NCBI GenBank assembly: GCA_963205315.1 | Contig: CAUJIO010000037.1 | Span: 1-60,120 of the forward strand | DNA from: Pseudomonadota bacterium | Lineage (GTDB): Bacteria; Pseudomonadota; Alphaproteobacteria; Rhizobiales; Aestuariivirgaceae | Length of the DNA stretch: 60,120 bases | Reading direction: 5' to 3' | Part shown: piece after piece, positions 1 through 60,120 of the stretch | Layout of the letters: each line of letters starts with the position of its first letter | Numbering within the stretch: the first letter of the stretch is position 1 | Program-made: the position numbers and the translations under genes | The notes under the pieces: model-generated | The model's input: only the letters and a program-made list of their open reading frames with translations | Told to the model about the DNA's origin: nothing | Database searches by the model: none

Positions 1-1275
1 GACCGAGGCGGTCGCGGATCTTGCCATAGGCAAGCCGGATGCCAACACCGAGTTTGTGAAACTGGTGGAAGCTGATCGGCGTGATGCCCGTGACCGGCAT
101 CGGAAGATCTTCGATGCGCGCGCCGGCAATGCGATCGGCCAGCACGCCACCCATGGCAGTGGCCATGGCGATGCCGCGGCCATTGTAGCCTAAGCAGATG
201 TGAACGTTCTCAGCAGGTTCATGCATGTGGATGTGATGGTCGGTGGTGATCGCCACCTGGCCATTCCAGACATGGGTGAAGGCAACGTCCGCCAGCTGCG
301 GCCACAGGCGCCGGGTGTAGTCCATGAGCCCTTGCGCCTCATCGAAGCGCGTCACGTCGCGCTGCAGGCTGCGGCCGCCCATCAACATGCGGTTCTGCGC
401 ATCGAGCCGGTAATAGACCGTGTTGTTGGCAACTTCGTAGAGCACGCTGCCCGATGGCATCACCGACTTGGCGAGATTGCCGCTCAGGGGCGCCGTCGCG
501 ACAATGGTCGTGTAGACCGGTACGACGCTCTGGCGCAGGCCAGACCAGAGATCATCCGTGTACGCATTGGTTGCCAGCACGAGACGGCCGGCGGTGACGC
601 TGCCCTTCGGAGTCTCGATGCGCCACTCAGTCCCCTTTTTCGTCAGGCGCAGGGCGGGCGAGCTTCCATGCACGCGCGCACCGGCCTTCTGCGCGGTCTC
701 CGCCAGTCCGCGCGCATAGCCGAGCGGATTGACCTTGCCTCCCTGCGGAAAGCGGATGCCGCCGAGATAGCGGCTGGTGCCGGTGGCCGCAGCCAGCGCA
801 TCGGGCTCAATCCATGTGGCGGGCGAGCCCGTGCGCTGCAATTGTGCGAAGGTGCTGCGTGTGGCGGCAAGTTTCTTCGCATTGAATGCAACGCGTAGCG
901 TTCCCGTCTGTGCCGCTTCGCAATCGATGCCAAGCGACTTCACCAGTGCGAAGACCTTGTCCGGCGCGGCGCCGGAGAATTGCAGCATGCGGGTTCCAAG
1001 CTCGGTGCCGAATTGGGCGATCACCTGATCGGGATCGGGGTAGTTGCCGGGATTGACCTGACCGCCATTGCGGCCCGATGCACCCCAGCCCGGCTCATGC
1101 GCTTCCAACACCACTGCATCGATGCCGCGCCGGGCCAGATGCAGGGCCGTGGACAGGCCGGTATAGCCGCCGCCGACGATGACCACGGAAGAACGAATAT
1201 CGCCCTCCAGCGGCGGCACCGGCGCCAGCGGCCGCGCGGTTTCCGCATAGATGCTCTTTGGCAGCGACGGCTGCA

Positions 1276-1276
<1 letters not shown>
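1..1276 (-). CDS. FAD-dependent amine/D-amino-acid oxidase family protein (partial, C-terminus outside window)
   Basis: The reading frame starts at ATG 1276, sharing one base with the gyrB stop (TGATG), and runs off the left edge, leaving about 425 codons without a stop. Residues 31-45 hold the dinucleotide fold VVIVGGGYTGLSTA, and GWGASGRNGGQV follows near residue 65, a pattern typical of DAO-family flavoenzymes such as gamma-glutamylputrescine oxidase and glycine/sarcosine oxidases. Near the edge, CLGYNGRGIAMA is the usual C-terminal FAD-contacting motif. Such enzymes oxidise an amine or amino acid to the imine with peroxide release. The substrate cannot be assigned. The family call is firm. 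Confidence 0.88.
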
Positions 1277-4871
<3,595 letters not shown>

Positions 4872-4881
4872 AAATCGAGGC

Positions 4882-5994
4882 TTACACCCGCATCGGCATC
4901 AGCACATAGAGGGCCTGGGCATCACCGGGATCGCGGACAATGGTGGGCGAACCCGCATCGGCCAGCTGCAACAGCATGGCATCGGATTTCATCTGGCCCG
5001 CCACATCCATCAGGTAGCGCGAGTTGAAGCCGATATCGATGGGATCGGACTCATAGGAACAGGCGAGCTCTTCCTCGGCTGAACCGGAATCCGGATTGTT
5101 GACGGTCAGCGTCACCTTGCCTGAGCTGATCTGCAGCTTCACGGCGCGGCCCTTTTCCATCGAGATGGTCGAGACGCGGTCGACGGCCGAGGCGAAGCTT
5201 CGCGTGTCGATTTCCAGCATCTTGTCGTTGTTGCGCGGAATGACACGCTCATAGTCCGGGAATGTCCCGTCGATCAGTTTGGAGGTGAGCACCAGATCGC
5301 CGGCGGCAAAGCGGATCTTCGAAGCCGAGAGAGAGACCTCGACATTGCCGTCCACCGATTCGAACAGCTTCACCACTTCGAGCACGGTTTTCCTCGGCAC
5401 GATGACGCCGGGCATGCCCTTGGCGCCCTCGGGCCTCGCGATCTGCGCTTGCGCCAGGCGGTGACCGTCGGTGGCGACGGCGCGCAACATGCCGGCGGCG
5501 GCAACTTCATGGAAGTAGATGCCGTTGAGGTAATAGCGGGTTTCCTCGGTCGAGATGGCAAAGCGGGTCTTCTCGATCAGGGCCTTCAGATCGGCGGCGG
5601 CCACCTCGAAGCGGTTGGGGAAGTCGCCCGCCGCCAGATCGGGAAAGTCCTCGTGCGGCAACGCCTGCAGCGCAAAGCGCGACTTGCCGGCGAAGATCGC
5701 CACGCGCTGGCCGTCACCCGCCTGATCGAGTTCAAGCTGCGCGCCATCGGGAAGCTTGCGCACGATGTCGTAGAGCATGTGGGCCGGAACGGTGGAAGCG
5801 CCGCTTTGGCCCACTTCGGCCGCCACGCTCTCGACGATCTCGATGTCGAGATCGGTCGCCGTCAACTTCAATTGTCCATCGCCCGCAAGCAACAGCACGT
5901 TGGACAGGATGGGGATGGTGTTCCGCCGCTCCACGACGCTCTGCACATGGGTCAGCGCTTTCAGGAAGGCTGACCTTTCGATCGTCACACGCAT
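4882..5994 (-). CDS. dnaN: DNA polymerase III beta subunit (sliding clamp)
   Basis: Ring-forming processivity clamp of the replicative polymerase. The 370-residue product begins MRVTIERSAFLKAL, contains the typical RRNTIPILSNVLL segment, and ends YVLMPMRV, the conserved beta-clamp tail. Its size fits three clamp folds of about 120 residues. It is the first gene of dnaN-recF-gyrB. In many bacteria dnaA lies directly upstream, but here a divergent three-gene cassette intervenes and dnaA starts more than 5 kb away. The 256-base upstream region holds weak DnaA-box-like sequences. Confidence 0.97.
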   Translation of the reverse strand: MRVTIERSAFLKALTHVQSVVERRNTIPILSNVLLLAGDGQLKLTATDLDIEIVESVAAEVGQSGASTVPAHMLYDIVRKLPDGAQLELDQAGDGQRVAIFAGKSRFALQALPHEDFPDLAAGDFPNRFEVAAADLKALIEKTRFAISTEETRYYLNGIYFHEVAAAGMLRAVATDGHRLAQAQIARPEGAKGMPGVIVPRKTVLEVVKLFESVDGNVEVSLSASKIRFAAGDLVLTSKLIDGTFPDYERVIPRNNDKMLEIDTRSFASAVDRVSTISMEKGRAVKLQISSGKVTLTVNNPDSGSAEEELACSYESDPIDIGFNSRYLMDVAGQMKSDAMLLQLADAGSPTIVRDPGDAQALYVLMPMRV

Positions 5995-6250
5995 AACCGG
6001 AACACCCCTTGTCTTTCACTCCCGGCATCCCCGCCGGGCCGCAGACATTGGCGCGGAAAGCGGCCTGTTTCAAGGCCCTGTTGATAACATCCTCCGATCA
6101 CGGCGCATCACCCGCGCCTCGCGGTGGATCAAGGCGTCTCACGGTCACGTGTGGACTGAAACCAGCGCCATGCCCCGGCCCGTTGCTCGGAAAGCTGCCC
6201 AAGTCGCGGGCGGTGAAACCCAACGACGCAACCTCACAGGGGACTTCAAC
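5995..6250. promoter_or_regulatory. Divergent dnaN / DUF4331 intergenic region with DnaA-box-like sequences
   Basis: This 256-base region must carry the promoters for dnaN (minus) and the DUF4331 cassette (plus). It contains TGTTGATAA at 6079-6087, one mismatch from the DnaA box TGTGGATAA. Weaker relatives in the same orientation are GGTGGATCA at 6123-6131 and TGTGGACTG at 6150-6158. A small stem-loop (GGCCT/AGGCC) lies at 6062-6077. A shine-dalgarno AGGGGA at about 6239-6244 serves the plus gene. No clear -35/-10 pair was identified. Confidence 0.4.
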
Positions 6251-7618
6251 ATGCTCAAATCGCACACTGCCCGGCTAGCACTTGCCGCTGTGCTCGGCTG
6301 GCAGCTCCCGGCCTCCATTGCGGCTCATGCCTCAAGCCACATGGATGCACCGCTGATCTCGCTCGACGATGCCGCCAACACCACCGACGTCTATGCTTTC
6401 AAGAGCAAGAGCGGCGGCATCGAGTATCTGACGACGGCACTCGCCGTCTACCCGTTCGAGGAACCGGGCATCGGTCCGAACATCTACGGCTTCGATCCGA
6501 AGGTCGACTACGAGATCCATGTGGCGCTGGGCAACCGCGTGAACACCGGCAGGCCCGACATCACCTACCGTTTCGAATTCAAGACCACTTACGCCAACAA
6601 GAACACCATCCTGCAGAGCTATCTCGGCACGCTGGAGCCTGCAAAGCCATTTCCCGCCAACCAGAACCGGCGCCAGGCCTACAAGGTGATCAAGATCGAT
6701 CATCGCAACGGCGATACCGAGACGGTGCTGGGCGAGGATATTCCCGTTCCGCCCAACAACCAGGGCCGGCTCACACCCGACTACAACAAAGGCAACGGTG
6801 ATGGACTGGCGCGGGGCGGAGCGACGTCCGTGTCCGGACTCGATGCTTACACAAAGAATGCCATCGCCTCGCTGAAGCGTGACTACCGGGCGTTTGCCGG
6901 CCAGCGCGACGATGGTTTCTATGGTGACATCCAGTCGATCTTCGATCTCGACTTTTCCTTCGACAAGCCGGCGCCCTTTGACAGCCAGGGCGGCTACAAT
7001 GTCCACACCATCGTCCTCAACATTCCGTTGAGCGAACTCAATGGCGCCGACATCGCGGGAGTATATGCCACCACCTCGCGGCCCGAGGGCAACAAGATGG
7101 TGCAAGTCGGTCGCCAGGGAAATCCACTGTTTGTCGAAGCGCTCATCGCACTCAAGGACAAGGATGCGTATAACCAGAGCAAGCCCAGCGGTGACGCGGC
7201 AGCGTTCAACGGCTACGCGGCCAATCCGGAATTGTCGGCCGCACTCGGAGTTACACCGATCGCACCGGGATTGCTGGAATCGATCTTCACGCCCGATCTC
7301 ATCAAGGTCGATCTCACCACGCCGCCGGCGCGTCTCGCCGGTCAGGCGGGTTTCAATCGTCTCAGCGTGTTCGGCGGCGACGTGCTGGCCAGCACCAAAA
7401 CCGGCGGCAATGTCGCCGGCGGCTGGCCCAATGGCCGGCGCTTTGGTGACGATGTCATCGACATCGCCATCATCGCGTTGGGCGGCGCGGGAACCGGCCC
7501 TGACTTCTCAGGTGTCAATGTCGACAAGGTGACGGGCAACGACATCACCTACAATCAGGTGTTCCCCTATGCCGCAACGCCCTTGAACGGCCGCAGCCAC
7601 GGCCATCACGGCCAATAA
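6251..7618 (+). CDS. Secreted DUF4331 family protein
   Basis: ATG 6251 has AGGGGA about 8 bases upstream and opens a signal peptide (about residues 1-28, ending near AAHAS). The mature start SSHMDAPLISLDDAANTTD is the hallmark of DUF4331, a family of exported proteins of unknown biochemical function. The product is 455 residues and ends in a His-rich tail, HGHHGQ, which might bind metal. It is the first gene of a plus-strand cassette with a TPR protein and a HupE/UreJ membrane protein. The longer upstream frame overlaps dnaN and is not used. The family call is firm; function is unknown. Confidence 0.9.
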   Translation: MLKSHTARLALAAVLGWQLPASIAAHASSHMDAPLISLDDAANTTDVYAFKSKSGGIEYLTTALAVYPFEEPGIGPNIYGFDPKVDYEIHVALGNRVNTGRPDITYRFEFKTTYANKNTILQSYLGTLEPAKPFPANQNRRQAYKVIKIDHRNGDTETVLGEDIPVPPNNQGRLTPDYNKGNGDGLARGGATSVSGLDAYTKNAIASLKRDYRAFAGQRDDGFYGDIQSIFDLDFSFDKPAPFDSQGGYNVHTIVLNIPLSELNGADIAGVYATTSRPEGNKMVQVGRQGNPLFVEALIALKDKDAYNQSKPSGDAAAFNGYAANPELSAALGVTPIAPGLLESIFTPDLIKVDLTTPPARLAGQAGFNRLSVFGGDVLASTKTGGNVAGGWPNGRRFGDDVIDIAIIALGGAGTGPDFSGVNVDKVTGNDITYNQVFPYAATPLNGRSHGHHGQ

Positions 7619-7632
7619 GTCCATCAACGAAG

Positions 7633-7661
7633 CAGGTGGCCGTCCTCAAGGCTGCCACCTG
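7633..7661 (+). promoter_or_regulatory. Intercistronic stem-loop
   Basis: CAGGTGGC at 7633-7640 pairs with GCCACCTG at 7654-7661 around a 13-base loop, in the 66-base gap between the DUF4331 and TPR genes. No T-run follows, so it is not a classic terminator. It could stabilise the upstream message or reduce downstream expression. Confidence 0.45.
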
Positions 7662-7684
7662 GCACGCTGTTCACGAGGGATATC

Positions 7685-8854
7685 ATGCCGCGACAGTTCA
7701 CCTGGCTCTGTACGAGCGGGGCACTTACACTCCTGATTCACATCGCCGCCGCGCAGGCAGAAGCGACGCGACCAAATGACGATCAGCTCGTGCTCGGACA
7801 AGCACGACCAACTTCCACCCAGCAAAGCGGCGTTGCAAACCTCGCCGCGGATCGCGACAATCTCGAACTCGCCGTTGCCGTGGCGCGTGCCACCATCGAG
7901 CAAGGCCGCAAAGCTGCCGATCCCCGCTCCTATGGTGAAGCCGAGGCAGCCCTTGCGACCTGGTGGAACGCCAGCGATCCGCCGCAACAGGTGCGGATCT
8001 TGCGCGCCGTCATACGCCAGGCGAATCATGAGTTTTCCAGGGCGCGCGCCGATCTTGATGCTGTGCTTGCGGTTTCACCGCGCAATGCGCAGGCCTTGCT
8101 GTCACGCGCCTTCCTCAACCTGGTGACAGGCGATATTGCAGCGGCAAAGTCCGACTGCAACGTCTTGCCCTTTGGGGCGCGCGGTCTGATCCGCAACATC
8201 TGTTTGGCGCGCGCTGCCGCCCTGTCAGGCGATGGGCGCGCGGCGCAACTGCTACTACAACGGGCCTTGGCGGCAGACCGTCAATCCCCGCCGGCGCTGC
8301 GGAGCTTTGCTGCCGACGTGCTCGCCGATATCAGCGTGGGCCTTGGCCAGCGCAACGAAGCCGAACAACTCTATGCCGCGGCAGACCGGACACAGAGCGC
8401 CGATGTCGCAACGCTTGGTGCCTATGCCGATTTCCTGCTCGATATGGATCGCTCGGCGGAAGCTCTCCGCCTTCTCGATGGGCGCGGCGAGCAAGACGCA
8501 CTCCTGCTGCGCCGGGCAATTGCCGCCAAGCGGCTCGGCGATCCCCGGCTCGAAAGCTGGAGGGGCGTGCTGAATGAGCGCTTCGAGGCCGCGGCCAAGG
8601 CTGGCAATCGTGTTCACCTGCGTGAGGAAGCTATGCTTCGCCTCGACGTCGAAGGTGATACCGCCCTGGCCTTGAAACTGGCCGTCCAGAACTGGGCCCT
8701 GCAGAAAGAACCAGCCGATGCGCGCCTATTGCTGAGAGCTGCGCTCTCAGCGGGCGAGTCGGCCGCCGCACAGCCGGTTGCCGATTTCATCGCAGCAACT
8801 GGATTGAACGACGCGCGCGTAACGCCGCTCATCGCACGTCTGGAGCAGAAGTGA
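7685..8854 (+). CDS. Exported tetratricopeptide-repeat-like protein
   Basis: The 389-residue product starts at ATG 7685 behind a GAGGGA ribosome binding site and has a signal peptide (hydrophobic about residues 9-23, cleavage near AQAEA). The rest is Ala/Leu-rich helical repeat, for example ARADLDAVLAVSPRNAQALL and EALRLLDGRGEQDALLLRRA, consistent with degenerate TPRs. No catalytic motif is visible. It lies between the DUF4331 gene and the HupE/UreJ gene and overlaps the latter's start, so it probably acts with them as a periplasmic scaffold (inference). Confidence 0.78.
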   Translation: MPRQFTWLCTSGALTLLIHIAAAQAEATRPNDDQLVLGQARPTSTQQSGVANLAADRDNLELAVAVARATIEQGRKAADPRSYGEAEAALATWWNASDPPQQVRILRAVIRQANHEFSRARADLDAVLAVSPRNAQALLSRAFLNLVTGDIAAAKSDCNVLPFGARGLIRNICLARAAALSGDGRAAQLLLQRALAADRQSPPALRSFAADVLADISVGLGQRNEAEQLYAAADRTQSADVATLGAYADFLLDMDRSAEALRLLDGRGEQDALLLRRAIAAKRLGDPRLESWRGVLNERFEAAAKAGNRVHLREEAMLRLDVEGDTALALKLAVQNWALQKEPADARLLLRAALSAGESAAAQPVADFIAATGLNDARVTPLIARLEQK

Positions 8855-9975
8855 TGCGCCTGCTGGTCTATGTCATGGCCATCATCATTCTTGTTGTTCT
8901 GCAATTGTCCGCCAGACATGCGGACGCGCATTCACAGAGCTACGCATACCTGGACTTCGCGGAAGATGGTGTCACCGTCAGCGGGAGGTTCCAGGCTGCG
9001 TTGCGCGACCTTGACCGCCTTTATCATCTCGACAGCAACGGCAATGGCACCATCACCTGGGGCGAAGTGCGGCAGCGCGAGGCGCCACTCGCACAAGCGG
9101 CGCTTTCTACACTTTCTCTGAAGACGGGCTCGCATGCCTGCAATCTCTCGCCACAGCCCATACTGATCGACAGCCACGGCGGCGAGTCCTACCTCGTCAT
9201 GCCGTTCACGGCGGATTGCCCACCGGGGCCGGCGATGCGCCTCGACTATTCCTTTCTCGCAGGCATCGATGCGCAGCATCGCGGTCTCGTCACTGTAACG
9301 GGCACAAACGGCTCATCCCGCAACTTCGTCGTCGCGGCCGGTCAACGCGAGATCACGATCACTTCAAGCCAAAGCGGCATCTTCACGGAACTGGCGAGCT
9401 TCGTGGGTCACGGCTTCCATCACATCCTCATCGGATACGACCACATACTTTTCGTGCTCACCTTGTTGATCGGCACGGCCATGCAACAGCGCGGAGGGCC
9501 GCTACGGCAAACATTCCTGCAGACCGCCAAGGTCGTCACCGCCTTCACGCTCTCGCATTCGGTGACGCTTGGACTCGCGGCGCAGGGCGTTCTGATGATC
9601 CCGGTGGCGCTTGCCGAAAGCCTGATTGCCGCAACCATTGCCATCGCGGCCGTCAACAATATCTGGCCGCTGATCACCGCGAGGTTATGGCTGATGGCGC
9701 TGGGCTTCGGTCTCATTCATGGCGTGGGCTTCGCCAATGTCTTGCGCGGCCTGCAGTTGCCGCAGGACAATTTCCTGCTTTCGCTGCTGTCCTTCAACAT
9801 CGGCGTGGAGGCCGGGCAGCTGGCCGTGGTCGCCATTGCCCTGCCGGTCATCGCCATCGCCGCGCGCCAAAGCCTGGCGCGGCTTGCGATGCCGGCTGCC
9901 AACTGCGCCATCACGGCCCTCGCGCTGATGTGGCTCAGCGACAGAACTCTCGGTACGTCGCTGATGCCTTTTTAG
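8854..9975 (+). CDS. HupE/UreJ family membrane protein with N-terminal extracytoplasmic EF-hand segment
   Basis: The 373-residue product (ATG 8854, TGATG overlap; GTG 8851 is an alternative) has a signal or anchor helix (about 1-24) and an extracytoplasmic domain of about 170 residues. Six or more hydrophobic segments follow, with HGFHHILIGYDHILF, LIHGVGFANVL and SFNIGVEAGQL, the histidine and acidic motifs of the HupE/UreJ_2 group, whose characterised relatives move nickel or cobalt. Residues 60-71 read DSNGNGTITWGE, matching the 12-residue EF-hand calcium loop at every ligand position. It is the last gene of the cassette and ends 12 bases from the convergent dnaA. The substrate is unknown. 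Confidence 0.85.
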   Translation: MRLLVYVMAIIILVVLQLSARHADAHSQSYAYLDFAEDGVTVSGRFQAALRDLDRLYHLDSNGNGTITWGEVRQREAPLAQAALSTLSLKTGSHACNLSPQPILIDSHGGESYLVMPFTADCPPGPAMRLDYSFLAGIDAQHRGLVTVTGTNGSSRNFVVAAGQREITITSSQSGIFTELASFVGHGFHHILIGYDHILFVLTLLIGTAMQQRGGPLRQTFLQTAKVVTAFTLSHSVTLGLAAQGVLMIPVALAESLIAATIAIAAVNNIWPLITARLWLMALGFGLIHGVGFANVLRGLQLPQDNFLLSLLSFNIGVEAGQLAVVAIALPVIAIAARQSLARLAMPAANCAITALALMWLSDRTLGTSLMPF

Positions 9976-9987
9976 AGCGAGACCCGA

Positions 9988-11415
9988 TCAGCCCTGTTCG
10001 ACCAGACGCACCAGCAAGGCCACTTCGCGGGCGAGCTTGTCGTCGGTCTTGATCTGGTCCTCGATCTTGCGCACGGCGTGCAGCACCGTCGAGTGATCAC
10101 GTCCGCCGAAGCGGCGGCCAATCTCGGGCAGTGAGCGCGCTGTCATTTTCTTGGCGAGATACATGCCGATCTGCCGCGGCACGACGACGGACCTCGCGCG
10201 GCGTGGCGACAGCAGATCGGTGCGGCCAACATTGAAATGGCGGCCGATGATCTTGAGGATGTCGTCGATCTTGATGCGTGAGCCATCAGGGTTGGCCTGC
10301 ATGTCGCGCAGGACCAGCGACGCGAGATCCAGTGTCACCGCCGCCTGGTTGAATTGCTGATAGGCGGCGATGCGATTGAGAGCGCCTTCGAGTTCGCGGC
10401 CGGAGCCGGTCACGCGATTGGCAATGAATTCCAGGACGTCATCGGGGATCACCACCGACGGATCACGCTTCACCATCAGGCCATAGCGGCTCATCAGGAT
10501 GCGGCGGCGGGTTTCGAGATCCGGTGTTTCAATGTCAACGACAAGGCCGCCCATCAGCCGCGAGCGCATGCGCTGGTCAATGGCGTCGAGCTGTGCCGGC
10601 GGCACATCGGCGGCCACGATCACCTGACGGCGCTGATCGACCAGCGAGTTGAAGGCATGGCAGAATTCCTGCTGCATGGTCTTGCCCTGCAGGAACTGGA
10701 AGTCGTCGATCAGCAATACGTCGACGGCGGCGAACTGGTCCTTGAAGGAGATCGTGTCCTTCTGGCGCAGCGCCATGACGAAGTTGATCATGAAGCGCTC
10801 GGCGGTGAGGAACATCACCTTGCGGTCCGGACGGCGTTCGCGAATGCGATGCGCGACGGCGGAGAGCAGGTGCGTCTTGCCGAGACCTGCCCCGGCATGA
10901 ACGAAGAGCGGATTGAAGCTGATGGCCGCGCCCTGGGCCGCATCGGCAACGCGGCACATGGCGGCGTGGGCCAGTTGGTTCGAGGGGCCGACGATAAAGC
11001 TGTCGAAGTTCTGGCTGGGATCCAGCGAGGCCATGCGATCAGCGTTCATCGCCTGGGCGACGGCGGCAGATGGCGCCGCCACCGGCATGGGCGCCTGCTG
11101 AGGTGTGGCAACGCGGGTCTCATGAGCTTCGGGGGCAACGCGCGGGGCCGGCAAGCCGCGGGTGCGGACCCGCACCTGTACTGCGTCGAGCGCTCCGAGT
11201 TCGGCCTCGCCGATCTTCTGCAGCTTCGAGATATAGTGGGTTTCAATCCAGGACTTGAGGAAACGCGTCGGGACCGAGACCGTCAGGCGTTGCTCGCTCA
11301 GGTCCTCGATTTCCATGCGGGCAAACCAGGAGGAATAGAGATCCTCGCCGAGTTCGGCACGCAGCCTCTGGACCACGCGCTCCCACTTGGACTTCACGTC
11401 ATTCGAAATCGTCAT
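9988..11415 (-). CDS. dnaA: Chromosomal replication initiator protein DnaA
   Basis: Binds DnaA boxes and opens oriC. The 475-residue protein has the N-terminal DnaB-interaction domain (SSWFARMEIEDL near residue 30) and a Pro/Ala linker (about 90-125). The AAA+ core follows with FNPLFVHAGAGLGKTHLL (Walker A about 174-181) and LLIDDFQFLQGK (Walker B). The C-terminal DNA-binding domain carries FGGRDHSTVLHAVRKIE. rpsT lies upstream on the same strand, a common alphaproteobacterial arrangement. A divergent cassette, not dnaN, lies downstream. Confidence 0.97.
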   Translation of the reverse strand: MTISNDVKSKWERVVQRLRAELGEDLYSSWFARMEIEDLSEQRLTVSVPTRFLKSWIETHYISKLQKIGEAELGALDAVQVRVRTRGLPAPRVAPEAHETRVATPQQAPMPVAAPSAAVAQAMNADRMASLDPSQNFDSFIVGPSNQLAHAAMCRVADAAQGAAISFNPLFVHAGAGLGKTHLLSAVAHRIRERRPDRKVMFLTAERFMINFVMALRQKDTISFKDQFAAVDVLLIDDFQFLQGKTMQQEFCHAFNSLVDQRRQVIVAADVPPAQLDAIDQRMRSRLMGGLVVDIETPDLETRRRILMSRYGLMVKRDPSVVIPDDVLEFIANRVTGSGRELEGALNRIAAYQQFNQAAVTLDLASLVLRDMQANPDGSRIKIDDILKIIGRHFNVGRTDLLSPRRARSVVVPRQIGMYLAKKMTARSLPEIGRRFGGRDHSTVLHAVRKIEDQIKTDDKLAREVALLVRLVEQG

Positions 11416-12080
11416 CTGTTCACCGCATCCTGTCGAAGCGCCAGGCTCTGGCGCGTGTGTCTCCGCGGCGCGTCCATCATGATGGAGCGCCCCAACGTCC
11501 TGTCCTGGTGCGGGGTCTAAGCCGCTGCCGGGGTCCTGACGGATGCTGATGGTGTGGTTCTGCTCATCTTACGCCCCTGCCGCATTCTTCTGTTTTCGTT
11601 TTTGATGGTTCAAGGCATCTCTCCTTGCCGCATCGTTAGACACAATAGTTTCCCTGCTGGGCGGAGACGCCCAACGCCGTCAAATCTGTCTGGTTGACAG
11701 AACCCTGAGCTTAGCCCCACCCTCGGGTCCTGCAGTTCTGCCGTGGCGCCTGAGCATTTGCCCTGTCCACGAGCCAGAACTTACAAAAGCGGGTCGGGCG
11801 CAAGCAACCTGATTCACGAATCAATCCGTACACGGAATCGGCTTGACAGAGCGTCAGGCTGCGCGAGCTGCAAGAATTCTTCTTTAAAGGTTTGAGATTA
11901 TTCCGGTTTTGACTGGTATCGCGACCGGGCACCTCTGTTGCCCGGACACCGAGATTCGATTTCCGCCGGAGTTTTTCCTGGATGGTAAAAAACGCCAGAA
12001 CCACCCGGACTCGGAGGTCAATCCTCAATCATTTGAATCCAATGGTATTTTTCTGTGCGAGACAATCCGTCCCCGGACAA
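11416..12080. other. Long non-coding region between dnaA and rpsT
   Basis: About 700 bases hold no convincing gene; open frames on both strands have biased, low-complexity translations. The part at about 11865-12060 is more AT-rich than its surroundings and may carry the dnaA promoter. No consensus DnaA box (TTATCCACA) was found. The nearest are 7-of-9 matches: TTAGACACA at 11636-11644, and TGTGGATCG just outside the region, a little before the rpsT stop. It is a plausible dnaA leader, but not a convincing origin by eye. Confidence 0.5.
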
Positions 12081-12112
12081 ACAAAAAACGCCGGATGTTT
12101 CCATCCGGCGTT
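12081..12112 (-). terminator. Rho-independent terminator of rpsT
   Basis: AACGCCGGATG and its complement CATCCGGCGTT form a near-perfect stem with a 4-base loop (12087-12112). On the minus strand it is followed at once by a T-run (the A-rich 12081-12086). It lies about 30 bases past the rpsT stop and separates rpsT from dnaA transcription. Confidence 0.9.
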
Positions 12113-12143
12113 CTAACTTGTCGCAGCCTGTGGATCGTTCAGA

Positions 12144-12410
12144 TCAGGCCTGGATAGCCTTCACACGAGCGGCGAGGCGCGAAACCTTGCGCGAGGCGGT
12201 GTTCTTGTGCAGTACGCCCTTCTGGGCGCCACGCATCAGTTCAGGCTGGGCGGCCTTGAAAGCGGCTTCCGCGTCGGCCTTCTTGCCAGAGGCAATCGCC
12301 TCTTCCAGCTTGCGCACGAAGGTGCGGATGCGGCTGGTGCGGTTCTTGTTGATCTCGGTGCGGCGGGCGGAGACGCGGGTGGCCTTCTTCGCCGATTTCG
12401 TATTGGCCAT
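12144..12410 (-). CDS. rpsT: 30S ribosomal protein S20
   Basis: Small-subunit protein that binds 16S rRNA early in assembly. The 88-residue, Lys/Arg/Ala-rich product begins [17 protein letters not shown] and contains [17 protein letters not shown], both diagnostic of S20. It has its own strong promoter (12519-12547), a leader of roughly 100 bases and a clear terminator, so it is monocistronic. Confidence 0.97.
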
Positions 12411-12518
12411 AGGGCTTTGGTCCTGCTTGACTGAAATTCGTTTGATAGGCGTTCAAAGACAAAAAACCGCATGCCAACCGGCAGACGGCCCGTCTTTCCG
12501 GCCCATCGGGATGGCGGG

Positions 12519-12547
12519 CTTATAGTGAGGACGGGCCGTTCCGTCAA
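12519..12547 (-). promoter_or_regulatory. Sigma-70-type promoter of rpsT
   Basis: On the minus strand TTGACG (12542-12547) is followed after exactly 17 bases by TATAAG (12519-12524), close to the housekeeping consensus. The predicted leader of about 100 bases contains a stem-loop (AGACG/CGTCT within 12478-12501) and then a run of six T (12461-12466), which could affect rpsT expression. Confidence 0.75.
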
Positions 12548-12582
12548 TTGCCTTGTGGAACGGCCTCAAAGATCGTCGTTTC

Positions 12583-13572
12583 TCAGGGCTTTTCCCATTT
12601 GCGGCTCTTTTCGGAGCGGAAGAAAGCGTCGATGATCTTCATGTTCTGGATGGCGTCGTCCACACCCCAGGCGGGTGCCTTCTTCTTGCGGATGGCGCGG
12701 CCGAAGGCTTCCGCCTGAAGCTGGTACTGGTCGGAGACCGGAAGCTCCAGCCATTGCCCCTCATTCATGCTCATGCCCTGGACAAAATAGCGGTTGGGCT
12801 TGTCGGGGGGCGCATTGAAGGGGATCTCGATCTCGATCCGTCCCTTGGTGCCCATGATGTTCACCCGCTGGTAGGGAGCAAGCTGGGTGGAAATGGTGAA
12901 GGAGAGATGTCTTCCCTCACTGAATTCCGCCAGGCCGCCGGCCAGCCGGTCGGTCTTGAACTTGGGGTCGCGGTCGAAGGTCGCGGTGACGCGCTGCGGC
13001 TCGCCGTCGAAAATGAAGCGTGACACGGTGATCGGATAGCAGCCGATGTCGAGCAGCCCGCCGCCGCCGATATCGGCCATGTTGCGGACGTTCTTCGGGT
13101 CCTTGAGAAAGTAAGAGAACAGCACCTGGATGGCGCGGACTTCGCCGATCTTGTTCTTCTTCACCAGATCGCGCACCGCCAGCCATTGCGCGGCATGGCG
13201 CACCATGAAGGCCTCGGCGATGAAGACGTTCTTCGGCGCCTTCTTCAGTTGCATCGCTTCCTTCGCGGTGATGGCGATGGGTTTTTCGCAGAGCACATGC
13301 TTGCCGGCCTTTGCAGCGGCGAGCGTCAGCGGCACGTGCAGATGGTTGGGCAGCGGATTATAAACAGCCTCGATCTCGGGATCGGCCAGCATCTCTTCAT
13401 AGGAGCCGTAGGCCCTGGGAATGCCGAGCTTGCCGGCCCATTCCTGTGCCGTCTTGAGCTTGCGCGACGAGATGGCGACGATCTCGATATCCTTGCTCTT
13501 CAGCATGCCGGGCAGCACCTTGGCCACGCCGATATTTGCTGTCGAGATCACGCCCCACTTCACAGGCTTCAT
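12583..13572 (-). CDS. Gfo/Idh/MocA family NAD(P)-dependent oxidoreductase
   Basis: The 329-residue protein has an N-terminal Rossmann fold starting KWGVISTANIGVAKVLPG and the family motif GKHVLCEKPIAI near residue 93, whose Lys is the usual catalytic residue. The C-terminal part fits the alpha/beta substrate domain (ADIGGGGLLDIGCYPI is typical). Relatives oxidise or isomerise sugars and inositols. The gene ends before the rpsT promoter and starts 19 bases after betI on the same strand, so it may be co-transcribed with betI. The substrate is not deducible. Confidence 0.9.
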   Translation of the reverse strand: MKPVKWGVISTANIGVAKVLPGMLKSKDIEIVAISSRKLKTAQEWAGKLGIPRAYGSYEEMLADPEIEAVYNPLPNHLHVPLTLAAAKAGKHVLCEKPIAITAKEAMQLKKAPKNVFIAEAFMVRHAAQWLAVRDLVKKNKIGEVRAIQVLFSYFLKDPKNVRNMADIGGGGLLDIGCYPITVSRFIFDGEPQRVTATFDRDPKFKTDRLAGGLAEFSEGRHLSFTISTQLAPYQRVNIMGTKGRIEIEIPFNAPPDKPNRYFVQGMSMNEGQWLELPVSDQYQLQAEAFGRAIRKKKAPAWGVDDAIQNMKIIDAFFRSEKSRKWEKP

Positions 13573-13591
13573 GTCAGTGCCTCCCCATTGA

Positions 13592-14233
13592 TCAGGAGGC
13601 CACTCTTAATCCTTCGCGCGCGGCGTTGAAAGATTGTTCGAGGCTCGCCGCAAAGTAATCGCGTGTCAGGGCCCGCGGGATCTCGGGGTCATCGGGCTTG
13701 CCGGTCAGCGCGTAGCGCAGCCAAAGGCCGTCCATCATTGCGCCTATGCCTTCGGCGATACGCAAGGCTTGGTTGTATTCGGTCATGCGGCGCAGGTCAT
13801 GCAGCAGGCTGCTTCTGAGACGGCGATGATAAATACTCAGGATGTGCTGCAGGCGCGGCGACATCCGGGCATTGCCATAGAGCGCCAGCCAGGCGCTGAA
13901 GATCTGACCGTCGAACTGCTTGTCGCCGAAACAGGCATCGATGATGGCTATGATCCTGCCGCGCGGCGATTGGGCGGCGACAAGACGGGCCACGGCATCG
14001 GCCCGGAGCTCCGACAGCAAGTGCCGCATGGTCTCGAACAGCAGATCATCCTTGTCCTTGAAATAGTGATGGACCATCCCAGAAGATATGCCAGCATATT
14101 TCGCGATGCGGGCGACGGTGGCACGGGTAAAGCCATCCTCGTGGATGACAGCGATTGCCGCCTCCACCAGTTGCCGCCTGCGAATTGGTACCATGCCAAG
14201 CTTGGGCAACAATACTCTCCAAAATCTCAACAT
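13592..14233 (-). CDS. betI: TetR-family transcriptional repressor BetI
   Basis: Choline-responsive repressor of glycine betaine synthesis and choline uptake genes. The start region LPKLGMVPIRRRQLVEAAI closely matches the E. coli BetI N-terminus, followed by the helix-turn-helix TVARIAKYAGISSGMVHHYF and the C-terminal GAMMDGLWLRYALTG. The listed start gives 213 residues; a TTG nine codons in would give MPKLGM, exactly as in BetI, and may be the true start. It is divergent from choXWV, and a strong palindrome lies between them. No betAB genes are in the window. Confidence 0.93.
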   Translation of the reverse strand: MLRFWRVLLPKLGMVPIRRRQLVEAAIAVIHEDGFTRATVARIAKYAGISSGMVHHYFKDKDDLLFETMRHLLSELRADAVARLVAAQSPRGRIIAIIDACFGDKQFDGQIFSAWLALYGNARMSPRLQHILSIYHRRLRSSLLHDLRRMTEYNQALRIAEGIGAMMDGLWLRYALTGKPDDPEIPRALTRDYFAASLEQSFNAAREGLRVAS

Positions 14234-14280
14234 ATATTCCTATCATCAAACGTCCAGCAGTCAAACCATCGCTGGCCAGA

Positions 14281-14310
14281 TTATTGTTGGATATTCGTCC
14301 AATAATAATC
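14281..14310. promoter_or_regulatory. Probable BetI operator between betI and choX
   Basis: Two 12-base arms, ATTATTGTTGGA and the complement of TCCAATAATAAT, match at 11 of 12 positions around a 6-base centre. The site sits midway between the divergent betI and choX starts in the most AT-rich part of the gap, so one bound dimer pair could control both. The core TTGGA...TCCAA resembles known BetI sites as recalled. Binding is inferred. Confidence 0.65.
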
Positions 14311-14398
14311 TTGCGGAGACCTGCCTGGCTGCACTAATCCTGTGCCATCACCCCGGAAAAGGAAGAACGCTCCGGGGTAAAGGAGGGAGTTTTCAAGA

Positions 14399-15337
14399 AT
14401 GTCATCAAAATCAAGAACCATTGCCGCGCTGCTGGCGCTCAGCACCTGCCTCGCAACGCCGGCATTCGCGAGTGATGCCGAAAGCTGCAAGACAGTGCGC
14501 TTTGCCGATGTCGGCTGGACCGACATCCAGGTGACCACGGGTGCAACCTCCGTCGTCCTCGAAGCGTTGGGTTACAGCCCGCAGGTATCGACCCTGTCAG
14601 TGCCTGTCACCTATGCCTCGATGAAGAACAAGGACATCGACGCCTTCCTCGGCAACTGGATGCCGAGCATGACAGCCGACGTGAAAGCCTATTTTGACGA
14701 GAAGTCGGTGGAACAGCTTGCGGTCAATCTCGAAGGCGCGGGCTATGGTCTCGTCGTGCCGCAATACGTCGCCGATGCCGGCGTCAAGAGCCTCACCGAC
14801 ATCGGTGCCCACAAGGACAAGTTCAACGGCAAGATCTATGGCATCGAGGCCGGCAATGACGGCAATCGCATCATCAGCGAGATGATCGCCAAGCCCGAGA
14901 ACAAGCTCGAGGGCTTCGAGCTGGTCGAGAGCTCGGAAGCCGGCATGCTCACCGAAGCCGAGAAGGCGATGAAGGACAATCAGTGGATCGTCTTCCTTGG
15001 CTGGACGCCGCACCCGATCATGGGCGAGATGAAGATACACTATCTCGATGGCATGGGCGATTCAGGCTTTGGTTCGGCCACGGTCTATACCAATGTCCGC
15101 GCCGGTTATACGGCCGATTGTCCGAATGCCGGCAAGCTGCTGTCCAATCTCAAGTTCACGCTCGAGATGGAAGGCGCCATGATGGACCCGGTGCTGAAGG
15201 ATGGCGCCGATCCCAAGGAAGTCGCCAAGACCTGGCTCAAGGCGCATCCGGACGCGGTGAAGCCGTGGCTCGATGGCGTCACGACGTTTGACGGCGGCGA
15301 TGCCGCGGCAGCCGTCGATGCCGCGCTGAAGGGATAA
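14399..15337 (+). CDS. choX: Choline ABC transporter periplasmic binding protein ChoX
   Basis: The 312-residue protein has a signal peptide (cleavage after about ATPAFA) and an OpuAC-type binding fold. The residues that form the choline aromatic box in Sinorhizobium ChoX (Trp43, Trp90, Tyr119, Trp205) have exact counterparts here at Trp40, Trp87, Tyr116 and Trp202, in DVGWTD, LGNWMPS, GAGYGLVV and LGWTPHP. A very strong ribosome binding site, AAAGGAGG, precedes ATG 14399. It leads the choXWV operon opposite betI. Confidence 0.96.
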   Translation: MSSKSRTIAALLALSTCLATPAFASDAESCKTVRFADVGWTDIQVTTGATSVVLEALGYSPQVSTLSVPVTYASMKNKDIDAFLGNWMPSMTADVKAYFDEKSVEQLAVNLEGAGYGLVVPQYVADAGVKSLTDIGAHKDKFNGKIYGIEAGNDGNRIISEMIAKPENKLEGFELVESSEAGMLTEAEKAMKDNQWIVFLGWTPHPIMGEMKIHYLDGMGDSGFGSATVYTNVRAGYTADCPNAGKLLSNLKFTLEMEGAMMDPVLKDGADPKEVAKTWLKAHPDAVKPWLDGVTTFDGGDAAAAVDAALKG

Positions 15338-15365
15338 GACGGCCAGAGGCCCCACCATCCACAAT

Positions 15366-15392
15366 CGTCATCCCCGGGCTTGTCCCGGGGAT
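15366..15392 (+). repeat. Palindromic intergenic repeat, copy 1
   Basis: A unit of about 26 bases in which CCCCGGG and CCCGGGG flank CTTGT, preceded by CGTCAT. An inverted copy lies 63 bases downstream. Units of this CGTCATCCCCGGGCTTG type are widespread extragenic palindromes in rhizobial genomes (recalled knowledge). It lies in the choX-choW gap. Confidence 0.8.
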
Positions 15393-15454
15393 TTTTACAT
15401 CGCAAAGTGGGCATGCGCGAAGGTCCGAAAGAACAGGGCCGCGCGCCAGAACAG

Positions 15455-15481
15455 GTCCCCGGGACAAGCCCGGGGATGACG
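15455..15481 (-). repeat. Palindromic intergenic repeat, copy 2 (inverted)
   Basis: Exact inverse of the copy at 15366-15392 over 26 bases. In RNA the two could pair into one long stem between choX and choW, which would protect choX mRNA and favour more binding protein than permease, as with REP elements in other transport operons (inference). Confidence 0.8.
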
Positions 15482-15507
15482 TATGTCGATCCCTGGGGAG
15501 GGGCAAC

Positions 15508-16386
15508 ATGGATTTCATCAAGGGGCTCTCGCAGCAGTTCCCGTGGCTGATCGACGAAAAGGGGAAGATCCTTTTCGGCAAGTGGGGCAAGGCCCTCATC
15601 GATTTCATCGTCACCTATTTCCAGTGGCTGTTCGACGCGCTGAAGATATCGCTCAATTTCGTGGTCGAGGGATCGACGTCGCTGCTGCTCATGCTGCCGC
15701 CCATCGTGCTGGCGCTGATCCTCGCGGGCTTTGCCTACTGGCTGCAGAAGTCATGGAAGCTGGCGCTTGGCGTGCTCCTTGGCCTGTTGTTCATCATGAA
15801 CCAGGGGCTGTGGAAGGAAACCGTACAGACCCTCGTGCTGGTCGTCGGATCGACGGCTTTGTCCATGGCGATTGGCGTGCCACTCGGCATCTGGGGCGCG
15901 CACAGCGCCAAGGTGTGGCGGGTGATGCAGCCGGTACTGGACCTGATGCAGACGATGCCAACCTTCGTCTATCTCATTCCCATTCTCATACTCTTCGGAC
16001 TTGGTGCCGCACCCGCCCTTATCGTCACCATCATCTTCGCGATGCCCGCCCCGGTGCGCATGACCTACCTCGGTATTACCTCGATCCCCAAGCCGATGAT
16101 CGAGGCGGGCGAGAGTTTTGGTGCCACCAAACGCCAACTGTTATGGAAGGTGGAGCTGCCTGCAGCCCTGCCGTCGATCATGGCGGGCCTCACCCAGTGC
16201 ATCATGCTGTCCCTCTCGATGGTGGTGTTCGCCACACTGATCGGTGCGCCGAGCCTCGGCAATCCAGTCAACAAGGCGCTCGCCAACCGCAATATTCCGC
16301 TGGGAATCGAAGCGGGCCTGGCGATCGTCGTGCTGGCCATCATCCTTGACCGCGTGCTGGCCGTGAAGGCGGGGGCAAAGAAATGA
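15508..16386 (+). CDS. choW: Choline ABC transporter permease ChoW
   Basis: Inner-membrane permease of the ProW/OpuAB type, 292 residues with about six to seven hydrophobic segments. The loop GESFGATKRQLLWKVELPAAL is the EAA-like site that contacts the ATPase. MQTMPTFVYLIPILILFGLG is characteristic of glycine betaine/choline permeases. It follows choX after the inverted repeats, and its stop overlaps the choV start by four bases (ATGA). Confidence 0.95.
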   Translation: MDFIKGLSQQFPWLIDEKGKILFGKWGKALIDFIVTYFQWLFDALKISLNFVVEGSTSLLLMLPPIVLALILAGFAYWLQKSWKLALGVLLGLLFIMNQGLWKETVQTLVLVVGSTALSMAIGVPLGIWGAHSAKVWRVMQPVLDLMQTMPTFVYLIPILILFGLGAAPALIVTIIFAMPAPVRMTYLGITSIPKPMIEAGESFGATKRQLLWKVELPAALPSIMAGLTQCIMLSLSMVVFATLIGAPSLGNPVNKALANRNIPLGIEAGLAIVVLAIILDRVLAVKAGAKK

Positions 16387-17573
16387 CAACCGCCGTCGAA
16401 TTCAAGAACGTCGACATCATCTTCGGCAACAATACCAAGGACGCGCTGGCGATGGCGCGGGCGGGTGAACACCGCTCCGACATCCTTAGCAAGACCGGCT
16501 GCGTGCTCGGCGCGACGGGTGCCAATCTCACCGTCAACGAGGGCGAAATCAGCGTGCTGATGGGGCTTTCGGGGTCCGGCAAGTCGACGCTGTTGCGCGC
16601 CGTCAACGGCCTCAACAAGGTGACGGGCGGCCAGGTGATGGTCAAGGATGGAAACCGCATGGTCGATGTCGCCTCTTGCGACGAGCAGACCTTGCGCCAC
16701 ATCCGCCAAAAGCAGGTCGCCATGGTGTTCCAGCAATTCGCCCTGCTGCCGTGGCGCACGGTGCGCGAGAATGCCGGGCTCGGCCTCGAACTCGCCGGCA
16801 TGCCGCTGGCGGAACGCAATGCCAAGGTCGACAAGCAACTGCACCTCGTCGGCCTCGACCAATGGGCCAACAAGTTTGTGCATGAGCTGTCCGGCGGCAT
16901 GCAGCAGCGCGTCGGTCTCGCCCGCGCGTTTGCCACCGAAGCACCGATCCTGCTGATGGACGAACCCTTCTCGGCACTCGATCCGCTGATCCGCACCAAG
17001 CTGCAGGACGAACTCCTGCAACTGCAGAAGCAGATCAAGAAGACCATCATCTTCGTCAGCCACGATCTCGAGGAGGCGCTCAAGATCGGCAACCGCATCA
17101 CCATCATGGAAGGCGGGCGCATCGTGCAGTCGGGTGCGCCCGAGGATATCGTTCTCAGGCCCGCCAACGACTACGTGCGCGACTTCATCGCCAATGTGAA
17201 TCCGCTTTCGGTGCTCACCGCCTGGAACGTCATGCGGGCGCTGCATGAACTGGAGCGCGACAAGGAAGGCTGGGTGTGGCTCGACAAGCGCAAGACCACC
17301 AAGTTCAAGCTCGATGAGAATGGCAAGGTCATCGCCGCCGAACGCGACAAGAAGAAAGCCACATGGGTATCGTGCGACGACGTCGAGAAGCCGGTCGCGC
17401 CGGATTCCCGGCCCGTCTATTGGGCGCGGCCCGGAACGTCACTCAAGACGGTGATGCTGGCCATCCACAACACCGATGTGGCTCCCGTCGCGATCTTCGA
17501 TGAGAACGACAAGTTCATGGGCGCCATCGGCGTACGCAATGTGCTGCAGGCGGTGCTGAAGAAGGTGGACTAA
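16383..17573 (+). CDS. choV: Choline ABC transporter ATP-binding protein ChoV
   Basis: The 396-residue ATPase has Walker A GLSGSGKS (61-68), the signature [16 protein letters not shown] and Walker [18 protein letters not shown]. After residue about 290 a CBS-like region follows, as in ProV and OpuAA, where it senses ionic strength. It carries the insertion of about 30 residues before the P-loop seen in this subfamily. Translation is coupled to choW. Its stop overlaps that of the convergent deoB gene. Confidence 0.95.
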
Positions 17574-18745
17574 ATCGCCCAGGCCTTGCCGGCACTCAGC
17601 CGACCAACACCGAGGTGATGTGCGATGGTCTGGCCGATGTCGGCAAAGCAGCTGCGATGGCCGAAGCTGCCTGGCGCCATGCCCTTCATGTAGGTCATCA
17701 CCGGAATCTGCTCGCGCGTATGATCGGTGCCTTTCCAGGTCGGGTCATTGCCGTGGTCGGCTGTCAACAGCAGCAGATCACCGTCGCGCAACTTGGCGAT
17801 GATCTGCGGCAGTTGCGCGTCAAAGGCTTCGAGCGCCTTGCCATAGCCGATGGGATCGCGCCGGTGGCCATAGTCGGTATCGAAGTCGACGAAGTTGGTC
17901 ATCAGGAAGCCGCCATCGCCGACGCCGTCCATGTGCTCAAGTGTCGTTGCCAGAAATGCCGGGTTGCCGGCCACCTTGTATTCGCGGCCCGTGCCGGAAT
18001 GCGCATAGATGTCGCCGATCTTGCCGACCGAGACGACATCGCGTCCTGCCTTGCTCAGCACGTCCAGCAAGGTCGGTGAGGGTGGCTTCACGGCATAGTC
18101 CTTGCGGTGGCCGGTGCGGGTGAAGGTCTCTGCCGTTTCACCCACGAAGGGCCTGGCGATGACGCGGCCGATGTTCAGCGGAAAGGTCAGTTCGCGCGCC
18201 ACACGGCACACCTCGTACAGCCGCTCCAGCCCGAAATGCTCCTCATGGGCGGCGATCTGCATGACGCTGTCGGCGCTGGTATAGGCGATGGGCTTGCCGG
18301 AGCGCACATGCTCTTCGCCAAAATCCTCGATCACCTGGGTTCCCGAGGCATGGCACAACGCCAGCAGGCCGGGCAGCTTGCAGCGGCTGACGATGGCGTC
18401 GATCAGCTCCTGCGGGAAAGCCGGAACAGTGTGCGAAAAATAGCCCCAGTCGAACTGCAGTGGCACACCGGCGATTTCCCAATGCCCGGTGATCGTGTCC
18501 TTGCCGCGCGACACTTCGGTCGCCCAGCCATACTGGCCGACGAGCGGCACCTCGGCCAGCGGGTTTCGGCCCGTCGAACCCCTGGCCGCAAGGCCCAGCC
18601 CGAGTGCTGCCATGTTGGGCACGTTCAGCGTCATGTGTTCGCAGATGTGAACGAGCGTGTTCGCCCCATCGTCGCCGAAGCTTGCGGCATCGGGAGCGCC
18701 GCCAATGCCAAAGGAATCAAGAATCAACAGGAATGCGCGTGGCAC
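17570..18745 (-). CDS. deoB: Phosphopentomutase
   Basis: Interconverts (deoxy)ribose 1-phosphate and 5-phosphate, feeding nucleoside-derived pentose into central metabolism. The 391-residue product has the alkaline-phosphatase-superfamily start [20 protein letters not shown] with the metal-binding Asp, and [23 protein letters not shown] near the end with the second metal cluster. Length matches DeoB. It is the last gene of the nucleoside operon, three bases after deoA. Confidence 0.96.
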
Positions 18746-18748
18746 GTC

Positions 18749-20056
18749 TCAGGCTCCAATCCGGGCGAGAACGCAGGCACGCGATGTGCCTGCTTCACCC
18801 AGAGTATAGGCCTTCTTCACAATTTCCGCAGCCCGCGCGAAGGATGCCTCGTCGGCGGCATTGACCCAGCACAGCGGCGTTTCGAAATCGGCGTGGAACC
18901 CCTTGCCAAGCAGATTGGACAGGCCGACGCGATGATCAATCTTGTCGGCGGCAACGCGGCGGCCGCCGCCCAATTCGATCACGGCGAGGCCGAGATCGCG
19001 TGTGCGGACCGCAACAACGCTGCCATCGTCATCGGCATAGACCGGGCGGCTGATTGGCGCGCGGGCCAAAAGGGTTTCATGATCGCGCAGGAAATTCTTC
19101 GGCCCGCCCAGCAAAGCGACCATGCGGTCGAAATGTTCAGCCGCGGCACCGCTGTCGAGTGTGGATTTGAGACGGGCTCTTGCGGCCGTCACGTCCGCAT
19201 CAATCCCCGCGCTCACCAGCAATTCGGCGCCGAGCGCCAATGTGATGTCCATGACGCGGAAATTGATGATGCGGCCGAGCAGGACACCACAGGCATGGGC
19301 GACCTCGATGGCATTGCCGGCACAGGGTGCAAGGGGTTCGTCCATGTCGGTGATGAGTGCAGATGTCTTGAGACCCGCGCCATTGGCCACGGCGACGAGA
19401 CTCTCGGCAAGGCCCTTCGCCTCCTCCAGCGTCGCCATGAAGGCGCCGGAACCCGTCTTCACGTCGAGCACCAGGTGTTCCAGTCCGGCTGCAAGCTTCT
19501 TCGACAGGATCGATGCGGTGATGAGCGGAATGGATTCGACCGTCGCCGTCACATCGCGGATGCCGTAGAGGCGCTTGTCGGCGGGCGCCAAATCCGCCGT
19601 CTGGCCGATGATGGCGCAGCCGGCCTCGCGCGTCACCTTGCGGAACAGGTCGAGGTCCGGTTGCGTCACGTAGCCCGGAATTGAATCGAGCTTGTCGAGC
19701 GTGCCGCCAGTGTGGCCGAGGCCGCGGCCCGAAATCATCGGCACATAGAGACCGCAGGCGGCCAGCATCGGGGCCAGCATGAGGGAGAGATTGTCACCAA
19801 TGCCGCCGCTCGAATGCTTGTCGACGACCGGTCCCGGCAGATCCCATTTCAAAACGGTACCTGAGTCGCGCATGGCGAGTGTCAGGCCGACGGCCTCTTC
19901 TCTGCTCATGCCCTTGAAGAACACCGCCATGGCAAAGGCCGCGACCTGGCCTTCCGAGACGCTGCCATCCGTCAGCCCACTGATGAAGTCCTTGACCTCG
20001 TCGCGCGCCAGCGCTGCTCCATCGCGTTTGCGGCGGATGACCTCTTGCGGCAGCAT
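18749..20056 (-). CDS. deoA: Thymidine phosphorylase
   Basis: Phosphorolysis of thymidine or deoxyuridine to the base and deoxyribose 1-phosphate. The 435-residue protein opens LPQEVIRRKRDG, has the family signature VDKHSSGGIGDNLSL (phosphate binding) and the DVKTGSGAFM motif. It sits between punA and deoB, the logical order for producing and then isomerising pentose 1-phosphate. The gaps to its neighbours are one to three bases. Confidence 0.96.
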   Translation of the reverse strand: MLPQEVIRRKRDGAALARDEVKDFISGLTDGSVSEGQVAAFAMAVFFKGMSREEAVGLTLAMRDSGTVLKWDLPGPVVDKHSSGGIGDNLSLMLAPMLAACGLYVPMISGRGLGHTGGTLDKLDSIPGYVTQPDLDLFRKVTREAGCAIIGQTADLAPADKRLYGIRDVTATVESIPLITASILSKKLAAGLEHLVLDVKTGSGAFMATLEEAKGLAESLVAVANGAGLKTSALITDMDEPLAPCAGNAIEVAHACGVLLGRIINFRVMDITLALGAELLVSAGIDADVTAARARLKSTLDSGAAAEHFDRMVALLGGPKNFLRDHETLLARAPISRPVYADDDGSVVAVRTRDLGLAVIELGGGRRVAADKIDHRVGLSNLLGKGFHADFETPLCWVNAADEASFARAAEIVKKAYTLGEAGTSRACVLARIGA

Positions 20057-20057
20057 G

Positions 20058-20840
20058 TCAGGCGTCCCTGAAGAAGCGGGTGATGAGGGCTTTCATGTTC
20101 TCGGCCGCCTTCGCGCCTTCGCGCTTGGTTTCTTCATGTGACGGCGAAGCGCCCTCGATTCCCGCCGCCAGATTGGTGATGACCGAAAGTCCCGCAACCT
20201 TCAGGTCAAAGCGCCGGGCGAGAATGGTTTCGGGCGCCGTCGACATGCCGACCGCCGAGCCGCCGATCACCTGGAACATGCGGATTTCGGCCGGCGTCTC
20301 GAAGCTCGGACCCGAATACCAGCAATAGACGCCCTGATGCAGTGCCAGGCCTTCCGCCTTGGCCGCGGCAAGAAACCGCGCGCGCAGGGCTGGATCATAG
20401 GCATCGGTCATCGGCACGAAATTCTCGTCGCCGTGCTGGCCGATCAGCGGGTTCATGCCCGAGTAATTGATGTGGTCGGTGATCAGCATGATCGACCCGG
20501 GGCGCATGTCAGGCTTCAGGCTGCCCGCCGCATTGGTGAGGATCAGGGTCTCGATGCCGGCGCCTTTCAGCATCTCGATGGCCGGGCGCATGACGGCGGC
20601 ATTGCCGGATTCGTAAGGATGGGCGCGGCCCGCCAGCACGGCCACCTGCTGGCCTCCGAGGTCACCCACGACGAGTTGACCAGCATGACCCGAAATCTTC
20701 GGCAGCGGGAAACCTGACAACTCCGTATACGGAATAATAAGCGGATCTTTCACCGCATTGGCAATCGGCCCGAGGCTCGATCCGAGAATGATCGCCGTCT
20801 TCGGCGCGCGGCCCTGCAATCGTTTCGCAAGTTCGTGCAT
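20058..20840 (-). CDS. punA: Purine-nucleoside phosphorylase (trimeric type)
   Basis: Cleaves inosine and guanosine to base plus ribose 1-phosphate. The 260-residue protein shows trimeric PNP motifs: ILGSSLGPIA, LAGRAHPYES, LTNAAGSLKPDMRPGS, YSGPSFETPAE and AVGMST. This is the eukaryote-like PunA/XapA class, not the hexameric DeoD class. Its ATG shares a base with the cdd stop (TAATG), and deoA follows after one base, so expression is coupled. Confidence 0.94.
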   Translation of the reverse strand: MHELAKRLQGRAPKTAIILGSSLGPIANAVKDPLIIPYTELSGFPLPKISGHAGQLVVGDLGGQQVAVLAGRAHPYESGNAAVMRPAIEMLKGAGIETLILTNAAGSLKPDMRPGSIMLITDHINYSGMNPLIGQHGDENFVPMTDAYDPALRARFLAAAKAEGLALHQGVYCWYSGPSFETPAEIRMFQVIGGSAVGMSTAPETILARRFDLKVAGLSVITNLAAGIEGASPSHEETKREGAKAAENMKALITRFFRDA

Positions 20841-21229
20841 TACAAGTTCTCCCGGCCGAACGAATATGGCAGCAGCTCGTCCAGCGTGAAGCTGCGGATC
20901 AACTCGCCGTCTTCGGTGCAGCAGTGGATCTTGGCGTCACCTCTGGCAAATTCGCGGATCTTCTGGCGGCAGCCACCGCAGGGCGTGCACAGCTCATCGC
21001 CGTTTCCCATGACGGCAACTTCGGTGATGCGCATGCCACCGCCCATGATCAGCGCCGAAATCGCCGAGGGCTCGGCACACCAGCCCTGCGGATACGAAGC
21101 GTTCTCGATGTTGCAGCCGGCGAAGACGCGGCCCTGCTCGTCGCGCATCGCGGCGCCCACAAGGAATTTCGAATAGGGTGCGTGAGCCCTGGCACGCGCG
21201 GCTTTCGCCGCCTCGATCAGATCACGCAT
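20840..21229 (-). CDS. cdd: Cytidine deaminase
   Basis: Hydrolytic deamination of cytidine to uridine. The 129-residue (short, tetrameric-type) protein has the zinc site Cys51, Glu53 (in CAEPSA) and Cys84/Cys87 (in PCGGC). The usual CAERTA is CAEPSA here, so the Arg that follows the catalytic Glu in many homologs is Pro; the catalytic residues are intact. It starts one base after the upstream permease gene. Confidence 0.95.
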   Translation of the reverse strand: MRDLIEAAKAARARAHAPYSKFLVGAAMRDEQGRVFAGCNIENASYPQGWCAEPSAISALIMGGGMRITEVAVMGNGDELCTPCGGCRQKIREFARGDAKIHCCTEDGELIRSFTLDELLPYSFGRENL

Positions 21230-21230
21230 G

Positions 21231-22196
21231 TCAGCGATCCTTGGTATAGGGAATGCCGCTGGCTTTTGGCGGGATGGACTTGCCGATAAAGCCCGCCAGC
21301 AGCACGACGGTCAGCACATAGGGCAGCATGTTGATGAACTGCACCGGAATGGTGACGCCGCCAATGGCCGTGCCCTGCATGTAGTTGCCGGAGGCCTGCA
21401 GAAAACCGAACAGCAGGCAGGCATAGAGAGCCGGCCAGGCGCGCCAGTTGGCGAAGATCAGCGCGGCGAGCGCCATGAAGCCGCGGCCGGCCGTCATGTC
21501 GCGCACGAAGCTTGCAGAAAGAGATGTGGAGATGAAAGCACCGGCCAGTCCGCACAGAATGCCGGCGATGATCACCGCCTTGTAGCGCAGCAATGCCACC
21601 GAGATTCCCGCGGTATCGACCGCATGCGGATTTTCGCCGACGGCGCGCAGCCGCAAGCCAAAGCGGGTGCGGGCCAGAGCCCAGGCCGTGAGCGGCACGA
21701 GAATCACGGTGATGTAGGTGATGATCGAATGGCCCGAGACGATCTTGGCGAAGATGCCAAGCACCGGCATATCGTAAAGCGCCGAGATGCCCGGAATATC
21801 GATCGACATGAAACGGCCTTCAGGCGGCAGTGCCGGGGTGCGCCCGCCCTCCCTGAACCATTCATTGCCGAGAACGACGGCCAAACCCGCCGCCAGCATG
21901 TTGATGGCAACGCCCGAAACCACCTGATTGCCGCGCTGGTTGATCGACGCATAGCCATGGATCAGCGCGAAGCAGAGCGACACGGCGATGGCGAAGAACA
22001 GTCCGATCCATGCGGAGCCATAGAAGGCTGAGGCGGAGGCCGCGGCAAAGGCCGCCGCCAGCATCTTGCCTTCGAGACCAATGTCGACGATGCCCGAACG
22101 TTCCGACCACAAGCCGGCAAGGCAGGCGAGGATCAGCGGCACCGACATGCGGATGGTGGAGGAGAGGACTTCGGCGATCAGAACGGTCCAGTCCAT
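21231..22196 (-). CDS. ABC transporter permease, nucleoside (BmpD/YufQ-like)
   Basis: Inner-membrane permease of the BPD_transp_2 family, 321 residues with about eight hydrophobic segments. LWSERSGIVDIGLEGKMLAA near residue 28 and NQVVSGVAINMLAAGLA are diagnostic of the second permease of BMP-type nucleoside importers. It sits between its partner permease and cdd. Context makes purine or pyrimidine nucleosides the likely cargo. Confidence 0.93.
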   Translation of the reverse strand: MDWTVLIAEVLSSTIRMSVPLILACLAGLWSERSGIVDIGLEGKMLAAAFAAASASAFYGSAWIGLFFAIAVSLCFALIHGYASINQRGNQVVSGVAINMLAAGLAVVLGNEWFREGGRTPALPPEGRFMSIDIPGISALYDMPVLGIFAKIVSGHSIITYITVILVPLTAWALARTRFGLRLRAVGENPHAVDTAGISVALLRYKAVIIAGILCGLAGAFISTSLSASFVRDMTAGRGFMALAALIFANWRAWPALYACLLFGFLQASGNYMQGTAIGGVTIPVQFINMLPYVLTVVLLAGFIGKSIPPKASGIPYTKDR

Positions 22197-22199
22197 GGC

Positions 22200-23294
22200 T
22201 CAATCCTCCGCCCTGAAGAACAGCGCTTCGAGCCACGGCCGGAAGGCATATTCCAGCGCGCCCATGAACAGGATCACCAGACCCTGGATGACAACGATCA
22301 TGTCGCGGTTGATCTCGGGCTTGGCAAAAGACAGTTCGGAGCCGCCCTGATACAGCAGGCCGAAAAGCATGGCGGCCAGCACGACGCCGACTGGATGCGA
22401 GCGGCCCATCAAGGCCACGGCAATGCCGACGAATCCCGCACCACCGGCAAATTCCAGCACGAGGCGATGCTGGACGCCGAGGATTTCATTGACGGCCATC
22501 AGGCCAGCCAGTCCGCCAGAGATCGCCATGGTGATCATGATGATGCGGTCCGGCTTGATGCCGGCATAGACGGCCGCATCGGGGTTGGCGCCAAAGGCGC
22601 GGATCTCGTAGCCAAGCTTGGTGCGCCACAGCAGATACCACACGGCGATGGCGACGATGACGGCGAGAAAGACTGTGAAGTTCAGCGGCGTCGACGGCAG
22701 ACGCACGCCAAAGAAGTCACGCGCTACTTCGCGGAAGCTCATGATGTAGGCCCCGGTGATCTCGCGGCTCTCCACCGCCATCTTGCCTACTGGCCGGAAC
22801 CAGTAGTTGATGCAATAGCCCACCAGACTCGCGGCGATGAAATTGAACATGATGGTGGTGATGACGATGTGACTGCCGCGCTTGGCCTGCAGCACACCCG
22901 GCACCCAGCCCCAGAAGGCCCCGAAGGCGACGGAGGCGAGGATCGCCAACGGAATGACGATCGGCCACGGCAGGAACTCCAGGCCCAATCCCGCTGCAGC
23001 GGCGCCCACGCCGGCAATGTAAGCCTGGCCTTCGCCGCCGATGTTGAACAAGCCGGCATGGAAGGCCACGGCAACGGCCAATCCCGTAAACGTGAAATTG
23101 GTGGCGTAATAAAGCAGATAGCCCCAGCCCTTGATCGAGCCAACGGCACCCTTGAGCATGATCCACATGGCCTCGAGCGGATTTTCACCGATGATCAGCA
23201 CGACGAGGCCAGCGACGATCAGCGCCACGACGAGATTGAGCAACGGAATCAAACCGACATCGACCCAGCCCGGCAAGTCTCCACGCACGGCCAT
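22200..23294 (-). CDS. ABC transporter permease, nucleoside (YufP-like)
   Basis: First permease of the importer, 364 residues from ATG 23294 (TGATG overlap with the ATPase stop; GTG 23297 is equally possible). It has about nine hydrophobic segments; FHAGLFNIGGEGQAYIAG and GANPDAAVYAGI are typical of BPD_transp_2 permeases paired with BMP binding proteins. Four bases separate it from the second permease. Confidence 0.93.
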   Translation of the reverse strand: MAVRGDLPGWVDVGLIPLLNLVVALIVAGLVVLIIGENPLEAMWIMLKGAVGSIKGWGYLLYYATNFTFTGLAVAVAFHAGLFNIGGEGQAYIAGVGAAAAGLGLEFLPWPIVIPLAILASVAFGAFWGWVPGVLQAKRGSHIVITTIMFNFIAASLVGYCINYWFRPVGKMAVESREITGAYIMSFREVARDFFGVRLPSTPLNFTVFLAVIVAIAVWYLLWRTKLGYEIRAFGANPDAAVYAGIKPDRIIMITMAISGGLAGLMAVNEILGVQHRLVLEFAGGAGFVGIAVALMGRSHPVGVVLAAMLFGLLYQGGSELSFAKPEINRDMIVVIQGLVILFMGALEYAFRPWLEALFFRAED

Positions 23295-24811
23295 CACGCG
23301 GCATCCTTCGAGACGCCTGCCATCAGCAGGCCAAGTTCACGTTCATCGGCACCCGGGCCACGTTCGCCCATCACCTTGCCGGCGAACATCACCAGTATGC
23401 GGTCAGAGAGGGAGCGTATCTCGTCGAGTTCCACCGACACCAGCAGGATTGCCTTGCCCTGATCGCGCAGCGCGATGATGCGCTTGTGGATGAATTCGAT
23501 GGCACCGATATCGACGCCGCGCGTCGGCTGGCCGACGATCAGCAGATCGGGATTGGCCAGCATCTCGCGAGCCAGAATGATCTTCTGCTGGTTGCCGCCG
23601 GAAAATTTCGCGCTCTTGAGGAAAGGGTCCGGAGGCCGGACGTCGAATGCCTTCATCTCGGAGCGGGCGCGGGCGATCACCTTGGCGCGGTCGAGGCGGA
23701 AGCCATGTCCCAATTCTTCCTGCCGGTGCCAGCCGAGGATCATGCTCTCGCTGGCGTCGAATGACTTGATGAGGCCACGGTGCTGGCGGTCTTCCGGAAC
23801 ATGCGCCAGTCCCTCGTCGCGCACGTGGGCCGGATCGCCCAGCACGCCTATATCCTTGCCCTCGAAGATCACTTGACCGGAGGTTGGCCTGGTGATGCCG
23901 CTGATGACATCCAGCAGTTCCGACTGGCCATTGCCGGAGACACCGGCGATGCCGACAATCTCGCCCTTGCGCACCGTGAAGGACACGTTGTCGACGCGGG
24001 CGATACCCTTCTTGTCCTTCCAGGTGAGGCTCTTCACGTCGAGCACGACCTCACCGGGCGTGGCCGGGCTCTTGTCGACGCGCAGCAGCACGTGGCGGCC
24101 CACCATGGCTTCGGCCAGTTCCTCAACTGATGTCTTCGCGGTTTCGAAGTTCGATACCACTTCGCCGCGGCGCATGACCGCCACGTGATCGGTGATGGCC
24201 ATGATCTCGCGCAGCTTGTGGGTGATGAGGATGACGGTCTTGCCCTGATCGCGCAGCGTTCCGAGAATGCGAAACAGGTGATCGGCCTCATCGGGTGTCA
24301 GAACGCCGGTGGGCTCATCGAGGATCAGGGTTTCAGCGCCCTTGAACAGGGCCTTCAGGATTTCGACGCGTTGTTGCAGGCCGACCGGCAATTCGCCGAC
24401 GATGGCGTCGGGGTCGACATCCATTTCATATTCGTGGGCAAGCCGCGTGAGTTCGCTACGGGCCTTTGCCAGCGCGGGCCCGATGAGCGCACCGCCCTCT
24501 GCTCCCAGCACGACATTCTCAAGCACGGTAAACGGGTCGACCAGCATGAAGTGCTGATGCACCATGCCGATGCCATGGGCGATGGCATCCGAGGAGGATT
24601 TGATCTTGACTGGCTGGCCCTTCACCCGGATCTCGCCCTTGTCGGCAGCGTAGAAGCCGAAGAGGATCGACATGAGCGTCGACTTGCCTGCGCCGTTCTC
24701 GCCGATGATGCCGTGGATCGAGCCCTGGCCAATTGTGAGCGTCACGTCCTTGTTGGCGTGCACGGAGCCGAAGCGCTTGTCGATACCGATCAGTTCAATT
24801 GCGGGAGTCAT
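23294..24811 (-). CDS. ABC transporter ATP-binding protein with two ATPase domains, nucleoside importer
   Basis: The 505-residue protein duplicates the ABC cassette, like RbsA and YufO. Cassette 1 has Walker A GENGAGKS and Walker B ETLILDEPTGVLTPDEAD; cassette 2 has the degenerate P-loop GVSGNGQS, the signature FSGGNQQKIILAREM and DLLIVGQPTRGVDIGA. A degenerate second site is normal in this family. The start at ATG 24811 fits the family start TPAIELIGIDKRFG; the frame extends to a TTG at 24961 through repeat sequence and is not used there. Confidence 0.94.
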   Translation of the reverse strand: MTPAIELIGIDKRFGSVHANKDVTLTIGQGSIHGIIGENGAGKSTLMSILFGFYAADKGEIRVKGQPVKIKSSSDAIAHGIGMVHQHFMLVDPFTVLENVVLGAEGGALIGPALAKARSELTRLAHEYEMDVDPDAIVGELPVGLQQRVEILKALFKGAETLILDEPTGVLTPDEADHLFRILGTLRDQGKTVILITHKLREIMAITDHVAVMRRGEVVSNFETAKTSVEELAEAMVGRHVLLRVDKSPATPGEVVLDVKSLTWKDKKGIARVDNVSFTVRKGEIVGIAGVSGNGQSELLDVISGITRPTSGQVIFEGKDIGVLGDPAHVRDEGLAHVPEDRQHRGLIKSFDASESMILGWHRQEELGHGFRLDRAKVIARARSEMKAFDVRPPDPFLKSAKFSGGNQQKIILAREMLANPDLLIVGQPTRGVDIGAIEFIHKRIIALRDQGKAILLVSVELDEIRSLSDRILVMFAGKVMGERGPGADERELGLLMAGVSKDAA

Positions 24812-24828
24812 GTTTGCCCCGAAAGTTC

Positions 24829-24974
24829 CTCTCCCGGCTGCGGGAGAGGAAGGGCCCCATCGCGAAGCGATGGGGAGGTGAACGGGTGCCGAGGATCGGT
24901 CAGCAACCAACCCTCGTTTTTTCCACGCCGCCAGCGGCGCGGGGCCCCGCCTCTCCCGCAAGCGGGAAAGGACG
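24829..24974. repeat. Intergenic palindromic repeat between binding-protein and ATPase genes
   Basis: The 171-base gap holds several hairpins: CTCTCCCGGCTGCGGGAGAG near its left end, CCCCATCGC/GCGATGGGG beside it, and CTCTCCCGCAAGCGGGA near its right end. These are standard mosaic units of rhizobial intergenic elements. In the mRNA they could reduce read-through from the abundant binding protein into the ATPase gene. Positions are approximate by a base or two. Confidence 0.7.
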
Positions 24975-24982
24975 GGCGCGCT

Positions 24983-25984
24983 TTATTGCACCGGGCAGGT
25001 ATTGTCGGCGGTGTAGTCGTGCACCTTGATGGTGCCGGCGATGATGTCGGCCTTGGCCTTCTCGACGGCGGCCTGCATTTCGGCTGTCACCAGCGGCTTG
25101 TTGTTGTCGTCCATGGCATAGCCGACGCCGTCTTCCTTGAGGCCCAGCGCCAGAATGCCGCCCTTGAAGGTGCCGTCCTTGCCGGCCTTCATCACGTTGT
25201 AGACGGCGACGTCGACGCGCTTCAGCATCGAGGTCAGCACCTTGCCGGGGTGAAGATGGTTCTGGTTGGCATCGACGCCGATCGACAGCGCGCCACCGTC
25301 AGCTGCGGCCTGCAGCACGCCAAGCCCGGTCGCGCCGGCTGCGGCGTAGATCACGTCGGCACCCTGGGCCATCTGGCCCTTGGTGATCTCGCCACCCTTC
25401 ACCGGATCGTTCCAGGCCGCACCGGTGTCACCCGTCATGTTCTGGAAGATGGTTGCGTCGGGCTTCGCGGCCTTGACGCCCTGCGCATAGCCGCAAGCGA
25501 ACTTGCGGATCAGCGGAATGTCCATGCCGCCGACAAAGCCGACCTTGCCCGACTTCGAGGCCATGGCAGCCATGACGCCCACGAGATAGGAACCCTCATG
25601 CTCGTTGAAGACGATGGACTGGACGTTCGGCAGGTCCACCACCATATCGACGATGGCGAATTTCAGGTCCGGATATTCCTTGGCAACTTTTTCCACCGCG
25701 GCGGCTTGAGCAAAGCCAGCGGCAATGATCGGCGAGTAGCCCTGGTCGGCGAAGTTGCGGATGGCCTGTTCGCGCTGGGCTTCATTGGCGATTTCGAACT
25801 CGCCATAGGCGATGCCGCTCTCGGCCTTGAACTTCTCCGAGCCGTTGAACATGGACTCGTTGAAGGACTTGTCGAACTTGCCGCCAATGTCGAACACGAT
25901 GGCCGGCTTGTCGTCGGCGGCGAGCGCGGCGGTCGCTGAAAGCGCCAGTGCGGCAACGGCGCTGAGAAGTGTGCGTCTGAGCAT
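24983..25984 (-). CDS. BMP family nucleoside-binding lipoprotein-like periplasmic protein
   Basis: The 333-residue protein starts with a signal peptide (about residues 1-22, ATAALA). It has the BMP/PnrA fold markers IVFDIGGKFDKSFNES and GFVGGMDIPLIRKFACGYAQG. PnrA-type proteins bind purine nucleosides. No lipobox Cys is evident, so it is probably a soluble periplasmic protein. It heads the operon bmp-ATPase-permease-permease-cdd-punA-deoA-deoB and has a good AGGGAG ribosome binding site. A perfect palindrome lies upstream. Confidence 0.92.
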   Translation of the reverse strand: MLRRTLLSAVAALALSATAALAADDKPAIVFDIGGKFDKSFNESMFNGSEKFKAESGIAYGEFEIANEAQREQAIRNFADQGYSPIIAAGFAQAAAVEKVAKEYPDLKFAIVDMVVDLPNVQSIVFNEHEGSYLVGVMAAMASKSGKVGFVGGMDIPLIRKFACGYAQGVKAAKPDATIFQNMTGDTGAAWNDPVKGGEITKGQMAQGADVIYAAAGATGLGVLQAAADGGALSIGVDANQNHLHPGKVLTSMLKRVDVAVYNVMKAGKDGTFKGGILALGLKEDGVGYAMDDNNKPLVTAEMQAAVEKAKADIIAGTIKVHDYTADNTCPVQ

Positions 25985-26051
25985 TTTGTCGTCTCCCTGT
26001 GGTCTAGACCGGCTATTAGATCACAACCGGTTCCCGGCTGCGATTCCAAAC

Positions 26052-26069
26052 TTTGATCGGACGATCAAA
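26052..26069. promoter_or_regulatory. Perfect palindrome upstream of the nucleoside operon (probable operator)
   Basis: TTTGATCG and CGATCAAA are exact complements separated by GA, an 18-base dyad about 70 bases before the binding-protein start. On the minus strand TTGATG lies just upstream and could be a -35, putting the dyad over the promoter spacer. It probably binds a dimeric repressor of the GntR/TetR/LacI kind. The regulator is not encoded nearby. Confidence 0.6.
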
Positions 26070-26144
26070 CCATCAAGTTCCCGTCACGGTCAAGCGCCCT
26101 GCTTGAAACCCGCAGCCGTTCTCCTCATATGTCATCCAGGGCCG

Positions 26145-26197
26145 AGAATGCCTTTGAGGGTTCCGGTTCCTGTTGCTGCTTTAAGAGGGCAAGTACC
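26145..26197 (+). promoter_or_regulatory. Possible ROSE-like RNA thermometer in the hsp20 leader
   Basis: Directly before ATG 26198, TTGC at 26173-26176 can pair with GCAA at 26189-26192. The intervening TGCTTT lies opposite the Shine-Dalgarno AGAGGG (26184-26189), leaving a G-G opposition. ROSE elements of rhizobial small heat-shock genes use a UUGCU strand against the ribosome binding site with a G-G pair, so this leader fits that class. The stem is short and folding was done only by eye. Confidence 0.4.
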
Positions 26198-26620
26198 ATG
26201 TCGCGTCTATCGGTGTTTTCATCTCCCCTGTTGCTTGGCTTTGACGAGCTGGAGCGGATGCTTGACCGTGCAGCCAAGACGTCCGGAGATGGCTATCCAC
26301 CCTACAATATTGAAAAGCTGCCGCGCGCCGAAGGTGAGGCCGAACGCCTGCGTATCACGCTGGCCGTCGCCGGCTTCAGCCGCGATGAACTCGATGTCAC
26401 GGTCGAGGAGAACCAGCTGGTGATCCGCGGCAAGCAACGTGATGACGATGGCCGGTCCTATCTCCACCGCGGCATCGCCGCGCGCCAGTTCGCCCGCAGC
26501 TTCGTGCTGGCGGATGGCATGGAGGTAACTGGGGCACGGCTTGAGAACGGCCTGCTCGAATTGCATCTCGAACGGCCAGAACCACGGCGGATTGTCCGCC
26601 GCATCCAGATTGGAGGGTGA
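26198..26620 (+). CDS. Hsp20 family small heat-shock protein
   Basis: ATP-independent chaperone that holds unfolding proteins. The 140-residue product has an alpha-crystallin domain (about 33-130) with the core AERLRITLAVAGFSRDELDV and LENGLLELHLERP, close to IbpA-class proteins. ATG 26198 is preceded by AGAGGG. The longer frame from 26129 has an atypical Cys-rich start and would bypass the leader hairpin. The DUF1150 gene follows after four bases. Confidence 0.95.
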   Translation: MSRLSVFSSPLLLGFDELERMLDRAAKTSGDGYPPYNIEKLPRAEGEAERLRITLAVAGFSRDELDVTVEENQLVIRGKQRDDDGRSYLHRGIAARQFARSFVLADGMEVTGARLENGLLELHLERPEPRRIVRRIQIGG

Positions 26621-26624
26621 CGAT

Positions 26625-26888
26625 ATGAACACGAATGAATCATCCAAGAAGACCGAGCTGACGCCAGAAGACCTGGCTCACTTGGGCGGGGGCGCGCTCG
26701 GCTACATCCGCCAGATTGAAATGCCGGAGGCCAAGCGCCTGCTCGGAGGCAAGACCATGGTCAAGCCCGATGCCAAGCTGTTCTGCCTCTATCACGCCGA
26801 CGGCACGCCGGTGTCGATATCCGACAGCCGCGAGGGCGCGGTTGGCAGCGCCTTCGAGCATGAGCTCATGCCGATGAGTGTGCACTGA
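26625..26888 (+). CDS. DUF1150 family protein
   Basis: An 87-residue protein beginning MNTNESSKKTELTPEDLAHLG, with IRQIEMPEAKRLLG and KLFCLYHADGTPVSISDSRE, the hallmarks of alphaproteobacterial DUF1150. These genes usually sit directly behind an hsp20 gene, as here, so the protein probably shares its heat induction. Its function is unknown. ATG 26625 has GAGGGTGACG upstream, overlapping the end of hsp20. Confidence 0.9.
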   Translation: MNTNESSKKTELTPEDLAHLGGGALGYIRQIEMPEAKRLLGGKTMVKPDAKLFCLYHADGTPVSISDSREGAVGSAFEHELMPMSVH

Positions 26889-26889
26889 T

Positions 26890-26921
26890 AGAAAACACCC
26901 CCTGCGCCGCCGCAGGGGGTG
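26890..26921 (-). terminator. Intrinsic terminator between convergent DUF1150 and ptsN
   Basis: CACCCCCTGCG and CGCAGGGGGTG form an 11-pair stem (26895-26921). On the minus strand the stem runs straight into TGTTTTCT, so it terminates ptsN transcription best. On the plus strand it may also stop DUF1150 messages, though no T-run follows there. Confidence 0.75.
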
Positions 26922-26937
26922 GATTGCTTTCGGCGGA

Positions 26938-27417
26938 TCAGGCCGCGCTGGCGCTGGTCTGCGAGCTTGCGGCGGGTTCCGTCAGGATAGCGTAGAGCCC
27001 TTCGGCATCTTCCGTGCCGCGCAACTTTGCCACGACGGCCGGATCGCGCAAAAGCCGTGAGATCTTGGCCAGCGCCTTGAGATGATCGGCACCAGCATGT
27101 TCGGGTGCAAGCAGCACGAATACCAGATCGACGGGCTGGCCATCGACAGATTCAAAATCGACGGGCGCACTCAGGCGGGCAAACAGCCCGTAGACGCGCT
27201 CTAGCGTGGCCACCTTGCCATGCGGAATCGCAATGCCCTGACCGATGCCGGTTGATCCCAGCTTCTCGCGCTTCAGCAACGTCTCGAAAATCACCCGGTA
27301 GTCGATCGCCACGCGATTGGCCAATGCCTGAGACAGCTCGAGCAGCAGTTGCTTCTTGTTCGGAGCCTTGAGGTTGGCCAGAACGGATTGCTTGTCGATG
27401 AGGGCGTCAAGGGTCAT
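26938..27417 (-). CDS. ptsN: PTS IIA-like nitrogen regulatory protein PtsN
   Basis: EIIA-Ntr, the last phosphoacceptor of the regulatory PTS-Ntr chain, linking nitrogen and potassium status. The 159-residue protein has the phosphorylated His66 in GIAIPHGKV and the fold motifs DLVFVLLAPEHAGADHLKALA and ISRLLRDP. It lies downstream of rpoN and hpf, the common proteobacterial order. The last 12 or so residues are low-complexity Ser/Ala. Confidence 0.95.
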   Translation of the reverse strand: MTLDALIDKQSVLANLKAPNKKQLLLELSQALANRVAIDYRVIFETLLKREKLGSTGIGQGIAIPHGKVATLERVYGLFARLSAPVDFESVDGQPVDLVFVLLAPEHAGADHLKALAKISRLLRDPAVVAKLRGTEDAEGLYAILTEPAASSQTSASAA

Positions 27418-27452
27418 GCGGACGTCGTCCCGTTACGAGTAGATCCGAGGGC

Positions 27453-28025
27453 TCAGGCTTGCGGCTTGGGATCGACCCAGCCGATGTTGCCGTCGCTGCG
27501 CCGATAGACAAGATTGAGCCCGCCATGACCGCCGTTGCGGAACAGCACGAAGGCGTTCGTCGAAATCTCAAGCTGCATCACCGCCTCGCCAACCGTGAGC
27601 TCAGGCAACATATGGCCCGTCTCGGCGACCACAGCCGGATTGAGGCCCTGCGGCTCCGCCTCATCCTCGCCGGCGGCGCTGATGACATAGCTCGCGGCTT
27701 CCTGCTGCCGCACCGGCTCGCGCCTCGATTTGTGATGGTCCTTGAGGCGCTGCTTGTAGCGGCGCAACTGCTTTTCGAGATGGCTGGCAGCCTGATCGAA
27801 GCTCGGATGGGCATCGGCTCCGTTGCCTTGTGCCTGCAGCACGAGGCCGGTGGCAAGATGCAAAGCGCAATCCGTATGGAAACCCACGCGCTGCTTCTCG
27901 ACCGTTACATGCGCGTGAACGGTGCCCTCGAAATATTTCTGCTGAAGTTGGAGGAGTCGGTCCTCGACATGCTGGCGCAAGGCCTGGCCGACGTCGAGAT
28001 TTTTACCAGTGACTTTGATCTGCAT
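27453..28025 (-). CDS. hpf: Ribosome hibernation-promoting factor (long form)
   Basis: Binds 70S ribosomes and promotes inactive dimers in stationary phase. The 190-residue product has the N-terminal S30AE domain (MQIKVTGKNLDVGQALRQHV, about 1-105) and, after a charged linker, the C-terminal dimerisation domain (ITV-like ELTVGEAVMQLEISTNAFVLF, about 130-185), so it is the long form. The upstream in-frame extension to 28133 has no family similarity. It lies between rpoN and ptsN. Confidence 0.94.
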   Translation of the reverse strand: MQIKVTGKNLDVGQALRQHVEDRLLQLQQKYFEGTVHAHVTVEKQRVGFHTDCALHLATGLVLQAQGNGADAHPSFDQAASHLEKQLRRYKQRLKDHHKSRREPVRQQEAASYVISAAGEDEAEPQGLNPAVVAETGHMLPELTVGEAVMQLEISTNAFVLFRNGGHGGLNLVYRRSDGNIGWVDPKPQA

Positions 28026-28202
28026 GGTCGTCGCAAATATCCCTGCTTCGCCCTTGCTCAATACATGGGCGCGTTTGCCTCGAACGTCAACGGGGAATGG
28101 ATCAGTATCTGAACAAGCCATCACCAGCCGCATTCATTGACGGGTGAAGGCGCCGATCACCCGGGCCATGCGAAGCGCGCGGACCCTAGTCGCGGGATGG
28201 CG

Positions 28203-29726
28203 TCAAGTCAACGCTTTGCGGCCGTGAACCTTGTGTTCCCGGCGGCGTTGAACAGAGGAAGGAATATTCAATGATTCTCTATACTTGGCAACCGTCCGCC
28301 GGGCGATATCAACGCCTGCGAGCTTGAGCTTATCCACGATCGTGTCGTCGGAGAGAACGTCCTCACCTTCCGCAGCGATCATTTCCTTGATGCGGTGGCG
28401 GACAGCCTCGGCGGAATGGGCGTCACCGTCCAGTTCGGAAGAAGCGATGGACGCGGTAAAGAAATATTTGAGTTCAAAAATGCCGCGCGGCGTTGCCATG
28501 TATTTGTTGGAGGTGACCCGGCTAACCGTCGACTCATGCATCTCGATGGCATCGGCAACGGTCCTGAGATTGAGCGGCCGCAAGTGCTGCACGCCCAGCA
28601 CCAGAAACGCATCCTGCTGACGGACGATCTCGCGCGCCACCTTCAGGATGGTTTTGGCACGCTGATCGAGACTTTTCACCAGCCATGTGGCATTGGCGTG
28701 GCATTCCGAGAGATAGAGCTTGTCCTCGCTGCGCGCGGCTCCGGTCGAGACGCGCGCCAGGTACTGGTTGTTGATGAGCACACGGGGCAGCGTCTCGGTA
28801 TTCAGCTCGACGATCCAGGCGCCCTCCGGCGAAGCGCGCACGATGACATCGGGAATGACAGGCTGTACCGGCTCCGAGCCGAAAGCATGGCCAGGCTTCG
28901 GATTGAGATTGCGCAGTTCGGCAATCATGTCCTTCAGGTCGTCGATATCGACCTTGCAGAGGCTCTTCAGCGCGTTGTAGTCGCGTTTGGCCACCAGTTC
29001 GAGATTGTTGACGAGAACCGCCATGGCGGGATCGTAGCGATCGGTTTCCTTCAGCTGCAGCGTCAAGCATTCCTTGAGGTCGCGGGCGAAGACGCCGGAT
29101 GGATCGCATTGCTGCAGCTTGACGAGCACGGCTTCGACATGCGCCGCGGATGTGCCGAGCGTGTCGGCCACTTGCTGGAGATCGGCGGTGAGATAGCCCG
29201 CCTCGTTGAGACCCCCGATCAGATGCTGGCCGATCAGGCGCTCGGCGGCATCGGTCAGCGCCAGGTGCATCTGGTCGGTCAGATGTTCCGCAAGGGTGGG
29301 CAGTTTGGTCAGCGTCGCGGCGAAGTCGAGTTCATCGGCATCGAGCGACATGCCGCCTGACGGCTTGAGGCTCGACCAGCCGGAATCCGCAGGGCCCGGC
29401 GCCAGACGGCTTTCCGCATCGGCACGCGATTCATGGGTGTAAACATTTTCGAGGTCAGTATCGAGGGTGCGCAGCCGCTCTTCGGTCGCGGCGCCCGAAT
29501 TGAGCTCGCTCACCATGTCCGGTTCGGCCTTCGGCGCTTCCGCCACCTGTTTCTGCACTTCGCCGCGCTCGTCCCGCTCGAGCAGCGGATTGCGTTCGAG
29601 TTCGGTGTCGACAAAGGCCTGGAGTTCCATGTTGGACATCTGCAGCAGTTTGATGGCCTGCTGCAATTGCGGCGTCATGACCAGGGACTGGCCCTGGCGC
29701 ATATCGAGCCGCTGATGCAATGCCAT
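28203..29726 (-). CDS. rpoN: RNA polymerase sigma-54 factor
   Basis: Sigma factor for -24/-12 promoters, dependent on AAA+ activators. The 507-residue protein has the Gln/Leu-rich region I (LVMTPQLQQAIKLLQMSNMEL), an acidic region II, a core-binding region III and the RpoN box RRTVAKYRESL near the C-terminus. It ends in a short basic tail. It follows lptB by 17 bases and precedes hpf and ptsN. Confidence 0.97.
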   Translation of the reverse strand: MALHQRLDMRQGQSLVMTPQLQQAIKLLQMSNMELQAFVDTELERNPLLERDERGEVQKQVAEAPKAEPDMVSELNSGAATEERLRTLDTDLENVYTHESRADAESRLAPGPADSGWSSLKPSGGMSLDADELDFAATLTKLPTLAEHLTDQMHLALTDAAERLIGQHLIGGLNEAGYLTADLQQVADTLGTSAAHVEAVLVKLQQCDPSGVFARDLKECLTLQLKETDRYDPAMAVLVNNLELVAKRDYNALKSLCKVDIDDLKDMIAELRNLNPKPGHAFGSEPVQPVIPDVIVRASPEGAWIVELNTETLPRVLINNQYLARVSTGAARSEDKLYLSECHANATWLVKSLDQRAKTILKVAREIVRQQDAFLVLGVQHLRPLNLRTVADAIEMHESTVSRVTSNKYMATPRGIFELKYFFTASIASSELDGDAHSAEAVRHRIKEMIAAEGEDVLSDDTIVDKLKLAGVDIARRTVAKYRESLNIPSSVQRRREHKVHGRKALT

Positions 29727-29743
29727 GGCGGATTCAGCCCCGG

Positions 29744-30589
29744 TTAAAGACTGAAATCGGCGCCGAGGTAATAGCGCCGGACATCTGCGTTGCTGACGAT
29801 CTCATCGGGCGTGCCGTGGGTCAGGACCTGGCCCTCATGGATGATGAGCGCCGAGTCGATGAGTTCGAGGGTTTCGCGGACGTTGTGATCCGTAACAAGC
29901 ACCCCGATTCCCCGAGAGGTGAGCTGTCGCACCAGCTTGCGAATATCACTGATCGCAATCGGATCAATTCCGGCGAAGGGCTCGTCGAGCAGCATGAACT
30001 CGGGATCTGCGGCGAGGGCGCGGGCGATTTCCACGCGCCGACGCTCTCCGCCAGAGAGCGCAACAGCCGGCGAATGCCGGAGATGGGAGATGGAGAACTC
30101 ATCAAGCAACTCACGCAACTTACTGTCACGCTTCGGCTTCGAACTCTCGGTCAGTTCGAGCACGGCGCGAATGTTTTCCTCAACCGTCAAGCCGCGGAAG
30201 ATCGAACTTTCCTGCGCCAGATACCCAATGCCCAACCGGGCCCGCCGGTACATCGGCAGGTGAGTGATCTCGACGCCGTCAAGGCTGATCCGGCCGCTGT
30301 CGGCGGCGATCAGACCGGTGATCATGTAGAACACGGTCGTCTTGCCGGCGCCATTGGGGCCAAGAAGTCCCACAGCTTCACCGCGCCTGACGGAGAACGA
30401 GACATCGCGAACCACCGGCCTGCGCTTGTAGGACTTACGCAATCCCTCAACCACCAGTCCGGCCCGCTCCGGCGCCGCCTGCCCGACTGACCCTGCCACC
30501 GTCTGCGGAATCTGTGCCCGCTGGGGAAGTGTCTTCGAGGCTTGCCGTGCCGTCATCACGTCTTCATCACGCGCCAAGTCAGTGTCCAC
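29744..30589 (-). CDS. lptB: LPS export ABC transporter ATP-binding protein LptB
   Basis: ATPase that powers extraction of lipopolysaccharide by LptFG and transfer along LptC-LptA. The 281-residue product has Walker A GPNGAGKT (77-84), YLAQESSIFRGLTVEENI (Q-loop region), ALSGGERRRVEIARAL and FMLLDEPFAGIDPIA. It carries about 45 extra residues before the ABC fold compared with E. coli LptB; a later ATG (codon 12) may be the real start. Same strand as lptA and lptC. Confidence 0.95.
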   Translation of the reverse strand: MDTDLARDEDVMTARQASKTLPQRAQIPQTVAGSVGQAAPERAGLVVEGLRKSYKRRPVVRDVSFSVRRGEAVGLLGPNGAGKTTVFYMITGLIAADSGRISLDGVEITHLPMYRRARLGIGYLAQESSIFRGLTVEENIRAVLELTESSKPKRDSKLRELLDEFSISHLRHSPAVALSGGERRRVEIARALAADPEFMLLDEPFAGIDPIAISDIRKLVRQLTSRGIGVLVTDHNVRETLELIDSALIIHEGQVLTHGTPDEIVSNADVRRYYLGADFSL

Positions 30590-30634
30590 CCAATAGGTTT
30601 AATTTTAGATAAGGCCCGTCACTTCGGCAGGACC

Positions 30635-31132
30635 TTACTTCGGCAGGAAACTGCCCTTCACCCGGCCGCCGGTCATCTCCACCTTGTTGGTGTCGAGATC
30701 GGCGCGCAGCTCCTTCCCGCTCAGCACCGTCGAGCCCTGCACCAGCTTGACGCTACCGCCGACCAGCAGCTCGTTCGACTGCGGGTCGAACTTCGCCCAG
30801 TCACCGGTAATGGTCTCGCGAGGCGTTTTGATGGTGACGCCGCCCTTGGCATCCAGATTGGTCGCGTCGGTCTTGCTCGTGCCGTCGGCCTGCTTGACCT
30901 CGGCATAGGTGACGGTCACTTCCGCCGCCTTGAGATTGACGTTGCCGCGCGTCGCGTCGACATTGCCGCGGAACACGGCCTTCTTGTCGGCGTCGAGGAT
31001 TTCCATCTGATCTGCCTCGATGTTCACCGCAACCGGCGCCTTGGCCGTCTGGGCCAGGGCAGGGTCCGGCACAAGCACCGCCAGTGCCACAATCGCCGGG
31101 ACACCCGTCAGGCTGATCAGCCATTTGTTCAT
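30635..31132 (-). CDS. lptA: Lipopolysaccharide transport periplasmic protein LptA
   Basis: Periplasmic bridge for LPS. The 165-residue protein has a signal peptide (cleaved near DPALAQ) and an OstA-type beta-jellyroll with VNIEADQMEILDADKKAVFRG and ITGDWAKFDPQSNELLVGG, typical of LptA. Its start overlaps the lptC stop by four bases. A 12-base direct repeat spans its stop codon, probably a neutral small duplication. Confidence 0.93.
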   Translation of the reverse strand: MNKWLISLTGVPAIVALAVLVPDPALAQTAKAPVAVNIEADQMEILDADKKAVFRGNVDATRGNVNLKAAEVTVTYAEVKQADGTSKTDATNLDAKGGVTIKTPRETITGDWAKFDPQSNELLVGGSVKLVQGSTVLSGKELRADLDTNKVEMTGGRVKGSFLPK

Positions 31133-31764
31133 GGTTTCGCAACTCCCTTAGCCGGCACCACATTGAACTCGGCCTTGACGCCATTCAAGAACAGGATTTT
31201 CGACCCGTTCTCGGTAATGGCGATACCATTGGCGCGAACCGAGCCGGTGGTCATGGTAACGTCGACCGGACTGTCCGACGTCAGTTTCTTTTCTTCCACC
31301 ATCACATGCGCCTTGTCCATGCGGGCGGTGAAACGGTCTTTCTGAACAATGACGACATTGCCCGCAAGGTCGAGGGACTTTGCCTTCGTATCATAGAGCC
31401 CGGCGGCAGCTTCAAGGGTGTATTCGACACCAGTAGAGCGGCGGAATCGGCCCTCGATGGTTTCCAGATGAACGAGCGTTGGCGTCGCCTCATCCTGCCA
31501 ACCGCGGCCGGCTTTCACTTCATAGGGCTGATTTTCACGATCGAGACCGGTGACGGTGGACCCCTCGGCGGTGATCTGGTCGGGGTTTGTGACGGGTGCT
31601 GGTGGCGGCACTTCGTGGTGAACGAGCAGTGAAAACAATCCCGCCTGGACCAGGAACAGCCCGATCACGCCCGCGATGGCAAGTCCAGCCAGCCAACTCA
31701 TGACTTTCGAGAGACGTGCGAAGCGGAGCGCCCGGCCGCCGGACATCCTAGTGGGCGAAGACAT
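31129..31764 (-). CDS. lptC: LPS export ABC transporter periplasmic protein LptC
   Basis: Single-span inner-membrane protein that receives LPS from LptBFG. The 211-residue product has one transmembrane helix (about 21-43) and a periplasmic part with VEYTLEAAAGLYDTKAKSLDL and KILFLNGVKAEFN, the OstA-like repeats of LptC. The start is uncertain: ATG 31764 overlaps the exonuclease gene by 17 bases, while ATG 31746 lies just behind its stop. Confidence 0.9.
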   Translation of the reverse strand: MSSPTRMSGGRALRFARLSKVMSWLAGLAIAGVIGLFLVQAGLFSLLVHHEVPPPAPVTNPDQITAEGSTVTGLDRENQPYEVKAGRGWQDEATPTLVHLETIEGRFRRSTGVEYTLEAAAGLYDTKAKSLDLAGNVVIVQKDRFTARMDKAHVMVEEKKLTSDSPVDVTMTTGSVRANGIAITENGSKILFLNGVKAEFNVVPAKGVAKP

Positions 31765-32359
31765 CTTCCTCGGTCCAGCCCGCGAGATCGAGCGCGGCGC
31801 GGGTCGGAATGAAGTCGAAACAGGCCTTGGCGATGCCGAGGCGGCCCTCGCGCGCCAGCATCTGGTCGAGGCGGGCCTTCATCTCATGGAGATAGATGAC
31901 ATCCTGTGCGGCATATTGCTTCTGCGCATCGCTCAGCACATGCGCGCCCCAATCCGAGCTTTGCTGCTGCTTGTTCAACTCGATGCCGAGCAGTTCCTTG
32001 ATCAGATCCTTGAGGCCGTGCCGGTCGGTATAGGTGCGGGTGAGCTTCGAGGCGATCTTGGTACAGTAGATCGGATGGGTATCGACACCGAGATATTGCT
32101 TGATCACGGCGACGTCGAAGCGCGCGTAATGGAAAATCTTGGTCACGTCCGGGTTGGCGAACAGCGCCTTGAGATTGGGTGCGTCGTAGCTGCCGCGGTC
32201 CATCTGAACGAGATGAGCATTGCCGTCGCCGGCCGAAAGCTGCACCACGCAGAGCTTGTCGCGGCGGGCGACGAGGCCGAGGGTCTCGGTATCAACGGCG
32301 ACAGATGAGCCGAAATCCAGTCCGGCGGGCAAATCGCCCTTGTAAAGCTTGATGGCCAT
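31748..32359 (-). CDS. RNase D-like 3'-5' exonuclease
   Basis: DEDDy-type exonuclease of 203 residues. Asp23 and Glu25 sit in VDTETLGL, the second Asp lies in HYARFDVAVI, and Tyr and Asp of the last motif lie in YAAQDVIYLHE. It has only the catalytic domain and lacks the HRDC domains that make E. coli RNase D about 375 residues long, a form common in Alphaproteobacteria. It probably trims 3' ends of structured RNA. tRNA-Leu lies upstream on the same strand, and lptC overlaps downstream. Confidence 0.9.
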   Translation of the reverse strand: MAIKLYKGDLPAGLDFGSSVAVDTETLGLVARRDKLCVVQLSAGDGNAHLVQMDRGSYDAPNLKALFANPDVTKIFHYARFDVAVIKQYLGVDTHPIYCTKIASKLTRTYTDRHGLKDLIKELLGIELNKQQQSSDWGAHVLSDAQKQYAAQDVIYLHEMKARLDQMLAREGRLGIAKACFDFIPTRAALDLAGWTEEDVFAH

Positions 32360-32409
32360 CAGAGGGTCCCGCCGATCGTCAATGTTCTGGTAGAGTGGGA
32401 TTTGAGAAA

Positions 32410-32494
<85 letters not shown>

Positions 32495-32506
32495 ATTCCG
32501 GGGCGT

Positions 32507-32535
32507 CTCTTAACGGCGGTGACATGGGCTGTCAA
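32507..32535 (-). promoter_or_regulatory. Promoter of tRNA-Leu
   Basis: On the minus strand TTGACA (32530-32535) and TAAGAG (32507-32512) are separated by 17 bases, and the tRNA 5' end lies 13 bases after the -10. Consensus -35 and correct spacing make this a credible housekeeping promoter. Confidence 0.7.
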
Positions 32536-32605
32536 CCGCGGCCTTGCAGGCGCGGAAACCTTCAAGCCGTGTCGGCGTCGTCCTTTTTAACCAGCCCACA
32601 ACCCT

Positions 32606-33085
32606 TCAGTCGACCCGCCTGTAGAGCGCCGCGCGGAAATCAGCAATACATTCCTCTTGTCCGATGTTACCCCAGATATTCTTGATCTTGCCGGTAAGCA
32701 CCAATGCATTGGTGTCGGCTTCGATGGCCGGAACGGGATCGAGCAAAATCGACGACTTTTTGTCCGTGGTAAAGACTGAATATCCGAGAGCGTCGGAAAT
32801 GACTTCCTGGAACGAACTGGTGAAATTTGCGCCATCAAGCTTGTAGGAATGGCCGCCATAGGTCCATATCGTCGTGAGAGACGTAAAATTCATATTTCCC
32901 TGTCCACGAGGGTGGAATTGCGCATTGTCGATGCTGCCGACATTAGGGCCATCCTTGCAGGCTGCATTCACGGCTGTGATCTGGAATGAGCCGCGATATA
33001 TAACCTCTGCCCCTGCTTGGGTAGTAAGCGCAGACAACGCCGCTGTCAGGGCAAGGCCGCGAAAGATCATGCTTGTGCTTGTCAT
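32606..33085 (-). CDS. Secreted protein of unknown family, paralog B
   Basis: The 159-residue protein begins at ATG 33085 with GAGGCAG as ribosome binding site and has a signal peptide (cleaved near TTQAGA). It is a diverged duplicate of the gene just upstream: shared signatures are the opening YRGSFQIT, FHPRGQGNMNFTSL, DGANFTSSFQ and the end LTGKIKNIWGNIG followed by Glu-Glu-Cys. Two cysteines, one near the N-terminus and one near the C-terminus, are shared and could form a disulfide. I recognise no known domain. Confidence 0.75.
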   Translation of the reverse strand: MTSTSMIFRGLALTAALSALTTQAGAEVIYRGSFQITAVNAACKDGPNVGSIDNAQFHPRGQGNMNFTSLTTIWTYGGHSYKLDGANFTSSFQEVISDALGYSVFTTDKKSSILLDPVPAIEADTNALVLTGKIKNIWGNIGQEECIADFRAALYRRVD

Positions 33086-33098
33086 GAGAATATCTGCC

Positions 33099-33572
33099 TC
33101 AATTGACCAATTGGACATAGACGCCGCGGAACGTCACTTCACACTGTTCAGCTCCGGCATCTCCCCAAATATTCTTGAACTTTCCAGTCAAGGTGATCGA
33201 CTGAGTGGACGGTGAGATCGATTTGGGCTGCTGAGACAAAAGGAGGATCGATCCCTTTTTGGTCGGAACATAGCCGTCGCCCCAGCCAACACCGCCCTTC
33301 GTGACCGTCTGGTAGGTGCTGGTGAAATTCTTGCCATTGATGCGATTACCAATGGCACCAAACTGATGGACAAGACTTAATGCGGTAAAATCGCCGTTGC
33401 CGCGGACGCGAGGATGAAACTCCGAACGAAAATCCCAACCGACCTCTGCTGAGCCGCCCGGACAATTCTTGACGTCTGTGAAAACGAGACTGCCCCTGAA
33501 CCGGGTTTCTGCTGATGCCTGTCCAGCCAGGAGCGCTGTCAGACCGGCCGCGAAAAGGATTGCTTTCAACAT
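33099..33572 (-). CDS. Secreted protein of unknown family, paralog A
   Basis: The 157-residue protein has a signal peptide (residues 1-21, GQASA) and a strong AGGAAG-type ribosome binding site. Its pattern FRGSLVFTDVKNC, FHPRVRGNGDFTAL, NGKNFTSTYQ and LTGKFKNIWGDAG matches paralog B, 13 bases downstream, through most of its length. The regular alternation of hydrophobic and polar residues suggests a beta-rich fold. The function is unknown. An AT-rich promoter region precedes it at about 33610-33635. Confidence 0.78.
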   Translation of the reverse strand: MLKAILFAAGLTALLAGQASAETRFRGSLVFTDVKNCPGGSAEVGWDFRSEFHPRVRGNGDFTALSLVHQFGAIGNRINGKNFTSTYQTVTKGGVGWGDGYVPTKKGSILLLSQQPKSISPSTQSITLTGKFKNIWGDAGAEQCEVTFRGVYVQLVN

Positions 33573-33759
33573 CGCTTCCTCCCCTGCCCGCAGGTTGCCT
33601 CAAACGGGCATTTTGTTATTAACATAAAATTAACCATTGGAGAAGACTGCCCGGCAGTCCCGGAGTCCCCCCACATCCGGGTTGCGGCCTCTTCACCTTT
33701 GCATCCCGCCGTCCGCAGCGTTAAAAGGCGGCGCGATTGAATCATTCAAGGTGGCACCC

Positions 33760-34740
33760 GTGCTCGTCCAGGCATCCGACCGACTCATCACCATCATTGG
33801 CGGCTCAGGCTTTCTCGGCCGACACATCGTCCGGTCGCTGGCGCGGCGCGGGTATCGCATCCGCGTGGGTTGCCGCAGACCGGATCTCGCCGGGCACCTG
33901 CAGCCGCTCGGCACTCCCGGCCAGATCATGCCAGTTCAGGCCAATGTGCGTTATCCCGCCTCGCTTGCTGCGGCCTGCGAAGGGTCTTACGCCGTGATCA
34001 ATCTGACCGGAGTTCTCTATTCCGCCGGGGCGCAGAGCTTCGATGCCATCCACGCCTTTGGCGCCGACGCGGTCGCCAAGGCGGCGCGCGCCGCCAAGGC
34101 GAAAATGCTGATTCACATGTCGTCGCTTGGGGCCGACGAGGCCTCGGGGTCCGAGTATGCGCAGAGCAAGGCCGAGGGCGAGAAACGCGCTCGTGCCGCC
34201 TTCCCGGGCACCATCGTGCTCAGACCATCGGTGGTCTTCGGGCCGGAGGATGATTTCTTCAACCGGTTTGCGGCGCTGTCGCGGTTTTCACCGGTTCTGC
34301 CGCTGATCGGCGGCGGCGAGACGAAATTCGAGCCGGTGTTCGTCGGCGACGTTGCCGAGGCTGTGGCGCGTCTGGTCGACAGAGGCGATGCCGATGGACG
34401 CACGTATGAACTGGGCGGTCCGCGGGCCTTGAGTTTCCGTCAACTGATGGAATTCACCCTCGACACGATCGGCCGCAAGCGTCTGCTGGCGCCCGTGCCC
34501 TGGGCCATCGCCAAGATCCAGGCGTCCATCCTCGGTCTGCTGCCGAAGCCACTGCTCACCACCGATCAGGTGGAACTGCTGAAGTCGGACAATGTGGTCA
34601 GCGAGCAGGCGCGGCGCGAGCGGCGCACGCTCGAAGGCCTCGGCATCGTGGCGTCAGGTATCGAAGGCATTGTGCCGGCCTATCTCTACCGCTTCCGCAA
34701 GGCCGGTCAGTTCACGGCACCCAAGGGAATTCCCGAGTAG
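33760..34740 (+). CDS. NDUFA9-like NAD(P)-binding protein (complex I-associated family)
   Basis: Atypical short-chain dehydrogenase, 326 residues from GTG 33760, preceded by AAGGTGG. It begins with the nucleotide motif ITIIGGSGFLGRHIVRSL, and YAQSKAEGE supplies the SDR Tyr and Lys. PSVVFGPEDDFFNRFA is typical of bacterial NDUFA9 homologs, described with complex I or quinone metabolism. Its last 34 bases overlap the convergent uppP gene. The frame extends upstream but without family similarity. Confidence 0.88.
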   Translation: MLVQASDRLITIIGGSGFLGRHIVRSLARRGYRIRVGCRRPDLAGHLQPLGTPGQIMPVQANVRYPASLAAACEGSYAVINLTGVLYSAGAQSFDAIHAFGADAVAKAARAAKAKMLIHMSSLGADEASGSEYAQSKAEGEKRARAAFPGTIVLRPSVVFGPEDDFFNRFAALSRFSPVLPLIGGGETKFEPVFVGDVAEAVARLVDRGDADGRTYELGGPRALSFRQLMEFTLDTIGRKRLLAPVPWAIAKIQASILGLLPKPLLTTDQVELLKSDNVVSEQARRERRTLEGLGIVASGIEGIVPAYLYRFRKAGQFTAPKGIPE

Positions 34741-35528
34741 ATCAGGCCAAGCAGGACGGCACCCATCAGGATCCGGTAGGCCGCGAAGGGCAGGAAGCCC
34801 ATGCTGCGCACCAGGCGCATCAGCACCGTGATCGTACCAAGGGCGATGAAGAATGTCAGGATGCCTGTCAGGATGACCGGACCCGATATCGACTGACCGC
34901 TTTCGAGTGCGTCGCCAATGACCAGGATCGATGCCGCGCCGTTGGCCGGAATCGACAGCAGGAACGAAAAGCGGGCGGCATCTGGCCGGTTGAACCCCAG
35001 GCCGCGGCCCGCCGTCATGGTGATGCCGGACCGGCTGGTCCCCGGGCTGAGCGACAGAGCTTGGGCAAAACCGATGATCAGAGACGTCTTCCAGTTCATT
35101 TCGGCCATCGTCCGGCGCATCAGGCCATAGACATCGGCGACGTAGAGCAGGATACCGAAAACAATCAGGTTCACCGCAACCAGCGTGGCACTGCGGATAT
35201 GCTGATCAAGCCCGGAGAGCTTGAGCGCGAGACCTGCCAGGATGATGGGAATTGTGCCAATCACCACATTGGTCACGAGCCGGGAATCGCGGGTCTGTTC
35301 GCGCCGCAGCACATCCACAGCTCCACGCATCATGGCAACGACATCCCGCCAGAAATAGACGATGACTGCCAGCAATGTCCCTACGTTGGTGACCATGTCA
35401 GTCACAACGCCCTGGTCTGGCCAGCCCGTCAGGATGGGGACAAGAATGAGATGTCCAGATGACGAAATCGGCAGAAATTCCGTGATGCCCTGAATGAGCG
35501 CCAGGACAACGATCTGGATAATCAGCAT
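34707..35528 (-). CDS. uppP: Undecaprenyl-diphosphatase (BacA type)
   Basis: Recycles undecaprenyl pyrophosphate for cell-wall synthesis; its overproduction confers bacitracin resistance. The 273-residue membrane protein has about eight hydrophobic helices and both active-site motifs: GITEFLPISSSGH near residue 14 and SPGTSRSGITMTAGRGLG near residue 165. ATG 35528 fits the BacA start; the in-frame extension to 35630 is soluble and unrelated. It overlaps the NDUFA9-like gene tail to tail by 34 bases. Confidence 0.95.
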   Translation of the reverse strand: MLIIQIVVLALIQGITEFLPISSSGHLILVPILTGWPDQGVVTDMVTNVGTLLAVIVYFWRDVVAMMRGAVDVLRREQTRDSRLVTNVVIGTIPIILAGLALKLSGLDQHIRSATLVAVNLIVFGILLYVADVYGLMRRTMAEMNWKTSLIIGFAQALSLSPGTSRSGITMTAGRGLGFNRPDAARFSFLLSIPANGAASILVIGDALESGQSISGPVILTGILTFFIALGTITVLMRLVRSMGFLPFAAYRILMGAVLLGLIYSGIPLGAVN

Positions 35529-35680
35529 GGGGACGTCACTCTTTAGAGCCCGGCGGGCCGTTTCGGAATCGCTTGCCGGGGAGGGCCCGGGCGTTTTATA
35601 CGCGCTGGTAATCCGGGGCAATTGCGGCAAATGAAGCCCCTTACTCTTGTTTGACTGCGTCAGGGTTAATTCTTCGTAAC

Positions 35681-36364
35681 ATGCCGACTCTCATCCATTT
35701 CACGCTCGATCCGTTCAGCCGCCGCATGCGGCTGGCGCTGGCCGAATATGGCGTGCCCGCCGAACTCGTTGACGAACAGCCGTGGGATCCGAGCCCGGAT
35801 ATTTTCGAGATCAATCCCGCGGGAACCTTGCCGGTCTATCTCGAGGACTCGTCCACACCTATCGCTGGCGTCGAAGCGATCGGCGAGTACCTGGAGGAGA
35901 CAAAGGGCAAGCGCCACGCGCTGATCCCCGGCGATGCCTTCGAGCGGGCAGAAGTCCGGCGGCTGGTGGGCTGGTTCGATACGAAGTTCTATGCCGAAGT
36001 TTCGGAACCGGTCGTCACCGAGAAGGTCGTACGGCGCTTCCTGCCACGCGAGTCGGGCGGCGGCGGTATTGACACCCAGCGGGTACGCACCGCGATGCTG
36101 CGCCTGCGCGAGCATCTCGATTATATCGGGCATCTCGCCGATCACCGCACCTGGCTTGCCGGCGACCGGCTGTCGCTGGCCGATCTGGCGGCGGCGGCGC
36201 ATATTTCATCGGTCGATTATTTCGGCGATATTCCGTGGACCGATTATCCGGTCGCCAAAGGCTGGTATCAGCGGATGAAGTCGCGGCCGTCGTTCCGTCC
36301 TCTGCTGACGGATACGGTGCGCGGCATGGCACCGGGCGCGCACTACGCGAACCTCGACTTCTGA
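35681..36364 (+). CDS. Glutathione S-transferase family protein
   Basis: The 227-residue protein has an N-terminal thioredoxin fold ([20 protein letters not shown]) with the [13 protein letters not shown] cis-Pro motif, and a helical C-terminal domain with [20 protein letters not shown] (N-capping motif). Substrate unknown; such enzymes conjugate or reduce with glutathione. It is followed after two bases by queG and is divergent from uppP. Confidence 0.92.
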
Positions 36365-36366
36365 GC

Positions 36367-37479
36367 GTGGACGAACTCGGCGAGCTGATCAGGCGACGGG
36401 CAGAAGCCGAAGGCTTCGAACAGGCACGCATCACCAGACTGGCTGATGACCCACTGCAGGCCATGCGGCTGGGCGCGTTCATTGCCGAGGGACGGCACGG
36501 CAGCATGACCTGGATGGCCGAGACCGAACAGCGCCGCAACAGCCCGCTTGCCATGTGGCCCGAGGCGCGCAGTGCCATCATGATGGCGCAGAACTATGGA
36601 CCCGGTTTCGATCCGATGACGCGCCTGCAGGACACGCGCTCCGGCGTCATTTCAGTTTATGCGCTGAACCGCGACTATCACGATATCGTCAAGGGCAAGC
36701 TCAAGCGCATGGCGCAATGGCTGGCACATCGCACCAAGGCCGATGTGAAGGTCTTCGTCGATACCGCACCGCTGATGGAGAAGCCGCTGGCGCAAAAGGC
36801 GGGCCTCGGCTGGCAGGGCCGTCACACCAATCTGGTGTCGCGCGATCTCGGCTCGTGGTTCTTCATCGGAACGATTCTCACCACGGCGGAAATCGCGGCG
36901 GATGTGCCTGAGGACGACCACTGCGGCTCATGCCGCGCCTGTCTCGACATCTGCCCGACCAAGGCTTTCCCGGCTCCCTATCAACTCGATGCGCGGCGTT
37001 GCATTTCCTACCTCACCATCGAGCACAAGGGCCATATCGCGCGTGAGTTCCGCGAGAGCCTCGGCAATCGCATCTATGGCTGTGACGACTGCCTGGCTGT
37101 TTGCCCGTGGAACAAGTTCGCTTCGGAGGCCGCTGAAGCCAAGCTGAAGGCGCGCGACGATCTGCGCGCGCCGTCTCTCGAGATGTTGCTGAGGCTCGAC
37201 GACGCGGCGTTCCGCAGCCTGTTCACGGGCTCTCCTGTCAAGCGCACGGGGCGCGAGCGCTTCATCCGCAATGTATTGATAGCCGCCGGCAACAGCGGAG
37301 AAATGCAACTGGTGCCACGCATTGAATTGTTGTTGAACGATGCTTCGGCATTGGTGCGGGCCATGGCGGTGTGGGCGCTGTGGCGGCTTCTGCCTGAACC
37401 GCAGTTCGTGGAATTGCGTAACCGGCACAAGCCAACCGAACCCGACGCCGATGTTCGCGCCGAATGGGATTTTGCATGA
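36367..37479 (+). CDS. queG: Epoxyqueuosine reductase
   Basis: Cobalamin- and iron-sulfur-dependent last step of queuosine synthesis on tRNA. The 370-residue product has the catalytic-Asp motif [12 protein letters not shown] (Asp132) and [20 protein letters not shown]. Two 4Fe-4S sets follow, [12 protein letters not shown] (186-196) and [13 protein letters not shown] (239-251), with HEAT-like helices at the end. The start is probably GTG 36367, two bases after the GST stop. The stop overlaps the next gene (ATGA). Confidence 0.95.
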
Positions 37480-38345
37480 ACCATCTCCTGTGTTTCGGCC
37501 TTGGGTTTTCAGCGCGCATTCTGGCGGCGCGGCTGGCAGCAGAAGGCTGGCGCATCAGCGCCACCAGCCGCAGTGCATCGGGTGCGGAGACGATCCGCGC
37601 CATGGGATACGCCGCCCATGTGTTCGATGGAACATCGCCGTTGCCGTCATCGGCATTCGATGGCGTGACGCACGTGGTGGCATCCGCACCACCGTCGCCG
37701 CAGGGCGATCCGGTGCTGGCGCAGCACGCGGCGGATTTCGCGGCACGCGCGACGCAGCTCAAATGGGTGGCCTATCTTTCCACCACTGGCGTCTATGGCG
37801 ATCATGACGGCGGCACGGTGACCGAGGAGACGCCGCTCACACCCAACACCGAGCGTGGCCGCAAGCGGCTCATGGCGGAAGAGCAATGGCTCGAGATCTA
37901 CCGTCAGCATGATCTTCCGGTGCACATCTTCCGCCTCGCCGGCATTTATGGCCCGGGGCGCAATCAGCTTCTGGCGCTGCTGGATGGCAGCGCCAAGCGC
38001 ATCATCAAGCCCGGGCAACTGTTCAGCCGCATCCACGTCGAGGACATTGCCACGATCCTCGAGGCCTCGATTGCCCGGCCAAACCCGGGCCGAGCCTACA
38101 ATGTCTGCGACGACGAGGCCTGTCCGCCACAGGACGTGGTCGAATTCGGCGCGAGGCTGATGAACTTGCCGGTGCCGCCCGACACGGCATTCGACGAGGC
38201 GGCTCTGTCGCCGATGGCGCGCAGTTTCTACGCCGATTCAAAACGCGTTTCCAACGCCCGGATCAAACGGGAGCTCGGCGTCCGCCTTGCCTATCCCACC
38301 TACCGCGAAGGTCTCACGGCACTGGCGCGCGGGCTTACTGGCTGA
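37476..38345 (+). CDS. NAD-dependent epimerase/SDR family protein (YeeZ-like)
   Basis: The 289-residue extended SDR has a shortened nucleotide-binding start ([19 protein letters not shown]), [12 protein letters not shown], and [13 protein letters not shown] with [11 protein letters not shown]. YeeZ-type proteins share this layout. The catalytic YxxxK is not evident where expected ([13 protein letters not shown]), so it may bind NAD without classic SDR chemistry. It starts inside the queG stop and overlaps the convergent hydrolase gene by 11 bases. Confidence 0.85.
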
Positions 38346-39129
38346 CGCCGTCGGCGCGTTCGGCAAGCCGCAGGACCATTTCGCGGATCAGCGTCAATTG
38401 GCCCGGCGATGAGAGGCGGTGATCCCCTCCCTTGACCAGCGTCAGTGTGATCTCGCTACCGCCCAGGGCATTGAAGACCTTCACCGCATGCGGCGCCGGC
38501 ACATCCGGGTCCTCGTCACCCTGCAGGATGCGGACGGGGCAGTGACAGTCGAGCCCATCCTTGAGCATCAGATGCTTCTCGCCATCGGTGATAAGCCGCG
38601 CCGTGATCGGATAAGGTTCGCCATATTGCGATGGCCGCAGATAGACGCCCTTGTCCGCCAGTTCCTCCTTTGCCGCTTCGGGGAATTCGTCCCACATCAG
38701 GTCGGCGGTCATGTCGGCGGCAGGCGCAATCAACACGATGCCCATCACGCGGCGGGCGGCACGCGGATTCTTCAGCAGCATCTCGCGGTAAAGCAGCAGG
38801 GCCAGCCAGCCGCCCATGCTGGAGCCGACAATGATGCGGCGGCCCAGCGCCTTCCTCGTGAACATGTGATAGGATTGATCCAACCAAGACGAGATGGTGC
38901 CATCGACAAACAGGCCGCCGGATTGGCCGTGTCCGGAGTAGTCAAAGCGGAAAGCGGTACGGCGGGTTTCGCGCGCCAGGCTTGCCAGGGCTTCGGCCTT
39001 CGAGCCGGTCATGTCAGACCTGAAGCCGCCGAGCCAGAACAGGCCGCAGCGGCCCACATCCTCGCCGCCATCCTCGCAGTAGGCCAGTCTGGTGCCATCG
39101 GGAGCAGTTTCGAACTTGATATCAGTCAT
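38335..39129 (-). CDS. Alpha/beta hydrolase
   Basis: The 264-residue protein has the nucleophile elbow GSSMGG (Ser104), FDYSGHGQSGG before it, an acid in GDEDPDVP and the His in GGDHRLSS, a complete catalytic triad. The layout resembles ABHD10-like esterases, which remove acyl groups from proteins or small molecules; the substrate here is unknown. It is transcribed alone, towards the epimerase gene. Confidence 0.9.
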   Translation of the reverse strand: MTDIKFETAPDGTRLAYCEDGGEDVGRCGLFWLGGFRSDMTGSKAEALASLARETRRTAFRFDYSGHGQSGGLFVDGTISSWLDQSYHMFTRKALGRRIIVGSSMGGWLALLLYREMLLKNPRAARRVMGIVLIAPAADMTADLMWDEFPEAAKEELADKGVYLRPSQYGEPYPITARLITDGEKHLMLKDGLDCHCPVRILQGDEDPDVPAPHAVKVFNALGGSEITLTLVKGGDHRLSSPGQLTLIREMVLRLAERADGVSQ

Positions 39130-39235
39130 GGCATGCTCATATCAGCCCAGCTATAGTGCCGCAAAGCCGGCGTGCGCCGGAAATGCGCCGTCTTTTGCGT
39201 CTTAATGATCAATTCGCCGCAACAACCGGACAAAC

Positions 39236-40510
39236 ATGAACATCCAGACCCTCCCCACCCAGGCCGAGATTGACGCAGCGCTGGGGCTCGATACCCGCGG
39301 CCGCCGCCAGGTGTGGGTGCGGCGACTGATGTGGATGGGCCTCGCCGTGCTTCTGGTTGCCGGCGGCGTTTTCGCCTACGTCCAGACACAAAGCCAAACC
39401 AGCACCGTCAACTACCAGACGGTTCCCGCCAAGATCCAGAATCTGGTGGTGAAGGTGCAGGCCACCGGCAATGTGCAGCCGACGACGCAGGTCGATGTGT
39501 CGAGTGAACGCTCCGGCGTCATCCGCACCGTGAACGTGAAGGCCAACAGCCTGGTCAAGAAGGGCGACGTGCTGGCAGACCTCGACCCCGAGCGGTTGCA
39601 GGCGGAGCTCACCCGGATCGAGGCGTCGCTGATGGCGTCCGAGGCCAAACTGGCCGATGCCCGCGCCACGCTCGAGCAGACGCAACTCTCCTTCAGGCGG
39701 GCGGAGCGGCTGAGCAAGCAGGGCATTTCGGCGGTGCAGGATCTCGATACAGCGCGCGCCGCGCAGTCCCGCGCCGAGGCCGGCGTGATGGCAGCCGAGG
39801 CCGACATTGCCGTGGTCAAGGCTGAAATGGCGATGCAGGAAACCGACATCGCCAAAATGCGCATCCTGTCGCCGGTCAATGGCATCGTGCTCAAACGCGC
39901 CGCCGAGCCGGGGCAGACGGTGGCCTCGTCGCTGCAGGCGCCGGTGCTGTTCACGCTGGCCGAGGATCTGGCCCGCATGCAGCTCGAGGCCGATGTCGAC
40001 GAAGCAGACATCGGCGCGGTGAAAGCCGGCCAGCGGGCCAACTTTACCGTCGATGCCTATCCAGGAAAGAGCTTTCCGGCCATCATCGATTCCATCGAAT
40101 ATTCGCCAAAGGTCACCGACAATGTGGTGACCTACAAGGCTATCCTGACGGTCGATAACAGCGATCTGCTGCTCCGCCCCGGCATGACGGCGACGGCACA
40201 GATCGTCACGCAGGACATTGCGGACGCATTGACGGTGCCGAACGCGGCGCTGCGCTTCGAGCCACCGCGCCAGCAGGGTTCGCAAGGTTTCAGCATTACC
40301 TCGATTTTCATGCCTCGCATGCCGCGCTTCGAAAAATCCACCACGCCATCGGCTGACGGTGAGCGGACACTCTACATTCTCGAAGCCGGCGCACCGAAGG
40401 AGATCAAGGTGAAAATTGGCGTCAGCGATGGCGCATTCACTGAAATCGTATCCGGCGATCTCACTGCCGGGGCCAACGTCATTGTTTCGTCGAAGCAGGC
40501 ATCCAGGTGA
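39236..40510 (+). CDS. Periplasmic adaptor of a MacAB-type exporter (MacA-like)
   Basis: Membrane-fusion protein of 424 residues with one N-terminal transmembrane helix (about 31-50), a biotinyl-lipoyl half (VDVSSERSGVIRTVNVKANSLVKKGD), an alpha-hairpin coiled coil (about 115-200), the second lipoyl half (RILSPVNGIVLKRAAEPGQTV) and beta-barrel domains. It would link the MacB-like permease to an outer-membrane channel, which is not encoded here. It is coupled to the ATPase gene by GTGA. Confidence 0.93.
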   Translation: MNIQTLPTQAEIDAALGLDTRGRRQVWVRRLMWMGLAVLLVAGGVFAYVQTQSQTSTVNYQTVPAKIQNLVVKVQATGNVQPTTQVDVSSERSGVIRTVNVKANSLVKKGDVLADLDPERLQAELTRIEASLMASEAKLADARATLEQTQLSFRRAERLSKQGISAVQDLDTARAAQSRAEAGVMAAEADIAVVKAEMAMQETDIAKMRILSPVNGIVLKRAAEPGQTVASSLQAPVLFTLAEDLARMQLEADVDEADIGAVKAGQRANFTVDAYPGKSFPAIIDSIEYSPKVTDNVVTYKAILTVDNSDLLLRPGMTATAQIVTQDIADALTVPNAALRFEPPRQQGSQGFSITSIFMPRMPRFEKSTTPSADGERTLYILEAGAPKEIKVKIGVSDGAFTEIVSGDLTAGANVIVSSKQASR

Positions 40511-41211
40511 GCGAGCCCACGGCACTCGTCGAACTCAAGGGCATCGAGCGTCACTATGGCGAGGGCGGCGGACTGGTGCGGGCACTGGCCGGTGTCGATC
40601 TGGCCATCAATCGCGGCGAATTCATTGCCATCATGGGTCCGTCGGGTTCGGGCAAGTCGACGGTGATGAATATCATCGGTTGCCTCGACCGGCCATCGAG
40701 CGGCAGCTTTCGCTTTGCCGGAGTCGATGTCACTCCGTTGTCGCGCGACCAGCGGGCGCTGCTCAGGCGGAACTATCTCGGTTTCGTCTTCCAGGGCTTC
40801 AACCTGCTGAACCGCACCACCGCCATCGAGAACGTCGAGCTGCCGCTGATCTATCGCGGCATGCCGAAACGCGAGCGGCAGGAAAAGGCCGTGCGCGCCC
40901 TGCATCTCGTCGGCCTCAGCGGCCGGGAGCATCACACGCCGGGCGAGTTGTCGGGTGGCCAGCAGCAGCGCGTTGCCATCGCGCGCGCCATCGTCACCGA
41001 TCCCCTGCTGCTGCTCGCCGACGAGCCGACGGGGAATCTCGACACGGCGCGCAGCCACGAGATCATGGAACTGCTGATCGAGCTCAATGTCGAGCGCGGC
41101 ATTACCATCGTCATGGTCACCCATGAACCCGACATGGCAGCCTATGCGCACCGTTCCATCCGCTTTGTCGATGGGCTGATCGCTGCCGACGACGCGCGAA
41201 AGGCTGCCTGA
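40507..41211 (+). CDS. MacB-type ABC transporter ATP-binding protein
   Basis: The 234-residue ATPase starts at GTG 40507 inside the adaptor stop. Walker A GPSGSGKS (44-51), [35 protein letters not shown] and [13 protein letters not shown] are the LolD/MacB-class motifs. ATPase and permease are separate genes here, whereas E. coli MacB is one fused protein. It is followed by the permease with a one-base overlap. Confidence 0.95.
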
Positions 41212-42419
41212 TGCTTTGGGAAGCCATCAAGCTGGCGGCGATGTCGATCCGCCGCAACGCGCTGCGCTCGGTGCTCACGTTGCTTGGTATCGTCATCGGC
41301 GTCGGCGCCGTCATCGCCATGGTGACAATCGGCAGCGGCGCCTCGCAGCAGGTGCAGGAGAACCTGGCCAAGCTCGGCAGCAACATGCTGATCGTCAGGC
41401 CTGGGCAGAGCACCTTCGGTCCCGGCGGCAACAATGACTCGCGGGCCTTCGACGAGCGCGACTCCACGGCCCTCAAGGCAAATCTCAGCGGCGTGCGGGG
41501 TGTTGCGCCATCATCGCAACGCAATGCCAAGGTGGTCTTCGGCGCGCTCAACTACGACACCACCGTCACCGGCACGACGGCGGACTACTTCATCGTGCAG
41601 GACTGGACGCTGAAGGAGGGCCGCGTCTTCAGCGAAGGCGAAGAACGCTCGGGCACAACGGTTTGCGTCATCGGCTCCACCATCGCCACCGAACTTTTCG
41701 GCAAGGCCGACCCGCTGGGCGAGCGCCTGCGCATCGGCAATTTCGCCTGCGAGGTGATCGGCCTTCTCGAGTCGAAGGGCCAATCGGCCTTCGGCACGGA
41801 TCAGGATTCGATCGTGCTTCTGCCGCTGCGCACTTATCATCGCAGGCTTGCGGGCAACACGCGTGTTTCCTCGATCAACATCTCGGTGATGGAGGCCGCC
41901 GACATTCCGCGCGTGCAGCGCGATGCCGAGGATGTGCTGCGCGAGCGACGCCGCATCGCGCCGGGCGAGGAGGACAACTTCACGGTCCGCGACATGACGC
42001 AGATTGCCAACACCATGGCGGCGACGACGACGATCCTCACCGGACTTCTGGGCGCGGTTGCCGCTGTGTCGCTGCTGGTGGGCGGCATCGGCATCATGAA
42101 CATCATGCTGGTGTCGGTCACCGAACGCACCCGCGAGATCGGCATCAGGCTTGCCATCGGCGCGCTCGAACGTCAGGTGCTGACACAGTTCCTGGTGGAG
42201 TCGATCGTGCTTGCGTTGTTTGGCGGCATCATCGGCATCGTCACAGGGCTGGGCCTTGCCGCCATCGCCGCCCTGTTCATGGACATTCCCTTCAGCGCCG
42301 ACCCGCAGGTGATTGCGCTCGCCTTCATCGTCTCGGCGGTCATCGGCGTGATCTTCGGCTATTTTCCGGCGCGCCGCGCGGCGCGCCTCGATCCAATCGA
42401 GGCGCTCCGGCGCGAGTAG
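41211..42419 (+). CDS. MacB-like ABC transporter permease
   Basis: The 402-residue protein shows the MacB topology: one N-terminal transmembrane helix ([19 protein letters not shown]), a large periplasmic MacB_PCD domain, then three C-terminal helices (about 270-400) with [21 protein letters not shown], the FtsX-type motif. It acts as a mechanotransmission exporter of peptides, lipids or drugs with its two partner genes; the cargo is unknown. It ends three bases from the convergent transglycosylase gene. Confidence 0.94.
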
Positions 42420-42422
42420 GCG

Positions 42423-43637
42423 TCAGCCCTGCTTGAGCTTCTGCAGGAACTCAACAGTCGGATAGGAATCGGCCGGCCAGCCCATCTTGATCTGTACGTC
42501 CTTGACGGCGGCACGCGTCGCCCTGCCCATCTTGCCGTCGACCTCGCCGACATCGTAGCCCTTGCCGACCAGGATGTTCTGCAGTTCGATGATCTGCTTG
42601 TAGGACAGCGCGTGGACCTCGGCATTGCCGGCGTAAAGCTTGCCGGCACCTGCAATGCGCGTGGCGAGATAGGCCGCGGTCGTCGAATAGACCAGCGACT
42701 CGTTCCACAGCAGATAGGCGGTGGTGAAATTGCCGTAGGCCAGGAAGGCCGGGCCGTCCTTGCCCATCGGCAGCAGCAGTGCGGCCGGGAACTTGTCGGC
42801 CTTGAACTTGCCCTTCACGCCCCACTTGGCCCATTGGGCACGCGGGTGCTGGATGGCGATGTCGGCCTGGTCCCAGGGCATGTCGTCGGGCACGCGCACT
42901 TCCTGCAGCCAGGGCTGGTTGGCCTGCCAGCCGTGCTTCACCAGAAGGGCGGCAGAGGAGGCCATGGCATCCGGAATCGAGCGCTTCAGATTGCGGTGCC
43001 CGTCACCGTCGAAGTCCACGGCCGTCTCGTTGTATTCCTTGGGCAAGAACTGGGTGTGGCCGATCTCCCCGGCCCAGGCGCCGCGCATGTCCTCCAGTTC
43101 GAGGTCGCCGCGGTCATATAGCGTCAGCGCGCCGACCAGCTGTTCGCGGAACTTGTCGGGGCGGCGGCAATCCCAGGCAAGCGTGGCGAGCGAGGGGATG
43201 GTGGCGAAATCACCCATGTTGGCGCCGAAATCGGTTTCCAGCGCCCAGAAGGCGATCATCACCGGACCGGGCACGCCATACTGCTGCTCGACAGCATCGA
43301 ACGTCGCCTTGTGCTTCTTCAACAGGGCGGCACCCTGCTTGATGCGGTAGTCGGAGACCATGCGGGCCTGAAACTCGAGGAAGCTCTGGGAGAAGACGCT
43401 CTGCGCACGGTCCTTCTTGATGATGGCGGGATCATATTCGACGCCATCAAGGGCCGAGAGGCCGCGCTCGCCGACGCCTTGGGCAGCTGCTTCCTTCTTG
43501 AAGGCCTTGATGAAACCGCCAAAGCCCTTGGCCGAATTGCCGCAATCCGCAGCCGCCGCCACCCCGGCCGTCGTCATCATTACGGTCACTGCCAGCGCCG
43601 CAAACCCGATCTTCCGCATCTTGATCTCCCGATTCAT
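42423..43637 (-). CDS. Lytic murein transglycosylase (MltB family, SLT_2 domain) with peptidoglycan-binding domain
   Basis: Cleaves peptidoglycan between MurNAc and GlcNAc. From ATG 43637 (GAGGGG upstream) the product has 404 residues: signal peptide (about 8-30), a catalytic domain with the active Glu134 in WALETDFGANMG, WAGEIGHTQFLPKEY and DGDGHRNL, and a C-terminal PG_binding_1 domain (IIELQNILVGKGYDVGEVDGK). The frame upstream is open but the signal peptide and ribosome binding site favour this start. Confidence 0.94.
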   Translation of the reverse strand: MNREIKMRKIGFAALAVTVMMTTAGVAAAADCGNSAKGFGGFIKAFKKEAAAQGVGERGLSALDGVEYDPAIIKKDRAQSVFSQSFLEFQARMVSDYRIKQGAALLKKHKATFDAVEQQYGVPGPVMIAFWALETDFGANMGDFATIPSLATLAWDCRRPDKFREQLVGALTLYDRGDLELEDMRGAWAGEIGHTQFLPKEYNETAVDFDGDGHRNLKRSIPDAMASSAALLVKHGWQANQPWLQEVRVPDDMPWDQADIAIQHPRAQWAKWGVKGKFKADKFPAALLLPMGKDGPAFLAYGNFTTAYLLWNESLVYSTTAAYLATRIAGAGKLYAGNAEVHALSYKQIIELQNILVGKGYDVGEVDGKMGRATRAAVKDVQIKMGWPADSYPTVEFLQKLKQG

Positions 43638-43801
43638 TGGTATTCCCCTCAAGCCTTTGCCGCTAAGGGCGCTCTTGGTCAAATTCATGGCCGCATCCGG
43701 CCGCAATCGCCCGGCGCCGGCTGTCCTTGCCTCGTGGTTAAAGGATTGCTAGCGATGCGTCACGTGCACATCTGAACGTCAAACATCGTGTATCTGCATC
43801 C

Positions 43802-44350
43802 ATGAGCCTCCCCGGCCCCGTTACCATTAATGACATGCTGCAGATGGCCGCCCAAGGCGACCGCGCAGCATTCCGGGCGCTCTATGCGAAAGCCGGGCCG
43901 AAGCTTTATGCCATCTGCCTGCGCATGATGCGAAGCCGCGACCAGGCTGACGATGTGTTTCAGGAGGCGATGGTGAAGGTGTGGGAACGCTCATGGCAAT
44001 TCGACCCGGCGAAGGGCGACGGCATGGCGTGGCTGGCGACGGTGACGCGGCACTGCGCCCTCGACCGGATGCGGCGGACGCCGAAGAACCATGTCACGCT
44101 GGATGACAGCGTCACGCGCGAGATCGAAATCGCCACGGCGGTCGAAATGCCTGCCGATCTGGCGGATGCAAGCGGCCTCATGCGCTGCCTCGATGGCCTG
44201 CGCGAGGATCATCGCAATGCCGTTGTGCTGGCCTATGTCAACGGGCTGACGCACGAAGAACTGGCGGAGCGGCTTGGCCGCCCGCTCGGCACCATCAAGA
44301 GCTGGGTGAAGCGCGGGCTGGAGCAATTGAAGGATTGCATGGAATCATGA
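43802..44350 (+). CDS. ECF-type RNA polymerase sigma factor
   Basis: The 182-residue protein has sigma region 2 (about 20-85, QADDVFQEAMVKVWERSW) and region 4 (about 125-175, LTHEELAERLGRPLGTIKSWVKRGL). The downstream gene, overlapping at ATGA, encodes its likely anti-sigma factor. The pair resembles SigK/RskA-type and RpoE/ChrR-type systems that respond to redox or oxidative cues. The 164-base upstream gap probably holds an autoregulated promoter, but I could not identify one. Confidence 0.93.
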   Translation: MSLPGPVTINDMLQMAAQGDRAAFRALYAKAGPKLYAICLRMMRSRDQADDVFQEAMVKVWERSWQFDPAKGDGMAWLATVTRHCALDRMRRTPKNHVTLDDSVTREIEIATAVEMPADLADASGLMRCLDGLREDHRNAVVLAYVNGLTHEELAERLGRPLGTIKSWVKRGLEQLKDCMES

Positions 44351-44886
44351 CGGACGAAGAACGCGCCAGTGCCTATGTGCTCGGTACACTTGATGCCAGC
44401 GAACGCGACCAGTGCGGGCGGCGCATTGTCGAGGATATCGGTTTTGCCGCACTGGTTACGGCCTGGGAAAACCGGCTGGCGCCGCTGGCGCTGGGTGCGG
44501 AGGCCGTGATCCCGGATCATCTGCTGCAGTCCATCGAGGCCCGGATCGATCAGTCCGCGGTGGAATTACCGGGTACTTTGACCCTCCGTGCCGGAGCGGG
44601 CGACTGGATCGACGTGTCCCCCGGCCTCAAGATCAAGATCATGAACCGCGTCGAGGCACTCAACCGCCAAACCTTCATGGCCTGGCTACAGCCGGGCGCC
44701 GAATATTCCGATCACGATCACGATCAGGACGAAGAAATCTACATGATCGAGGGCGATCTCATCATCGGCGAACTGGTGTTGAAGACCGGCGACTTCCACA
44801 TTGCGCGGGCCGGACGCCACCATCCGGTGCATCGCACGAAGACCGGCTGCCTTTGCCTCATCTCACAGGCGATCAGCCCGCTATAG
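44347..44886 (+). CDS. Cupin-containing anti-sigma factor (ChrR/RskA-like hybrid)
   Basis: The 179-residue soluble protein has an N-terminal helical part, EERASAYVLGTLDASERDQ (residues 4-22), like the sigma-binding start of RskA-type factors. A C-terminal cupin (about 80-175) follows with SDHDHDQDEEIYMIEGD and HHPVHRTKTGC as metal-ligand motifs, as in ChrR. The HxxxCxxC zinc motif of classic ChrR is absent and there is no membrane helix. It probably frees the ECF factor when the cupin metal site is modified (inference). Confidence 0.82.
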   Translation: MTDEERASAYVLGTLDASERDQCGRRIVEDIGFAALVTAWENRLAPLALGAEAVIPDHLLQSIEARIDQSAVELPGTLTLRAGAGDWIDVSPGLKIKIMNRVEALNRQTFMAWLQPGAEYSDHDHDQDEEIYMIEGDLIIGELVLKTGDFHIARAGRHHPVHRTKTGCLCLISQAISPL

Positions 44887-44899
44887 CCCACGGCAGACT

Positions 44900-45136
44900 T
44901 CAGGTCGTCGGCGTATCGCGGTCGCTGCAACGCTGGTAGGGGGCAATCGCCTCGGTCTCCGGTTCCGGCAGGGCGAGCGGCGCGGTTTCCGTCACAGAGG
45001 AATGCGGCAGCAGCATCGGCACGGCTTCAGGTTCCGGCAGAGCCAGCTGCGGCGTGGTGGTGGACATCATCTCGTCCGCCAGGGCCGGACCGGCCATCGC
45101 GACGGCCAATGCTGCGGCAAAAACCAGGCTCTTCAT
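44900..45136 (-). CDS. Small secreted protein with repeated LALPEPE motif
   Basis: A 78-residue product with a clear signal peptide (residues 1-20, cut near GPALA) and a ribosome binding site, GGGAG, 8 bases before ATG. The mature part of about 57 residues is Pro/Glu-rich and contains LALPEPE twice, about 22 residues apart, plus one Cys near the end. No known family is recognised. It faces the anti-sigma gene tail to tail (13 bases) and lies upstream of hisG on the same strand. Confidence 0.6.
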   Translation of the reverse strand: MKSLVFAAALAVAMAGPALADEMMSTTTPQLALPEPEAVPMLLPHSSVTETAPLALPEPETEAIAPYQRCSDRDTPTT

Positions 45137-45205
45137 GTCGTCATCTCCCTGTTCTCAATGCTTAACAGGAAGTTAACGCAATTCCTAAAATGGCGCAGCA
45201 GAAAA

Positions 45206-45895
45206 TCAGGTCATGGTTGATAAGGCGGCGACCAGCCTAGCGGTGCGCGGATCGTCGAGGATGGCGGCGCGGCCGGCCAGAACGGCCGTCGACTTCAGGA
45301 TCACGCCATCATCGAGAATCTTCAAGCTGTTGGCGGCGAGAGTCGAACCCGTCGTGGTGATGTCGACGATGATCTCGGCAATGCCGGCGGCCGGCGCTCC
45401 CTCGGTGGCACCGAGGCTTTCGACGATGCGATAGCCGGTCACACCCTTCTCCGCAAAGAAGCGCCTGGTGATGTTGTGATACTTGGTGGCAACGCGCAGC
45501 CGGCGGCCGTGGCGCTCGTAGAAGCTCTCGGCGATTTCGTCGAGGTCGGCCATGGTCGCCACATCGAGCCAGCATTCAGGCACTGCCACCACCACGTCCG
45601 CCGGGCCGAAGCCGAGCTTCACCAGCAGTTTCGTCGCGGCATTGTCGGGCGGAATCTTCTCGTGCAGCAGATCCTGCCCGGTGACGCCGAGATCGACCTT
45701 TCCGTCACGCAGGTTCTGGGCAATCTCGGAGGCGGAGAGGAAAGCAACCTCGACCCCCTCGATGCCCTTCAGCACACCGCGATAGCCGCGGTCGGCACCC
45801 AGGCGTTCGATCGAGAAACCAGCCCTGCCCAAGCATTCGGCGGTCGTCTCCATCAGGCGGCCCTTGGAGGGAATGGCGAGTGTCAGCGTCGTCAT
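45206..45895 (-). CDS. hisG: ATP phosphoribosyltransferase catalytic subunit (short form)
   Basis: First step of histidine synthesis: ATP plus PRPP gives phosphoribosyl-ATP. At 229 residues it is the short HisG, which lacks the C-terminal regulatory domain and needs HisZ; hisZ is directly upstream with a four-base overlap. Motifs include [14 protein letters not shown] at the start and [14 protein letters not shown] (PRPP loop). Confidence 0.96.
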
Positions 45896-47031
45896 GCCAG
45901 CACCGCCTTCAGCCGGTCGGTGTGTATTGCGCAGCCGACAGCAGGCACCGGAACCGGCGATCCCATGTCGGAGAGCAGATTGTCATAGCGGCCGCCACCG
46001 GCCACGGCGACGGGGCCATGCGCGGTGTCCGCCTCGATCTGGAAGGTGAAGCCGGTATAATATTCAAGCTCGCGGCCAAAGCCCGCCGTGAAGGTGAAGC
46101 GGCGCGGGTTGAGGCCCAGCTCCTCCATCTCGAACAGGCGCCTGGCATAGTAATCGCGCGCGGCGGCGAAGCGGGCGCCCCCGGCAATCTTGCCCAGTTC
46201 GGCATCGATGCCCGCCGCCTCGCCCGAAATGGCGAGATAGGCATTGAGGTGATCGGCCTTGGCGCGGCCGAGCGGCGTTTCGCGGCGGTCGGCGGCCTTG
46301 CCGGTCAAGCGGCTGGCGATCTCGCTCAGCTCGCGGCCACCCACAAGCGGAAGTTTGCGCGCATCGACCTCGGCCTCGACGAGCGCGAGCGCGTTGTCTC
46401 CGGCGATGCGGTCGATGAGGCCCGAGATCGAGGTGCGGCGCGAGGTGGCCCCGGCGCAGAAACTTTCAAGAAGATCACGAAAGGCCGGAGGCCGCCAGAA
46501 GTGATGCTGCAGGCGCTTGCGCCAGCGCTCCGGCATGTCGGTATCGGCCAGCAATCCGGCAAACAGGCCGAGGTCGCCGAAGGTGACACGGAATTTCGTC
46601 AGGCCCGCAGCTTCGAGCGCGCCGATGGTAAGCTTCAGCACGCGGGCTTCCGCCGCGATGCCTTCACGGGCGCCAAACCATTCGAGGCCCGCTTGCGTGA
46701 ACTCCTGGGGCGACAGCAATTCGTCGGGAAAGCGGAAGGCTGGACCAAGGTAGCAATAGCGCTGCTCGGCCGCGGGGTTTGCGGCATGGCTCAGGTGGTA
46801 GCGGCATGCAGGCACCGTCAAGTCGGGGCGCAGGCACATCTCTGCGCCGGACGGGTCGGTGAACACGAACGTCCGTGCACGGATGTCTTCGCCCGAGCGT
46901 TCGAGGAAGATGTCGGCGGGCTGGATGATGTCTGGCGCGATCTGATCGAAGCCGGCGCGTTCGAACACCGCCATCAGTGCAGCATTCTGGCGCTCGAGGG
47001 ATTCGCGTTCGCTGCGGGATTTACCGGCCAT
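45892..47031 (-). CDS. hisZ: ATP phosphoribosyltransferase regulatory subunit HisZ
   Basis: A 379-residue paralog of histidyl-tRNA synthetase that lacks aminoacylation and confers histidine feedback on HisG. It retains class II folds such as [17 protein letters not shown] (motif 2-like) and the C-terminal [20 protein letters not shown] 47031 is preferred; the in-frame extension to 47061 reads through repeat sequence. It lies between hisS and hisG. Confidence 0.94.
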
Positions 47032-47039
47032 GGAAGAAG

Positions 47040-47150
47040 CCCTCATCCGCCCTTCGGGCACCTTCTCCCACCTGCGGCGGGAGAAGGCATAAACATTGAA
47101 CCGCCTTCTCCCGTGCGAAGCATGGGAGAAGGTCCCGGCAGGGGGATGAA
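47040..47150. repeat. Mosaic palindromic intergenic repeat, copy 1 (hisS-hisZ gap)
   Basis: CCCTCATCCGCCC, GGGCACCTTCTCCC, a GGGAGAAGG hairpin arm, CCTTCTCCC, then GGGAGAAGGTCCCGGC and AGGGGGATGA occur in this order. The same order occurs in a second copy at 48711-48830. The size of about 110 bases and the nested palindromes resemble rhizobial RIME elements. Confidence 0.85.
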
Positions 47151-47160
47151 GTCCACCTTG

Positions 47161-48636
47161 TCACGATTGCGCCAGCGCCTTCTTCACCGCCGCCACCATC
47201 TCCGCTTGCGGCACCGAGAACTGCGCCAGGCGTTGCGAGGCATATTCCTCGCGGCTGGCGATGCCTTGGCTGAGTTCGGCCCCCAAGCGCAGGTCCTTGA
47301 TCTGCACTTCGCCTTTCGCCTTCTCGTCACCACCCTGAATGATGACCAGTGGTGCTCCCCGCTTGTCGGCGTATTTCATCTGCGCCTTCATGCCGGCGGT
47401 GCCGACATACATCTCAGCGCGGATGCCATTGGAGCGAAGCTCCTGCACCATGCGCCAGTAATCGCCCTGGGCGGCCTTGTCCATGACGAGGACAACGACG
47501 GGAGCGAGCGTTGCCGACTCTTCCGCCTTGCCGACCAGCTTCAAAGCCGAATAGAGACGCGACACACCAATCGAGAAGCCGGTGGCCGGGACCTGCTGGC
47601 CGGTGAAGCGCGCCACGAGATCGTCATAGCGCCCGCCGCCGCCGACCGAACCGAAGCGGACAGTGCGCCCCTCCTCATCCTTCGTCTCCATGAGAAGTTC
47701 GCATTCGAAGACGGCACCGGTGTAGTATTCGAGGCCGCGCACAACCGACGGATCGATCAAGATGCGATCCTGTCCGTAACCCGATTGCGAGGCGAGATCG
47801 GCGATCGCACGCAGTTCTGCGAGGCCGTCATTTGCGGTGTCGAGCCGAATAACGTTCTCAAGATTGGCGATGGTTTGTGCATTGTCCCCGTCGGAGCGTG
47901 CCGAGAGAAATGCGGCAATCGTTTCGATCGCCTTTGGGTCGAGTTCGGCTCCTTTGGTGAAGTCGCCGCTTTCATCCTTGCGGCCCTTGCCGAGAAGGGC
48001 ACGCACGCCATCAAGTCCAAGCCGATCCAGCTTGTCCATGGCACGCAACACGATGAGCCGCCTCTCGGGATCCGCATGCGCGTCGATACCCGCTGCGAGC
48101 AAGGCGGCGTCCATGGTCTTGCGGCTGTTCACCTTCATCACATACTGCCCGCGCTCCAGTCCCAGCGCTTCCATCGTGTCCGCCGCCATCATGCACACCT
48201 CGGCGTCGGCGGCGGGGGAGGCTGAACCCACCGTGTCGGCGTCGAACTGCATGAACTGGCGGAAGCGGCCGGGGCCGGGCTTCTCGTTGCGGAACACCCA
48301 GCCCTGGCGATAGCTGCGATAGGGCGTTGGAATCTTCTGGCTGTTCTCGGCCACGTAGCGGGCCAAGGGTGCTGTCAGGTCATAGCGCAGGCTCAGCCAC
48401 TGATCGTCGTCGTCCTGAAACGAGAAGACGCCGGCGTTGGGGCGGTCCTGATCGGGGAGGAACTTGCCGAGCGCATCGGTATATTCCACGAAGGGTTGTT
48501 CCACCGGCTCGAAGCCATATGACTCATAGACGCCCTGAATCTTCGCCAGCATGGCGCGGATGCCGCGGATCTCGTCCGGGCCGATGTCGCGGAAGCCCTT
48601 GGCGGCGCGGGCCTTCGGGCGATGGTCTTTGGTCAT
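47161..48636 (-). CDS. hisS: Histidyl-tRNA synthetase
   Basis: Class II synthetase of 491 residues. It has motif 2 ([13 protein letters not shown] and [24 protein letters not shown]), the histidine-A motif [12 protein letters not shown], motif 3 near [14 protein letters not shown], and a C-terminal anticodon-binding domain ([20 protein letters not shown]). Grouping with hisZ and hisG puts the functional enzyme next to its regulatory paralog. Confidence 0.96.
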
Positions 48637-48710
48637 CTCACAAACTCGCTGAATTTGCGAGGCTTCTAAAGGATGGGCCGGGCTGGGGCAACACGCGTCT
48701 ATCGCAAGAT

Positions 48711-48830
48711 GCCCTCATCCGCCCTCAGGGCACCTTCTCCCATCCTGCGGACGGGAGAAGGCACAAAAGGGTCAAGTGCCTTCTCCCGTGGCAACGCCAT
48801 GGGAGAAGGTCCCGGCAGGGGGATGAGGGC
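48711..48830. repeat. Mosaic palindromic intergenic repeat, copy 2 (FAH-hisS gap)
   Basis: The outer arms GCCCTCATCC and GGATGAGGGC are exact inverses, with inner GGGAGAAGG/CCTTCTCCC hairpins, making a 120-base palindromic mosaic related to the copy at 47040-47150. It lies between the end of the FAH gene and the hisS start, so it may serve as a transcript boundary. Confidence 0.85.
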
Positions 48831-48838
48831 CCTTGCCC

Positions 48839-49684
48839 TTACTTGTCGCGGTAGACCGTCTGGAACTGCTCGCCCAGGCCGTCGATGCCGAGCTTCATGG
48901 TGTCGCCGGGCTTGAGATAACGCGGCGGCTTCATGCCCATGCCGACGCCGGGCGGCGTGCCGGTGGTGATGATGTCGCCCGGCATCAGGGTGAAGAATTC
49001 CGAGAGATAGGCGACGATGTATTGCACGCCATAGACCATGGTGGCGGTGGTGCCGTTCTGCACGCGCTTGCCGTTCAATTCCAGCCACATGCCGAGTTTC
49101 TGCGGGTTCTTGATCTCGTCCGCCGTCACCATCCACGGGCCGATGGGGCCGAAGGTGTCGTAGCACTTGCCCTTGGTCCATTGGCCGGAGCGCTCGATCT
49201 GGAAGGCGCGCTCGGACAGGTCGTTGACGACGCAATAGCCCGCCACATGCGCCATGGCGTCCTTCTTCTTGATGTTCTTGGCCTTGGTACCGATGACGAC
49301 GCCCAGTTCCACTTCCCAGTCCGACTTCTTGGACTTGGGCGGAATGGTCACGTCGTCGTTGGGGCCGACGATGCAGCTGGTGTGCTTGGTGAAGATGATC
49401 GGCTCCGGCGGCACGGTGAGGCCGGACTCGGCGGCGTGGTCGGAATAGTTGAGGCCGATGGCCACGAATTTCTGCGGATTGGCGACGCAGGCACCGATGC
49501 GGGGCTTGCCCTTCACCAGCGGCAGCGATTCCGGCTTGATCTTCCTGAGGCGCGCCAGGCCCTTGGGGCCGATGGTCTCGCCATTGATGTCGGGAATGAC
49601 GGCGGAGAGATCGCGGATCTTCCCCTCGCTGTCGAGCAGGCCCGGCTTTTCCTTGCCGACCGGACCGTAACGCAGAAGTTTCAT
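48839..49684 (-). CDS. Fumarylacetoacetate hydrolase (FAH) family protein
   Basis: The 281-residue enzyme begins MKLLRYGPVGKEKPGLLDS and has FVAIGLNYSDHAAESG, DWEVELGVVIG (metal-binding Glu) and GYCVVNDLSERAFQ, then GDIITTGTPPGVGMG. Relatives hydrolyse C-C bonds in 3-oxo acids, isomerise, or decarboxylate oxaloacetate; the substrate is not deducible. Its ATG overlaps the upstream gene stop by four bases, so it belongs to the lut operon end. Confidence 0.92.
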   Translation of the reverse strand: MKLLRYGPVGKEKPGLLDSEGKIRDLSAVIPDINGETIGPKGLARLRKIKPESLPLVKGKPRIGACVANPQKFVAIGLNYSDHAAESGLTVPPEPIIFTKHTSCIVGPNDDVTIPPKSKKSDWEVELGVVIGTKAKNIKKKDAMAHVAGYCVVNDLSERAFQIERSGQWTKGKCYDTFGPIGPWMVTADEIKNPQKLGMWLELNGKRVQNGTTATMVYGVQYIVAYLSEFFTLMPGDIITTGTPPGVGMGMKPPRYLKPGDTMKLGIDGLGEQFQTVYRDK

Positions 49685-50268
49685 GTGGTGCCCCATTGAA
49701 GCGCGGTTGAATGCCAGCGCGGTTTATACCCGTTGCGCAAAATGGCCGCGATTGACGGCGCTGTCAAAACTTTCCCCTGCAGGGTGGCATTGCGCGGAAC
49801 ACGTTCCGCATAACCGGCAAAGGACCAGCGCAGCAGTTGCTCGCCGCGGACGGCGAAGGCGGCGCCGCCGATGTCGATCATGACGCCATCGGGGAGGCCC
49901 GCGAGGTCCTCCTGCCGGGGTGGCCGTAGCCGTTCGTCATGCAGCACGCGGTCGAAGTCCGCTACTCTGCGTTCGCCCAGAAACGCCTTGGCCTCCTGCC
50001 TGCGGCAGAAGAAGCAGGGCCGGTGGCCCGCCGCAAGTGCGGTCACCTCATCGAGGAAGAACAGCGAGGTGTAGCCCGTGCCCATCGGCTCATGATGCGC
50101 GTCCTTCCAGTGCAGCTCGCAGCAGATCCAATGCGAACTGGCCCAGCGCCTGTTGCCCAGCGTCCGGTCGTCGCGGTGAAACCTGCCGCCACGATTGCCC
50201 AGCATGGTGCCGCGCTCGGCCACGGCGTGAAGTGCGCCCCATGGGTCGACGCGGTTCTGCAGGCTCAC
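49681..50268 (-). CDS. Uncharacterised protein with Ada-like Cys segment
   Basis: The 195-residue protein starts at GTG 50268 inside the preceding stop (GTGA). Residues about 35-95 include WICCELHWKDAH and FFLDEVTALAAGHRPCFFCRR. The last segment resembles the zinc-binding end of Ada (EALAAGFRPCKRC), so a Cys4-type metal site is possible, with the vicinal Cys pair as partners. I recall homologs annotated only as hypothetical in Rhizobiales. No signal peptide is seen, so it is cytoplasmic. Function is unknown. Confidence 0.72.
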   Translation of the reverse strand: MSLQNRVDPWGALHAVAERGTMLGNRGGRFHRDDRTLGNRRWASSHWICCELHWKDAHHEPMGTGYTSLFFLDEVTALAAGHRPCFFCRRQEAKAFLGERRVADFDRVLHDERLRPPRQEDLAGLPDGVMIDIGGAAFAVRGEQLLRWSFAGYAERVPRNATLQGKVLTAPSIAAILRNGYKPRWHSTALQWGTT

Positions 50269-50762
50269 TTCCGGCTGGGCGGGTTCTCGGAACAGCCCGC
50301 GGCGCCGAAGGGATTGTTCATGTCGCAGCCACTCGCCCGGCGAATGTCATCGGGATAGCTGTAGGGACGCTCGTTGCACATGACCTGGGCCAGCAATTTC
50401 TTCTTCTTCCACACCTCGACCGCCGCGCCATCGCCTTCGCCGAAGATGCGGTAGGTGTAGCCCTTGTTGGCGAAGCGCAACGACCAGACATAGGTCGACT
50501 TGTCGAAAGCATGGGCAAAGGACATTGCCGATTTGCCCTGCCTGCGATCCTCTGGAAAGATCAGTTCGGGCGCGCCTTCCGGTCCATAGCGGTATTGCAG
50601 CGACTGGTATCCGCCGGCTGCGTCGTCACGCACCGCACAGAGCTGGATGAATTTCGTCTCGTCCTTGGTGACGCAGGAGAACAGTGTTGCCTCGTCATCG
50701 GCACAGGCCAGCGCCTGCGCCGGCAGACATGCAAGAGCCAGGCTAGCGGACAATAATGACAT
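50265..50762 (-). CDS. Secreted Cys-containing protein of unknown function
   Basis: The 165-residue protein has a signal peptide (SLLSASLALACLPAQALA) and a mature part with six cysteines, including CADDE, FSCV, LCAV, VMCNERP, GCDM and GCSEN, a number that suits three disulfides. It starts at ATG 50762 (or ATG 50780), overlapping the lutC end by about 20 bases. No family recognised. The overlap places it in the lutABC transcript. Confidence 0.7.
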   Translation of the reverse strand: MSLLSASLALACLPAQALACADDEATLFSCVTKDETKFIQLCAVRDDAAGGYQSLQYRYGPEGAPELIFPEDRRQGKSAMSFAHAFDKSTYVWSLRFANKGYTYRIFGEGDGAAVEVWKKKKLLAQVMCNERPYSYPDDIRRASGCDMNNPFGAAGCSENPPSRK

Positions 50763-51408
50763 GCATGTTCTTGGGACCATGGGCGGGCCTCACGATGGTT
50801 TGCTCGATGTCGCCAGTCCGCGACGGGCCGGAAATCATGTTGACGGTGCGCGGCATGGTGCCTTCGCCGAATTGGCCGCGCAGCTTGCTCCATGCCTCTT
50901 CATAGCTGGCGAAAATATTCGCGGCCTCGAGCACGACGATGTGCACTTCCGGCAGGAAGTTGAGCGTCGTCGGGTTGTCCTGTCCCGATGTCTGGATAAT
51001 GGTGCCGGACTCGGCCACCCCGGCGAAGGCGCGGGTGATCGAGGCGCGGTCGCTTTCCTCGGCGCGGCCCACGGCGATTTCCAGCGTGCCGCGATGCCAC
51101 GGCAGTTTCGCCAGTACCGCATCCTGGCCACGGCGCAGTTGGGCGGGCAAATTGCTGTTGCGCAGGTAGTCGGCGGCGGCGTGCGGCACATCGTTGATGT
51201 CGTTCACGACTTCGACGGAGCCGCCCACCGCCTGCATCATCTCGGTGAAGACGCGCAGGCGATGCTCGTCATCGCCAATGCCACGGGCCGGGATGAGGTT
51301 GCGCGGGTGCGATGCCAGGTGCGCGTCGACGGCGGCGCGGCGCGCCTCGTCATTGCCTTTCGAGACCTTGGAGCGGATGCGGGCCAGCATGGCGTCACGG
51401 CTGCTCAT
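50743..51408 (-). CDS. lutC: Lactate utilisation protein C
   Basis: Subunit of the LutABC iron-sulfur L-lactate dehydrogenase. The 221-residue product has the LUD domain with AVGRAEESDRASITRAFAGVAESGTI and VVLEAANIFASYEEAW, then MPRTVNMISGPSRTGDIEQTIVRPAHGPK, the signature of YkgG/LutC. Its ATG is embedded in the lutB stop (ATGA). The long frame upstream of 51408 is only lutB antisense coding sequence. Confidence 0.94.
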   Translation of the reverse strand: MSSRDAMLARIRSKVSKGNDEARRAAVDAHLASHPRNLIPARGIGDDEHRLRVFTEMMQAVGGSVEVVNDINDVPHAAADYLRNSNLPAQLRRGQDAVLAKLPWHRGTLEIAVGRAEESDRASITRAFAGVAESGTIIQTSGQDNPTTLNFLPEVHIVVLEAANIFASYEEAWSKLRGQFGEGTMPRTVNMISGPSRTGDIEQTIVRPAHGPKNMHVIIVR

Positions 51409-52823
51409 TTCGCGCGCTCCTTCCACATCTGCTGGAAGGTCTTGCCTTGCGGAGCGGGGAAGTCGCGATATTTCGTCCAGCCCGAAGCGAGCGGCACGTT
51501 GCGCAAGCGGCCCTTGCCGTGGCCCATGTTGGCGAGCACACGGGCGGCGATCCGCGTTCCGAACTGATAGAGCTTCGGGCGCTTGGCGGCGAAGGCCCAG
51601 AAGCGCAGTCCCCAGCGGATTGAAGCCGGCTGCAGGTGGCGCTCGAACTCCTTCTCGCGCCAATGCCGCAGCATCTTCGGCAATGGAATACGCATCGGGC
51701 AGACTTCCTCGCAGCGGCCGCAGAAGGTCGAGGCATTGGGCAGATGCTTGGCATTCTCGATACCGACCAGCGCCGGTGTCACCACCGAGCCGATGGGGCC
51801 GGGATAGACCCAGCCATAGGCATGGCCGCCCACGGCATTGTAGACCGGGCAATGATTGAGGCAGGCGCCGCAGCGGATGCAGCGCAGCATGTCCTGAAAC
51901 TCCGTACCCAGAACATTCGAGCGGCCATTGTCGAGAATGACGACGTGATATTCTTCCGGGCCGTCGGGATCGCCGTCGCGCCTGGGGCCCGTCGACAGCG
52001 TGGTATAATTGGAAAAGTCCTGTCCCGTCGCCGAGCGCGCCAGCACGCGCAGGATGGTGGCGGCATCTTCCAGCGTCGGCACGATCTTCTCGATCGAGGC
52101 GATGACGATGTGGACCTTCGGCAACGTCTGCGTCAGGTCGCCGTTGCCCTCGTTGGTGACGATGATCGAGGTGCCGGTTTCGGCAATGAGAAAATTGGCG
52201 CCGGTGACGCCGGCATCGGCTTCGAAATATTTCTGCCGCAGTACGGTGCGGGCTTCTTCAACGAGGGCCGGGATCTCGGTCAGGTCGCGGTTGGGGTCGA
52301 GATGGGTGTGGGCCTTGCGGAAATCAGCTTCCACCTGATCGCGCGTCAGGTGCACGGCGGGCGCGATGATATGGCTCGGGCGCTCGTTGCGGATCTGGAT
52401 CAGGTACTCGCCGAGATCGGTCTCCACGGGCTGGATGCCGTTGGCCTCGAGATGATGGTTCAAGTCGATCTCTTCCGAGATCATCGACTTGCCCTTGGTG
52501 ACGACGCGGGCATTGGCCTTGCGGCAAATCTCGAGGATCTGCGCGCGGGCCTCTTCCGCCGTCGCGGCCCAGTGCACATGCCCGCCTGAGGCCTGCACCT
52601 TGGCCTCATAGCGCTCGAGATAGATATCGAGATGATCCAGCACATGGTTCTTGATGTCGCGCGACTGGTCGCGCAGCGCATCGAATTCGGGGAGCGCGTC
52701 GCGGGCCACGCTGCGCTTGGTCTGGAAGCGCGGCCCGGTCTCGGTCATGGCATATTGCAGCTGGGAGTCGGCAAGCGCCTTGATGACATTGGCCGGAAAC
52801 GTTGCGGCAGAGGCTTCCATCAT
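51405..52823 (-). CDS. lutB: Lactate utilisation iron-sulfur protein B
   Basis: The 472-residue protein has an N-terminal LUD domain (VVTKGKSMISEEIDLNHHLE, IAETGTSIIVTNEGNGDL) and a ferredoxin-like pair of 4Fe-4S motifs, CIRCGACLNHCPVY and CGRCEEVCPMRIP. It carries electrons from lactate in the LutABC complex. ATG 52823 overlaps the lutA stop. Confidence 0.95.
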   Translation of the reverse strand: MMEASAATFPANVIKALADSQLQYAMTETGPRFQTKRSVARDALPEFDALRDQSRDIKNHVLDHLDIYLERYEAKVQASGGHVHWAATAEEARAQILEICRKANARVVTKGKSMISEEIDLNHHLEANGIQPVETDLGEYLIQIRNERPSHIIAPAVHLTRDQVEADFRKAHTHLDPNRDLTEIPALVEEARTVLRQKYFEADAGVTGANFLIAETGTSIIVTNEGNGDLTQTLPKVHIVIASIEKIVPTLEDAATILRVLARSATGQDFSNYTTLSTGPRRDGDPDGPEEYHVVILDNGRSNVLGTEFQDMLRCIRCGACLNHCPVYNAVGGHAYGWVYPGPIGSVVTPALVGIENAKHLPNASTFCGRCEEVCPMRIPLPKMLRHWREKEFERHLQPASIRWGLRFWAFAAKRPKLYQFGTRIAARVLANMGHGKGRLRNVPLASGWTKYRDFPAPQGKTFQQMWKERAK

Positions 52824-53584
52824 TCGGCCTCCCCGATCGAGGGCGTCGCCATGTCGCCCGCCAGCACTTCGGCGACGTGGCGCACCTTGATGGCTGAGCC
52901 CTCGCGCTTCAGCTTGCCGGCCATGTTCATCAGGCAGCCCAGGTCGCCAGCGATCAGCGTATCGGCACCGGTATCGGCAATATGCTTCAGCTTCTTCTCC
53001 AGCATCTTGTCGGAGATGTCCGGATATTTCACGCAGAAGGTGCCGCCAAAGCCGCAGCAGACGTTCGAGTCGGTCATCTCGCGCAGCGACACGCCTTCGA
53101 CACTGGCCAACAGCTGGCGGGGTTCGGCACTGATGCCGAGTTCACGCAGGCCAGAACAGGAGTCATGATAGGTGGCGCGCGCAGCAAACTGCGCATCGAC
53201 CTTCTGCACCTTCATCACCCGCGTCAGGAACGACACGAGTTCGTAGGTGCGGTGCCCAAGCTCGACGGCTGCGGCATGGTCGGCCGTGCCTTCGGCAAAG
53301 AGTTCGGGGTAATGCTTGACGATCATGCCGGCACACGACCCAGACGGCGCCACGACATAGTCGAACCCCCTGAACGCGGCGATGATATTGCGGGCCAGGG
53401 TCACGGCATCGGCCTTGTCGCCGGAATTATAGGCCGGCTGGCCGCAGCATGTCTGGGTATCGGGGACTTCGACGCGGCAGCCCGCATCCTCCAGCAGCTT
53501 CACCGCAGCAAAGCCGATCGATGGCCGCATCATGTCGACGAGGCAGGTGACAAACAGACCGACGCGCGGGCGAGCTTCAGGCAT
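52820..53584 (-). CDS. lutA: Lactate utilisation protein A (CCG-domain)
   Basis: The 254-residue protein has two cysteine-rich CCG domains with VPDTQTCCGQPAYNSG and DSNVCCGFGGTF, plus APSGSCAGMI and YHDSCSGLRELG, which coordinate iron-sulfur or disulfide redox centres. The start ATG 53584 gives the normal family length; the frame continues upstream into the divergent glcD leader. It is the first gene of lutABC-unknown-unknown-FAH. Confidence 0.95.
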   Translation of the reverse strand: MPEARPRVGLFVTCLVDMMRPSIGFAAVKLLEDAGCRVEVPDTQTCCGQPAYNSGDKADAVTLARNIIAAFRGFDYVVAPSGSCAGMIVKHYPELFAEGTADHAAAVELGHRTYELVSFLTRVMKVQKVDAQFAARATYHDSCSGLRELGISAEPRQLLASVEGVSLREMTDSNVCCGFGGTFCVKYPDISDKMLEKKLKHIADTGADTLIAGDLGCLMNMAGKLKREGSAIKVRHVAEVLAGDMATPSIGEAE

Positions 53585-53744
53585 GGATCCTCTTGGGTCC
53601 TCGGAACAGAGACAGCAGACGACGGGTTTTGCCAGCCCATGGAGGCACCCGCAAGCCCGATTGCTGGCCGCCACCCGCGGGGAGGCCATGCATGGGCGAT
53701 CTTCCGTTGCATTCGGGATCGCTCGGAGGCTATTTCTGGTCGCC

Positions 53745-55235
53745 ATGCTGACCATGCCCGTTCCCGATTCCGCCGTCCTGGCCAAGCGCGACGCGATTGC
53801 CGCAGCGCTCCGCGCCATCGTGCCCGGCGAAGGGGTGATCGCCCAGCCCATCGAGATGCGGGCGTTCGAGACCGACGGCTTGACCGCCTACCGGCAAATG
53901 CCGCTGGTCGTCGTGCTGCCGGAAACCACCGCACAGGTCTCCGAGGTTCTGAAATACGCCCATGCCAATGGCATCAAGGTGGTGCCGCGCGGGGCCGGCA
54001 CCTCGCTGTCAGGCGGGGCGCTGCCGCTGGCGGATGGCATCCTTCTGGGTTTGTCCAAATTCAACCGCGTGCTGGAGATCGACTATGCCAACCGCTGCGC
54101 CGTGGTGCAGCCGGGCGTCACCAATCTCGCCATCACCAAGGCGGTGGAGCACAAGGGCTTCTACTATGCGCCCGACCCGTCCTCGCAGATCGCGTGCACC
54201 ATCGGCGGCAATGTGGCGGAAAATTCCGGCGGCGTGCATTGCCTGAAATACGGCCTCACCGCCAACAACGTGCTCGGCATCGAGATGGTGCTGATCGGCG
54301 GCGAGATCATTCGCCTCGGTGGCAAGCATCTCGATTCGGAGGGCTATGATCTCCTGGGAATCATGACCGGTTCGGAAGGCCTGCTCGGCGTCGTCACCGA
54401 AGTCACCGTGCGCATCTTGCAGAAGCCCGAGACGGCGCGCGCCGTGCTCGTCGGCTTTCCGACCAGCGAGGATGCCGGCACATGCGTCGCCGACATCATT
54501 TCGGCCGGCATCATTCCGGGCGGCATGGAAATGATGGACCGGCCCGCCATCCATGCGGCCGAAGAATTCGTGCATGCCGACTATCCGCTCGATGTCGAAG
54601 CGCTGCTGATCGTCGAACTCGATGGGCCGCAAGTCGAAGTCGATCACCTGATCGAGCGCGTCTCCGCGATCGCCAAGGCCAACCGCTCCTCAACCTTGCG
54701 GATCTCGACATCGGAAGCCGAACGCATGCTGTTCTGGGCCGGGCGCAAGGCGGCCTTTCCGGCGGTCGGGCGCATTTCGCCGGATTACATCTGCATGGAC
54801 GGCACGATCCCGCGGAAGCGTCTGCCTGAAGTCCTGCGCGGCATGACCGAGCTGTCGGCGAAACATCGCCTTCGTGTCGCCAATGTATTTCACGCCGGTG
54901 ACGGCAACCTGCATCCCCTGATCCTGTTCGATGCCAACGACCCGGACGAACTCGACCGCGCCGAGAAATTCGGCGCCGATATCCTGAGGCTCTGCGTCAA
55001 GGTCGGCGGCGTGCTGACGGGCGAGCACGGCGTCGGCATCGAGAAGCGCGACCTGATGCCCGAGATGTTCAGCGAGGACGATCTGGCCCAGCAGATGCGG
55101 GTCAAGTGCGCCTTCGACGATCAAGGCCTGCTGAATCCCGGCAAGGTGTTTCCGACATTGCACCGCTGTGCCGAGCTTGGCCGCATGCATGTGCGCGGCG
55201 GGCAGTTGCCCTTCGCCGATATTCCGAGATTCTGA
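53745..55235 (+). CDS. glcD: Glycolate oxidase subunit GlcD
   Basis: FAD subunit of glycolate oxidase, converting glycolate to glyoxylate. The 496-residue protein has the PCMH FAD domain (VPRGAGTSLSGGALP, CTIGGNVAENSGG, GIMTGSEGLLGVVTEVT) and the C-terminal FAD-oxidase part with FHAGDGNLHPLI and GEHGVGIEKRDLM. The start is ATG 53745 (CGGAGG upstream) or ATG 53754. It is divergent from lutA across 160 bases and overlaps glcE (TGATG). Confidence 0.95.
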   Translation: MLTMPVPDSAVLAKRDAIAAALRAIVPGEGVIAQPIEMRAFETDGLTAYRQMPLVVVLPETTAQVSEVLKYAHANGIKVVPRGAGTSLSGGALPLADGILLGLSKFNRVLEIDYANRCAVVQPGVTNLAITKAVEHKGFYYAPDPSSQIACTIGGNVAENSGGVHCLKYGLTANNVLGIEMVLIGGEIIRLGGKHLDSEGYDLLGIMTGSEGLLGVVTEVTVRILQKPETARAVLVGFPTSEDAGTCVADIISAGIIPGGMEMMDRPAIHAAEEFVHADYPLDVEALLIVELDGPQVEVDHLIERVSAIAKANRSSTLRISTSEAERMLFWAGRKAAFPAVGRISPDYICMDGTIPRKRLPEVLRGMTELSAKHRLRVANVFHAGDGNLHPLILFDANDPDELDRAEKFGADILRLCVKVGGVLTGEHGVGIEKRDLMPEMFSEDDLAQQMRVKCAFDDQGLLNPGKVFPTLHRCAELGRMHVRGGQLPFADIPRF

Positions 55236-56386
55236 TGGCTGACGTGGTGAAGCCGGCAAGCCTTGCCGAACTGGCGGAATGCGTCCGTTCGGCGGACACG
55301 CCATTCGAGATCATCGGCTCCGGCACCAAGCGCGGGCTTGGCCGCCCGGTGCAGGCGGCGCGCACGCTCGACATGTCAGGCTTCTCGGATGTCATCATCT
55401 ATGAGCCGGAAGAACTGATCCTCGAGACCGGTGCCGGCACAAGGCTCGCCGATATCGAGGTGCTGATCGCCGCAAAAGGCCAACAACTGGCCTTCGAGCC
55501 GCCGGACTATTCGCGCGTCCTCGGCAGCGCCCACAGCGGCAGCATCGGCGGGCTCATCGCCTGCAATCTCTCCGGCCCGCGCCGCATCAAGGCCGGGGCG
55601 GCGCGCGACCACATCCTCGGCATTCACGGCGTCACCGGCATGGGCGACATGTTCAAGGCCGGGGCGCGGGTGGTGAAGAACGTCACCGGCTATGACATGC
55701 CGAAGCTGCTGACCGGTTCCTATGGCACGCTGGCCGCCTTGAGCGCCATCATCCTCAAGGTTCTGCCGCGGCCCGAGACCGAAGAGACCATCGTTCTCGA
55801 AGGACTCGACGACACGCAGGCGATCGCTCACATGAGCATCGCCATGCAATCATCCTGTGAAGTATCGGGGGCGGCCCACATTCCGGGCGAAGGCACCTAT
55901 CTCAGGCTCGAAGGTATCGCACCCTCGGTTGCCTACCGGCGCGACCAGCTGGCAAGAACACTGGGCCAGCCCGTGCAAGTGCTGGCGGCCAGAAGTTCGA
56001 TGGCCAAATGGCAAGCCATCCGCGATGCGTCGATGTTCGCGGGCGACCTGACGCGGCCATTGTGGCGGCTATCGGTCACGCCGTCGGATGCGCCCCGCCT
56101 CATCGCTTTGCTCCGTTCACAGATGGATTTGCGTCATTGCCTTGACTGGGCCGGCGGCCTCGTGTGGATCGAAGTGCCTCCGTCCGCCGATGCCGGTGCT
56201 GCGGCCATCAGGACCGCACTGCCGTCGGGCCATGCGATGCTGTTCCGCGCGCCGGACTCGGTGCGCGCCGCCGTCGACGTGTTCCAGCCGCAGGCCCCGG
56301 CGCTGGCCGCCCTGTCGTCGCGGGTCAAGGCCTCCTTCGATCCGAAGGGCCTGTTCAATCCCGGCCGCATGTCGCGGGTGTCCTGA
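55235..56386 (+). CDS. glcE: Glycolate oxidase subunit GlcE
   Basis: Second FAD-binding subunit, 383 residues, shorter than GlcD as in E. coli. It has the PCMH motifs IIGSGTKRGLGRPV, AHSGSIGGLIACNLSGPRR and GARVVKNVTGYDMPKLLTGSYG, typical of GlcE. ATG 55235 shares a base with the glcD stop and its own stop shares a base with glcF, showing tight coupling. Confidence 0.95.
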   Translation: MADVVKPASLAELAECVRSADTPFEIIGSGTKRGLGRPVQAARTLDMSGFSDVIIYEPEELILETGAGTRLADIEVLIAAKGQQLAFEPPDYSRVLGSAHSGSIGGLIACNLSGPRRIKAGAARDHILGIHGVTGMGDMFKAGARVVKNVTGYDMPKLLTGSYGTLAALSAIILKVLPRPETEETIVLEGLDDTQAIAHMSIAMQSSCEVSGAAHIPGEGTYLRLEGIAPSVAYRRDQLARTLGQPVQVLAARSSMAKWQAIRDASMFAGDLTRPLWRLSVTPSDAPRLIALLRSQMDLRHCLDWAGGLVWIEVPPSADAGAAAIRTALPSGHAMLFRAPDSVRAAVDVFQPQAPALAALSSRVKASFDPKGLFNPGRMSRVS

Positions 56387-57675
56387 TGCAAACCACCTTC
56401 ACCGCAGAGCAACTCGCAACGCCGCGCATCGCGGAAGCCAACACCATCCTGCGCAAGTGCGTGCATTGCGGCTTCTGCACCGCCACCTGCCCGACCTATG
56501 TGCTGCTGGGCGACGAACTCGACAGCCCACGCGGCCGCATCTACCTCATCAAGAACATGCTGGAGAGCGGCGAGGCGGCAACCGAACAGACGGTCAAGCA
56601 TGTCGACCGCTGCCTGTCGTGCCTGTCCTGCATGACGACGTGTCCGTCGGGCGTCAACTACATGCACCTGATCGACGAGGCGCGGGCGCATGTCGAGGAA
56701 ACCTACACGCGGCCGTTGTTCGAGCGCCTGCTGCGCGATGTGCTGGCCTTCACCATGCCGCGCCCCAGACTGTTCCGCCTGTCGCTGATCGCGGCAAAAC
56801 TTGCTTCACCACTCAGGCCAGTTGCCGAATCTTTCGGTGCAACGCGCATCGCCGCCCTGCTCGGTCTCGTCCCCAAGACGATGCCGGCACCCGAACGCTT
56901 CGGCGCACCCGGAACCTATCCGGCAATGGGCGAGAAGAAAGGCCGCGTCGCGCTGCTGATGGGGTGTGTGCAGAGCGTGCTCGATCCCGGCATCAATGCC
57001 GCAACGCTGCGCCTCTTGACGCGCCTTGGCTACGAGGTCGTAGTCTCTGGCGAGGAGACCTGCTGCGGTTCGCTCACTCACCACATGGGCAAGGAAACCG
57101 ATGCGCTGACCCGGGTCCGTGGCTCGATTGATCAGTGGACGGACGCCAATGTCGATGCCGTCATCATCACCGCGTCGGGCTGCGGCACGACGATCAAGGA
57201 CTATGGCCACATGCTACGGCTCGATCCCGCCTATGCGGAGAAGGCAGAGGCCATCAGCGCCAAGGCGAAGGACGTCACCGAGTTCTTGGCCCAGCTCGAC
57301 CTTCCGGAAACGAAGATGGCGCTGCGGCTGGCCTATCACTCCGCCTGCTCGATGCAGCATGGCCAGAAGATCAGGAACGAGCCTCTGACTCTCTTGCGCC
57401 GTGCCGGTTTCGAGGTGATGGAAGTGCCGGAAGGATATCTCTGCTGCGGCTCCGCCGGCACCTACAACATCCTGCAGCCAGAGATCGCCACGAGGCTGCG
57501 CGACCGCAAGGTGGCCAATATCGAATCGCTCCAGCCCCAGGCCATCGCCACCGGCAATATCGGCTGCATCACGCAGATCGGCACAGGCACCAGCATTCCC
57601 ATCCTTCATACCATCGAATTGCTCGACTGGGCCTATGGCGGACCAAAACCGCCGAAGCTCGACGGACACGCCTGA
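56386..57675 (+). CDS. glcF: Glycolate oxidase iron-sulfur subunit GlcF
   Basis: The 429-residue subunit passes electrons from the flavin subunits towards the quinone pool. It has two 4Fe-4S motifs, CVHCGFCTATCPTY and CLSCLSCMTTCPSG, and two CCG domains (GEETCCGSLTHHMG, GYLCCGSAGTYN). The malate-synthase-like gene begins two bases after its stop. Confidence 0.95.
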   Translation: MQTTFTAEQLATPRIAEANTILRKCVHCGFCTATCPTYVLLGDELDSPRGRIYLIKNMLESGEAATEQTVKHVDRCLSCLSCMTTCPSGVNYMHLIDEARAHVEETYTRPLFERLLRDVLAFTMPRPRLFRLSLIAAKLASPLRPVAESFGATRIAALLGLVPKTMPAPERFGAPGTYPAMGEKKGRVALLMGCVQSVLDPGINAATLRLLTRLGYEVVVSGEETCCGSLTHHMGKETDALTRVRGSIDQWTDANVDAVIITASGCGTTIKDYGHMLRLDPAYAEKAEAISAKAKDVTEFLAQLDLPETKMALRLAYHSACSMQHGQKIRNEPLTLLRRAGFEVMEVPEGYLCCGSAGTYNILQPEIATRLRDRKVANIESLQPQAIATGNIGCITQIGTGTSIPILHTIELLDWAYGGPKPPKLDGHA

Positions 57676-57677
57676 CC

Positions 57678-59186
57678 ATGGCGAAGCCCTCACGCGGCAT
57701 TGATGTTCTACCCAAGGTCGGCCGCGCCACAGCGAGGGTGTTCAGCAGCGATGCCCTGAATTTCGTCGGTGAATTGCAGCGCGTCTCAAAGCCCGGACGC
57801 GATCTGGCCAGACAGCAGCGCGCCGAACGCCAGCAGATGTTCGACAAGGGCGGGCTGCCGGATTTCAGGCCGGAGACGGCGGCAATCCGCGCCGGTTCGT
57901 GGAAGGCGGCGGCGCTGCCGCGCGATCTTGCCGACGTGCGGTGCGGCATCGTCACAGCACCGGCGCGCAAGGATCTGCTTCTGGCGCTCAATTCCGGTGC
58001 AAGACTTTGCCTGGCGGATTTTGCCGACGTCCTGTCGCCCGCCTGGGACTCGCTGATCGACGCTCACCTCAATCTCATGGACCGCTGGACCAGCGCCATG
58101 GAGCATGTCGACCCCGCCAACGGCCGGCGCATCTCCTTGTCGCAACGGCTGGCAACGCTGATGGTGCAGCCACGCAGCCTGATGGCGGATGAGCCGCGGG
58201 TGAAATGCGACGGCAAGCCGGTGGCCTCCGGCCTGTTCGATGCCGGTCTCTATCTCTTCCACACGGCGAAGGTGGCGTTGGCGAAGGCCTCAGCCCCCTA
58301 TCTGCAACTCGCCGATATCGCATCGCAAGCCGAGGCGCGGCTGTGGAACGATATCCTGTTGCATGCACAGAGCCTGCTTGGACTGCCCGCGGGCACGATC
58401 CGCGTTCATGTGCGCATCGACACGCTGTCCGCCGCCTTCGAGATCGACGAAATCATCCACGAGCTGCGCGAGCACATCGCCGGAGTGTCATGCGGTGGGT
58501 TCAGCTACGGCTTCGATGTGGTGCGAAGCCTTGGCCGCCACAAGACACGCATCAGCGGCGATGACGGCATAGCGGATACGGCCCTCAGGGATCTCCTCGT
58601 GCGCACGGCGCATCATCGCGGCCTGACAGCGCTGGCTCCCTTGGCCCGTGCCGATGCAAAGGCGCTGGGCGAACAGGCTGTGCGTTCGGGATTTGATGGC
58701 TTGTGGGTCTCGCATCCTGAACACGTGGCGGCAGCGCAGAAAGTCTTCAACGACGACATGCCGACGGCCAACCAGATCTACGTCTCGCGCGATGACGTGG
58801 TGGTTTCACAGAAAGACCTTGTTGCGGTCACTGGCAATACGCCTTCGACAGCATCCCTGGCTGATCACATCCGGGCTTCAATTCTGGTACTGGACTCGTG
58901 GCTCAGCGGTGGCGGCAGCGTCACGGTGGACGGAGCAATCGAGGACAGGACGAGTGCAGACTTTCGCCGGGCGCAATTGTGGCAGTGGCTGCATCATGGC
59001 GTGAAGCTCGACACGGGTGCGAAGTTGACCGCTGCGCTGTTCGACAAGGTTTTGATCGAAAGTCTCGCCTCGCTCAAGTCCAGCAATGGCCGCTTCAAGG
59101 AAGCCGCGGCCCTGCTGAAGACAATGGTGTCAGCACCCGATCTCGAGACTGACATTTTCACGCAAGCCTGGAAAAAGCTCGCATGA
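57678..59186 (+). CDS. Malate synthase A-like protein with altered metal site
   Basis: The 502-residue protein aligns along its length with AceB-type malate synthase: LPDFRPETAAIR (60-71), ADFADVLSPAWDSLIDAHLN (113-132), EARLWNDILLHAQSLLGLPAGTI, RTAHHRGLTALAPL, SGFDGLWVSHPEHV, GAIEDRTSADF and LWQWLHH. But the Mg ligand Glu252 (E. coli numbering) is Asp248 here, and the second ligand Asp280, in the invariant GRWD motif, is Ser276 in CGGFSYGF. The Arg of RVRGLHL is Gln164. The probable base Asp447 is kept (Asp423). It may be inactive, act on another substrate, or be regulatory. It sits between glcF and ureD with overlapping ends. Confidence 0.85.
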   Translation: MAKPSRGIDVLPKVGRATARVFSSDALNFVGELQRVSKPGRDLARQQRAERQQMFDKGGLPDFRPETAAIRAGSWKAAALPRDLADVRCGIVTAPARKDLLLALNSGARLCLADFADVLSPAWDSLIDAHLNLMDRWTSAMEHVDPANGRRISLSQRLATLMVQPRSLMADEPRVKCDGKPVASGLFDAGLYLFHTAKVALAKASAPYLQLADIASQAEARLWNDILLHAQSLLGLPAGTIRVHVRIDTLSAAFEIDEIIHELREHIAGVSCGGFSYGFDVVRSLGRHKTRISGDDGIADTALRDLLVRTAHHRGLTALAPLARADAKALGEQAVRSGFDGLWVSHPEHVAAAQKVFNDDMPTANQIYVSRDDVVVSQKDLVAVTGNTPSTASLADHIRASILVLDSWLSGGGSVTVDGAIEDRTSADFRRAQLWQWLHHGVKLDTGAKLTAALFDKVLIESLASLKSSNGRFKEAAALLKTMVSAPDLETDIFTQAWKKLA

Positions 59187-59968
59187 CCGAAGGTGCCGCC
59201 GTCCGCCACCAGCGTTCGGAGGGCAGCATTCTCCTCAGCACCGGGGCAACAGGCCTACGCCGCATGCGCGAAGACGGTGCGGCGAAAGTCCGCCTGCCGA
59301 TCAACAGCACGGATGCCATCCTCATCAACACTGGCGGCGGTCTGGCGGGTGGTGACCGTTTCCGCTTCGACATCACGGTCGAGACCCAGGGCCAGCTCAC
59401 CGTCACCTCGCAAGCCGCAGAACGCGTCTACCGCACGCTCGGCCCGCCAGCCACCGTGGACGTGTCGCTGAAGGCGGAGGCCGGTACGTCACTCATCTGG
59501 CTGCCGCAGGAGACGATCCTGTTCGATGGCGCCGCGCTGGTGCGCTCGATCGAGGCCGAGCTTGCCTCCGATGCCCGGTTTCTCGCCGTCGAGAGTGTGG
59601 TGCTTGGCCGCGAGGCCAGCGGCGAGACGGTGACCAACGCCAGCCTGCGCGACCGCTGGCGCGTCCGCCAGGCGGGCAAGCTGATCTTCGCCGACGATCT
59701 GGCCTTCGATGGCGCACCACCCGCCAGCCTCGCGACACTGGGAGAAGCCCGCGCCTTCGCCACCGTGGTGCTGGTGGACCGGCAAGCCGAAGACCTCGTT
59801 GAGAGGGTCCGCGCAGAAATCGGCGGCACCGGCAGCGCCAGCGCCTGGTCTGGCAAGCTGGTTGCAAGGATCTGCGCAAGAGACGGCTTCATGCTGCGCA
59901 AATCCTTGATTCCAGCACTTTCGGTGCTGAGCAGAGGGGGTGCGCTGCCTAAAACCTGGTCATTCTGA
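59183..59968 (+). CDS. ureD: Urease accessory protein UreD
   Basis: Scaffold for nickel delivery to urease, acting with UreF and UreG. The 261-residue protein shows the UreD pattern AILINTGGGLAGGDRFRFDI, VTSQAAERVYR and WLPQETILFDGA. ATG 59183 overlaps the malate-synthase-like stop by four bases; ureA follows after nine bases behind GAGGGGA. The size is normal for alphaproteobacterial UreD. Confidence 0.95.
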   Translation: MTEGAAVRHQRSEGSILLSTGATGLRRMREDGAAKVRLPINSTDAILINTGGGLAGGDRFRFDITVETQGQLTVTSQAAERVYRTLGPPATVDVSLKAEAGTSLIWLPQETILFDGAALVRSIEAELASDARFLAVESVVLGREASGETVTNASLRDRWRVRQAGKLIFADDLAFDGAPPASLATLGEARAFATVVLVDRQAEDLVERVRAEIGGTGSASAWSGKLVARICARDGFMLRKSLIPALSVLSRGGALPKTWSF

Positions 59969-59977
59969 GGGGAATTT

Positions 59978-60120
59978 ATGCAACTGACGCCACGCGAGAA
60001 GGACAAGCTGCTGGTTGCCATGGCAGCCATCGTCGCCCGCAAGCGGCTCGAGCGGGGCGTCAAGCTCAACCACCCGGAAGCCATCGCACTCATCACCGAC
60101 TACGTTGTCGAGGGAGCCCG
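59978..60120 (+). CDS. ureA: Urease gamma subunit (partial, 3' end outside window)
   Basis: The first 47 codons read [20 protein letters not shown] and continue with [20 protein letters not shown], the standard UreA N-terminus. A GAGGGGA ribosome binding site precedes ATG 59978. The order ureD-ureA fits the usual urease operon, which presumably continues beyond the window. Confidence 0.95.

Follow-up and report, generated by a model that had tools for sequence, protein, structure and literature searches.

Gene Arrangement at the Locus

The window, by which we mean the whole 60,120-nucleotide stretch of DNA analysed, contains a gene derived from malate synthase A (MSA) between glcF and ureD (Table 1). 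Its reading frame is open for 502 codons plus a stop codon, and the GC content by codon position is coding-like. The gene begins 2 nt past the glcF stop codon and overlaps ureD by 4 nt at its other end. The starts of glcD and glcE are estimates (the glcE frame is open from position 55106). The divergent pair consists of a LutB/LldF-like gene and a second gene, all matches of which fall below their cut-offs and which we take to be LutA-like; by synteny, such a pair stands beside glcDEF-MSA in several families. Behind ureD, a reading frame resembling the start of ureA (59978–60120) is cut by the contig end.

Table 1. Genes and catalytic-site features of the locus
Feature	Position	Strand	Details
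LutB/LldF-like and LutA-like genes, divergent	51405..53851	-	TIGR00273, 483.5 bits, cut-off 444.8 (first gene); synteny
glcD	53724..55235	+	NF008408, 696 bits, and TIGR00387, 527 bits, both under cut-offs; synteny
glcE	55235..56386	+	NF008439, 283.1 bits, slightly under cut-off 284
glcF, glycolate oxidase iron-sulfur subunit	56374..57675	+	NF008434, 462.8 bits, cut-off 333
MSA-derived, pseudoenzyme-like gene	57678..59186	+	502 aa
D114-F-A116-D117 (canonical DFED)	58017..58028	+	Mg-water Glu to Ala; both Asp retained
Gln164, for substrate Arg of VRPRG motif	58167..58169	+	MSG Arg338; Arg retained in G014
Asp248, for Mg ligand Glu of IET motif	58419..58421	+	same in G014
GFS (274–276, within GGFS), for RWD	58497..58505	+	Mg ligand Asp to Ser276; GMN in G014
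Asp423, catalytic-base Asp of MED motif	58944..58946	+	retained
ureD	59183..59968	+	PF01774, E 5.4e-50

The original prediction that the encoded protein aligns with AceB along its whole length is borne out by near end-to-end MSA alignments (PDB entries 3cux, E 8.5e-92, and 3cuz, E 1.5e-81) and by matches to the N-terminal, barrel, and C-terminal domains (Pfam MS_N, MS_TIM-barrel, and MS_C). The score against the MSA equivalog model TIGR01344 is 392.1 bits, below the cut-off of 594.5, and the canonical MSA of a congener (G022) scores 819.5 bits. Scores against this model are low in all five genomes with a degenerate MSA described below. Several loops are shorter than in the G022 protein. AF2 predicts that the MSA fold is kept, the predicted fold being partly imposed by an input alignment in which all 39 other rows are canonical homologs.

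The Catalytic Site

Both Mg ligands of MSA, the Glu of the IET motif and the Asp of GRWD, are replaced in the window protein (Asp248 and Ser276). Gln164 occupies the position of the substrate Arg, and the catalytic-base Asp is present as Asp423. These features, together with GFS in place of RWD, had been read from the DNA in the original prediction and all hold in the alignment. In addition, the DFED-type motif has lost its Glu (now Ala116) and kept the neighboring Asp117. According to the available excerpt of PMC3832036, a Glu/Asp pair binds the Mg waters in malate synthases, with the Glu hydrogen-bonding to a Mg-bound water; we infer from sequence that the DFED-type motif supplies this pair. 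The adenine pocket is also altered. Thr95, Gly96, and Met102 of E. coli MSA, in a CoA/adenine pocket whose residue roles are given in the excerpted text of PMC3112382, correspond to Val92, Thr93, and Asp99, in a mapping from the alignment that allows for a one-residue numbering offset and agrees with the column analysis. Across 147 canonical loci, invariance reaches 97% or more in 135 alignment columns; the window protein keeps only 70 of these, an ortholog from the same genus (G014) keeps 83, and the canonical congener G022 keeps 134. The loss of the Glu at position 116, the column count, and the shortened loops go beyond what was originally noticed.

A predicted enzyme fold with its catalytic residues lost is the signature of a pseudoenzyme. 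Judged by these residues, the protein is very probably not a Mg-dependent malate synthase, in agreement with the original prediction. It could be argued that the protein still makes malate at an unusual metal site, where Asp248 does the work of the Glu and the Asp at 276 is replaced by a water or some other group. In favor of this, Asp is a conservative substitute for Glu, Asp423 and the predicted fold are retained, and the part of PMC3112382 at hand cites a crenarchaeal malate synthase that does not require Mg. However, E116A, D276S, and R164Q occur together, and the genome contains a canonical malate synthase G (MSG). Moreover, the excerpt of PMC3832036, which deals with malate synthases and CitE-like enzymes, describes the metal and water-binding Glu/Asp residues of both as absolutely conserved and the Arg as conserved, and E. 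coli MSG retains 6.6% activity after an Arg to Lys change by itself. We consider an unusual but active metal site very unlikely.

An Ortholog with a Similarly Altered Site

The G014 ortholog is 61% identical and lies in the same place (LutB-LutA/GlcDEF-MSA-UreD). Its site residues include Ala116, Asp248, Gly274, and Asn276, with Arg164 retained, and Asp114, Asp117, and Asp423 are retained in both proteins. The two proteins form one clade in the tree (SH-aLRT 100), and the nearest other row by path is, narrowly, G022. Homologs of the clade with GRWD and Glu were named in the original prediction as a refutation, and the comparison divides on this point: the nearest canonical congener, G022, has both GRWD and the metal Glu, and the ortholog has the altered site. 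The matching changes in a separate genome contradict an artifact of sequencing or assembly, against which the coding-like codon-position GC also speaks; the probability of such an artifact is negligible.

Twenty-four near-invariant columns are in the same changed state in the two proteins (20 with the same residue, 4 with a shared gap), which places much of the loss before the two diverged. A further 24 have changed to different residues, 17 in the window protein alone, and 4 in G014 alone. By this comparison the window gene has gone further than its ortholog in losing near-invariant residues, and the excess of 17 over 4 could be continuing erosion.

Selection on the Degenerate Gene

For the window gene and its G014 ortholog, a pairwise codon model gives an omega of 0.054 (2ΔlnL of 259 against omega 1), a value made imprecise by the saturated dS of 5.4, compared with 1.1–1.9 for the neighboring genes. 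Rescaled with the dS of the neighbors, omega is ∼0.16–0.26, still well under 1, and it is <0.13 in each of three parts of the gene (with dS saturated). A counting method gives a ratio of 0.22, next to 0.26 for glcE, 0.27 for ureD, 0.09 for glcD, and 0.11 for glcF. Weaker codon selection, or a history unlike theirs, may account for the high dS relative to the operon neighbors. In neutral simulations at three distances, 0 of 900 runs remained without stops. The open frame, the simulations, and an omega far below 1 strengthen the original argument against decay. They point to maintenance by selection after the catalytic residues were lost, as measured on one species pair with saturated dS.

A different account is that of a slowly eroding remnant, redundant through MSG, whose frame would persist for the time being because translation of glcF and ureD is coupled through it. 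The protein has diverged fast (61% identity to G014, compared with 88–90% for GlcD and GlcF, but 73% for GlcE and 70% for UreD), has suffered further losses of its own, and is absent from close relatives. The gene abuts or overlaps its neighbors, and the low TIGR01344 scores of all five degenerate genomes are in keeping with erosion. Nor are the old catalytic columns specially conserved: the window and G014 proteins are 66% identical at near-invariant columns, 62% and 67% at mid-conserved columns, and 50% at the most variable columns, and the canonical pair G022–G025 is 99% identical at near-invariant columns. Yet two species carry the gene without stops, whereas 900 of 900 neutral runs gained them; omega is low in all three gene parts, subject to the saturated dS; and the most variable columns are less similar than the remainder (50% vs. 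62–67%). Coupling would also preserve the frame, not the residues. Erosion is an unlikely explanation of the gene as it stands, yet a serious competitor in view of the gene's absence from close relatives, the further losses in the window copy, and the flat profile of conservation.

Probable Origin within the glc Operon

Canonical MSA adjoins glcF in eight of 17 canonical loci from several families, three of them in congeners (G022, G025, and G004) and five in other families or genera (G046, G055, G130, G191, and G114). In two loci (G247 and G389) it lies near glcF with a gap, and in seven (G222, G286, G166, G246, G109, G369, and G418) glcDEF was not seen in the stretch examined, so the tie of MSA to GlcDEF is not general. 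Given the adjacency of glcF and MSA at canonical loci, the window gene is most readily understood as the MSA native to this operon, altered in situ.

Among 30 glcF loci of the genus, the position following glcF is occupied by canonical MSA in four (G004, G007, G025, and G027), by degenerate MSA in two (the window genome, G000, and G014), and by ureD in five (G011, G034, G026, G006, and, at a contig end, G028). MSG lies directly behind glcF in another 5/30 (genomes G008, G009, G010, G030, and G031; loci L243, L230, L232, L237, and L240), which is isoform replacement within the operon. At the remaining 14, MSA, MSG, and ureD were not seen within the 1.5 kb examined. The glcF match in six congeners (G003, G010, G016, G024, G030, and G031) includes one stop codon, where the match may overrun the gene end or the break may be real. 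Nine congeners with MSG and a glcF 83–87% identical have no MSA, so any new role of the window gene is dispensable.

The urea genes had originally been offered as an explanation. This is contradicted by the congeners with ureD behind glcF, which have no MSA and a glcF 76–87% similar to that of the window, and by G267, a genome of another family, in which no UreD match was found in the 12 kb examined around a degenerate MSA. The ureD link looks incidental.

Co-occurrence with Malate Synthase G

A separate canonical malate synthase, for which the original prediction advised a search, is present in the window genome: an MSG at C4:7697–9832 scores 1132 bits against a cut-off of 989. Isocitrate lyase (TIGR01346) has no match in this genome. 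At locus L100 of the same contig (4301–5596 and 6671–8842), a CitE/malyl-CoA-lyase-like gene, whose best NCBIfam match is citE, under cut-off, lies upstream of the canonical MSG at a distance of ∼1 kb, and a further frame separates the two.

Within the family, 38 of 69 genomes have MSG (≥200 bits) and 14 have MSA, with both present only in G000 and G014. Canonical MSA and MSG occur together in 0/12, a count that includes G056, whose MSA, seen in part, is split into two open frames. In the order, full-length MSG is found in the degenerate genomes G267 (1102 bits), G223 (979), and G131 (967), the latter two just under the 989 cut-off, and in one of 72 non-degenerate MSA genomes tested (G288). 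The order set comprises 95 genomes with an MSA match, left from 102 matches after removal of own-family G000, G025, and G054 and of the weak or fragmentary G123, G225, G292, and G334; 75 of the 95 were tested for MSG (3 degenerate, 72 not), the other 20 being set aside by no fixed rule. Motifs were viewed in all 72, of which G160 has an in-frame stop and no visible base position. Three of five order genomes tested that have no MSA carry MSG. In the class, MSG occurs in two of 69 genomes tested (G496 and G572), with motifs tabulated for 67 (G518 and G788 left out). G288, G496, and G572 show canonical MSA motifs beside MSG. Pooled over family, order, and class, MSG is present in 5/5 degenerate and 3/153 other MSA genomes tested (Fisher test, 7e-8), or 3/3 against 3/153 if counted as three lineages (3e-5), shared ancestry being ignored in both. 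E. coli carries both isoforms, so their exclusion is not a universal rule. It is probable that MSG rendered the MSA of the window redundant.

Recurrence in Other Lineages

The seven catalytic-site residues were tabulated for 265 rows (263 loci plus the window gene and G022, with several loci for some genomes), and all seven are present in 252. The 13 deviating rows are the window gene, G014, G223, G131, and G267 (the last three twice), two with D114C only, and three incomplete frames. The MSAs at L316 (G755) and L321 (G524) are otherwise canonical, with Cys for the first Asp of the DFED-type motif. Degenerate MSA is thus found in five genomes from three families (G000, G014, G267, G223, and G131). 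Separate origins for the last three are indicated by family code and synteny, their very long branches not being placeable by tree.

In G267, LutB-LutA/GlcDEF are followed directly by a 499-residue MSA-like protein with Ala for both Glu116 and Asp117, Thr for Arg164, and Asp for Glu248, and without the GRWD stretch. This protein shows no MED motif, so that its base position has no certain alignment, and no MS_C domain is detected by Pfam. In G130, a relative of G267, the genes stand in the same order and the MSA is canonical. Of 27 other genomes in the family, 25 have a match, canonical where the motifs are readable; G826 is represented by two fragments only.

G223 and G131, of the third family, share neighbors at a non-glcDEF locus that holds a canonical MSA in their congeners G166 and G246. 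One of the seven sites is changed in G223 (D276N); in G131 neither the metal Glu nor the base Asp is left, and D117E is a further change. In this genus (eight genomes), canonical MSA occurs without full MSG in G166, G246, and G321, MSG without MSA in G287 and G305, MSG with degenerate MSA in G223 and G131, and neither in G268.

Further afield, in a scan of genome contigs, which did not reach near relatives, the best 80 of 284 loci (33–40% identity) are all canonical at the seven sites. Matches in 76 plasmid records are all <60% identical; the 25 of these listed are 35–38% identical, 24 annotated as malate synthase and 1 unannotated. We found no treatment of a malate synthase pseudoenzyme in the open-access literature searched; for metazoan glyoxylate-cycle genes, pseudogene formation is named in the title of PMC1630690.

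Function of the Retained Protein

Our leading, still tentative, explanation is that the window gene is the original MSA of a glcDEF-MSA operon, degenerated in place and retained as a pseudoenzyme that would serve glycolate/glyoxylate metabolism through binding or regulation. With MSG supplying malate synthesis, Mg-dependent condensation by MSA would have been freed from selection, and the MSA-derived protein may then have been retained for a role independent of that chemistry. Such a role would most likely be non-catalytic binding or assembly with GlcDEF, or that of a glyoxylate- or acyl-CoA-responsive pathway partner. That the retained role is non-catalytic is, taken by itself, a possibility we put forward with some reserve.

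The rival to a non-catalytic role is a repurposed catalyst, in which the same barrel would perform different chemistry, a different acyl-CoA or 2-oxo acid being one conceivable substrate, with Asp423 as base and no Mg-glyoxylate site. Retention of Asp114, Asp117, and Asp423 in the window and G014 proteins would suit catalysis, as would Arg164 in G014, and both purifying selection and the 20 shared replacements at near-invariant columns are consistent with it. But the two proteins disagree at positions 164 (Gln vs. Arg) and 276 (Ser vs. Asn), where a common new active site would be expected to be better conserved, and the adenine-pocket positions are altered. Because of this disagreement, and because G131 has lost the base and none can be located in G267, we think a non-catalytic role more likely than a new chemistry common to these proteins. 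We regard repurposing as rather unlikely.

It is possible to speculate further, with considerable doubt, that the MSA following glcDEF also does non-catalytic work, for instance as a subunit or a glyoxylate/acyl-CoA-sensing partner of glycolate oxidase, which becomes visible once MSG takes over. On this view, at least two glcDEF operons would each have kept, independently, a pseudo-malate-synthase with a ruined metal site, and a third, non-glc locus would hold others. If the retained protein does bind GlcDEF or sense glyoxylate, it would disclose a hidden role of malate synthase in the operon.

The metal-site Glu/Asp, termed absolutely conserved in the excerpt of PMC3832036, is changed in three lineages, each with a second isoform. 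These genomes form a natural experiment on a displaced enzyme, which may be deleted, replaced within the operon, or retained without its active site, and they counsel caution in annotating such genes as malate synthase. The original interpretation as a whole is partly supported.

Comparison with Known Systems

The window protein differs from MSA (AceB, TIGR01344; PDB entries 3cux, 3cuz, and 3cv2) in both Mg ligands, the Mg-water Glu, the substrate Arg, CoA-pocket residues, and several loops, and its equivalog score is below cut-off. With MSG (GlcB, TIGR01345) it has the superfamily in common. The MSG of E. coli has a glc-operon context, like the window gene. A TIM barrel and a C-terminal lid carrying the base Asp are shared with the CitE-like/malyl-CoA lyase family as described in the available text of PMC3832036. 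The Mg-binding Glu/Asp and the Arg that are conserved in these lyases are missing from the window protein, which has no metal site; the MS_N domain further sets the window protein apart, the extra N-terminal domain being a feature of MSA and MSG (same excerpt). A further parallel is offered by dead paralogs that partner active enzymes, such as the AdoMetDC prozyme of T. brucei (PMC5201418, in the part available). The prozyme is likewise an enzyme fold retained without catalytic residues, but in the present case the active enzyme is a different isoform, MSG, and any partner is putative.
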